A stretch of DNA of 36,975 nt. Origin: Microcaldota archaeon. GTDB lineage: Archaea; Micrarchaeota; Micrarchaeia; CABMEP01. The stretch covers positions 1 through 36,975 of the forward strand of contig JAOAKO010000001.1 of assembly GCA_026413625.1 (NCBI GenBank), given 5' to 3'. Both the position numbers and the translations under genes were made by a program. The notes below the pieces were generated by a model. It saw only the letters and a list, made by a program, of their open reading frames with translations, did not search any database and was not told the DNA's origin. Of the stretch, positions 1-36,975 are shown one piece after another; the first letter of the stretch is position 1, and each line of letters begins with the position of its first letter.

Positions 1-41
1 ATGCCCGGTCGTCTGAATTCTCCATCTTTTTGTTTTCTCAT
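1..41 (-). CDS. Partial CDS, 5' end only, unknown product
   Basis: A leftward gene starts at 41 and leaves the window after 13 codons, reading MRKQKDGEFRRPG. The start is supported by a GAGTGATT Shine-Dalgarno motif just upstream on the minus strand, and by a TATA-like GTATATAATC at about 69-78 that fits a short leader. Too little is visible to name the product. Positions 42-141 would be a divergent promoter region shared with the gene that starts at 142. Confidence 0.5.
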   Translation of the reverse strand, partial: MRKQKDGEFRRPG

Positions 42-141
42 ATAATCACTCTAAAATTCTTTGTTTTGTAGATTATATACCTTTCTATCCCCATATTAAA
101 GTAATCTTTATATTTTTAATCGACATCATTTAAATGATAAA

Positions 142-1341
142 ATGGATCTTAAAACCAAGAATAATTTAAAGGACATGAATAATGTTTTAAACATCAAAAT
201 GCCAGATGAACAACGCAAACAAGTTGTTAATTATCTTAAAAATATTTCTAATGAGCTGAATAAAAGCGAAAAACAAATGAAAGAATTAGGCTCTCTCTTT
301 AAGGAGAGAATAAAAAAATCAAACAACAAGTTTGTTTCTAATCTTAATGATGCAATCAAAAATAATGATTTTTCAAACATTAAAGAAATGATTTCTAAAT
401 TTGCAGGAGACAATCTAGTGAAAATAAAAGCAAAAAATATGTTCAATGAATTAAACATCAGCGGTAAAACGCATTCTGCTTTTATTAACAAAGGAATAGA
501 TGAATTTAATAAACAATTTTCTGAATTCATTTCCCTTAGCATTCAGAATAATCAGCCTACAGCGGTTTTAAATTTGTCAAATTTAACGAGCTTGGCAGAT
601 CGACAAAAGGAAAAAAAGTTACAGGAGGCAAAGATAGGAAAAATACCTATTAGAGACATACTAGACGTACTGGATCAGAACAACATATCGCACATTAATG
701 TAAATCAACAAATAGTTAATGATCTTAAAAGCAAATCAATAATCAGTCGGGCGAACGGTTTTAACAATGCAGTTAACAGGGAAATTATAAATCCGGTGAA
801 AGACGTTAAAGAGGCAGCGAATTTATTCGTTTCCACGTTATGCAAACAAAGACCAGCAGATGCAGGCATGCAAGAAGAAACCTTTGGAAAAAGTTCTGTA
901 ATCTTTAACAAAGGCCCAACCGCATCTTCAGGTCCGATTGAAGCCTACAACTTTAGCATGAATTTCAATTATTCGCCGCTAGCGGGTGCGGGCGTTAATC
1001 TGGCACTTTCAGGCTTTGTTGTCAGGATGAATTTGCCAAAACAGATTCCGATTCAAAAAGGACTGAATCTGGTTACAAACGTCTCATTAGGGGCAGCGTT
1101 TGTCAACGGAGACGCATATTTGAATATCGGTAATTACAGTGAAAAGCTATATTCGATAGGCCGTACACTTCCGGTCGCATCTGCAGAATTAGGATTCAAT
1201 TATACTCCAGGCAAGGATGTTTTGTTCAGGTCAGGGCTTTCGCTTTTGCCGGGCGTTGACACCTTTTTTAAAAACGGAAAATTGCAGTTAGAGCCAACTA
1301 TTCAGAGCAGCATTTTCGCTTCTCTTTCTGTTAAAATCTAA
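142..1341 (+). CDS. Unknown protein: helical N-terminal part, beta-rich C-terminal part
   Basis: I do not recognise the family of this 399-residue protein. Residues 1-240 are lysine/asparagine-rich and look helical, with coiled-coil character at about 20-60. From about residue 265 to the end the composition changes to alternating polar and hydrophobic residues separated by Gly/Asn/Pro turns, for example YNFSMNFNYSP, GLNLVTNVSLGAAFV and SIFASLSVKI. This is the look of an up-and-down beta sheet or small barrel. There is no signal peptide or N-terminal membrane segment. A TATA-like CTTTATATTTTT at 106-117 lies about 30 bases before the ATG and there is no Shine-Dalgarno motif, so the mRNA is probably nearly leaderless. 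A role in a cell envelope is only a guess. Confidence 0.8.
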   Translation: MDLKTKNNLKDMNNVLNIKMPDEQRKQVVNYLKNISNELNKSEKQMKELGSLFKERIKKSNNKFVSNLNDAIKNNDFSNIKEMISKFAGDNLVKIKAKNMFNELNISGKTHSAFINKGIDEFNKQFSEFISLSIQNNQPTAVLNLSNLTSLADRQKEKKLQEAKIGKIPIRDILDVLDQNNISHINVNQQIVNDLKSKSIISRANGFNNAVNREIINPVKDVKEAANLFVSTLCKQRPADAGMQEETFGKSSVIFNKGPTASSGPIEAYNFSMNFNYSPLAGAGVNLALSGFVVRMNLPKQIPIQKGLNLVTNVSLGAAFVNGDAYLNIGNYSEKLYSIGRTLPVASAELGFNYTPGKDVLFRSGLSLLPGVDTFFKNGKLQLEPTIQSSIFASLSVKI

Positions 1342-1405
1342 ATAAAAAGAAACATCAATAGTAAAAGAAATAACAAAAATATAAAGAAAAAAAGAAAGAA
1401 TTAGA

Positions 1406-3037
1406 TCAGTATTCTCCCATTCCGCTTCCGCCAGGTCCGCCTGGAGCTGACATCGGCTTTGGCTTTGCGCTTATCATGTCGCTAATCCTAAGAAGCATCT
1501 CTGCTGCCTCGCTTGCCGACATGATCGCTTGCTCTTTGACCTTCGCAGGTTCGATTACCCCAAGTTTCTCCATGTTGTCTATCTTTCCATCGTATACGTT
1601 GACTCCGTATACAAGACCTTCTTTGCTGTTGTGCTTTGACCTGAGAGAAACCAAAGTGTCTATTGCATCCATTCCTGCGCTTTCCGCAAGTGTTCTCGGA
1701 ATCACTTCAAGCGCATCGGCAAATGCAAGTATTGCAAGCTGTTCCCTTCCGCCAATTTTGTTTGCGTATTCTCTTAAGTCTCTAGCTAATTCAATTTCAG
1801 TGGCTCCTCCGCCGAATACGTATTTTCCTTCCTCAATTGCAGAGGAAACCGCACCGATTGCGTCTTTTATAGCTCTCTCTCCTTCGTTTACAACATGGTC
1901 TGTTGAAGCCCTTACAAGGATTGTAACTGACTTTGGATCTTTGCATTTCTCAACAAACACCATTGCCTCTCCGCCAATCTTTCTCTCCTCTATGTAGCCA
2001 GCGTAGCCGAGATCCTTCGGAGAGAGGTCGTTGAGTATGGTCACTATCCTTGCACCCGTTGCTCTCGCAAGTTTTTCCATGTCGCTTCTCTTTACTCTTC
2101 TCACTGCCACGATTCCTTTCTTTGCAAGATAGTGCTGTGCTACATCGTCAATTCCCTTCTGGCAGAATACTACGTTTGCCCCGCTCTTTTCTATTTTTTC
2201 AACCATTTCCTTGAGCATTTTTTCTTCCTGCTCGAGGAATGCTGTAAGCTGCGAAGGATCGGTGATTTCAATCTTTGCGTCAGTCTCTGTCTTTTCTATT
2301 TCAAGAGAGGTGTCAAGAAGGGCTATCTTTGCATTTTCAACTTTCTTAGGCATTGCAGGGTGTACAATTTCCTTGTCTATAAGAACTCCGTTAATAAGAG
2401 TTGTGTCATCGATAGAGCCTCCCGCCTTCTTTTCTATCTTTATCAGATCCTGGTCTATTACGAGTTTGCCGTCTTTATTCTCGGCCACTTGTGTAACCGC
2501 ACTAACTACTATCTTTGCAAGGTGATCCTTTGATTCTCCGACGCCCACTGACTTTGATCCCATTGAAATGGAAGCAATGCTATTAAGAGTTTTAATATCT
2601 TTAATTGTAACAGGCTTTGAGATTTCTTTCACTTTTTCTAGCGACCTAGTTGCAGCAAGTTTGTATCCTCTAAGTATTGTGGATGAGTGAATATCCTTAT
2701 CAAGCAGATCTTCTGCCCCTTTAAGCAGCTCTCCCGCAAGTACGACAGATGTAGTCGTTCCATCCCCCACTTCCTTGTCTTGTGTTTTTGCAACTTCAAC
2801 AAGTATTTTCGCTGCAGGGTGATCCGTATTCATCTCTGTCAGTATTGTAGCTCCATCATTTGTAATCACTATATCCCCTAACTCAGAGACAAGCATGACA
2901 TCGCTGCCTCTGGGACCAAGAGTTTTCTTCACTATTTCTCCGACTGCTCTTCCCACTACAATCATAATTCTTTGTGCATCTCTACCGATTGTTCTGGAGC
3001 TTCCCTCTGGAAGCACCATCTGCTGTGCATTTGACAT
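1406..3037 (-). CDS. ths: Thermosome subunit (group II chaperonin)
   Basis: This is an ATP-driven cytosolic protein-folding chaperonin that forms double rings of 60-kDa subunits. The 543-residue length is typical. Family signatures are plain: [17 protein letters not shown] near residues 28-44, the nucleotide-binding ITNDGATIL (about 58-66), GDGTTTSVV (91-99) and the late [10 protein letters not shown] motif. The C-terminus is a short Gly/Met-rich tail, as in other thermosomes. An in-frame ATG exists seven codons upstream, but the ATG at 3037 follows a good GGGGTGA ribosome site (about 3042-3048 on the minus strand), so I chose it. The upstream 185 bases are AT-rich, with a TATA-like CATATACAC near 3090-3100. 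No second subunit gene is visible here, so the ring may be homo-oligomeric or use a paralogue elsewhere. Confidence 0.97.
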
Positions 3038-3222
3038 ATTTTCACCCCTAGAATACATTCAAATTAACATTCTGGTTAGATATGAAAATAGAGTGTATAT
3101 GTACAAGGATTTAATCGCGAGACAGATACGCTTCAAATCTAAGATTGATACACTTCTAATAATATATTGTATAGAAAAGTTTAAGAAATTTAAACAACCT
3201 TCATTCTAGAAGTTTTTATTCA

Positions 3223-3969
3223 TTATCTCTTGAATTTTAATGCGAATTCGGTGACAGATCTGTATACTTCTTTCGCTCCGAGTTTTTTAAGCGTTGCTCT
3301 TTCGCTGCTTCCTGACATTATTCCGATGGGGATGCAGCCGGCGGATTTAGCCGCCATGATGTCTGCTTCGCTGTCTCCCAAGTAATAAGTTTCGCTAGGC
3401 TTCAGGCCTAACTTCTTGCATGCCTTGATCACCATCTCTGGGGATGGCTTTGGTTGCGATGCATCTTCCGAAGTCACAACCGTCTCGAACATGTCTAAGA
3501 CATCCCTGTCCTGCATCCAAATTTGATTATATTCCCTCTTTGCGTTTGTTACAATTCCCAAAACAAATCCGTAATCTTTAAGCAATTTCGCGCCTTTTTT
3601 TCCTGCCCTTACCGGAGGGATACGTCTAAAAACGGTCGGATTTGTTAAAGTTTTTGTATATGCATCATGCATTTTTTCAAAATCTTCTTTGCTGATCGGA
3701 GTGTTTTTCATCAGCTCCTTTACATACTCTACAGGATACTTCTTCCACAAAATTCGTGTTACGTCTTCCCCGTTTTTAGCGATTGCATAAAGCGCCTTAA
3801 GAAAAGTATCCTGATGATTTAGCTCTGCAAATCCCCTTAGCTTCCACGTTGCGGCAGGATAAGAATTAAGTTTTAAGCCAACCGCCTCTAGCGCTTTTTC
3901 GTAAGCATGATGGAATGCGTTTTTGGAGTCTCTGATGACTCCTTCCATGTCGAGGAGTATTCCTTTCAT
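3223..3969 (-). CDS. HAD-superfamily hydrolase, phosphoglycolate-phosphatase-like
   Basis: A 248-residue haloacid-dehalogenase-fold hydrolase, probably a small-molecule phosphatase in the cytoplasm. Motif I is LLDMEGVIRDS with the nucleophile Asp7. The usual second Asp of DxD is Glu9, a change that may alter acid/base catalysis. A helical cap follows (about 15-95). Motif II is GIVTNAK (Thr141), motif III Lys174 in QPKPSPEM, and motif IV GDSEADI (Asp199, Asp203). A GAGTGTTGA ribosome site precedes the ATG. The gene is convergent with nothing and lies about 185 bases downstream of the divergently unrelated thermosome start, so no operon context helps. The fold is certain; the substrate is unknown. 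Confidence 0.9.
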   Translation of the reverse strand: MKGILLDMEGVIRDSKNAFHHAYEKALEAVGLKLNSYPAATWKLRGFAELNHQDTFLKALYAIAKNGEDVTRILWKKYPVEYVKELMKNTPISKEDFEKMHDAYTKTLTNPTVFRRIPPVRAGKKGAKLLKDYGFVLGIVTNAKREYNQIWMQDRDVLDMFETVVTSEDASQPKPSPEMVIKACKKLGLKPSETYYLGDSEADIMAAKSAGCIPIGIMSGSSERATLKKLGAKEVYRSVTEFALKFKR

Positions 3970-4127
3970 TTCAACACTCTATTTGATATTTCATTAATTT
4001 TTTTACCTATTTCTTTGAGATATATACTCGTATGTTATTTATAAATATTTCGTTTTTAGCCATAATTTACAGCGTATTTTACAAACTATAATTGTTTGCT
4101 TAGTTATTCCAGACACTGCAAGAAATA

Positions 4128-4138
4128 TTTATATATAT
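4128..4138 (+). promoter_or_regulatory. TATA box of the transglutaminase-TPR gene
   Basis: TTTATATATAT is centred about 24 bases before the ATG at 4157, with no Shine-Dalgarno motif between. This is the spacing expected for a leaderless archaeal transcript. Confidence 0.6.
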
Positions 4139-4156
4139 CTTATTATTATATTCATT

Positions 4157-5131
4157 ATGGGAGGCGCATCTAAAAAGATAACTGCCGCAGTTTGCGCAGG
4201 AACGGCCGCAGTTTTTTTAGCAACATCTGTTGCAAACTTGAAGTTTGAAAAGTTGCTTAAAACAGAAAGTTTTATAACTGCAGTATGCAAAGATAAACTT
4301 ATGTCTCCAGTCAGGCAGAAAGAAAAAACAATACCTTTTAATCAGATAGTTGAGCCGACTTCCGAAATAAAGAAAAAAGCCAATGAAATAGCAAAAACCG
4401 CCAAAGATGAAAATGAAGCAATCAAGCTTTCTCTTAAGGTAATAGATAGTTTCAGCTTTATGCCAAGATCAGAAACCGCATTTCCTCAAACTCCAAGTGA
4501 GCTAGAAAAGTCAAAAAAGGGAGACTGCAACGAATTTGCGATATATCTGTATTCTCTTTTGAAAGAAGTGGAAAATTTTTCCAATTTTAAATTTAATCCT
4601 AAATTTGTTGAAGTTTATGTGACGAAAGAACGCGAACATGTAAACCATATGGCATTACAGATCGATACAGGCAAAGGAAAGATATTCGTCGATCCCCTGT
4701 CTAAGAAAAAAATCGGCGTCGAGTACTTAGTTTACAGGGTTTTAGACGAAAAGCAATTCATTGCAAGTTACTATGCAGACGCAGCAACTTACCATTGGAT
4801 GAACGGAAAGCTTAAAGAGGCTGAAAAAAACTTTAAAATTGCAATAAAAAACGATCCCTCTTCTCCAACCGCAATCTACGGCCTTTCAAAGGTCTACTCG
4901 TATACGGAGAATAACGAGCTCGCCTTAAAATACGCGCAGCAACTGTTGCGCCTGCAGCCGAATTGGAGCCACGCCCATCTTAGGATAATTCAAGTTTATT
5001 ATGACGAAGGTAATTACAATGAAATGAAAAAAGCAGTTAAGAAGCTCGAAGAAATCGATCCGAACAATAAGTTCATAAAGATGTACAATGGAATAATCGA
5101 ACGCTATGAGTTGTTTAATTCCACTAAATAG
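4157..5131 (+). CDS. Membrane-anchored transglutaminase-like protein with TPR repeats
   Basis: The 324-residue protein starts with a basic, then hydrophobic N-terminus (about residues 6-28: KKITAAVCAG then AVFLATSVANL), a signal peptide or single anchor, so the rest is probably outside the membrane. Residues about 75-195 match a transglutaminase/cysteine-protease core with a recognisable triad: Cys124 in KKGDCNEFAIYLYSLL, His164 in VNHMALQI and Asp179 in KIFVDPLS. About 203-305 contain two to three TPR units (WMNGKLKEAEKNFKIAIKNDP, then ENNELALKYAQQLLRLQPN, then EGNYNEMKKAVKKLEEIDPN). Such proteins usually cleave or bind peptides or cell-surface proteins. The gene appears leaderless and is followed after 18 bases by the small gene at 5150, so the two may be one operon. 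The substrate is unknown. Confidence 0.85.
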   Translation: MGGASKKITAAVCAGTAAVFLATSVANLKFEKLLKTESFITAVCKDKLMSPVRQKEKTIPFNQIVEPTSEIKKKANEIAKTAKDENEAIKLSLKVIDSFSFMPRSETAFPQTPSELEKSKKGDCNEFAIYLYSLLKEVENFSNFKFNPKFVEVYVTKEREHVNHMALQIDTGKGKIFVDPLSKKKIGVEYLVYRVLDEKQFIASYYADAATYHWMNGKLKEAEKNFKIAIKNDPSSPTAIYGLSKVYSYTENNELALKYAQQLLRLQPNWSHAHLRIIQVYYDEGNYNEMKKAVKKLEEIDPNNKFIKMYNGIIERYELFNSTK

Positions 5132-5149
5132 ACATTAATAGGTGAGGTT

Positions 5150-5497
5150 ATGAATAGGGCAACATTAGAGGATGCGAAAAAAATGATTTATGACATAAAA
5201 TCTGAAATAAGTCTTATGGAGGAGTTGGGCCATATTCCTACAATCAAAGGATACACAACTTCAAATCAGGGGCGTACTGTAGACAAGGAAAACATCAAAA
5301 GGGCAAGTTTGTTAATCGAAGCGTATGAAAAAGAGCTAAGCAGAAAGGTAAGCGAAGGAAAAGTTTTCAAATCAGAGCTGCCAAAGATCGAGCAAAAAAT
5401 CAGAAGCGCGGCAGAGGCCATGGCCCTCGGGGATTCAAAACAAGCCCAAAAATTCATTACAGAGGCAAATAAATACCTCATGAAGGCAACTTTATAG
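5150..5497 (+). CDS. Small helical protein, unknown function
   Basis: A 115-residue cytosolic protein that I do not recognise. It is predicted almost entirely helical, with charged heptad-like stretches (DAKKMIYDIKSEISLMEEL; later ENIKRASLLIEAYEKEL and KIEQKIRSAAEAMALGDSKQ) and ends in KYLMKATL. The last part resembles a single TPR-like helical hairpin. The ATG is preceded by TAGGTGAGGTT, a clear ribosome site, and lies 18 bases after the transglutaminase-TPR stop, so it is probably co-transcribed and may act with it. The ribosome site and clean start support a real gene. Confidence 0.75.
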   Translation: MNRATLEDAKKMIYDIKSEISLMEELGHIPTIKGYTTSNQGRTVDKENIKRASLLIEAYEKELSRKVSEGKVFKSELPKIEQKIRSAAEAMALGDSKQAQKFITEANKYLMKATL

Positions 5498-5549
5498 TCT
5501 GTTTTGTAAGCAGGCTCTTCTTTTTAAATTTTAAACTCAATTCTATCTT

Positions 5550-6305
5550 ATGGAAATCATATTTTTGGGGACAGGCGGTGGAAGAGTAAATGTTACCCAC
5601 AGGTTTAGGTCCACCTCTGGTTTTATTGTCAGAGGAAAAAAGCAGATTTACGTAGATCCGGGTCCAGGTGTCATTGAAGATTCAAAGAGGTATGGAATAA
5701 GACTTACGGATATAGATGCAATTTTTGTCTCCCATCCGCATCTCGACCATGCGAACGACATGAATGTCCTGATCGAGGCGATGACATACGCAACAAACAA
5801 AAAGAGAGGAATTCTATTCGGGCCGGAAACCCTTTTTAATCCTAAATTGGAGTTCGGAGTTTCGCTTTCAAAATATCACGCAAATCTTCTCGACGATTAT
5901 GTCCCATTGAAAGCAGGGAAAAAGGTAAAATACGAAGATTTTCAATTGATGGCCACCAGAGCGAAACATGACAACACAAAAGGGATAGGGTTTGTTTTAG
6001 AAATGGACGGAAAGAGAATAGGATACACCGGAGACACAGAATATTTTGAAGGCCTTTCTGACCAATATAGGAATATTGATTTATTTATTATCAACATACT
6101 GCGGGCAGAACATAAATGGGAGGGCCACCTTGACAAAGACAGCTGCCTTAAGCTGTTAAAGGAAACAAAGCCTAAGCTTGCTGTCCTCACAAGATTTGGC
6201 GGAGAATACATAAGGACAAAGGCAGAAGACATTGCAGGGTGGTTGTCAAGTAAGAGCAAGGTGAACGTTTTGGCCTCGTATGACGGATACGTTCTTAAAC
6301 TCTGA
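5550..6305 (+). CDS. MBL-fold metallo-hydrolase
   Basis: A 251-residue metallo-beta-lactamase-fold hydrolase of the RNase Z/PhnP-like group. It begins with MEIIFLGTGGGRVNVTHRFRST, typical of that group. The metal site is complete: HPHLDH (62-67), His140 in RAKHDNTKGIGF, Asp162 in YTGDTEYF and His193 in EGHLDKDS. Two-zinc or two-iron hydrolysis of a phosphodiester or ester is expected. It lacks an RNase Z exosite arm that I can see and is shorter than RNase Z, so tRNA processing is not claimed. The ATG is preceded by an AT-rich TATA-like TTTTTAAATTTTAAA about 25 bases upstream and no clear ribosome site, suggesting a leaderless transcript. Confidence 0.9.
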   Translation: MEIIFLGTGGGRVNVTHRFRSTSGFIVRGKKQIYVDPGPGVIEDSKRYGIRLTDIDAIFVSHPHLDHANDMNVLIEAMTYATNKKRGILFGPETLFNPKLEFGVSLSKYHANLLDDYVPLKAGKKVKYEDFQLMATRAKHDNTKGIGFVLEMDGKRIGYTGDTEYFEGLSDQYRNIDLFIINILRAEHKWEGHLDKDSCLKLLKETKPKLAVLTRFGGEYIRTKAEDIAGWLSSKSKVNVLASYDGYVLKL

Positions 6306-6397
6306 TGGCCGAGTTCAAAACCATTTTAAAATTTCAGTTTATATTTATATACTGTGCACTGAATTTTGTAGATTTTCACTAAACCAATTGTGATTTT

Positions 6398-8803
6398 ATG
6401 TCTATTAAGATAAATGAAGCGAAAATAAAGGAAAAAAATTGGGACAAGGAATTCGAGAAAGAGATGTACGAAGAACTAAAATCAAGCCAGATATATAAAT
6501 TTAAAGATGATTCAGACAATCTTTTTTCGATAGATACGCCTCCACCGTATGTCAATACTCCAATTCACATCGGACAACTTACAACATATGTTCTAATGGA
6601 CATGTTTGCAAGGTTTCATAGGATGATAGGTTATAACGTTATCTTTCCTTTAGGGCTTGATCGAAACGGTCTTCCTATAGAGATGGCTGCAGAAAAAAGA
6701 TTTAATGTAAAGCTTAACCAGATAGACAGGGAGAAATTTATTGAAATGTGCAAAGTCGTTTTAGAGGAGTCTTCGAACACTTCGACAAATTCTTTTCTTA
6801 AGGCAGGAGTCTCATTCACTTCATGGGAATTTGGAAATAAGATAGGAGACGCGTACATGACGGATTCTCCTGAGTACAGGGCCTTGACGCAGGGAACATT
6901 CATAGATATGTGGAATGCAGGCCTGATATACGAATCGGAAAGAACAAACAACTACTGCCCGGGATGCAGGACAACTTTGGCAGACGCAGAAGTAGACTAT
7001 ATCGACATCCCTACAAAATTTTATGACATTGCGTTTACAATTAAGGAAACAGGGGAAGAAATAATAATAGCGACAACCCGTCCAGAACTCTTGGGAAGCT
7101 GCGCGATGGTCATTTATAATCCGCAGGATGAAAGGTATAATAAAAAACTGGAAGGAAAGCATGCGATAGTCCCGATTTTTAATAAGGAAGTTCCAATCAA
7201 GCCACATCCGATCGCCAATCCGGAAAAAGGGTCAGGCCTGGTTATGATGTGCTCATTCGGAGATTTGGCAGACATTAGATTCTTTAGGGAGATGAATCTT
7301 ACTCCGATATATTCAATAGGGCCGGACGGCAGGCTTAATGAAAATGCAGGTCCGGCTGCAGGTCTTCCGGTAATCAAAGGCAGAGAAAAGATCGTTTCGG
7401 TTCTGAAAGAGCAAAATAAAATACGAGCTGAAAAACAAATAATGCATAGGACACCGATATGCGAAAGGTCTAAAGATCCGATAGAATTCATTCCGATGAA
7501 AGAGTTTTATGTCAAACAGCTCGATCATAAGGAAAAAATGCTAGAAATCGCAGAGAATTTGAATTTCTTTTCTGACGAAAGCAGAAAGATATTGGTAGAT
7601 TGGATAAACAGCCTGGTTATAGATTGGCCAATAAGCAGAAGGAGATATTATGCAACCGAAGTTCCATTGTGGTATTGCAAGAACTGCAATGAAGTGATCG
7701 TTCCCAAAAAGGGAAGGTATTACAGGCCATGGAAGGAGAATCCGCCGATTGAGAAATGCCCTAAGTGCGGCGCAAAAGAATTTATCGGAGAAACAAGAGT
7801 TTTTGACACTTGGTTTGATTCTTCCATAACACCTTTGTATATCCTGGGTTACGAAAGATATCCGGAATTTTTCAATGCGCACAAGCAGTGTACGCTCAGG
7901 CCGCAGGGAAAAGAAATAATAAGAACATGGCTATACTACACAGTTCTAAAGTGCTATCTTCTGACAAAGCAGCAGATATTCAGGGACGTGTGGATCAATT
8001 ATCACATCGTTGACGAAAAAGGAAACAAGATGTCAAAGTCGCTTGGAAATGTGATCGATCCGCAAAAGATACTCGAGCAATTCGGTGCGGAACCATTTAG
8101 ATTATGGGCCGTATTCGAGGGAAACATTACTGAGCAAGATTTCAGATGCTCAAATGAAAGAATTCATGGGGCAGGAAAAACACTAAACAAATTATGGAAT
8201 ATTGCAAAGTACGTGTCAATGTTTCCGTTAGTCAATAAGCCATCAAAACTTTGTCCTCTAGACCAGGCGATTCTTAATGAATTTTATTCGATCATTCAAG
8301 ATTCAAGAATCCGGTTTGAAAACTATGACTTCCACAATCCTGCAATCAGGATAAGAAACTTCATATGGGAAACATTCGCATCCCATTACATAGAATTGTC
8401 GAAGAACCGCGCTTATAATTCGGAAGGAAAGTTTACAGATGAAGAGCAAGCGTCCGCAATTTGGACCCTGCATGAGATAATGTCTAATCTGTTAAAGCTT
8501 CTTGCGCCGATAATACCGTTTGCAACATGGAAGATCTATCTGAGCATTTACAACAAAAACGTCCATGCTGAAAAGTTTCCTGAGCCAGGAGAAACAATCC
8601 CTATTGATTTTCTATTTTCAGAGCTCGAGGAAATCAATAGCAAGATATGGAAGGCCAAGAAAGACAGCGGTTTATCTTTGAAGGATGAATTAGAGATGCT
8701 GGTCGTCCCCATTAAATTCAGGTCAATTGAGCAAGACATGATCCATGCGCACAAAGTCAAAAAACTGGATTACGGCGAATTGATGATCAAGGCAGCAAAA
8801 TGA
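6398..8803 (+). CDS. valS: Valyl-tRNA synthetase
   Basis: A class Ia synthetase charging tRNA-Val, 801 residues, shorter than the roughly 860-900 usual for ValRS. The N-terminal catalytic part has FSIDTPPPYVNTPIHIGQ, where the class-defining HIGH is HIGQ (57-60), and DRNGLPIEMAAE. An editing (CP1) insertion follows, with TTRPELLGSCAM. Zinc-knuckle cysteines occur in NYCPGCRTTLADAE and in YCKNCN...KCPKCGAKE. FDTWFDSSITPLY and GNKMSKSLGNVIDP (KMSKS at about 544-548) complete the active site, followed by the helical anticodon-binding domain. The C-terminal coiled coil of bacterial ValRS is absent. The ATG has TTGTGATTTT upstream, and a TATA box lies at about 6339-6351. It could be confused with IleRS, but DTPPP and DTWFDSS favour ValRS. 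Confidence 0.9.
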   Translation: MSIKINEAKIKEKNWDKEFEKEMYEELKSSQIYKFKDDSDNLFSIDTPPPYVNTPIHIGQLTTYVLMDMFARFHRMIGYNVIFPLGLDRNGLPIEMAAEKRFNVKLNQIDREKFIEMCKVVLEESSNTSTNSFLKAGVSFTSWEFGNKIGDAYMTDSPEYRALTQGTFIDMWNAGLIYESERTNNYCPGCRTTLADAEVDYIDIPTKFYDIAFTIKETGEEIIIATTRPELLGSCAMVIYNPQDERYNKKLEGKHAIVPIFNKEVPIKPHPIANPEKGSGLVMMCSFGDLADIRFFREMNLTPIYSIGPDGRLNENAGPAAGLPVIKGREKIVSVLKEQNKIRAEKQIMHRTPICERSKDPIEFIPMKEFYVKQLDHKEKMLEIAENLNFFSDESRKILVDWINSLVIDWPISRRRYYATEVPLWYCKNCNEVIVPKKGRYYRPWKENPPIEKCPKCGAKEFIGETRVFDTWFDSSITPLYILGYERYPEFFNAHKQCTLRPQGKEIIRTWLYYTVLKCYLLTKQQIFRDVWINYHIVDEKGNKMSKSLGNVIDPQKILEQFGAEPFRLWAVFEGNITEQDFRCSNERIHGAGKTLNKLWNIAKYVSMFPLVNKPSKLCPLDQAILNEFYSIIQDSRIRFENYDFHNPAIRIRNFIWETFASHYIELSKNRAYNSEGKFTDEEQASAIWTLHEIMSNLLKLLAPIIPFATWKIYLSIYNKNVHAEKFPEPGETIPIDFLFSELEEINSKIWKAKKDSGLSLKDELEMLVVPIKFRSIEQDMIHAHKVKKLDYGELMIKAAK

Positions 8804-8953
8804 CCTCAGGGGATACGTATGGGTCCTATAAGAATATTTAAAAACTTTAATCCCATAATCATATATCATCATCGCTTTTTGATGACATTCAATCCATATC
8901 GCAGGATTTGGATTTGATGCCATGTAAACGATTATATTAAAACATTGATTTAT

Positions 8954-8970
8954 GTCGTTTTAACAACGAC
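8954..8970 (+). repeat. Short stem-loop in the rps15 leader
   Basis: GTCGTT and AACGAC form a perfect 6-bp stem around a TTAAC loop, 19 bases before the rps15 start and just before its GTGGGAT ribosome site. It could be a translational control site or chance. The rest of the 8804-8988 gap is AT-rich with a TATA-like TTTAAAAACTTTAA near 8837; I see no gene in it. Confidence 0.4.
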
Positions 8971-8988
8971 ACTATCAAGTGGGATATT

Positions 8989-9438
8989 ATGTCGAGACTA
9001 CACACAAAGAAAAAGGGAAAATCCGGCTCAAGAAAGTTTAAAGGCAATTCCCTTCAGACTGAAATGAGCAAGGAAGAGATTGAGAAGATCGTCGTAGATC
9101 TTTATAGGGCAGGAAACGCACCATCTGTCATAGGTCACATACTAAGAGACCAATATGCAGTTGGCAGTGTAAGAAACGCTACAGGCAAATCAATACTTCA
9201 AATCATAGAAACCGTAGCGGGAAAGAAAGAGTTTCCGGAGAATCTCGCAAATCTTATGAAAAAGGCCGTAAGACTCAGGGCACATCTCGAGAGAAATAAA
9301 TCAGACCTGCATAACAAAATCAAGCTAAATTCAATTGAGACAAAGATCAGGAGGCTTGGCAAGTACTACATAAGAAAGAAAGTGCTTCCTGCAGATTGGA
9401 AATACGATCCTGCAGTCGCAGCGATTCAATTCAAGTGA
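8989..9438 (+). CDS. rps15: 30S ribosomal protein S15 (uS15)
   Basis: Archaeal/eukaryotic-type uS15, 149 residues, a small-subunit protein binding 16S rRNA helices 20-22. It has the family N-terminus MSRLHTKKKGKSGSRK, the added helical domain MSKEEIEKIVVDLYRAGN and the core LRAHLERNKSDLHNKIKLNSIETKIRRLGKYYIRKKVLPADWKYDP. Length is normal for archaea. An AGTGGGATATT ribosome site precedes the ATG. It is followed after 42 bases by eS1, a common archaeal pairing, probably as one transcript ending at the T-tract after 10059. Confidence 0.98.
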   Translation: MSRLHTKKKGKSGSRKFKGNSLQTEMSKEEIEKIVVDLYRAGNAPSVIGHILRDQYAVGSVRNATGKSILQIIETVAGKKEFPENLANLMKKAVRLRAHLERNKSDLHNKIKLNSIETKIRRLGKYYIRKKVLPADWKYDPAVAAIQFK

Positions 9439-9480
9439 TTTGCATTCGTCATAGGATGATTGATTTTAATTGGTGATTAT

Positions 9481-10059
9481 TTGGTAAAGAAAGTAGTTGA
9501 TACTTGGAAAACAAAACAATGGTATGAAGTAGTAGCCCCGCAAATTTTCGATTCCAAGGTAGTGGGAGAGATAATCTCATCAGATCCGAAGATTCTCAAA
9601 GACAGAGTTGTAAAAGTTGGCCTTGACGAGCTGACAGGGGACTTTTCTCAGGCATATACGAACGTTAAGCTTAGGATAGTGGACGTCAAAGGAAAGACTG
9701 CCACTACCAAGTTCATCGGTTCCGAGCAGCTTCCAAGCTATATAAGAACATTCATAAGAAGGAGAAAGACCCTGATTGACGATGTAATAGACGTAAAGAC
9801 TATGGACGGCCAACAGCTGAGGATCAAACCAATAGTATTTACAGGAGGAAAAATCGCAAGAGACGCAGAGGCTAAAATAAGGACAACTTTAAGGGCTCTT
9901 TTGGCTGAAAAAGCTTCAAAGACAAACAGCGACGATCTCCTAAGGGAGATTTTATTCAAGAAATACGCCCAGTCTTTGATACCGGCTATAAAGAAAATAG
10001 CCCCAATAAAGAGAATCGAAATAAGAAAAATAGAGCTTAAGGAAGTGTTTACAAAGTAA
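9481..10059 (+). CDS. rps3ae: 30S ribosomal protein S1e/S3Ae (eS1)
   Basis: Archaeal/eukaryotic eS1, a small-subunit platform protein near the mRNA exit. Family signatures are KKVVDTWKTKQWYEVVAPQIFDSKVVGEIISS, ELTGDFSQAYTNVKLRIVDVKGK and the RRRKTLIDDVIDVKTMDG segment. The longest frame would begin at a TTG at 9460, but the motif GGTGAT at 9472-9477 sits three bases before a second TTG at 9481. That is the spacing used by several neighbours here, so I choose TTG 9481, giving 192 residues. The protein otherwise has normal length. Confidence 0.95.
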   Translation: MVKKVVDTWKTKQWYEVVAPQIFDSKVVGEIISSDPKILKDRVVKVGLDELTGDFSQAYTNVKLRIVDVKGKTATTKFIGSEQLPSYIRTFIRRRKTLIDDVIDVKTMDGQQLRIKPIVFTGGKIARDAEAKIRTTLRALLAEKASKTNSDDLLREILFKKYAQSLIPAIKKIAPIKRIEIRKIELKEVFTK

Positions 10060-10085
10060 TTTTTTTCTTTTTGTCTATTTTTTAA
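10060..10085 (+). terminator. T-rich terminator after eS1
   Basis: Runs of T (TTTTTTCTTTTTG then ATTTTTTAA) immediately follow the eS1 stop, in the 50-base gap before the convergent Nop5 gene. Archaeal termination commonly uses such oligo-T stretches without a hairpin. Confidence 0.55.
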
Positions 10086-10111
10086 CTATTTGTTTCATCG
10101 CCTCATGTCTG

Positions 10112-10906
10112 CTATTTTTTTTCGTTGAGTATTTCATTTACTCTTTTTTCGAAATCTTGCCTGAGCTCCTTTCCAATGAAATGTCCTTTTCCATAAGCGT
10201 CAACCTTTGCAGCTATGGCCAATTTTGACGCCAGAGCTCTCGCAAGCTTGCCTCTCTTGTCTTTAGGGACGGAGTGAATAAGCGTATGCTGGAATATAAT
10301 CCCATGCTTTGGCGGCTTTGTTTTTCTTCTTAGGTGCTTGAATAACGCCTTTTCGGCTCCTAGAACCTGTATTGTGCTTGCAGGAAGTTTGGCCAATTTC
10401 TCAAGGCTTCCTACGTGAGCAATAAGCTTCGAAGCGATTTTCGGCCCGCCAACTTCAACAAGATTCGGGCATATCTCTCTTGCAAGATTTTCTTCATACT
10501 GCTGGAGCTGAGATTTTGCTTCCTCTAAAGTAATTATTTGCTGCGCAAGAAGCTTTATCATATCTAGGTCCTTTTCCTCAAGATCAGATCCCATTGTTTT
10601 TTCAAGCGAACTGATGATCGAATTCGCCTTGTCTCCGGCTATGCTCTGTATAGCTTTTTTAGTCGCTGCCATGTTGTTTTTGTCTATTTGCAAAACAAGA
10701 TTTGCGTATTTGACTCTGTCTTCCATCTTTAATTCAGGAAAATATGCTCCGTACCATTCGGTAAGTCTCTCAAAAAGCAGATTGATTTGTTTTTCTAAAT
10801 CAGCGATTGCATTGTCAGTAAAGACAAGAAGATTGTCTTTCGATAAATATGATTTTTTGATCTTAGCTTTCATCTCTTCCAGAATTCTCATTCTTCGTTT
10901 ATCCAT
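10112..10906 (-). CDS. nop5: Nop5 (Nop56/58-like) C/D-box sRNP core protein, N-terminally short
   Basis: This is the scaffold of the C/D RNP that guides 2'-O-methylation of rRNA/tRNA. The NOP domain is clear: NLVEVGGPKIASKLIAHVGS, then LAKLPASTIQVLGAEKALFKHL, then KHGIIFQHTLIHSVPKDKRGK and ARALASKLAIAAKVDAYGKG. A coiled-coil region (about 25-150) precedes it. What is missing is the N-terminal domain that binds fibrillarin: with the start I prefer, the protein is 264 residues against about 370-420 usually. The ATG at 10906 has an AAAGGTTGATACT ribosome site, and a TATA box at 10941-10955 would start transcription near 10922, downstream of the only other in-frame ATG (10942). No fibrillarin gene is in the window. 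Confidence 0.92.
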   Translation of the reverse strand: MDKRRMRILEEMKAKIKKSYLSKDNLLVFTDNAIADLEKQINLLFERLTEWYGAYFPELKMEDRVKYANLVLQIDKNNMAATKKAIQSIAGDKANSIISSLEKTMGSDLEEKDLDMIKLLAQQIITLEEAKSQLQQYEENLAREICPNLVEVGGPKIASKLIAHVGSLEKLAKLPASTIQVLGAEKALFKHLRRKTKPPKHGIIFQHTLIHSVPKDKRGKLARALASKLAIAAKVDAYGKGHFIGKELRQDFEKRVNEILNEKK

Positions 10907-10940
10907 AGTATCAACCTTTAATTGATTTATGTTCGCTGTC

Positions 10941-10955
10941 AATTATATATTAAGG
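10941..10955 (-). promoter_or_regulatory. TATA box for nop5
   Basis: Read on the minus strand, CCTTAATATATAATT is centred about 42 bases before the chosen ATG (10906). The transcript would begin near 10922, leaving a short leader with the GGTTGAT ribosome site. This position excludes the longer in-frame start at 10942. Confidence 0.6.
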
Positions 10956-11041
10956 ATGCAATTTATTAATTTTTACTTAGTATATATTTTACTTGCCTGT
11001 TCAATAGATTAAAAAATCCTATATCAAATTGGAGTGGGAAA

Positions 11042-12547
11042 ATGACATCTACTGAAGTAAGAGAAAAAATCATACAGATTGCACTTAGAAGAGGGATTTT
11101 CTTTCCAGCAGCAGAGATATACTCGCCTGTAGGGGGTATTTATGATTTAGGGCCAGTCGGCAGGGCGCTTAAGCACAAGATAATTCAGCTGTGGAGATCG
11201 ATATTCATAGAAAGATATGGATTTCTTGAGATTGAAACTTCCTTGATTCTGCCAGAACCTGTTTTGAAGGCATCAGGCCATATCGATCATTTCAGCGATC
11301 CAGTAACCACATGCAAGTTGTGCGGAAATAAGTTTAGGGCAGACCATCTGTTGCAGGAAAATAACGTGAATGTGGAAGGAAAAACAATAGATGAGATAAA
11401 TCAAATTTTAAAGGTGGCCGACATCAAATGCCCGACGTGCGGAAAGAAAGGTTTTTCAGATGTCGAATTTTTCAATCTAATGTTCAAAACAAATATCGGT
11501 CCAGTAGAGGGAACGCGGGGGTATCTAAGACCAGAAACTGCGCAGGGAATATATTTGGCGTTTCCTCGCTTGTTTAGAGTGTACGGCAAGCTTCCTCTTG
11601 CAATAGGTCAAGCAGGAAAGTCATTCAGAAATGAAATTTCCCCAAGACAGGGATTCGTAAGGCTCCGTGAATTTACACAGATGGAATTGGAATACTTCTT
11701 TGACCCATCAAATCCTTCGGTTAAGGGATTAGAAAAAATATTAGACAAAACAGTTCCAGTTCTAACAAGAGAAAGTCAGGAAAATGCAAGAAAAAGCGGA
11801 ACAGAACCAGAAATTTCTTACCTGACAGTCAGGGAACTTATAGACAGAAAAATAGCCCCAAACGAGCCGATGGCATTTTTCCTAGGGCTTGCTTCCGAAT
11901 TTTATTCGAGATGCGGCATACCCAAAGGAAAGATCAGGTTCCGCCATCTTTTTATGGATGAGGTTCCGCACTACTCGGGGGGAAATTTTGATCCAGAGGT
12001 TGAGACCTCATACGGGCATATTGAAGTTGCCGGAATTGCATACAGAACAGATTATGATCTTAAGTCTCATTCCCACCTTTCAGGTAAAGATTTATCCGTT
12101 ACACTTCCAGATGGAAGGAAGATTATCCCACACGTAGTTGAACCCTCATTAGGTGTGGAGCGTTTGATGTGGGCCATTCTTGAGCACTCATATAGAGAGA
12201 AAGATGAAATTCATGATTGGGAGTGGTTTGACTTGCCACCCGAGCTATCGCCGTACGATGTTGCAGTGTTTCCATTAATGAAAAAGGACGGCCTTGCAGA
12301 AAAGGCACAGGCGATAGCAGACGGTTTGCGAGACAAAGGGCTGTCTGTTTTATATGACGAATCAGGCAGCATAGGAAAAAGATACGCAAGAGCAGACGAG
12401 ATTGGCATGAAATGGGCAGTTACGATCGATTATGATACGCTGAAAGATAACACAGTAACTGTAAGAGATAGAAACACAGCGAAACAAGTAAGGATAAAGA
12501 TTGATGAAATCGCAAATTTCATCAAAAAGAATGCTGGGATAAATTGA
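11042..12547 (+). CDS. glyS: Glycyl-tRNA synthetase (class II, alpha2 type)
   Basis: Charges tRNA-Gly. The 501-residue protein has the archaeal/eukaryotic N-terminus RRGIFFPAAEIYSPVGGIYDLGPVGRALK, and zinc-ribbon cysteine pairs in CKLCGNKFRADHLL and CPTCGKKGF. Motif 2 is SFRNEISPRQGFVRLREFTQME, interrupted here at its core by no insertion, and motif 3 is EPSLGVERLMWAIL. The C-terminal anticodon-binding domain (about 400-495) begins at LSPYDVAVFPLMKKDGLAEKA and contains YDESGSIGKRYARADEIGMKWAVTID. Length is slightly short of the roughly 550-570 common in archaea. A GGAGTGGG ribosome site precedes the ATG. Confidence 0.97.
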   Translation: MTSTEVREKIIQIALRRGIFFPAAEIYSPVGGIYDLGPVGRALKHKIIQLWRSIFIERYGFLEIETSLILPEPVLKASGHIDHFSDPVTTCKLCGNKFRADHLLQENNVNVEGKTIDEINQILKVADIKCPTCGKKGFSDVEFFNLMFKTNIGPVEGTRGYLRPETAQGIYLAFPRLFRVYGKLPLAIGQAGKSFRNEISPRQGFVRLREFTQMELEYFFDPSNPSVKGLEKILDKTVPVLTRESQENARKSGTEPEISYLTVRELIDRKIAPNEPMAFFLGLASEFYSRCGIPKGKIRFRHLFMDEVPHYSGGNFDPEVETSYGHIEVAGIAYRTDYDLKSHSHLSGKDLSVTLPDGRKIIPHVVEPSLGVERLMWAILEHSYREKDEIHDWEWFDLPPELSPYDVAVFPLMKKDGLAEKAQAIADGLRDKGLSVLYDESGSIGKRYARADEIGMKWAVTIDYDTLKDNTVTVRDRNTAKQVRIKIDEIANFIKKNAGIN

Positions 12548-12599
12548 TCAGGCAAACATTTATAAATAAAGAGTCCGTATATTAATTACAGATATTTCA

Positions 12600-12643
12600 A
12601 AGACTTTTTTAAGATTGTTTTAACGTGCCAATCTTAAGGTCTT
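12600..12643 (+). ncRNA. Long hairpin; candidate small RNA or structured leader
   Basis: AAGAC (12600-12604) pairs with GTCTT (12639-12643). After a TTT bulge, TTTAAGATTG (12608-12617) pairs with CAATCTTAAG (12629-12638), with one T-G wobble and an 11-base loop. A TATA-like TTTATAAATA at 12559-12568 would start a transcript near 12590, just before the hairpin. A T-rich TTGTTTTAAAA follows it, and a second TATA-like AAAATATATTTG lies near 12650. So it could be a separate 50-60 base RNA, or the leader of the PIN-ATPase gene at 12737. Which strand carries the function is not certain. Confidence 0.4.
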
Positions 12644-12736
12644 GTTTTAAAATATATTTGGTACGTCTATGTGCAAGAAACTAAAACATTACATTTAATC
12701 GTTATTGGTTAAAGCACATTTATGAAAGGTGAAAAA

Positions 12737-14230
12737 ATGTCAGAAGAAATCAAACAAACAAACGAAAACAAAGAAGTAAGAGAAGCCAAATTTAGAAATC
12801 CGAGGTCGTCCATCAAGGAAGACAAATTTGATCTTAAAGGTAAGAGGTCGATAGTTCCAGACACTTCTGTGCTGATAGATGGAAGATTGAGCGAAATTCT
12901 AAAAGAGCAAGATCTTCAGCAGATTAAAATAACAATTCACAAGGCGTCTGTCGGAGAGCTTGAGCATCAGGCAAATTCAGGCAAAGAAATCGGATTTAGC
13001 GGTCTTGCCGAAATAAAGCTGCTTAGGGAAATCTCGCAGACAGGAAAAATAGAGCTTGAGTTTGGAGGGGAAAGAAGTACGGAGTTAATGGTAAAGGCAG
13101 CTAAGCTTGGAGAAGTGGACGCTGCAATAAGAGAGCTTGCAAAACAACTTAACGCAATGCTCATCACTTCAGACAAAGTGCAATCAGAGGTGGCGAGAGC
13201 GGAAGGAATAGATGTAATTTATCTCGAGCCAAGAAAGTATCTAAGAGAACTATCATTCAAGCAGTATCTTACCTCGGATACTGTTTCCTTGCACTTTAAA
13301 GAAGATACGGTTCCACTTGCAAAAAGAGGAAAACCAGGAAATATTCAATTGGTTCCTGCAAGAAAGGACCCGACGACAAAGGAAGAGCTTGAGCTTATGA
13401 TCAAAGAGATTATAGATACTGCTAGGGCAGACAGCAAATCATATTTCGAATTGGATGCAAAAGGCGCTGCGGTGATCCAGCTAAGAGAATTTAGGATTGC
13501 GATCGCAAGGCAGCCTTTTTCCGACGGACTGGAGATAACGATCGTAAGGCCAATAATGAAAGCCTCATTTGATGACTATGCTTTGTCAAACAGATTGAAG
13601 CAGAGATTGATTGAAAGGGCTGAAGGAATAATAATATGCGGTTCTCCTGGAAGCGGAAAATCCACGTTTGCAGCTGCGCTTGCAGAGATGTACATGAAAA
13701 ATAAGAAGATAGTCAAAACCCTTGAATCTCCCAGAGATCTCCAGGTGCCCGAAGAAGTAACTCAATATGCGGCACTAGATGGCAGCTTTGAAAAAACAGG
13801 CGACATTCTGCTTTTGGTCAGGCCAGATTACAGCATTTACGATGAAATGAGAAAAACAACCGACTTTAAGGTATTCTCAGATTTGAGGCTTTCGGGAATA
13901 GGGATGGTGGGTGTCGTGCATGCGACACGCCCAATCGAGGCGATTCAAAGATTCATTGGAAGAGTCGACCTGGGAATGATACCTCAAATAGTTGATACTG
14001 TGATCTTTATAAAGGAAGGAAAGATAAAGAAAGTCCTTGAATTGAAGATGAAAGTAAAAATTCCTTACGGGATGAGAGACCGTGATCTCGCCAGACCGGT
14101 AGTTCAAGTAAGCGATTTCGAGACTGGAAAAGTAGAGTGGGAAATATACAAGTTTGGCGATGAGACAGTAAGCATACAGATAGAATCCGAAAACGATGAG
14201 AGATGGGCTAAGAGAAATAGGAGAAAATAA
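12737..14230 (+). CDS. PIN-domain ATPase (PINc/VapC-type, with RecA-like ATPase)
   Basis: A widely conserved archaeal two-domain protein. Residues about 38-165 are a PIN RNase domain: [12 protein letters not shown] holds the first catalytic Asp (42), followed by acidic residues in [10 protein letters not shown] and [24 protein letters not shown]. From about 215 is a secretion-ATPase/PilT-like domain with Walker [10 protein letters not shown] (about 301-309) and the late [25 protein letters not shown]. The C-terminal KH/RNA-binding part seen in roughly 600-residue relatives appears shortened. Function is probably RNA processing or degradation near ribosomes, not experimentally settled. An ATG at 12722 is in frame, but the GGTGAAAAA ribosome site directly precedes the ATG at 12737, giving 497 residues. 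Confidence 0.9.
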
Positions 14231-14273
14231 TTAAAGTTAGAAACCTGTTTTCAGCTGCCGCCGGATGTTTAGC

Positions 14274-14873
14274 TTAAAAATCTTGAACATCAGTGTCTTC
14301 TTGCATCTCGTTTTCGAGTTTAGATCTATTGTTGAAGAGCCGCTTATACTCTTTTTCGATTTTTTTCAGCTCATCGGTAGAAGGCAGTTCCCTCTCTTTT
14401 GTCTCATCATCTTTTTTTGCTTTTTTGCTCTCCGTAGCTGGCTTTTCCTTCCTTTTCATTTCTTTTTGAATCTCTTCCATCTCTTCGGTTGTTATATTAT
14501 ATCTTTCCTTTGCCGATAATATTTGCACTGCCTTTTCCAATCCCTTTATGGATTTTGATCCGCCTAGAATTTTTCCAATGAGTGAAGCAAGTCTTTTTGT
14601 ATCGGACGTATAGCCATTGTTAATTCTAATAACATGACAATTATGTAGCAAGCTTAGCGCCGTTTCCGCTTTATCGAATTCACACGCAAGCTTTATTAGC
14701 GGAATCAGCTCTGCTTCGCTAGAATAGGCGCTGTTTTTTTTAATTCTCATGATTGTTTCGTCTAAAAGCATTGAGTTATACATTGATCTGGTTTTAATTT
14801 TCTTTTTCAAGATCTCAAGCGATTCCGATTCTTCAAAGTTTTCATCTGAAAATCTATCAATATAGTGAGACAT
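14274..14873 (-). CDS. Unknown helical protein with charged C-terminal coiled coil
   Basis: I do not recognise this 199-residue protein. Residues 1-130 look like a compact all-helical domain (LEILKKKIKTRSMYNSMLLD; AELIPLIKLACEFDKAETAL; RLASLIGKILGGSKS). Residues 130-185 are very rich in Lys/Glu and probably form a coiled coil, ending in an acidic tail. There is no membrane segment. The minus-strand TATA-like GATTTATATTTG sits about 26 bases upstream of the ATG with no ribosome site, so the gene is probably transcribed on its own and leaderless. It lies 58 bases after the Hef-like helicase on the same strand, so a link to that protein is possible. Confidence 0.75.
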   Translation of the reverse strand: MSHYIDRFSDENFEESESLEILKKKIKTRSMYNSMLLDETIMRIKKNSAYSSEAELIPLIKLACEFDKAETALSLLHNCHVIRINNGYTSDTKRLASLIGKILGGSKSIKGLEKAVQILSAKERYNITTEEMEEIQKEMKRKEKPATESKKAKKDDETKERELPSTDELKKIEKEYKRLFNNRSKLENEMQEDTDVQDF

Positions 14874-14931
14874 GCTTTTAGAACATCAATTACAAATATA
14901 AATCTTTTGTTTTTGGCGTTTCCCTAAGTTG

Positions 14932-16497
14932 TTAAAATTTGAAATAGTCAACTATCCTCTGTTGTATAGTTTCTTCTTTTTTGCCATGCCCCGAGCTTTT
15001 TTTCTTAATTTTTATTTCGCTTCTGTCGCTTTTTTTAGTTGCTTCCTTTTTTTCTTTTGCCATCGCTTTGATCATTTTTTTCATCTTTCTTTCCTTTGCG
15101 GCAGAAACATATTTGAATATCTCGTCCCTTGTGTTTTTAGAAACAAGTATTATCACTTCCCCTTCTCTTGTTCTTCCGACCCTCCCCCTTCTTTGAATCA
15201 TCCTAATCTCGCTCGGAACCGGCTCGTAAAATATTGCGGTATCTGCCGACGGGATGTCTATTCCCTCCTCTCCTATAGATGAAGCCACCAACACTTGAAT
15301 CTTTCCTTCTGCAAATTCTGCTATTGTTTCCTTTTGTCTTTTATGTCCGGCGCTGCCTTCCTTTCCCTTGCCGAGGAACTCTTTTGCGCTTATTCCATTT
15401 TCATTAAGCTTCTGCACTATGTGGTGAACTTGGTCTCTATATTGCGCGAATATGATTATTTTTTTCCCTTCCCTCTCCCTTGCCAACTCTATCAGCTTTG
15501 TTATCTTGGGATGCTCTATATCCTTAACTTTATTTGCAGCCTGGTTGAATCTCCAATCTATTCTGTTCTTTCTTTCCTTCAATCTTTCCAAAAATTTAAT
15601 ATAAGCCATAGGGCTCTCGCTTTCAAGAAGTTCCACTCCATGGAAAGCATTATAGAAAATCGCAAAATGACCCAATGCGGCCATGTATCTGTTTTCAACC
15701 AAGTTTCTATATATCTGCGAAAGTCTTCCGCGGGGCATTCTTCTCGATACGGTGACATTAAGTTCATTCAGTGTTTTTGCTTTTTCATCCATAAGCTCAT
15801 TAAGAAGAGAAACGGCATCTTTTATTTCTTCTGGAAGCTCTACCTCTACCCATTTAACTTCTGTTTTAGGTATGTATTTTTGGAGGTCTGGATCTTGTTC
15901 AGTTCTTATTTCTACATTTTCTATTTTAAGCGCTTCCATTATTTCTTTTATTCTTTCGCTTTTTCCGCCTGGGGAAGCCGTCAGCCCTATTATCGTTTTT
16001 TCGGTTTTCATAAGCGCCTTTTTTTCGCTCTCTCCCTGTTCAACGAATGCATTTGCAACGTAAGTATACGCATAGTTTCCAACAGACCTGTGGCATTCGT
16101 CTATAATAAGACAAGAAAACAGGTAGAGGATGCCTCCCGGATCATTTTCGCTCGCTGTCTTTTCGATATCGTTTTTCACCGTTTGAGGGGTTGCAACTAT
16201 CACGTCGCTTTCACAATACGCCTTTAGCCTTTCTTCTCTTTTGCTTTGCCCTGTTATTTGTGCAATCTTATAACCCGAGCCATAAAAGAATTCGTTCAAC
16301 TTCTTTTCGTGCTGATTGACAAGAGGTTTTGTAGGCGCAAGAAATAAACACTTCTGTTTTTTCTTCAGGAAATGTTCGATTATAAGTGCACCGATTACCG
16401 TCTTACCCGTACCTGTCGGGAGCACTATGAGAGTGTTTTTCTTCTGTACTGCGCTTTTTGCTATTTGCTCTTGGTACTCTCTAGGTATGATTTGCAT
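14932..16497 (-). CDS. Hef/FANCM-type superfamily 2 helicase without nuclease domain
   Basis: ATP-dependent helicase of the Hef/FANCM/MPH1 group, which remodels stalled forks. The order of motifs is standard: Q-like PREYQEQIAKSA, Walker A LPTGTGKTVIGAL (about 26-38), Ia LAPTKPLV, II IIDECHRS, III GLTASPGG, then domain 2 with IIFAQYRDQV, LVASSIGEEGIDIPSAD and the arginine-finger motif QRRGRVGR. An inserted thumb-like helical region lies between the domains (about 225-340). Canonical euryarchaeal Hef carries a C-terminal XPF-like nuclease plus HhH (about 740 residues). This one stops at 521 with a lysine-rich tail. A TATA-like TTTAAATTTATATTTTT about 26 bases upstream and no ribosome site indicate a leaderless mRNA. 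Positions 16498-16711 form the divergent promoter region with secF. Confidence 0.93.
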   Translation of the reverse strand: MQIIPREYQEQIAKSAVQKKNTLIVLPTGTGKTVIGALIIEHFLKKKQKCLFLAPTKPLVNQHEKKLNEFFYGSGYKIAQITGQSKREERLKAYCESDVIVATPQTVKNDIEKTASENDPGGILYLFSCLIIDECHRSVGNYAYTYVANAFVEQGESEKKALMKTEKTIIGLTASPGGKSERIKEIMEALKIENVEIRTEQDPDLQKYIPKTEVKWVEVELPEEIKDAVSLLNELMDEKAKTLNELNVTVSRRMPRGRLSQIYRNLVENRYMAALGHFAIFYNAFHGVELLESESPMAYIKFLERLKERKNRIDWRFNQAANKVKDIEHPKITKLIELAREREGKKIIIFAQYRDQVHHIVQKLNENGISAKEFLGKGKEGSAGHKRQKETIAEFAEGKIQVLVASSIGEEGIDIPSADTAIFYEPVPSEIRMIQRRGRVGRTREGEVIILVSKNTRDEIFKYVSAAKERKMKKMIKAMAKEKKEATKKSDRSEIKIKKKSSGHGKKEETIQQRIVDYFKF

Positions 16498-16711
16498 AAT
16501 TTAAATCAATTCTAAAAAAATATAAATTTAAAGGAACCTTCTTTCTTGTGATTTGTTTGCCTTTAAGTTCTTTAAAGTTATAGGCCATTACTTTCAAAAA
16601 TAAATGTATTTTAAATGTTTTTATACAAATATATATTGCTAAAATATTGTTAAGGCAATTTAGCACAATACAGTAACGGTTTCTTTGATAATAGATAAGA
16701 AGGGTGTTTAT

Positions 16712-17893
16712 TTGAAGCTTCCAAACATATACGAAGGAAATTACAGCTTGCTCATAATTTTCCCGCTTATACTTATAGTTTTAAGTCTATTCATGATTCC
16801 AAACTTAAAATACGGCATCGAGCTTCAGGGAGGCATGCTGATTACAATTCAGACCCAAGACCAGATAAACGCGCAGCAGATAAAAAGTTTGCTTTCGCAA
16901 AGCGGAATCAGCGATGCAGAAGTAAGAACGTTTCAAACCCCTAATGCAAATGTCGCCGAAATCGAAATTTCTACGGACCGAAGGATTTTAGATGTCGATG
17001 AGAAACTTGCAGAAATGGAGTCGATTTCAAAGCAGGCGAGCGACATTGAAAGCGAACTCGCAAGGCTGAGGTCTGAACAGCAAGCAACCGGTAAAAATCT
17101 TTCTTCACAGATTTCAAGCGACGAGGCTAAGCTTTCATCGCTTTCAACAAGGGCAAGGCAGCTTCAATCAGAGATATTCAAAATTTCAGAGGAAATGATC
17201 GGCAAAAAAGCAACTACACAGGAGGAACAGGGAAATGAAATAAGCAAAATAATGAAAGCGTCGAATTCGGTTTTCTCGGAAGCGAAGGTCGCCTATAAAG
17301 AGAGACTTATTTCTTTGCTTTCAGCATCTTTGCCCAACTCCGATATGAAACTCGAGGAAGTGAGTCCTGCCTTAAGCAGGTTGTTTGTGAACAAAGTATT
17401 GAACATAGCCCTCATTTCAGCCATCCTGGCGATCGTAGTCGTGTTCCTAATATTCAGAAATTTTGTTCCTTCGTTTGCAGTTATTGTCGGAGCTACTTCA
17501 GACATCATAATGGCTTTGGGAGCAATGGCGTTCTTCGGAATTCCTTTAACGCTCGCTTCCTTCGTCACTCTCATGACCCTGGCAGCCCTTTCACTCGATA
17601 CTGACATGATGCTTACAATAAAGACCGTTAAGAGGAAAGAGGGAACTCCAAGGGAAAGGGCATATGATGCTTTCAGAACAGGATTTGCCATGACAACGAC
17701 AGTCATAGTCGCATTTGCAATACTCATGTTTTTAGGAATGTATACGCACATTCCAACTTACTATCAAATAGGTGCAGTCGCAGTCGCAGGCTTAATTGGA
17801 GATTTGATTGCAACTTGGTGCCTTAATTCAGTCCTAGTGCTTTGGTATTTGGAGGGCAAATATGGAAACCTCATTCGCATGGTTAAGAGATAA
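16712..17893 (+). CDS. secF: Protein-export membrane protein SecF
   Basis: SecF works with SecD and the SecYEG channel, using the proton gradient to pull proteins out. One N-terminal membrane helix (about 12-30: LLIIFPLILIVLSLFMI) is followed by the extracellular domain (IELQGGMLITIQ) and a block of five membrane helices near the C-terminus that includes ALSLDTDMMLTIKTVKRKEGTP, the SecF signature loop. At 393 residues it is about 100 longer than usual archaeal SecF. The extra is a Glu/Ser/Gln-rich coiled coil at about 94-165 within the external domain. A TTG at 16685 is in frame, but GGGTGTTTAT directly before TTG 16712 decides the start, giving the conserved beginning KLPNIYEGNY. The gene overlaps secD by 32 bases. 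Confidence 0.94.
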   Translation: MKLPNIYEGNYSLLIIFPLILIVLSLFMIPNLKYGIELQGGMLITIQTQDQINAQQIKSLLSQSGISDAEVRTFQTPNANVAEIEISTDRRILDVDEKLAEMESISKQASDIESELARLRSEQQATGKNLSSQISSDEAKLSSLSTRARQLQSEIFKISEEMIGKKATTQEEQGNEISKIMKASNSVFSEAKVAYKERLISLLSASLPNSDMKLEEVSPALSRLFVNKVLNIALISAILAIVVVFLIFRNFVPSFAVIVGATSDIIMALGAMAFFGIPLTLASFVTLMTLAALSLDTDMMLTIKTVKRKEGTPRERAYDAFRTGFAMTTTVIVAFAILMFLGMYTHIPTYYQIGAVAVAGLIGDLIATWCLNSVLVLWYLEGKYGNLIRMVKR

Positions 17894-19415
17894 GCGAGTA
17901 ATACTGGTAATGTTTGTAGCAGTAGCAATGCTTTTGCTTCTCTACTTCAAAGGCGCCAGCTATGGATTAGAGTTTACTGGAGGAACAAGGATACCAATAA
18001 CCCTGGAAAAGCCAGTTTCAAAGGCAACCATGGATGAGATTGTCAATACAATCAAACTTAGGGTGAGCAAGTTCGGCCTTAGTCAAGTTGTTGTCCGTTC
18101 AGTAGGGGACCAACAAGTATATGTTGAGCTCCCGGCCTCTTCTGATCAGGCATACATACAACAGGTAAAAGACATACTAAGTTCAGAAGGTAAGTTTGAA
18201 GCCATAATAGACGGAGTAACAGCAATTACCGGAGAAAATATCGTAAGTGGAAGCATAAGAGATATGACCTCAGCAAACGGAAGCCACATTCGCTGGGGCG
18301 TCGGATTTGTTGTAAATCAGGAAGGCGCAAAGAAGTTTGCGAATGCAGCCTATGGAAAAGCAAATTATCCCGTTTATCTTTTCCTAGATAAAGCAGAGGA
18401 GTCTGTAATTATAATGCGAGACATTTATTTGGAAAATATAACAACTTCGCTTTCAGATGTTAAGGAACAGCTTTCAGTGGTTGCATCTTACGGAAACAAT
18501 GTTGTTATTTTTATCGATCCGCACGAAGATCTGGATGCCCAGGTTTCAGCCGTACTTTTGCAGAACAAATCAAAAGTTATCGTATCTGAAGAAGAGAACG
18601 AATTAATTTTAAGGCTAAACAGCAGCGGAATAAAAGTAATAAAGAAGCCGATTAGCGAAATGGCACCAGAAGTTATAGACATGGGAATAGAGGGAATAAC
18701 CATAAACCAATGGAGTGCGATAGGTTTGCTTTCAGCTCCAACACTAAGCCCATCCTTAACAACAGGCCAGGCTTCGCAGCAGTTTAGCATCGAAGGAAAT
18801 GCAAAAGGAAACACTTATCAGGAACGACAAGAGCATGCATTGGCAGAAGTCAAGAGGATAAAAAGCATTCTCAGCGGAGGAGCCCTCCCAGTTGCAATCG
18901 AACTTGGAAGCATAATATATGTTCCACCATCATTGGGTAACGAATTTCTTAACTATAGTATATTGGGCATGGTCGTGGCTGGGGTGATTGTGTTGCTGTT
19001 TATAGCATTTAGGTACAGGCATCCAGAGCACATATTCCCACTTATTTTCGTTGCGACCACCCAGATGATTATACTGATTTCATTTATGGCGGTTTTCGGC
19101 ACGCTTGACTTGTCTACGATTGCGGGATTATTCGGCACTCTCGGTACTTCGGTAGACTATCAGATAGTTATAACAGACGAAATACTTGGCAGAAGCGCAG
19201 GGGGGAGGGACGAAGCAAAGCGAAGACTTGACAAGGCGAAATATATAATTAGCAGAGATGTTGGAGTTTTAACAGTTGTAATGTTGCCTCTTATGTTCTC
19301 AAATATAGTTGAGATAATCGGATTTGCAACAGCCACCTTGCTCGGTTCGTTAATAGGTCTTGCGATCACAACTTTAGTATACAATGCAGTGATTGAAAAA
19401 TCATATAAAGAGTAA
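17862..19415 (+). CDS. secD: Protein-export membrane protein SecD
   Basis: Partner of SecF. The 517-residue protein has an N-terminal membrane helix (VILVMFVAVAMLLLLYF) and then YGLEFTGGTRIPITLEKPV, the D1 motif with conserved GG-T. A large extracellular domain (about 35-350) follows, then a C-terminal five-helix block including FGTLGTSVDYQIVITDEIL, the SecD equivalent of the proton-path Asp region. The ATG at 17862 is inside the end of secF and is preceded by GGAGGGCAAAT, so the two are translationally coupled. Order SecF then SecD is common in archaea. No SecG/SecY here. Confidence 0.95.
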   Translation: METSFAWLRDKRVILVMFVAVAMLLLLYFKGASYGLEFTGGTRIPITLEKPVSKATMDEIVNTIKLRVSKFGLSQVVVRSVGDQQVYVELPASSDQAYIQQVKDILSSEGKFEAIIDGVTAITGENIVSGSIRDMTSANGSHIRWGVGFVVNQEGAKKFANAAYGKANYPVYLFLDKAEESVIIMRDIYLENITTSLSDVKEQLSVVASYGNNVVIFIDPHEDLDAQVSAVLLQNKSKVIVSEEENELILRLNSSGIKVIKKPISEMAPEVIDMGIEGITINQWSAIGLLSAPTLSPSLTTGQASQQFSIEGNAKGNTYQERQEHALAEVKRIKSILSGGALPVAIELGSIIYVPPSLGNEFLNYSILGMVVAGVIVLLFIAFRYRHPEHIFPLIFVATTQMIILISFMAVFGTLDLSTIAGLFGTLGTSVDYQIVITDEILGRSAGGRDEAKRRLDKAKYIISRDVGVLTVVMLPLMFSNIVEIIGFATATLLGSLIGLAITTLVYNAVIEKSYKE

Positions 19416-19450
19416 AATGCTAATTGAATTATATCTTATAAGGTGATATC

Positions 19451-19663
19451 ATGATAGAAGAAGGAATGGTTTGCGTTAAAAAGACCGGAAGGGATGCCGG
19501 AGAGAGATGCGTAGTCATCAATGTATTAGATAATCAATTTGTCGAAATAGTATCCAAAAAGCGAAAGCAAGCGAGAAAGGCCAACATACTGCATCTTTCC
19601 CCTCTGGGCAAGAAAGTAAATCCAAAATCAGAGGAGGAAATTAGAGCAGCTCTTAGCGAGTGA
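19451..19663 (+). CDS. rpl14e: 50S ribosomal protein L14e (eL14)
   Basis: A short KOW-fold large-subunit protein found in many archaea and eukaryotes. The 70-residue sequence opens MIEEGMVCVKKTGRDAGERCVVINV and continues DNQFVEIVSKKRKQARKANILHLSPL, the standard eL14 pattern. It is slightly shorter than the roughly 80-95 usual. A GGTGATATC ribosome site precedes the ATG, 35 bases after secD, so it may be in the secFD transcript. A T-tract follows its stop, before cbf5; eL14 next to Cbf5 is a known archaeal order. Confidence 0.93.
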   Translation: MIEEGMVCVKKTGRDAGERCVVINVLDNQFVEIVSKKRKQARKANILHLSPLGKKVNPKSEEEIRAALSE

Positions 19664-19686
19664 TTTTTATTTTTTCTATTTTTGTA
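19664..19686 (+). terminator. T-rich stretch after eL14
   Basis: TTTTTATTTTTTCTATTTTTG directly follows the rpl14e stop in the 42-base gap to cbf5. It may end or attenuate the transcript. cbf5 has its own GGTGCCAAT ribosome site, so read-through is not excluded. Confidence 0.45.
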
Positions 19687-19705
19687 GGCATTTATCGGTG
19701 CCAAT

Positions 19706-20677
19706 ATGGATGAGCTGGTTTATATAAAACGCGATGTTAAGGCGAATCCTTCGTACGGGATTCCTCCAAGAAAGAGGACAATAGAGCAGCTGCTTAATAC
19801 AGGTTTTATCAATCTAGATAAGCCAAAAGGACCGACAAGCCATCAGACGGTTGCTTATGCAAAAAAGATTCTAGGGGCAAGAAAAGCAGGACATACTGGA
19901 ACTTTAGATCCCGAGGTTTCCGGGGTTCTTCCTGTTCTTTTAGGCTCTTCAGTATACGCAGCGTCCTATTTAAACAAAGAAAAGGAATACGTTGGAGTCA
20001 TGCTGCTGCATAAGCAGGTCGAGGAAAGGAAGGTAAGGGATGCATTTGAAAAGTTCAAAGGAGAGCTGATCCAACTTCCACCGGTCAAGTCTGCGGTTGC
20101 AAGAAAGCCGAGAAAGAGGACAATACACGAACTTGAGGTTCTAGAAATTGACGGAAGGAGCGTTTTGTTCCGTGCCAAAGTAGAAGCAGGAACATATATA
20201 CGAAAGCTCGTTCATGATATCGGTAAGGATTTGGGTGTCGGGGCAAACATGGCTGACTTGAGAAGGACTGCGGTTATGGAAATAAAAGAAAGAGATTCAG
20301 TCACTCTTCATGAGCTCGCTGAGGCAGTCTGGCTATTCAAAAACGAAAACGACGACAGGCTGCTAAGAAATTTCGTTTATCCGATTGAGGATGCCCTGGA
20401 CGGTTTCGGAATCAAATTCATTTGGATTGTGGACACTGCAGTAGATTCGATTTGCTCAGGCGCCCAGCTCATGGAACCGGGGATCGCTGCATTCAACCAC
20501 GGAATAAAGGAAGGCGAAACAGTCGCACTTATGACGCTCAAAGACGAGCTAATCGGATTTGCATCCTCACTATACTCATCCGAAGATCTGATGACATTGG
20601 AAAGGAAGCAGGTCACAAAAACACTCCGCATAATCATGCCGAGAGGAACATATCCTAAATGGCATAAGAGAGGATGA
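19706..20677 (+). CDS. cbf5: Cbf5, tRNA/rRNA pseudouridine synthase
   Basis: Catalytic subunit of H/ACA RNPs and, alone, the tRNA U55 synthase. The 323-residue protein has GFINLDKPKGPTSHQTVAYAKKIL and the catalytic Asp68 in AGHTGTLDPEVSGVL, then the TruB motifs LIQLPPVKSAVARKPRKRTIHELEV and VEAGTYIRKLVHDIG. The C-terminal PUA domain (about 245-320) runs IVDTAVDSICSGAQLMEPGIAA to the end. Length is normal for archaea. The T-loop introns of tRNAs in this window lie three to five bases from its target U55, so splicing probably must precede or cooperate with its action on them. Its ATG is preceded by GGTGCCAAT. Confidence 0.97.
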   Translation: MDELVYIKRDVKANPSYGIPPRKRTIEQLLNTGFINLDKPKGPTSHQTVAYAKKILGARKAGHTGTLDPEVSGVLPVLLGSSVYAASYLNKEKEYVGVMLLHKQVEERKVRDAFEKFKGELIQLPPVKSAVARKPRKRTIHELEVLEIDGRSVLFRAKVEAGTYIRKLVHDIGKDLGVGANMADLRRTAVMEIKERDSVTLHELAEAVWLFKNENDDRLLRNFVYPIEDALDGFGIKFIWIVDTAVDSICSGAQLMEPGIAAFNHGIKEGETVALMTLKDELIGFASSLYSSEDLMTLERKQVTKTLRIIMPRGTYPKWHKRG

Positions 20678-20743
20678 CCGTCAATTGTAAGCCAAGATTT
20701 TATCATTCTGTCTATCTTTTACATAAGATACTGTACCGAAAAG

Positions 20744-20751
20744 TTTATATA
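20744..20751 (+). promoter_or_regulatory. TATA box of the JAMM-like gene
   Basis: TTTATATA is centred 26 bases before the ATG at 20773, with no ribosome site between, which fits a leaderless transcript and rules out the longer start at 20674 overlapping cbf5. Confidence 0.6.
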
Positions 20752-20772
20752 TTAGAACAGTCTAAAAAAATC

Positions 20773-21603
20773 ATGAAATCTGATAAAAAAGTGGTTTTGA
20801 AAAAGGAGTTTGACGAGAAAGAGCTTTCAAATGTACTTCTTTCTAAAGGGTTTAGAAAGAATGTAGAGACGCTTGTTAGAAGAATGAAAAACGAAAATGA
20901 AGAATCCGCATTTTCAGTAAGATACAACCCATTGACTGAAAAAATATTTATAAGCAGAGTGGTTGAAGGAGCAAGATATGAAGTCAGATTCGATCGAGAA
21001 GTAAATTCTATATTTCAGGATGAATTAAGCGGAGACGAAAGCGCGAAAAATTACTCTATTTCTCTTGAGGGAGAAGATATTGACGAGTTACCAGTTCTCA
21101 TTTCAATACATTCGCATCCCACATTTAAAGATATACGCGAAGATCTTAGATATTATATACGTTATCCATCGAAAGGAGACCTTAGGTCTTTATTGTTAAC
21201 TTTTGAAATGAACAAAACTGTTCAATGTATAGTGGATGAGTATTATGGCCCAAGATTTTCAAAATTAGCCCAGAACTATCCTTCATTTAGATATATCTTG
21301 CCGCCTATAGAAATGATCGTCACGCTAGACAAGCTGACATTCTGCCAATTGCCAAAGTCATTTGTTGAAAAGGATTTTACTATAGACGACGATACCATCA
21401 ATTCAATCGCATGGAAGATAAACATTTTTGGCATGAAGATCATGGAGAATAGAAAAGCGATTATGAATGCATTAAGGAAGGTGAGGTTTTCTGCATATCT
21501 AGAATTGGGCAAAGAAGAGCCGGATGAAGAGCAGATGAATATCGATCTTAAATCTTTTATCGGATCAACAGAGACACCGTCTCTAGATGATGAAGAAGCG
21601 TGA
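20773..21603 (+). CDS. JAMM/MPN-like putative metalloprotease
   Basis: A 276-residue protein with a JAB1/MPN-type zinc motif: SIHSHP (His113, His115) followed by Ser133 and Asp136 in YPSKGDLRS, and a possible catalytic Glu at 43-44 in NENEESAFSVRYN. In classic JAMM proteins the gap between HxHP and the Ser is about seven residues; here it is 16, so the loop is extended. After the domain (about 40-200) comes a helical tail with a C-terminal acidic end. JAMM enzymes remove ubiquitin-like proteins or act as RadC-like nucleases; nothing here shows which. The frame is open back to 20674, overlapping cbf5, but the TATA box 26 bases before ATG 20773 makes that the probable start. I would not exclude a catalytically inert relative. 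Confidence 0.8.
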   Translation: MKSDKKVVLKKEFDEKELSNVLLSKGFRKNVETLVRRMKNENEESAFSVRYNPLTEKIFISRVVEGARYEVRFDREVNSIFQDELSGDESAKNYSISLEGEDIDELPVLISIHSHPTFKDIREDLRYYIRYPSKGDLRSLLLTFEMNKTVQCIVDEYYGPRFSKLAQNYPSFRYILPPIEMIVTLDKLTFCQLPKSFVEKDFTIDDDTINSIAWKINIFGMKIMENRKAIMNALRKVRFSAYLELGKEEPDEEQMNIDLKSFIGSTETPSLDDEEA

Positions 21604-21739
21604 GATTCATTTAGAATCACCATAAATTTGCAATCATTTTCCTGTTTTTATAATTTCTTTAAAGCGCATATCCATCTCATCAAAGTATAAAAACTTTGTC
21701 GTGCATTATTATAAAGCTTATACATGCAGCGATTTTTAT

Positions 21740-21824
21740 GCGGAGATCGCATAACCTGGTAGTGCGCAAGCCTGGAAAGCTTGTGGTCCGAAAGGGCCTT
21801 GTGGGTTCAAATCCCACTCTCCGC
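21740..21824 (+). tRNA. tRNA-Ser (GGA)
   Basis: The acceptor GCGGAGA pairs with TCTCCGC. The anticodon stem CAAGC/GCTTG encloses CTGGAAA with anticodon GGA (reading UCC/UCU). A long variable arm GGTCC-GAAA-GGGCC marks a class II tRNA, and the T-arm is GTGGG-TTCAAAT-CCCAC. It is 85 bases, with no intron and no encoded CCA; G at 21825 is the discriminator. A TATA-like ATTATAAAGC lies about 25-30 bases upstream, and T-rich TTTTTTAA follows at 21842. It heads the S13 ribosomal cluster. Confidence 0.95.
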
Positions 21825-21899
21825 GCTTTATTCGATAACAATTTTTTAATTAGAATGCCTAGATAGTAATATTTAAAAAGTTGTTCATGATAATATATT

Positions 21900-21970
21900 A
21901 TACTTCTACTTACATGTAAGTACAGGGGATGCCTACGAATAGATTCAGGCATCTAGTTCTTCTTACAGTA
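21900..21970 (+). ncRNA. Candidate structured small RNA upstream of rps13
   Basis: A TATA-like ATATTTAAAAAG at 21869-21880 would start transcription near 21900. The RNA would hold a perfect 16-base palindrome TACTTACA/TGTAAGTA (21907-21922), a 7-bp stem GATGCCT/AGGCATC (21928-21934 with 21947-21953, 12-base loop), and TGTAAG (21915-21920) that can instead pair with CTTACA (21962-21967). The two pairings of TGTAAG exclude each other. A second TATA-like GTATTTATATTA at 21968-21979 probably serves rps13. No coding frame is convincing. It may be a small RNA or a leader element. Confidence 0.4.
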
Positions 21971-22043
21971 TTTATATTAACTCGCTTATGTTTCATAGGC
22001 GTTTAAACGGTATATTATTCAATCCGTATAAAGAGTGAATAAA

Positions 22044-22604
22044 ATGGCAAAAGATAACATTCAAAATCCAAAATCAGTTCCGAAGGAATCGGATGATTTT
22101 AGAGGCATTGTGCATATCCTGGGAACAGACGTTAAGGGAAATGTGAAGCTTAGCAATGCACTCAGGCAAGTGAAGGGAGTGGGATATAATTTGTCAAAGA
22201 CATTTGCAAACGTGATCTCTAAAGAGATGAAAATCGAAAAAGACGTTCAGATCGGAAGGCTCAGCGAAGAGCAGGTTGAAAAAATCGAAGAAATGATAAA
22301 AAATCCAAGCAAATACGGGATTCCTTCTTATCTTTTTAACAGGAGAAAAGATCTCGAAACCGGCAGAGATACGCATGTCGCAGGTCCAGACGTTGCTTTC
22401 GCTACAAGGAGCGATGTAGAAAGACACAAAACCCTATATACTTGGAGAGGATATAGGCATGCGTACGGGCAAAAGGTAAGAGGACAGGGAACGAGAACAT
22501 CCGGAAGAAAGGGTCTTACAATGGGAGTTATAAAATCAAAGACTGCGCCAGGTGCTGCAGCTAAGCCTGCAGAATCCAAGCAACAAGCACAAGCAAAGAA
22601 GTAA
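22044..22604 (+). CDS. rps13: 30S ribosomal protein S13 (uS13)
   Basis: Small-subunit head protein contacting the large subunit and P-site tRNA. The 186-residue sequence has FRGIVHILGTDVKGNVKLSNALRQVKGVGYNLSK and the C-terminal basic RHKTLYTWRGYRHAYGQKVRGQGTRTSGRKG, standard for archaea. An extra Ala/Lys-rich tail of about 25 residues follows. An earlier in-frame GTG at 22035 is possible, but AAGAGTGAATAAA directly precedes the ATG at 22044. This is the first gene of the S13-S4-S11-Rpo3 cluster. Confidence 0.97.
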   Translation: MAKDNIQNPKSVPKESDDFRGIVHILGTDVKGNVKLSNALRQVKGVGYNLSKTFANVISKEMKIEKDVQIGRLSEEQVEKIEEMIKNPSKYGIPSYLFNRRKDLETGRDTHVAGPDVAFATRSDVERHKTLYTWRGYRHAYGQKVRGQGTRTSGRKGLTMGVIKSKTAPGAAAKPAESKQQAQAKK

Positions 22605-22640
22605 TCGCATTCATAATTGGAAATCGATAGAGTGATGTTT

Positions 22641-23174
22641 ATGGGAGATCCAAGAAAGTTAAGAAAAAAATATGAAGTCCCGCAGCAGTTATGGGATGCA
22701 GCGAGAATAGAAGAAGAGGGATCCATGGTAGAGGAATATGGATTGAAAAACATAAGGGAAACATGGGTCGCAAAGTCTTTATTGAGAAAAATAAGAAACG
22801 AATACAAAGAATTGCTTGCTTTAGGCGAGGCCGGGAACCAAGCAAAGCAGGAACTCTTGCAGAGAGTTATAAAGGCGGGATACTGCAAACCGACTGCAGT
22901 TCCAGATGACATTCTTTCGCTTACAACGAGAGACATTCTTGAAAGAAGACTGCAAACAATTGTCGTAAGAAACGGTCTTGCAAAGTCAATGAGACAGGCA
23001 AGACAATTAATTACGCACGGATATATTGCAGTTAACGGAAGAAAAGTAAGGTCCCCAAGTTACCAAGTTTCAGTCGAAATGCAGTCTAAGGTGGGATATT
23101 ACAAGCCTATTAAATTGGACTTGGCAGAAAAAGCACAAATAAAATCACAAAAACCTGAGGCTGAAGCAGAATAA
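22641..23174 (+). CDS. rps4: 30S ribosomal protein S4 (uS4)
   Basis: Primary 16S rRNA-binding protein. It starts with the canonical [23 protein letters not shown] and has the S4 RNA-binding domain [43 protein letters not shown] near residues 100-150. It has 177 residues, normal for archaea. Upstream in-frame starts exist at 22617 and 22635, but GAGTGATGTTT precedes ATG 22641 and the product then matches the family start. It lies 36 bases after rps13. Confidence 0.97.
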
Positions 23175-23201
23175 TTATGCTATTGAATAGGGTTGATATT
23201 T

Positions 23202-23765
23202 ATGGCAGAGGAATCAAAAGAAAAATTAGTATTGAAGGAAAAGGAGCAAGTCAAATCCTTGGAAGAGTCTGAAAAGAAGTCTGAAAAGGCTGAAGAAAAG
23301 GAAGAAAAGGGAGAAGGATTCAGGTTTAGACGGCAAAGGGGAGGAGGCAGATTCAAAGCAAAGTCAGTTTTGCCTTCCGGACAAGGAAAAGTCGGAGTTG
23401 CGCATGTTTACTCATCAAGAAACAATACAATAATCACGATAACAGATCTTACAGGAGCAGAAATAATCGCGAGAGGAAGCGGTGGAATGGTGGTGGATGC
23501 GGACAGAGAGGAGGGTTCTCCTTTCGCCGCAATGAGAGCAACTGCAAAGGCAGCTGAAATAGCTTTAAGAAAAGGAATAACTAGAATAAGAGTCAAAATC
23601 AGAGCACCAGGGGGACACAACGAAAAGACGCCAGGTCCGGGAGCGCAGGCAGTGGTCAGAGCGCTTGCACGTTCCGGACTAAGAATAGAGAGAATAGAGG
23701 ACGTCACTCCCGTTCCAACTGACACAACAAAGAGGCCAGGCGGAAGGAGAGGAAGAAGAGTGTAA
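23202..23765 (+). CDS. rps11: 30S ribosomal protein S11 (uS11)
   Basis: Platform protein near the E site. The core from about residue 60 is complete: [55 protein letters not shown] and the C-terminal [25 protein letters not shown]. The first 45-60 residues are an added Lys/Glu-rich then Arg/Gly-rich extension ([20 protein letters not shown]), so the protein has 187 residues instead of about 130. GGTTGATATTT precedes the ATG at 23202; this decides against the frame start at 23193. Confidence 0.97.
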
Positions 23766-23795
23766 TCGCTGTAAATTTAAGTTTAAGGGGATTGG

Positions 23796-24362
23796 ATGAA
23801 GATATCTATCGAATCAAACAATGCAGAGGAAATGACATTCACACTTACTGGAGCGTCAGTTCCTTTTGCAAATTTAATAAGAAGATACGCAATCAATTCA
23901 GTGCCTGTGTTTGCAATTTCCGAGGTTGCGATATACGAAAACAATTCGTCTTTTTTTGACGAATATATTACACACAGACTTGGTTTGATTCCTCTTTCAA
24001 CTCCCTCAAAGGCAAAAGAAGGAGAGGAAGTTACGTTAATGCTGGATGCATCTGGACCGGGAGTCATATATGCAGAAAGCCTAAAATCAACAGACAAAAA
24101 TATTATGCCTTTGCACCCAAAAATGCCGATCATAAAATTGCTTGATGAACAGAACATAAGAATGGAATGCAAGGCAGTCCTTGCGCCAGGAAAAGTACAT
24201 GCAAGGCACCAACCTGGCATGATATCTTATGAAATAAGCGGGGATCAATTCAAATTCAAAATAGAGTCATATGGCCAGATGAGGGCCGATGAAATTCTCA
24301 AGAAGGCGCTTGCAAAGATAAAAGAATCCGCAGAAAAGGTGGAATCTTCTTTGGAGGAATGA
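23796..24362 (+). CDS. rpoD: RNA polymerase subunit D (Rpo3)
   Basis: Archaeal counterpart of half of the alpha/RPB3 assembly platform. The sequence has FANLIRRYAINSVPVFAISEVAIYENNSSFFDEYITHRLGLIPLSTP and the closing MRADEILKKALAKIKESAEKVESSL dimerisation helix. At 188 residues it has no room for the 3Fe-4S/4Fe-4S ferredoxin-like domain found in some archaea (about 260 residues). The start has GGGGATTGG upstream. It follows S11 after 30 bases; the S13-S4-S11-Rpo3 order is the standard archaeal one. Confidence 0.97.
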   Translation: MKISIESNNAEEMTFTLTGASVPFANLIRRYAINSVPVFAISEVAIYENNSSFFDEYITHRLGLIPLSTPSKAKEGEEVTLMLDASGPGVIYAESLKSTDKNIMPLHPKMPIIKLLDEQNIRMECKAVLAPGKVHARHQPGMISYEISGDQFKFKIESYGQMRADEILKKALAKIKESAEKVESSLEE

Positions 24363-24396
24363 GATCGAGCCGATAACCTCTGAATGATATTAATCT

Positions 24397-24548
24397 GCAG
24401 GGGTGGCAGAGCCAGGTCAAATGCGCCAGCTTGAGGGGTTGGTGCCGTAGTGGCTGCGTGGGTTCAAAAGAAACTCTTAAATAAAGAGTTTCATCGGAAA
24501 GAACATGCTGATGAAGCTTCAAAGGTTTCTGAAAATCCCACCCCCTGC
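24397..24548 (+). tRNA. tRNA-Leu (GAG) with intron in the T-loop
   Basis: Exons: acceptor GCAGGGG/CCCCTGC, D-arm with GCA/TGC, anticodon stem CCAGC/GTTGG with loop TTGAGGG (anticodon GAG), and a long variable arm TGCC-GTAGT-GGC. The T-stem GTGGG (24458-24462) and CCCAC (24537-24541) are separated not by a 7-base loop but by 74 bases. Removing 24469-24535 restores the loop TTCAAAT and an 85-base tRNA. The junction folds as a bulge-helix-bulge. Discriminator A at 24549; no CCA encoded. The gene sits between rpoD and rpl18e. Confidence 0.9.
24469..24535 (+). other. T-loop intron of tRNA-Leu (67 bases)
   Basis: The central helix TTCA (24463-24466) pairs with TGAA (24530-24533). The 3-base bulges are AAA (24467-24469) and AAT (24534-24536). 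The intron-side helix GAAAC (24470-24474) pairs with GTTTC (24525-24529), and the exon-side helix is the T-stem itself. Cutting after the second bulge base gives the intron shown, between tRNA positions 59 and 60 (one-base ambiguity possible). Confidence 0.8.
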
Positions 24549-24554
24549 ATGATG

Positions 24555-24564
24555 TTTATATATT
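24555..24564 (+). promoter_or_regulatory. TATA box for rpl18e
   Basis: TTTATATATT six bases after the tRNA-Leu gene is placed to start a transcript near 24585, giving rpl18e (ATG 24594) a short leader with the GGTGTTGATT ribosome site. So the second half of the cluster may be transcribed separately. Confidence 0.5.
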
Positions 24565-24593
24565 AATGAATTGGTATTGATTAGGTGTTGATT

Positions 24594-24935
24594 ATGGTAA
24601 AAGGACCGGAAAAAATCGAAACAATAGAAGCAATAAAGACTCTTTCAAAAGGAAAGGGAAAATTATTCAAGCTTCTTGCAAATAAATTAAAAATGCCAAG
24701 AAGACAGCAGATATGCGTAAACCTCAGCAAGATATCCCAATATTCCAAACCGAATGCAGTTGTCGTAATACCTGGCAAGGTTCTTGCCAGCGGCGAATTA
24801 AAGCACAAAGTGGACGTGGTTGCGCTATCTTTCAGCGAAGTGGCAGCAAAGAAAATTCAAGCAAACGGCGGCCAGATCCACGATTTCGACTGGCTTGTTA
24901 AAAGAGGGGCGAAGGACGTCATATTGATAAAGTAA
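24594..24935 (+). CDS. rpl18e: 50S ribosomal protein L18e (eL18)
   Basis: Archaeal/eukaryotic eL18, distantly related to bacterial L15. The 113-residue sequence has LFKLLANKLKMPRRQQICVNLSKISQYSKPNAVVVIPGKVLASGELKHKVDVVALSFS and ends in RGAKDVILIK. Size is normal. TAGGTGTTGATT precedes ATG 24594; the frame start at 24585 lies inside that ribosome site and is rejected. First of the L18e-L13-S9 group. Confidence 0.97.
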   Translation: MVKGPEKIETIEAIKTLSKGKGKLFKLLANKLKMPRRQQICVNLSKISQYSKPNAVVVIPGKVLASGELKHKVDVVALSFSEVAAKKIQANGGQIHDFDWLVKRGAKDVILIK

Positions 24936-24953
24936 TTCTATCAGGTGTTGTAT

Positions 24954-25376
24954 ATGATAATTAACGGCGAAGGAGCGATCCTTGGAAGAATGGCTGCAAT
25001 AGCAGCAAAATCTGCGCTTAAAGGGGAGCAGGTAATTGTTTTAAATGCTGAGAAGATAATCATATCTGGAAATCCAAAACAGATCGTAGAAAAGTATAAA
25101 GTAAGGAGAAGCCTGAAGAATAAGGCAGATCCTGAAAAGTCTCCAAAATGGCCAAGAAGGCCAGACATGCTGGTAAGGAGGATAATCAGAGGAATGCTCC
25201 CATACGACAAGGCAACAGGCAGGCAGGCATTTAGAAGAATAAAGGTTTTCATGGGCGTTCCCAATGAATTCGCATCAAAGCTTGGCGAGTCTGTCGAGGT
25301 AAAGAAGGGGGTTCCAAAGAATTATATTTCTATAAATGAGTTATCAAGAGAGTTGGGTTGGTATGGCAAAGCGTAA
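24954..25376 (+). CDS. rpl13: 50S ribosomal protein L13 (uL13)
   Basis: Large-subunit protein. Recognisable from IINGEGAILGRMAAIAAKSALKGEQVIVLNAEKIIISG, the central VRRIIRGMLPYDKATGRQAFRRIKVFMGVP and C-terminal ISINELSRELGW. It has 140 residues, normal for archaea. CAGGTGTTGTAT precedes the ATG at 24954. Its last 14 bases overlap the start of rps9, suggesting coupled translation. Confidence 0.97.
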   Translation: MIINGEGAILGRMAAIAAKSALKGEQVIVLNAEKIIISGNPKQIVEKYKVRRSLKNKADPEKSPKWPRRPDMLVRRIIRGMLPYDKATGRQAFRRIKVFMGVPNEFASKLGESVEVKKGVPKNYISINELSRELGWYGKA

Positions 25377-25893
25377 AACTACTAAAACTGCGGAAGCAGC
25401 TGATATAACGGATGTTGAATCTTCTGAAAAGGTCGAGAAATTGGAAGAAATTGCAGGGCAAAAAGAAGAGGCAAAGCCAAAAAGAAGAGCCTCAAAGAAG
25501 CAGATTGTTGTTTCAGCAAGAAGAAAGATGGCCATTGCAAGATCTTCCATCAAGCCCGGAAAGGGCGTTATCAAGATAAACAAGATGAGTCTTAATGCAT
25601 TGGACAATCCTTACATTAAGACTCTAATCGCAGAGCCTCTAAAGATTGCAAACGATTACGTCTCCCAAGTCGACATCGATGTTGACGTGCGCGGAGGGGG
25701 GCAAATGGGCCAGGCTCAGGCGGCAAGGGCAGCAATCGCAAAGGCTCTTGTAGCATACACGAAGGATTCACAGCTTAAGAAAGAAATGCTGGCATATGAC
25801 AGATTTATGCTGGTAGACGACGTAAGGCAAGTTGAGCCAAAGAAATTCAAGGGAAGAAAAGCAAGAGCAAGATTCCAGAAGTCTTACAGATAA
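25363..25893 (+). CDS. rps9: 30S ribosomal protein S9 (uS9)
   Basis: Small-subunit head protein whose C-terminal tail reaches P-site tRNA. The core begins near residue 46 (KQIVVSARRKMAIARSSIKPGKGVIKIN) and ends with KKFKGRKARARFQKSYR, the conserved basic tail ending in Arg. The first 45 residues are an extra Lys/Glu/Ala-rich extension, making 176 residues instead of about 135. The ATG at 25363 lies inside rpl13 and follows GGGTTGGT; the earlier in-frame start at 25336 is unlikely. Confidence 0.97.
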   Translation: MAKRKTTKTAEAADITDVESSEKVEKLEEIAGQKEEAKPKRRASKKQIVVSARRKMAIARSSIKPGKGVIKINKMSLNALDNPYIKTLIAEPLKIANDYVSQVDIDVDVRGGGQMGQAQAARAAIAKALVAYTKDSQLKKEMLAYDRFMLVDDVRQVEPKKFKGRKARARFQKSYR

Positions 25894-25913
25894 ACGTATC
25901 TTACGGTGTACTT

Positions 25914-26312
25914 ATGTCAATTCAAAAAACCAAAGATAAATCGAACAATCCAATCTTTTCACTTGCAGAAAGCACTAAGAAGCACTGGAGTGAAATGAGG
26001 ATATTTACATCTACAAGCTTTGGAAATTTCGAAATTCTTCTCGAATCTAAAATAGATTCTATAAAGGTCAAAAAAATAGAATCTGTATACGAGCCGAGCA
26101 ATGAAGTTTATATTAGGGTCAATGACCTAATAAGCCTTAACGAGGTTATAAGCAAGATTAAAAACGTGCTGAATAAACCAAGATTAAACATTGCGAATGC
26201 AGTGGACATACAGCTCTTGCTGCATGACGATGCAAGTAAAAATTTAGTAACTGATTTCGCGAACCATATCGTTAGAAATAAGGAGATGTTCCAAGATAAT
26301 TCAAAAGAATAG
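25914..26312 (+). CDS. Unknown protein inside the S9-Rpo10 gap
   Basis: A 132-residue protein that I do not recognise, in a place where most archaea have no gene. It contains a mixed alpha/beta pattern: EMRIFTSTSFGNFEILLESKIDSIKVKKIESVYEPS suggests beta strands, and SLNEVISKIKNVLNKPRLNIANAVDIQLLLHDDA suggests helices. No membrane segment or Cys/His metal motif. The ATG has CGGTGTACTT upstream and lies 20 bases after rps9, and rpoN begins 13 bases after its stop. So it is co-transcribed with translation genes and likely to be lineage-specific. Confidence 0.8.
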   Translation: MSIQKTKDKSNNPIFSLAESTKKHWSEMRIFTSTSFGNFEILLESKIDSIKVKKIESVYEPSNEVYIRVNDLISLNEVISKIKNVLNKPRLNIANAVDIQLLLHDDASKNLVTDFANHIVRNKEMFQDNSKE

Positions 26313-26325
26313 AAGAGGTAATCAA

Positions 26326-26523
26326 ATGTTGCCACCGATAAGATGTTTCTCATGCGGAAAACCGATAGGCCATCTGTTTGAGAGCTATAAAGAAAAAACA
26401 TCCCAAGGAAAGGATGCAGCGGCAGTGCTGGATGAACTTGGAGTCAAGAAATACTGCTGCAGAAGAATGTTCATATCTTATGTTGATTTGACCGATGAAG
26501 TTATTCACTACAAGGGTCATTAG
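26326..26523 (+). CDS. rpoN: RNA polymerase subunit N (Rpo10)
   Basis: Small zinc-binding polymerase subunit (RPB10 homologue) that holds the Rpo3/Rpo11 platform. The 65-residue sequence has the unusual CxxC...CC zinc site: Cys7 and Cys10 in RCFSCGKPIGHL and Cys44-Cys45 in KKYCCRRMFISYVDL. Size is normal. GAGGTAATCAA precedes the ATG. In many archaea rpoK and enolase follow; here neither does, and tRNA-Pro and rps2 come next. Confidence 0.97.
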   Translation: MLPPIRCFSCGKPIGHLFESYKEKTSQGKDAAAVLDELGVKKYCCRRMFISYVDLTDEVIHYKGH

Positions 26524-26532
26524 GTTGACGGT

Positions 26533-26553
26533 ATCTGAATTTGGCATTCAGAT
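26533..26553 (+). terminator. Stem-loop after rpoN
   Basis: ATCTGAAT and ATTCAGAT form a perfect 8-bp stem around TTGGC, ten bases past the rpoN stop and 28 before tRNA-Pro. No T-tract follows, so it may be a processing or stabilising hairpin for the mRNA 3' end and not a terminator. Confidence 0.4.
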
Positions 26554-26580
26554 TCAATAGTTTAATGGTCGCTTGAGAGC

Positions 26581-26688
26581 GGGGCTGTCTGCTAGCCTGG
26601 TTAGGCTTCCACCTTGGGGTGGTGGCGACCCGAGTTCAAGAAACCCCAGGCATTCATGCCTGGAGATTGAACAAATCTCGGCGGCCCC
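26581..26688 (+). tRNA. tRNA-Pro (GGG) with intron in the T-loop
   Basis: The acceptor GGGGCTG pairs with CGGCCCC (one T-G). The D-arm contains TAGCCTGGTTA. The anticodon stem CCACC/GGTGG encloses TTGGGGT with anticodon GGG. T-stem halves CCGAG (26630-26634) and CTCGG (26677-26681) are separated by 42 bases. Removing 26640-26674 gives loop TTCAAAT and a 73-base tRNA. Discriminator A at 26689; no CCA encoded. Positions 10 and 25 are a T-T mismatch in the D-stem, a weak point. The gene lies between rpoN and rps2. Confidence 0.87.
26640..26674 (+). other. T-loop intron of tRNA-Pro (35 bases)
   Basis: Helix GTTC (26634-26637) pairs with GAAC (26669-26672). Bulges are AAG (26638-26640) and AAA (26673-26675). 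The intron has its own hairpin, CCAGGCA-TTCA-TGCCTGG (26646-26663). Cutting after the second bulge base gives the stated ends, between positions 58 and 59, one base different from the tRNA-Leu intron. Confidence 0.75.
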
Positions 26689-26748
26689 ATAATCTCAAAC
26701 ACATGAATTTGCGTTAATAAATTTAAATTATGTTAGAAGGTTGATTAA

Positions 26749-27432
26749 ATGGTTGAAAATGAAAATCCTCACGAACAATATCTCGAGGCCGGGGTTCACA
26801 TCGGCACAAGAGTATCCAGCAAATGGATGAAAAAATTTGTTTATAAGTTTAGAAAGGACAAGCTTGTGATGCTTAATGTTGAGATGATAGACAACAGGAT
26901 AAAAGAGATGGCAAAGATTCTTGCCAAGTACGACATGTCAAAGGTAGCAGTGGTAGCTTCCCGTGTTTACGCTGTCCCCGCTGCAAAGAAGTTTGCAGAA
27001 ATATTCGGGGCAAAACCATTCCTTGGAAGATTTATACCTGGAACATTCACTAATCCATCAAATGAAAAGTTTTTCGAGCCGCAAATAATATTCGTCTGCG
27101 ATCCTAGAGTCGAGAAGCAGGCACTTATCGAAGGAACTTTCAGCGGAGCGCTGAATGTTGGATTGGCAGACACCGACAACTCAATAAAGAATCTCGATTT
27201 CTTCATCCCATGCAACAATAAGGGTAAAAAGTCAGTTCCGTTCGTATTTTATTTACTGTCCAAAGAGCTTATGAAGGCAAAGGGATTGATTAAGGACGAT
27301 TCAGAATTCAAATACAAGCCGGAAGATTTCGAGCTTACCTCTTTGACATCTGAGGAGAAGAAGGAAGTAGAAGAGTCTGAAAAAGAAGCGCAAAAAATGG
27401 AATCTGAAGAATCGGATGAAGAGCCAGAATAA
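26749..27432 (+). CDS. rps2: 30S ribosomal protein S2 (uS2)
   Basis: Small-subunit body protein. Signatures: EQYLEAGVHIGTRVSSKWMKKFVYK, RIKEMAKILAKYDMSKVAVVASRVYAVPAAKKFAE, GRFIPGTFTNP and GLADTDNSIKNLDFFIPCNNKGKKSVPFVFYLLSKEL. It has 227 residues including an acidic Glu/Ser-rich tail of about 35. AAGGTTGATTAA precedes the ATG. A T-rich stretch (27437-27487) follows its stop. Confidence 0.97.
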   Translation: MVENENPHEQYLEAGVHIGTRVSSKWMKKFVYKFRKDKLVMLNVEMIDNRIKEMAKILAKYDMSKVAVVASRVYAVPAAKKFAEIFGAKPFLGRFIPGTFTNPSNEKFFEPQIIFVCDPRVEKQALIEGTFSGALNVGLADTDNSIKNLDFFIPCNNKGKKSVPFVFYLLSKELMKAKGLIKDDSEFKYKPEDFELTSLTSEEKKEVEESEKEAQKMESEESDEEPE

Positions 27433-27436
27433 CGAT

Positions 27437-27487
27437 TCTTCGCCTTATTTTATTTCTTTTGTATGCATTCTATTTTCCTTATTTTTC
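27437..27487 (+). terminator. T-rich end of the S2 transcript
   Basis: Several T-runs (TTATTTTATTTCTTTTG, TATTTTCCTTATTTTTCC) fill the gap between the rps2 stop and the convergent lipoprotein gene. No hairpin is needed for archaeal termination here. Confidence 0.45.
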
Positions 27488-27513
27488 CAATATTCTAATC
27501 AGCCTGTTTATCG

Positions 27514-28734
27514 TTATTGCTTCATGCATTCATTTTTCAACGCTTCGTCAAGAATATATGCGCAGTAGTCGGTAGCCAATCTTTCTCGTTTTATTGCCAT
27601 GTTAATGCACAGATCTTTATAATATCCGTCGTTCATCTTTATGCAATTTTCAAATGAGACTTGGCTTCCCGCAATCACTTGAATGTAACAGTCGGACACA
27701 TCCTTTCTTGTCAGGCTTGTAGTGTTGAGCAGTATTTCGCATTCAGACGGCATCGCGTTAAGCTTTGCTACGTTCTGAACGCACGTTTTCTTAAGCATTA
27801 TTGTCTTTATTTCGTTGCAAGCAGCCACATCCAGATTCGTCATCGCATAGTCCCAATAGCAAGAGTCTCTTTTTTGCTCTGTAGATATCTCCCTACAGAA
27901 GTTCATTTCCCCTACTTTCGCGGTGCATTTTTGGTAACAGTCGTCCTTGTACGTTGCTGTCTGTATAACGCCGCACCATGAGCAGGAGGATGAGTACATC
28001 GCATAGTATTGGTAGCAATAATCTTTAACCTGAACATTCTCAAGCCCTCCACACTGTACATTTTTTGCCAGTATGCTTTCGCACGCTGTCTTGATTCCAA
28101 CGCTTGATATTTGCGGGCATTTGTTTTCCGAAAGCGTGATTGAGTAATTCATATAGCACTCATCTTTTTGAAGTTGTGACGGCATCTTTTCGCAGTAGGA
28201 TGAATTTCTTTTTGCCACCGAGTTGCAGATGTTTAGTTTGTACGTGTCGTTTATCTGCTTGCATTCCTCTGCGTAGTCCCTAAGCAGGCAGTCTCTTCTT
28301 ATGCTCAGATTGTTTATCATGTTGCACGCCGAATCTCCGAATTTTGACGAGGCATTTTTATAGCACATGTCGGCATCTAATGAATCAAGTTTTGAGCAAT
28401 AGCTATAGTTGTAAGATGAAAGCTTAGAAACGCATTCGACATAATATGATTTGCTTTCAGGCGATGTAGACAATAGCAATTCACAGTCATCAATGTTCAT
28501 GTTGTTGTACGCTCTTTCAATTATGCATCTCTCCTTTCCAATCAGCAAGTCCTCGCATCTTGTAGGAAGTGTCTGGTTTGTTTGATTGCTTGCGTTCACA
28601 TCCTGGCCGGTTTGATTATGGGTTTCATTCTTCTTTATAACGGGTCCGGTTTCTACGCTCTTTTCAATGCATCCATATAAAAAGATTAATGCGAATAAAA
28701 CGAATACGACAAAAACAATGTTGTTCTTTTTCAT
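27514..28734 (-). CDS. Secreted lipoprotein of regular cysteine repeats
   Basis: A 406-residue surface protein. Residues 1-21 are a hydrophobic signal ending in the lipobox LYG-Cys22. Residues 23-58 are a flexible linker with five N-glycosylation sequons (Asn36, 40, 47, 50, 53). The rest holds 30 more cysteines, at 60, 70, 84, 101, 113, 124, 137, 149, 158, 170, 181, 193 and so on to 391 and 403, mostly 10-14 apart. They make about 13 units of roughly 24 residues, each with a form like C-x2-I/L...K/R-D-x-C-Y...A. This looks like a helical-hairpin solenoid stitched by disulfides. I do not know its family. Start 28734 has CAGGTATTAAG upstream; an earlier in-frame ATG (28767) lies inside the ureohydrolase gene. 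Gap to speB stop is 19 bases, so probably one operon. Confidence 0.88.
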   Translation of the reverse strand: MKKNNIVFVVFVLFALIFLYGCIEKSVETGPVIKKNETHNQTGQDVNASNQTNQTLPTRCEDLLIGKERCIIERAYNNMNIDDCELLLSTSPESKSYYVECVSKLSSYNYSYCSKLDSLDADMCYKNASSKFGDSACNMINNLSIRRDCLLRDYAEECKQINDTYKLNICNSVAKRNSSYCEKMPSQLQKDECYMNYSITLSENKCPQISSVGIKTACESILAKNVQCGGLENVQVKDYCYQYYAMYSSSCSWCGVIQTATYKDDCYQKCTAKVGEMNFCREISTEQKRDSCYWDYAMTNLDVAACNEIKTIMLKKTCVQNVAKLNAMPSECEILLNTTSLTRKDVSDCYIQVIAGSQVSFENCIKMNDGYYKDLCINMAIKRERLATDYCAYILDEALKNECMKQ

Positions 28735-28753
28735 CTTAATACCTGTTAAACCA

Positions 28754-29659
28754 TTATTTAGCTTCATAACATTCCTCCCATTTTTCTTCTTCCGCCTGCT
28801 GTTTAAACCTTATTCCTATTATCTTGTATGCAAGCTGCGCGCATATTATTGAAGGCATTTTGAACCCGCCTATTGGAGCATGCTCGGTTATATCGCATCC
28901 GATTATATTTCTTTTTTCTCCGATCTTCATAAGCGGTGTTACCACTTCATCCCAGCTTAAACCCCATGGTTCAGGCATCGGAGTCGCAGGCATTAAAGTA
29001 GGATCGAATGCGTCAACATCTATACTGATGTACACATTGTCCTCAACTTCCTTCAAAAAATCATTAAGCTCTTTTTGAGTGCTTATTCTACAGTAGGCAT
29101 TTATTTTTTCAGCCTCATCCAATTCCTCACTTCCGATGCTTCTTGTACCAAGCAGACTAACATTAATCTTTTCTTCTATCAGTCTTTTAGTAACTGATAG
29201 ATTAGAATATTTTTTTCCTTCGAATTCGTCTTTCATGTCAGCATGCGCATCGATTATCAAAACACTGAATTTTTCTTTCATTTCTCTCATTTTTTCAGCT
29301 GCCGCTTTTACTGTAGCGAGCGAGATCGATTGATCTCCGCCCAGCACAAGCGGGAATTTTTCATCGTCTAAAATTTTTTTCGTTGTCTGATAAATAGAAT
29401 TCAAACCCTGCTCTCCGGCATACATCCTTTCTGGAAGTGGATATATTTTTGCCGCACAGGGAGAATAGTTGAGCTGAAGGTCGTAATCCTCCATATTCCA
29501 GTTCTCAAGTATCTCGGAAGGCCCAAGCAATGTCTGTTCAGAAATAGATGTCGAGGCAAACGGAGCGGGTAGTATCACTGCCCTTGAATCTTCATAAGTA
29601 AGATCAATGCCCATGAAATTGACCTTTGGCAGTATAGAATTTACCCTCTTATTTGCCAT
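28754..29659 (-). CDS. speB: Agmatinase-like ureohydrolase with altered metal ligands
   Basis: Ureohydrolase fold, 301 residues; relatives remove urea from agmatine or aminopropylagmatine, giving putrescine or spermidine. Conserved parts: DAHADMKDE (Asp137, His139, Asp141), SIDVDAFDP (Asp214, Asp216) and PMPEPWGLSWDEV. Two changes stand out. GGDHS, whose His is a manganese ligand, is GGDQS (Gln110), and the usual SHG after the second motif is SNLS (Asn153). The loop DPxxxPGTGTPEPGG reads DPTLMPATPMPEPWG. So the metal centre is probably changed, and the enzyme could be inactive or use another substrate. It lies between deoxyhypusine synthase and the lipoprotein, all leftward. A TATA-like CTTTTTAAAC about 25 bases upstream indicates its own leaderless start. 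Confidence 0.85.
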   Translation of the reverse strand: MANKRVNSILPKVNFMGIDLTYEDSRAVILPAPFASTSISEQTLLGPSEILENWNMEDYDLQLNYSPCAAKIYPLPERMYAGEQGLNSIYQTTKKILDDEKFPLVLGGDQSISLATVKAAAEKMREMKEKFSVLIIDAHADMKDEFEGKKYSNLSVTKRLIEEKINVSLLGTRSIGSEELDEAEKINAYCRISTQKELNDFLKEVEDNVYISIDVDAFDPTLMPATPMPEPWGLSWDEVVTPLMKIGEKRNIIGCDITEHAPIGGFKMPSIICAQLAYKIIGIRFKQQAEEEKWEECYEAK

Positions 29660-29707
29660 AATTTAGTTTGTATGGTTTAGTTTAAAAAGTTTAGCGTATT
29701 CGGCTAT

Positions 29708-30724
29708 TTATTTCTCTGATTTAAATGCAGCGGCAACAATGATTGGAAATGCAATCGTTGCATCGCAAAATACTTTTACCGATTTTGCCCCGGGTTTTAG
29801 CTTTCCCCAAGAAACAGCTTCATCAGGCCTTGCGCCACTGTCCGATCCTCCTTCCTCAATTTCTGTATTAATGTAGATGGTGTATTCAGCCCCGTTCCTG
29901 TATAGGTTGGCATTCATTATATGATGCTTTATTATTCCCCCTCCAAGCACAATAACTCCTGTTTTTCTTGCATCAAGAACCATGTTAACTAATTTGTTCA
30001 TGTCTGAGGCGATATCAATTTTTAGGTCTGCGTTTTTCTTGTCGCTCTCCCTGAAGAAGTAAATCATGTCGCCTATCGATCCGTCTGTCAATGCCGGGCA
30101 GAATACTGGGATGTTGTTTCTTGAAGCCCAGTAATAGATTGATCTCTTGTCTTCCACCTTCATGCCAAGCCTATAAATGAATTCTGAAGGAGTATGCGCA
30201 TGACCGGTTTTTCTTTGCTCCTCGAGGAGCTCAGCCAAGAATGGATGCATCATTTTTTCAAATTTAATGTATCTGTCGTTTGGCACAAACACATTTCCTA
30301 TCCTATTTATTCCCTTCTTCCTGAGTTCAGCCCCACTAGCTTTGAAATCTCCGACATAAAACGGTCCAAATGTCTTAAGTATGTCCTCTTCAACTCCTCC
30401 AGTTGTAGTAATCAATGCCTTTACCATTTTGTGCTCAACTAAATATCTTATTATATCTCTTATTCCAGAGCTTACCATATTGGAATTATATGCAAGAAAT
30501 ATGTCTGCTCCTTCTTTTCTCATTTCCTTTGCAATTTCTATAGCCTTTCCAAGGTTGGATGCCTGCATTCCAACATTAGAAAATGAATCTAACAGTGAGA
30601 CAATGCTTTCCTTTCTTGAAAGATCAAATTCGTTAAAATCATATCCATTCACTTCAGGCAATCCTTTTGGTTCTACTGATTGCTTATAGTTTGCATCATG
30701 CGCTTTTTTAACTCTGCCCTTCAT
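29708..30724 (-). CDS. dys: Deoxyhypusine synthase
   Basis: Transfers the aminobutyl group of spermidine to a lysine of aIF5A, the first step of hypusine formation needed for translation. The 338-residue protein has SNMVSSGIRDIIRYLVEHKMVKALITTTGGVEEDILK, HTPSEFIYRLG, the NAD/spermidine site GSIGDMIYFF, GGGIIKHHIMNANLYRNGAEYTIYINT and the active-site segment GSDSGARPDEAVSWGKL with its catalytic Lys. Length is normal. AAGGTGGAAAA precedes the ATG. It is divergent from the winged-helix gene and 48 bases upstream of the ureohydrolase gene. A TATA-like AGATTTAATATTC (about 30757-30769) serves it. Confidence 0.96.
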   Translation of the reverse strand: MKGRVKKAHDANYKQSVEPKGLPEVNGYDFNEFDLSRKESIVSLLDSFSNVGMQASNLGKAIEIAKEMRKEGADIFLAYNSNMVSSGIRDIIRYLVEHKMVKALITTTGGVEEDILKTFGPFYVGDFKASGAELRKKGINRIGNVFVPNDRYIKFEKMMHPFLAELLEEQRKTGHAHTPSEFIYRLGMKVEDKRSIYYWASRNNIPVFCPALTDGSIGDMIYFFRESDKKNADLKIDIASDMNKLVNMVLDARKTGVIVLGGGIIKHHIMNANLYRNGAEYTIYINTEIEEGGSDSGARPDEAVSWGKLKPGAKSVKVFCDATIAFPIIVAAAFKSEK

Positions 30725-30753
30725 TTTTCCACCTTGTTTTCTTATTAATCACT

Positions 30754-30773
30754 GCAAGAATATTAAATCTTGC
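30754..30773. promoter_or_regulatory. Shared promoter with inverted repeat
   Basis: GCAAGA (30754-30759) and TCTTGC (30768-30773) flank the AT-rich core ATATTAAA. Read rightward the core is a TATA box about 25 bases before ATG 30789; read leftward it is one for dys (ATG 30724). An inverted repeat over the promoter of a divergent regulator gene is a plausible operator. Confidence 0.45.
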
Positions 30774-30788
30774 TGTTCTAATATAATT

Positions 30789-31253
30789 ATGGAAATTCCA
30801 GAGTCAAAACTTATCAAGTCTGAATTGATATTAAGGGACATGGATTTAAGCCAAGAAGTTAAGATGGCAAGAAAGTCTCTAGTGAGATGGCTTGCGCTTT
30901 CTTTGGGAATTATATCAAAGAATGAGTCAAGGCAGTCGGTTCTTAACGTTCTCGAAGCTCTTCTATACTACCATCTTAAGGAGAAAAAAGAGCCGAATTA
31001 CCAGGATTTGGTGGACTACTTCTCGCAGAATAACATCCAAATGAATGAAAAGACAATCAGATATCATCTTACTCAACTAAGAAAAATGGGCCTGCTCGAT
31101 GACAGCAGAGGAACATACAGGTTCTCAGGCTTCCAGTATGACAATCTCTCCTCTGCGTTAGAGCAGACATACCAGAAGAGAGCATATCTAACATTTTTCA
31201 ACATTAAAGAGGCGATTAGCGTTTTGGAAAAAATGTATGAAGAGCAAAGATAG
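30789..31253 (+). CDS. Winged-helix transcription regulator
   Basis: A 154-residue protein. Residues about 48-115 read as a winged helix: QSVLNVLEALLYYHLKEKKEPNYQDLVDYF (helix 1-2), NEKTIRYHLTQLRKMGLL (recognition helix, about 86-103) and a wing DDSRGTYRFSG. The rest (about 120-154) is a helical dimerisation-like tail. No ligand domain is visible. It belongs to the general ArsR/PadR-like winged-helix group of archaea; I cannot name a family. The ATG is leaderless (TATA about 25 bases before) and shares an inverted repeat with the dys promoter, so it may control dys or itself. Confidence 0.8.
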   Translation: MEIPESKLIKSELILRDMDLSQEVKMARKSLVRWLALSLGIISKNESRQSVLNVLEALLYYHLKEKKEPNYQDLVDYFSQNNIQMNEKTIRYHLTQLRKMGLLDDSRGTYRFSGFQYDNLSSALEQTYQKRAYLTFFNIKEAISVLEKMYEEQR

Positions 31254-31291
31254 CTAAGATTCTTATCTAAAGTAACCTAAAGGGTGGTCGC

Positions 31292-31888
31292 ATGTTAATA
31301 GTTGATTTAGAGACGACAGGTGTAAATCCAAAAAAGAACTCAATAATAAGTATAGGCGCAATAGACTTTCTTCATCCCGAAAGGACATTTTATGAGGAAT
31401 GCAGACCATGGAACGGAGCAGAAATAGATGACGATGCGTTGGCAGTGAATGGATTCACAAAAGAACAAATTATTGATGAAAACAAAAAGACACTTTATGA
31501 GGCCATGAATAATTTTCTCAAATGGGTTGGAGAATCTGAGAATCAGACTCTCGGAGGCCATAACTTTGGTTTTGACTGGGCTTTTCTAAAAGAGACAGCT
31601 GAAATTTATAATCTTTCCTGGAAGCCGCATAGGAGAATAGTGGATTTGCATTCGGTTTGCTATACCCATCATCTTAAGAGAGGAATTTCACCACCCCTGA
31701 AAGATAACAGAACAGACCTTAGCTTTAACAAGGTTCTTAATTACGTAGGGATTCCGGACGAGCCTGTACCGCACAATGCCCTATTCGGTGCAAAGGCAGC
31801 AGCTGAATCCTTCTCAAGGATCCTTTACGGAAGGGGATTGCTGGAAGAATTCAGGAGATACGAGATACCAAACTATCTCAGAGTATAA
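31292..31888 (+). CDS. DnaQ-like 3'-5' exonuclease fold, last acidic residue missing
   Basis: A 198-residue RNase H-fold protein of the DEDDh exonuclease family (DnaQ, RNase T, ExoX-like). Exo I is LIVDLETTGVNP (Asp5, Glu7); Exo II is GGHNFGFDWAFLKE (Asp95); Exo III has PHNALFGAKAAAE with His161. In the family, the fourth acidic residue lies five positions after that His (HxxxxD); here that position is Gly166. This suggests reduced or lost activity or a substitute residue (Glu172 is near). ATG preceded by GGGTGGTCGC. It follows the winged-helix gene by 38 bases, perhaps as one operon. Substrate unknown. Confidence 0.82.
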   Translation: MLIVDLETTGVNPKKNSIISIGAIDFLHPERTFYEECRPWNGAEIDDDALAVNGFTKEQIIDENKKTLYEAMNNFLKWVGESENQTLGGHNFGFDWAFLKETAEIYNLSWKPHRRIVDLHSVCYTHHLKRGISPPLKDNRTDLSFNKVLNYVGIPDEPVPHNALFGAKAAAESFSRILYGRGLLEEFRRYEIPNYLRV

Positions 31889-32011
31889 TTCTCATTTAAC
31901 CAGTTTCATGAGCAGCAGATATAAATACAATCTCATCGCCACATTAAGTCTCTTCAAAAGTAAATGCAGATTCATATAGTATAGTTAACATCCTTCTACT
32001 TTTTGCTCTCT

Positions 32012-32095
32012 GGCTGAAGAACCTTACATCCTTCTTTTCTGCATCAGACAGCATGAATGCGACCATAGAACGCAATCCTGCTTCACCTTCAAAGA
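32012..32095 (-). pseudogene. Fossil of a TrmB-type regulator gene
   Basis: This stretch is nearly identical to 34741-34825, an internal part of the intact TrmB-type gene at 34439-35167. Read leftward it encodes GEAGLRSMVAFMLSDAEKKDVRFFS; the intact copy has FLLSDAEKKDVWRFFS, so one Trp codon is gone and Leu became Met. Directly before it (32096 on) comes the sequence that in the intact copy lies upstream of the gene, so about 350 bases, including the DNA-binding half, are deleted. The remainder of 31889-32011 is AT-rich and I see no gene in it. Confidence 0.75.
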
Positions 32096-32153
32096 AGAGA
32101 TGTATTAAACTTTTTAATTGTTTTGTTTACTCTCCAAATTTGGACAGTTAATA
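32096..32153. repeat. Copy 1 of duplicated TrmB-type promoter/operator
   Basis: About 58 bases match 35172-35234 almost base for base, including ATTAAACTTTTTAATTGTTT and the palindrome TCCAAATTTGGA at 32133-32144, then ACAGTTAATATT. Downstream, TATTTATATATTT (about 32152-32164) is a TATA candidate for the gene at 32217. Confidence 0.8.
32133..32144. promoter_or_regulatory. Palindrome TCCAAATTTGGA, putative operator (copy 1)
   Basis: A perfect 12-base palindrome shared with 35211-35222, upstream of the rightward gene at 32217 and of the fossil regulator. The same site next to the intact TrmB-type gene suggests that this regulator controls both. Confidence 0.55.
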
Positions 32154-32216
32154 TTTATATATTTCACAAAAGTAGGATAGTTAGAAAAATATAAATATAA
32201 GGTTGAGGTGAGTTTG

Positions 32217-32813
32217 GTGGAAAATGCATTTAAGAAATATAATAAAATGACGGATTCAAAACGTAGAGATAATCTGATAGAACATATTAATAAGGGGGTG
32301 TACGGTATGGAATCTTTCCATAATAAAGGGCGTCAAGAAGGTAAAAAAAAGGTGAATGTAAATAAGAGAATGGGTGATCCGAAATCAGAACAGATCTATA
32401 GCAGTTTTAAGAAAACTGTGGAACAAGAGATGAAGAAATGTATCGAGGAGCACAAACACTGTCATCCAGAATACGCAGAAACATGTATTATCGCTTCAAA
32501 AATAGATGAAAAAAATGGAATTGCAGCTTGGGTTTTGTTCGAACAAATAGATACGGACAGAAATGCAAAACGTTATGAGTCGAGTGGTTGGCTAGGTGAT
32601 CAATATAGATATTCTCTTTGGGTAATGAAAAATGGTTCAAAACCTAAGCAAATATATTCAGAAAATGCACGGATAAGATCAGAGATCAACAACATGACAG
32701 GTACGCGGGGAAGGGACTGTTCAATAGATTTTATCAAACTTACTGAAAGGGTATTTTACTATCAATTTATTATTTACGATACCCGCATAATCTACGCAGA
32801 CATATTCATTTGA
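32217..32813 (+). CDS. Unknown protein under a TrmB-type operator
   Basis: I do not recognise this 198-residue protein. The first 95 residues are helical and rich in Lys/Glu (KRRDNLIEHINKGVYGMESF; KKTVEQEMKKCIEEHKHCHPE). The second half looks beta-rich: ETCIIASKIDEKNGIAAWVLFEQ, YRYSLWVMKNGSKPKQIYSE, DCSIDFIKLTERVFYYQF. That half resembles the product of the leftward frame at 32721-33137. Start: GTG at 32217 follows GAGGTGA with the same layout as the HD gene (GAGGTGA...GTGGAA at 35273); the longer GTG start at 32208 is too near its ribosome site. Its 3' end overlaps the leftward frame by 93 bases. Confidence 0.7.
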   Translation: MENAFKKYNKMTDSKRRDNLIEHINKGVYGMESFHNKGRQEGKKKVNVNKRMGDPKSEQIYSSFKKTVEQEMKKCIEEHKHCHPEYAETCIIASKIDEKNGIAAWVLFEQIDTDRNAKRYESSGWLGDQYRYSLWVMKNGSKPKQIYSENARIRSEINNMTGTRGRDCSIDFIKLTERVFYYQFIIYDTRIIYADIFI

Positions 32814-33137
32814 TGGGCCTGTGAATATCTTTTCCACAGTTATTTTATTATTTTCATTTTTCTTTACAAGATATAGTATATCAAAACCATAGTCTGTTCC
32901 ATTTTCACACGACCATACTATTACTGCAATTTTGTTTTTCAAGACCTTACAAAAACTTATATAGTCATAGCCTAATGTTGGTGCAATTTCAGTGACTTTG
33001 TTTTTTGCTTGATCTTCGAATTCTTGAGGCTCTTTTATATTGCCATTGAAAGTAATAAGCACTTTCTTCTTAGAATATTTTCCTCCTTCAACATCTTTTG
33101 GTGTAATTTTAACAATTGGACCCGCACTACGGGTCAA
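32721..33137 (-). CDS. Unknown protein, apparently 5'-truncated paralogue of the 32217 gene
   Basis: A 138-codon leftward frame with no ATG and no ribosome site; the only in-frame starts I see are a TTG at 33137 and unsupported alternatives. It ends right at the upstream edge of the two-receiver gene. Its sequence (LGYDYISFCKVLKNKIAVIVWSCENG, YGFDILYLVKKNENNKITVEKIF, EYVCVDYAGIVNNKLIVKYPF) follows the order of strands of the second half of the 32217 protein. I read it as a C-terminal fragment of a paralogue that has lost its N-terminal half, perhaps non-functional. Confidence 0.45.
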   Translation of the reverse strand: MTRSAGPIVKITPKDVEGGKYSKKKVLITFNGNIKEPQEFEDQAKNKVTEIAPTLGYDYISFCKVLKNKIAVIVWSCENGTDYGFDILYLVKKNENNKITVEKIFTGPSNEYVCVDYAGIVNNKLIVKYPFSKFDKIY

Positions 33138-33169
33138 AATAGTGATGTGTACGAAGAGAGGGTGGTAGA

Positions 33170-34177
33170 ATGAAACATCAAGCCAAAAAAGAAAATAAAA
33201 AAATTAAAAAAGAATATGTTCCTAAGAGCAGTCCAAAGATTGATTCAATTGTAGATAAATACAAAGGCCTTCAAAGTTCCTTCTCTATTGCAATATCTAA
33301 ATTTGATCCAAAGAAAAATAAAGTACTTGTTGTAGAGGATTTTGAAGATTACCAAAATTTGTTAAAAGGAATTTTTAGCGATAAAGAAGTAATAATTGCT
33401 GATAATTTTGAAAGTGCAAAGCAAATAATAGACAAAGAGGGTGAAACATTATCAGGCGTTGTGACTGATATTCAATATCCAAGAACATCGGAAAATTATC
33501 GTGGAGAAGAACCTTGTGGGCTTGAGCTATTTAAATATATAAAGGAAAAATATCCTAAAATGCAAGTCATCGTGAATTCATCACGTCAACAAAGATTGAA
33601 GGAAGCAAAAAGCATCGGCGCCGATCTGGTATTCCATAAGAAAACGATATTTTTAGAATATTTAAGGAAAAGGATGGAAAAATCAAAAATGCAAGAAAAG
33701 AAAGAGAGGTATAATGTATTACTCGTTGTAAATGAAGATAAAAAATTCGATATAAATTCGACTGGGAATTATTTAAAATTGATTAAATACGCACTAGAAG
33801 AAAGTAAAAAGAAGATTAATATTGACCATTGTACATATGAAAGTGCGTTAGAAAAATTTGACCCTGACATATATACCCATATAGTTATTGTGGCCATTCT
33901 TCAGGATGATACATTGGAGAAGTTATCACAATTTAATGATGAAGGCAGAGGATTAGAGGACTATGAGGCGGTTCCATTCCATCATGGTAGACGTATGGTT
34001 TTTGGTAGCCTAGCTGCAAAAACTCTTTATGAGACTTTAGAAAAAGATCCGGATGGAAAAACTAAAATAATCTTTATCACATATGAGAAACTGCCGAATG
34101 AGGAGGAGTATCCAGGAATTACTTTCTTAAAGTGGCCTCTAATGATTGAAGATTTTAGAAAAGCGTTTGTTGACTAA
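33170..34177 (+). CDS. Two-receiver (CheY-like) protein, second domain degenerate
   Basis: A 335-residue protein. After a Lys-rich tail (1-45), residues about 50-168 are a receiver domain with all key residues: Glu56-Asp57, phospho-acceptor Asp100 (VVTDIQYP), Ser137/138 (VNSS) and Lys157/158 (VFHKK). Residues about 181-333 repeat the fold (YNVLLVVNED; HIVIVAILQDD; IIFITYEKLPN; FLKWPL), but the acceptor position after the third strand is not an Asp in the usual place, and the domain has an insertion. No DNA-binding or enzymatic output domain is present. GGTGGTAGA precedes the ATG. No histidine kinase is in the window, so it might be an orphan or a phosphate shuttle. Confidence 0.85.
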   Translation: MKHQAKKENKKIKKEYVPKSSPKIDSIVDKYKGLQSSFSIAISKFDPKKNKVLVVEDFEDYQNLLKGIFSDKEVIIADNFESAKQIIDKEGETLSGVVTDIQYPRTSENYRGEEPCGLELFKYIKEKYPKMQVIVNSSRQQRLKEAKSIGADLVFHKKTIFLEYLRKRMEKSKMQEKKERYNVLLVVNEDKKFDINSTGNYLKLIKYALEESKKKINIDHCTYESALEKFDPDIYTHIVIVAILQDDTLEKLSQFNDEGRGLEDYEAVPFHHGRRMVFGSLAAKTLYETLEKDPDGKTKIIFITYEKLPNEEEYPGITFLKWPLMIEDFRKAFVD

Positions 34178-34262
34178 ATTTTAATTTTATTTTTTTATGT
34201 AAAAGCCAAAATCAACTAATAATATATATGAGAAACTGATAAGAATCTTAAAAGCCGGAAGA

Positions 34263-34376
34263 ATGGAAGGGCTTTATGTATTCAACCCTGGTTTAAGCGC
34301 AAGTTTAAATTATGGACTACTAACAATTGAAGGAGACGGATACATATTTGAATCAAAGGTACTCAAGAATGAATAA
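34263..34376 (+). CDS. Possible short or broken ORF
   Basis: Thirty-seven codons beginning MEGLYVFNPGLSASLNYGLL. The frame is open further upstream to a stop at 34200, with protein-like sequence (KLIRILKAGRMEGLYVF) but no start codon or ribosome site there. It may be a remnant of a lost gene. The rest of 34178-34438 is AT-rich, including a T-run near 34190. Confidence 0.25.
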   Translation: MEGLYVFNPGLSASLNYGLLTIEGDGYIFESKVLKNE

Positions 34377-34438
34377 AGATGAATTGAACAGATAGCTATA
34401 TAGAAATATAGATTATAATAATGATCTGTTCTATTTTT

Positions 34439-35167
34439 TTATTTTTCAGCCCTTTCCCACATCCAATCGAAAAAGTCAGCGAATTTATTTGCTATATCTT
34501 TAGACTGAATCACAAATCCGGCTTCCTCTTTCGGTGAAATAATTCCAATTTTGTCCCGAAATATTAAAATATTCGGGGGCAGTTTCTCAAGGAATCTATG
34601 TTCAGTAATTTTAGAAGGAGAAATCTTTCCCTTCAGTTGAATAGGTAAGATTCCTTTCCCTTTTATTTTCTTAAGCTCCCTAATACGTTTTGAACGTACA
34701 TATACTTTTTCAATCATTTCTTTATATTCCTCTTCTTGAGGGCTGAAGAACCTCCATACATCCTTCTTTTCTGCATCAGACAGCAGGAATGCGACCATAG
34801 AACGCAATCCTGCTTCACCTTTAAACAAAAAGATTTCAGATTTGCGCCCCTCTTCTGTTTTTATAAACTCAGAGATTTTTTCAATAATCTTTATCTCCAT
34901 TTGTAAAAGCTCTTTTAATTCTTCTAGCGACACTGCGGAATAGTGTTTTATTTTATTCTTTTCAACATATTTGACAAACCCTCTCTTGATTAAGGAATTG
35001 ATTGTATTGTAGAATGAAGAGCTTCCTATGTTGAGAGAGCTCATTATTTCTTCTGCCTTGGATACTGGATGCCGGATCAAATAAATCAAGATATTGGCCT
35101 CACAATCAGACAGTCCGATTCTCTTTAACAGCTTATTTAATTCAGCAATTGCCACTTTTTCGTCCAT
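34439..35167 (-). CDS. TrmB-family transcription regulator
   Basis: A 242-residue regulator. Residues 1-85 form the TrmB winged helix: LNKLLKRIGLSDCEANILIYLIRHPVSKAEEIMSSLNIGSSSFYNTINSLIKRGFVKYVEKNKIKHY. A helical linker (about 85-110) leads to a C-terminal sensor-like domain (FLFKGEAGLRSMVAFLLSD to the end). In archaea such proteins often sense sugars or other small molecules and regulate nearby genes. A 12-base palindrome lies upstream between it and the divergent HD gene; a second copy lies at 32133. A fossil of a second TrmB-type gene is at 32012. The ATG lies close to the duplicated sequence (35172-35234). Confidence 0.88.
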   Translation of the reverse strand: MDEKVAIAELNKLLKRIGLSDCEANILIYLIRHPVSKAEEIMSSLNIGSSSFYNTINSLIKRGFVKYVEKNKIKHYSAVSLEELKELLQMEIKIIEKISEFIKTEEGRKSEIFLFKGEAGLRSMVAFLLSDAEKKDVWRFFSPQEEEYKEMIEKVYVRSKRIRELKKIKGKGILPIQLKGKISPSKITEHRFLEKLPPNILIFRDKIGIISPKEEAGFVIQSKDIANKFADFFDWMWERAEK

Positions 35168-35171
35168 ATGT

Positions 35172-35234
35172 AGAGATATGCATTAAACTTTTTAATTGTT
35201 TTGTTTACTCTCCAAATTTGGACAGTTAATATTA
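35172..35234. repeat. Copy 2 of duplicated TrmB-type promoter/operator
   Basis: Matches 32096-32153 almost completely. It lies between the leftward TrmB-type gene and the rightward HD gene, and contains TCCAAATTTGGA at 35211-35222. Confidence 0.8.
35211..35222. promoter_or_regulatory. Palindrome TCCAAATTTGGA, putative operator (copy 2)
   Basis: Twelve-base perfect palindrome about 45 bases upstream of the TrmB-type ATG and 50 upstream of the HD gene start, so it could regulate both. TATA-like AATATTATTATTTATTAAA follows at about 35228-35246 for the HD gene. Confidence 0.55.
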
Positions 35235-35272
35235 TTATTTATTAAATCTGCGCTATAATTAGAGGTGATTAG

Positions 35273-36001
35273 GTGGAAGAAATGAGGAAATTTAATTATG
35301 AAAAAAAGGAGAAAGTGAAAACATTCTCCAAAGAACTGGCTGTAGAGCCGATGATCGAAAGCAATATTGGTAAAAAAAGAATTATGATAAAAGAGCTATT
35401 GAATTTACCTCAAATACAGGCTGGCAAAGATTTATGGCAAAATCCTTTTCATGAATTTGATGTTTTCACACATACTACCAAATTTGTAGAATTTATTGAA
35501 AAGATGACAGATGATTTAGACGTGATCGCAGCCGGTTGCCTACATGACATAGGCAAACCAGTTGTTGCAAAGCCAAAATACAAAGATAACGTCTTACAAG
35601 AAAAGGAACCCGGAAAGCCATATCATGAATTTGATGACCATGAAAAGGTTGGAGAGGAAATTGTTCGAAAATTACCGCCATCAATTTTTGAAAAATACGG
35701 TCTTAATCAAGAAAAAATCGCTATATTGGTTGGGGCCCATTATTTGCCGATGAAAGGGATTAAAGCAATGAGGGCCGCTAAGGATTACAAAGAGTTCGAA
35801 ACTGCCTATCAGAATCTTGTGGAAAAGTTGGAAAAAACAGGATATAAAAATGAAGTTTTAACAATGTTTGTCGCAGATAAACTCGCCCAAGGGAAAGGCT
35901 GCACAGATAGAGAGGAATTAATGGCGATCTGGAATTTACTCGTCAACAATATAGGAAACTTAGAAAGCATTTACAAAATTCAGAGAAATATTAATGAATA
36001 A
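35273..36001 (+). CDS. HD-domain phosphohydrolase
   Basis: A 242-residue HD-superfamily metal-dependent phosphohydrolase, like the HD domain of tRNA nucleotidyltransferase-associated proteins. Ligands: His67 in DVFTHTTKF, His91-Asp92 in CLHDIGKP, His123 in DDHEKVGEEI, His156 in GAHYLPM and Asp202 in FVADKLAQG. Helical throughout. Possible substrates are nucleotides or cyclic phosphates; none can be inferred. Starts at a GTG after GAGGTGATTAG (an in-frame ATG follows three codons later). Promoter contains the TrmB-type palindrome, so it is likely regulated by the divergent regulator. Confidence 0.87.
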   Translation: MEEMRKFNYEKKEKVKTFSKELAVEPMIESNIGKKRIMIKELLNLPQIQAGKDLWQNPFHEFDVFTHTTKFVEFIEKMTDDLDVIAAGCLHDIGKPVVAKPKYKDNVLQEKEPGKPYHEFDDHEKVGEEIVRKLPPSIFEKYGLNQEKIAILVGAHYLPMKGIKAMRAAKDYKEFETAYQNLVEKLEKTGYKNEVLTMFVADKLAQGKGCTDREELMAIWNLLVNNIGNLESIYKIQRNINE

Positions 36002-36042
36002 ATCGTTTTCAATGTTAATCAAATGAAAAAATTAGTGACTTT

Positions 36043-36734
36043 ATGGAGGCACAGCAAAAATGGCCAAATTTAATAGTTTTTGTTAGGCAGGGAGAATCAG
36101 TTTTTAATTTCGAAAAATGAAGATTGAGTAATTTAATTTAGACAAATTGAGAATCGATCCACCTATAAGCGATATGGATATAGAACTCACTACAGATGGT
36201 AGAAAACAAGCATATGTCACTGGAAAGAATCTAAAAAAATTTGGGAAGTTTGACATCATGTTTGTTTCACCGTATATTAGATGTAGGCAAACCGCTGAAG
36301 AGTTAATTAAAGGAATGGATTATAAGCCGAAATTAGTAATTGAAGAGAGGATTAGAGAGAGGGAAAGAGGTGCGATTAAGATGCTGACAAAGAAAGGAAT
36401 ACAGACCTTTTATCCCCAAGAATGGGAAAGATTATCAATGGAGGGTAAATACTATTATCGTCCTTTAGGTGGCGAAAACTATCCAGACGTTGGATTAAGG
36501 TTGCATAGTTTTCTTGGAACATTGGTAAGGGATTATCCAAAGAAAAAAGTGTTAATTGTAACCCATTCTGTTGTGATAATGATGTTTAGGAAATTATTAG
36601 AACGTTTAGAAGAAAAAGATATTCTAGAGATCGATGCAAATGACGCTGTCAAAAATGCAAGTATTACAGTTTATAAATTTGATAAAAAAGAGAGACATCT
36701 TAAGCTGAAGGCGTATAATCGAATTTTTTATTAG
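36043..36734 (+). pseudogene. Broken histidine phosphatase (phosphoglycerate-mutase family)
   Basis: The N-terminal part (36043-36120) encodes PNLIVFVRQGESVFNFEK and stops. The usual catalytic RHGES is RQGES, so the nucleophilic His is lost. The rest resumes in another frame from about 36147: DMDIELTTDGRKQAYVTGKNLKKF, then SPYIRCRQTAEELI (the conserved arginine region), RERERGAIKM and VLIVTHSVVIMMF with the second His. Between them are stops in frame, so more than one lesion is likely. The downstream part alone (195 codons from TTG 36147) would lack a catalytic nucleophile. Confidence 0.65.
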
Positions 36735-36896
36735 TTTTATTCTCATTCATTTTATTAAATCTTAATTTTGTTTAAAAGGTTTAACGCTCTTTAATCAAAA
36801 TCATTGGAAATTCAGTTCAATAACTATTAAATATCTCTTTTTCATATTATATTTTAGATTAATTTTTCATTTGCTATTGATTTAAAGTGGATTATT

Positions 36897-36975
36897 ATGT
36901 CTCATTTAATAATAAAGAAATTCGGTTCCTTGACGGAGGTTCAGAAGCAGGCGATTCCTCTAGTGCAACAAGGAA
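36897..36975 (+). CDS. Partial helicase (DEAD/DEAH, Lhr-like), 5' end
   Basis: The last 79 bases encode MSHLIIKKFGSLTEVQKQAIPLVQQG and run off the window. FGSLTEVQKQAIPLV matches a superfamily 2 helicase Q-motif. GTGGATTATT precedes the ATG. The 36735-36896 gap is AT-rich, with several TATA-like stretches and no gene that I can see. Naming the subfamily needs the rest. Confidence 0.6.
   Translation, partial: MSHLIIKKFGSLTEVQKQAIPLVQQG

Follow-up and report, generated by a model that had tools for sequence, protein, structure and literature searches.

The TrmB operator of Pyrococcus furiosus and Thermococcus litoralis, TACT-N3-AGTA, is located at the malE BRE/TATA region, and the Pyrococcus TrmB palindrome overlaps BRE/TATA and mediates repression (PMC4158304). 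Other members of the family use different palindromes: the operator of TrmBL1/Tgr, termed TGM, reads TATCAC-N5-GTGATA, and that of Halobacterium TrmB reads TACT-N7/8-GAGTA. Both of these regulators control large metabolic regulons, and autoregulation has been proposed for Tgr. TrmBL2 of Pyrococcus furiosus (PDB 5BQT, 5BOX) is an abundant chromatin-associated protein (PMC4877046). Experimentally defined operators are few in uncultured small-genome archaea, and a short literature search returned none for the archaeal group considered here.

The locus described below lies in a window of 36,975 bases, the first part of an 86,556-base contig from a 484-kb assembly that is 54% complete; the genomes of the nearest relatives measure about 1 Mb. 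These relatives, together with a deoxyhypusine synthase gene in the window, make an archaeal host very probable. The window harbors a TrmB-type regulator that shares with P. furiosus and T. litoralis TrmB the winged helix and, as judged from sequence and conservation only, a palindromic operator at the BRE/TATA region. It differs from them in half-site and spacing (CTCTCC-N6-GGAGAG); the window site fits neither TACT-N3-AGTA nor TATCAC-N5-GTGATA. As in TrmBL1/Tgr and Halobacterium TrmB, the predicted operator is palindromic. Unlike these two, which serve large regulons, the window regulator and its operator-bearing relatives were found with a single strict operator in each genome, located in the promoter of the regulator gene itself; the duplicate in the window is the exception. 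Features are collected in Table 1. Two class-wide sets were used, comprising 296 genomes for the P4 and P5 homologue search and 301 for the operator DNA-pattern search.

Table 1. Coordinates of features discussed in the text (positions within the window)
Feature	Position	Strand	Remark
Lineage-specific island, RNase T-like exonuclease gene to Lhr-type helicase gene	31889..36898	.	
TrmB gene remnant (residues about 114-142)	32012..32096	-	93% DNA identity to 34741-34828, within the TrmB gene; 345-bp deletion
Duplicated TrmB promoter, directly upstream of ORF P4	32096..32163	.	93% identity to 35174-35243
Predicted operator copy 1 (ACTCTCCAAATTTGGACAGT), then TATA-like TTTATATAT at P4 promoter	32129..32148	.	
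P4, orphan protein, 198 aa, probable captured target	32217..32813	+	
P5, orphan ORF, 138 aa, doubtful gene	32721..33137	-	Without operator
Receiver protein	33170..34177	+	Response-regulator receiver domain at residues 52-158 (Pfam PF00072), the only one detectable; without operator
TrmB-family regulator, wHTH and C-terminal domain, 242 aa	34439..35167	-	PF01978, E 1.5e-12
Predicted operator copy 2, bidirectional TrmB/HD promoter	35207..35226	.	Motif conserved upstream of TrmB homologues, six families
HD-domain hydrolase, divergent gene, predicted direct target	35273..36001	+	PF01966

The Regulator and Its Predicted Operator

The winged-helix domain of the regulator scores 47.6 bits against PF01978, above the Pfam cut-off of 25.6, and the protein encoded at 34439-35167 is the sole intact match to the window TrmB in the assembly. 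A profile built from this protein and nine relatives matches TrmBL2 (5BQT; E 4.8e-9) along its full length, C-terminal domain included, as well as the DNA-binding part of TrmB (3QPH); the C-terminus of the window protein matches TrmBL2. The group is unlike TrmBL2 in that a specific predicted operator is conserved. In contrast to the sugar-responsive TrmB proteins, the window regulator falls below the cut-offs of the sugar-sensing equivalogs NF040851 (22.7 vs 600 bits) and NF047390 (24.6 vs 650 bits), and the surrounding island does not contain a sugar transporter gene. The effector-binding domain PF11495 is matched neither in the window TrmB nor in four relatives.

The original prediction singled out a 12-base palindrome, TCCAAATTTGGA, as the site of this regulator. 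The element is real, but it spans 20-26 bp: its AAATTT centre is mostly A/T spacer, and the conserved part is the half-site CTCTCC. In its 26-nt extension it has 11 matching pairs out of 13 and is the top-scoring palindrome of this length in the window; the chance of finding an equally good one in the 105-nt intergenic region is about 0.003. The full motif reads RCTCTCC-W6-GGANAGY, with CTCTCC-N6-GGAGAG as the constant core, and the window site is ACTCTCC-N6-GGACAGT. The same motif occurs just upstream of TrmB homologues that share only 22-28% identity and come from six families within the archaeal class of the window genome, exemplified by GCTCTCCAATTTTGGAAAGT (G116), ACTCTCCATTTTTGGAGAGT (G136), ACTCTCCAGTATTGGAAAGT (G086), and GCTCTCCAATTAAGGAGAGT (G037); variant sites are found in G131, G117, G033, and G070. 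The palindrome is thus very probably the operator of the adjacent regulator, as originally proposed; retention of motif and regulator together across six families supports this prediction.

Exact CTCC-N6-GGAG is present in 12 of 107 TrmB upstream regions, whereas each other spacing from 2 to 12 yields 0-2 occurrences and control four-letter half-sites of equal G+C average 0.36. When up to one mismatch is allowed in CTCTCC, seven occurrences are recovered at a spacing of 6 vs 0-1 at other spacings. In a blind test, RCTCTCCN6GGANAGY was searched in the 301 class genomes. Seven sites have an all-A/T spacer, namely two in the window and those of G116, G136, G037, G156, and G165; six are located just upstream of intact TrmB-family genes, and the seventh, the left site of the window, resides on a TrmB remnant. 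The TrmB genes of G156 and G165 were located from the DNA pattern alone, as the TrmB protein search set did not include these genomes. Among sites with other spacers, only 1 of 25 is linked to TrmB (G086), and with any spacer the pattern is not commoner than its reversed control across the 301 genomes. Most such matches are therefore attributable to chance, and specificity rests on the A/T spacer and the position. The fact that the motif predicted TrmB genes blind in two genomes makes this a directly testable regulator-operator pair, in which a compact motif links recognition helix and DNA site.

The regulator proteins carry a corresponding signal. On a tree of 105 TrmB homologues, the operator label requires 3 changes vs 10.6 when shuffled (none of 500 shufflings was as low) and is concentrated mainly in two branches; the window TrmB sits on a long branch, and its tree position is uncertain. 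The recognition-helix signature SSx[VF][YH][NGH], which was written post hoc, is found in 10 of 11 operator-bearing TrmB proteins and in 0 of 94 others; the window helix reads SSSFYN. Some TrmB genes of the same wider clade have other palindromes or none. Different inverted repeats, e.g., TTATTCCTCCCCAGGGGGAGTAATA, are also seen 15-55 nt from the starts of genes in other TrmB branches of the class (L018:1317; L019, L020, L033, L113), suggesting that self-operators may be common in the TrmB expansion, each branch employing its own half-site. G001 and G002 have neither the operator pattern nor a significant match to the window TrmB. A viral origin of the operator was considered and rejected: four viral contigs carry CTCTCCAAATTTGGANAG, none with a TrmB relative on the stretch examined, and one of these sites resembles a terminator hairpin. 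A TrmB protein pattern search in the genome contigs gave no match.

A Second Site Left by Duplication of the Regulator Gene

The 484-kb, 54%-complete assembly contains two copies of TCCAAATTTGGA, one at 32133-32144 and one at 35211-35222, and no third. A genome-wide regulon was rejected on the basis of these two exact sites; additional operator sites could lie in the missing parts of the genome. The original prediction also described about 58 flanking bases repeated along with the palindrome. This repeat exists (32096-32153 and 35174-35231: 58 nt, ungapped, two mismatches, with an identical run of 50 nt) and is part of a larger duplication comprising a promoter block, which includes the identical run, and a coding block within the TrmB gene (Table 1). 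Compared with the intact gene, the left copy has lost 345 bp (codons 1-113), and with them its start codon and the entire DNA-binding domain, while 29 TrmB codons and the promoter are retained; past codon 142, nothing recognisable as TrmB is left. What remains on this side is thus a dead regulator gene. The second site consequently arose by duplication of the regulator gene, as had been suggested, and did not originate as an independent target. Because of their shared descent, the two palindromes count as one observation, and independent convergence of two sites was rejected since the left one belongs to the TrmB remnant. The claim of two divergent promoters holds for the right-hand site, the only working divergent pair; at the left site, the gene across from P4 is the dead remnant. 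Preservation of the promoter half of the duplicate, with its unchanged 50-nt run, could be due to chance (P = 0.09) and is not by itself significant as a sign of selection.

A Predicted Regulator-Operator Pair with Changing Targets

In the window as in the related genomes, the operator is located in, or right at, the intergenic stretch that separates TrmB from a divergent gene. Towards the target, a TATA-like A/T element lies about 0-7 nt away, and the regulator side often has such an element as well. The divergent gene varies. It encodes a radical-SAM protein in G037, G131, G117, G033, and G070. G116 and G156 have a 529-534-aa protein of no known family at this place, which in G136 is the second gene in line; the remaining loci have a methyltransferase (G086), a 231-aa protein (G165), and, in the window, the HD hydrolase. 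Altogether, the window and ten loci from six families present one operator between regulator and divergent gene with five target types: the regulator-operator pair is conserved, and the target gene is not. The radical-SAM arrangement (L171, L173, L174, L175, L176) recurs in five genomes from two families, and in four of the five a cytidylate-kinase-like gene comes next, forming an uncharacterised regulated pair.

The best reading of these loci is a local cassette of regulator and operator with swappable targets, which in the window has gained a second target through duplication and loss of the regulator copy. More generally, and as a tentative proposal to which we give a little less than an even chance, this TrmB subfamily of small-genome archaea may constitute a portable unit of one regulator, one self-operator, and a bidirectional promoter that has been coupled anew to unrelated targets in different lineages. 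The window would record how the unit grows: after its duplication, one regulator gene was lost, and the operator that stayed behind took over a second gene. The remnant would then provide a concrete case of a one-site regulator acquiring a target through a second copy of its gene whose coding portion disappeared, without a new site having to evolve from scratch.

Predicted Mode of Regulation

In the model that we consider likely, a TrmB dimer would bind the operator in the promoter region from which the regulator gene and the HD hydrolase gene diverge. Since the operator abuts the TATA-like boxes, the bound dimer should keep TFB/TBP away and hold the two genes repressed, a state that would end once a ligand of the C-terminal domain frees the operator. 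Judging from Pyrococcus TrmB, the two divergent genes are most likely repressed. Duplication of the TrmB gene with its promoter, followed by loss of the start codon, DNA-binding domain, and 3′ part of the copied regulator, probably handed the switch to P4, whose expression would be driven by the surviving operator-promoter, making it the second predicted target.

The main rival retains the same operator and duplication but has the regulator activate by recruiting TBP or TFB both to the target gene and to the gene that encodes it. It is the main rival because the TATA-like boxes have the operator upstream of them, the side on which known TrmB-type activators bind relative to BRE/TATA (PMC4158304). 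Yet a distance of about 0-7 nt places the operator over the TFB-recognition position, in agreement with occlusion of the kind described for Pyrococcus TrmB at malE; activation is rated unlikely. That the palindrome acts as a terminator, attenuator, or other RNA structure would agree with its being a good inverted repeat but is scarcely credible, given that it is positioned upstream of the TATA-like boxes, where transcription is not expected, that its half-site sequence and 6-nt spacing are conserved beyond what pairing alone would demand, and that no Rfam match was found.

A further alternative concerns the left site alone, which may be a mere fossil, leaving a single functional site and P4 as neither a real nor a regulated gene. 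P4 is an orphan whose last about 90 bp overlap P5 on the opposite strand, the unchanged promoter sequence is not significant, and other parts of the island look decayed, e.g., a phosphatase ORF that starts after the usual catalytic motif; P4 may not be a functional gene. On the other hand, the TATA-like box on the P4 side, TTTATATAT, is better than that on the HD side, and the start of P4 is preceded by a Shine-Dalgarno-like GAGGTGA and followed by an open frame of 198 codons. The fossil interpretation is rated possible though somewhat doubtful, and capture of the duplicated operator-promoter by P4 is the preferred reading.

A Conserved System of Neighboring Genes Is Improbable

TrmB, the HD hydrolase, a receiver protein, and P4 had been proposed to constitute one regulated module. 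The genes are adjacent and reside on one island, which speaks for a coherent four-gene signalling system. Against it, the archaeal class essentially lacks the HD protein; the two good homologues, from a Woesearchaeota MAG (49% identity) and a Patescibacteria MAG (48% identity), have no TrmB gene next to them and are surrounded by ribosomal-protein, primase, translation-factor, and metabolic genes. The operator is found at the promoters of TrmB, HD, and P4 only, leaving the receiver protein and P5 without one. Within the class, the receiver protein has weak receiver-domain matches only, P4 and P5 lack homologues in the 296 genomes, and no place was found where homologues of these genes cluster, the very outcome named in the original prediction as speaking against it. 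A four-gene system is thus considered highly improbable. HD-family proteins are by default phosphohydrolases acting on nucleotides or other phosphate esters. As to the receiver protein, announced as a two-receiver protein, the first domain was detected and a second is not detectable; no domain was recognised in its second half.

P4 matches no Pfam or NCBIfam family, gives only insignificant PHROGs matches (E >= 0.017), and has no homologue in viral contigs, where relatives of the HD and receiver proteins were likewise not found. Its single-sequence structure model (pLDDT 58) has no significant fold match. P5 is convergent with P4, and the gap to the receiver gene leaves it scarcely any space for a promoter of its own. 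P4 and P5 display a broadly similar order of hydrophobic stretches; a paralogous relationship was rejected, BLASTP being negative.

The Island

The island measures 5.0 kb, is missing from the two nearest genomes, and has a G+C content of 32.6% vs 39.7% in the flank. In G001 (L057), a member of the same genus, the exonuclease and Lhr-type helicase genes are about 38 bp apart, and they are also adjacent in G002 (L058), from the same family; the window helicase downstream of the island is intact. An insertion in the lineage of the window is the simplest reading, and two losses are possible. Targeting of a tRNA by the island was rejected, as no tRNA is encoded in the surrounding 19 kb. The helicase frame of G002 is broken shortly after its start (L058:7061-7333), near the position of the island junction; insertions may be frequent at this site, or the assembly may be broken there. 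The histidine-phosphatase ORF at 36050-36734 begins its Pfam match at profile position 20; upstream and in another frame, VRQGESVFNFEK followed by a stop is found where the family usually has RHGE, so that the ORF appears to be a decayed gene that lacks the catalytic histidine. A short open frame (34263-34376; MEGLYVFNPGLSASLNYGLLTIEGDGYIFESKVLKNE), flanked by the receiver and TrmB genes, represents a possible gene remnant.
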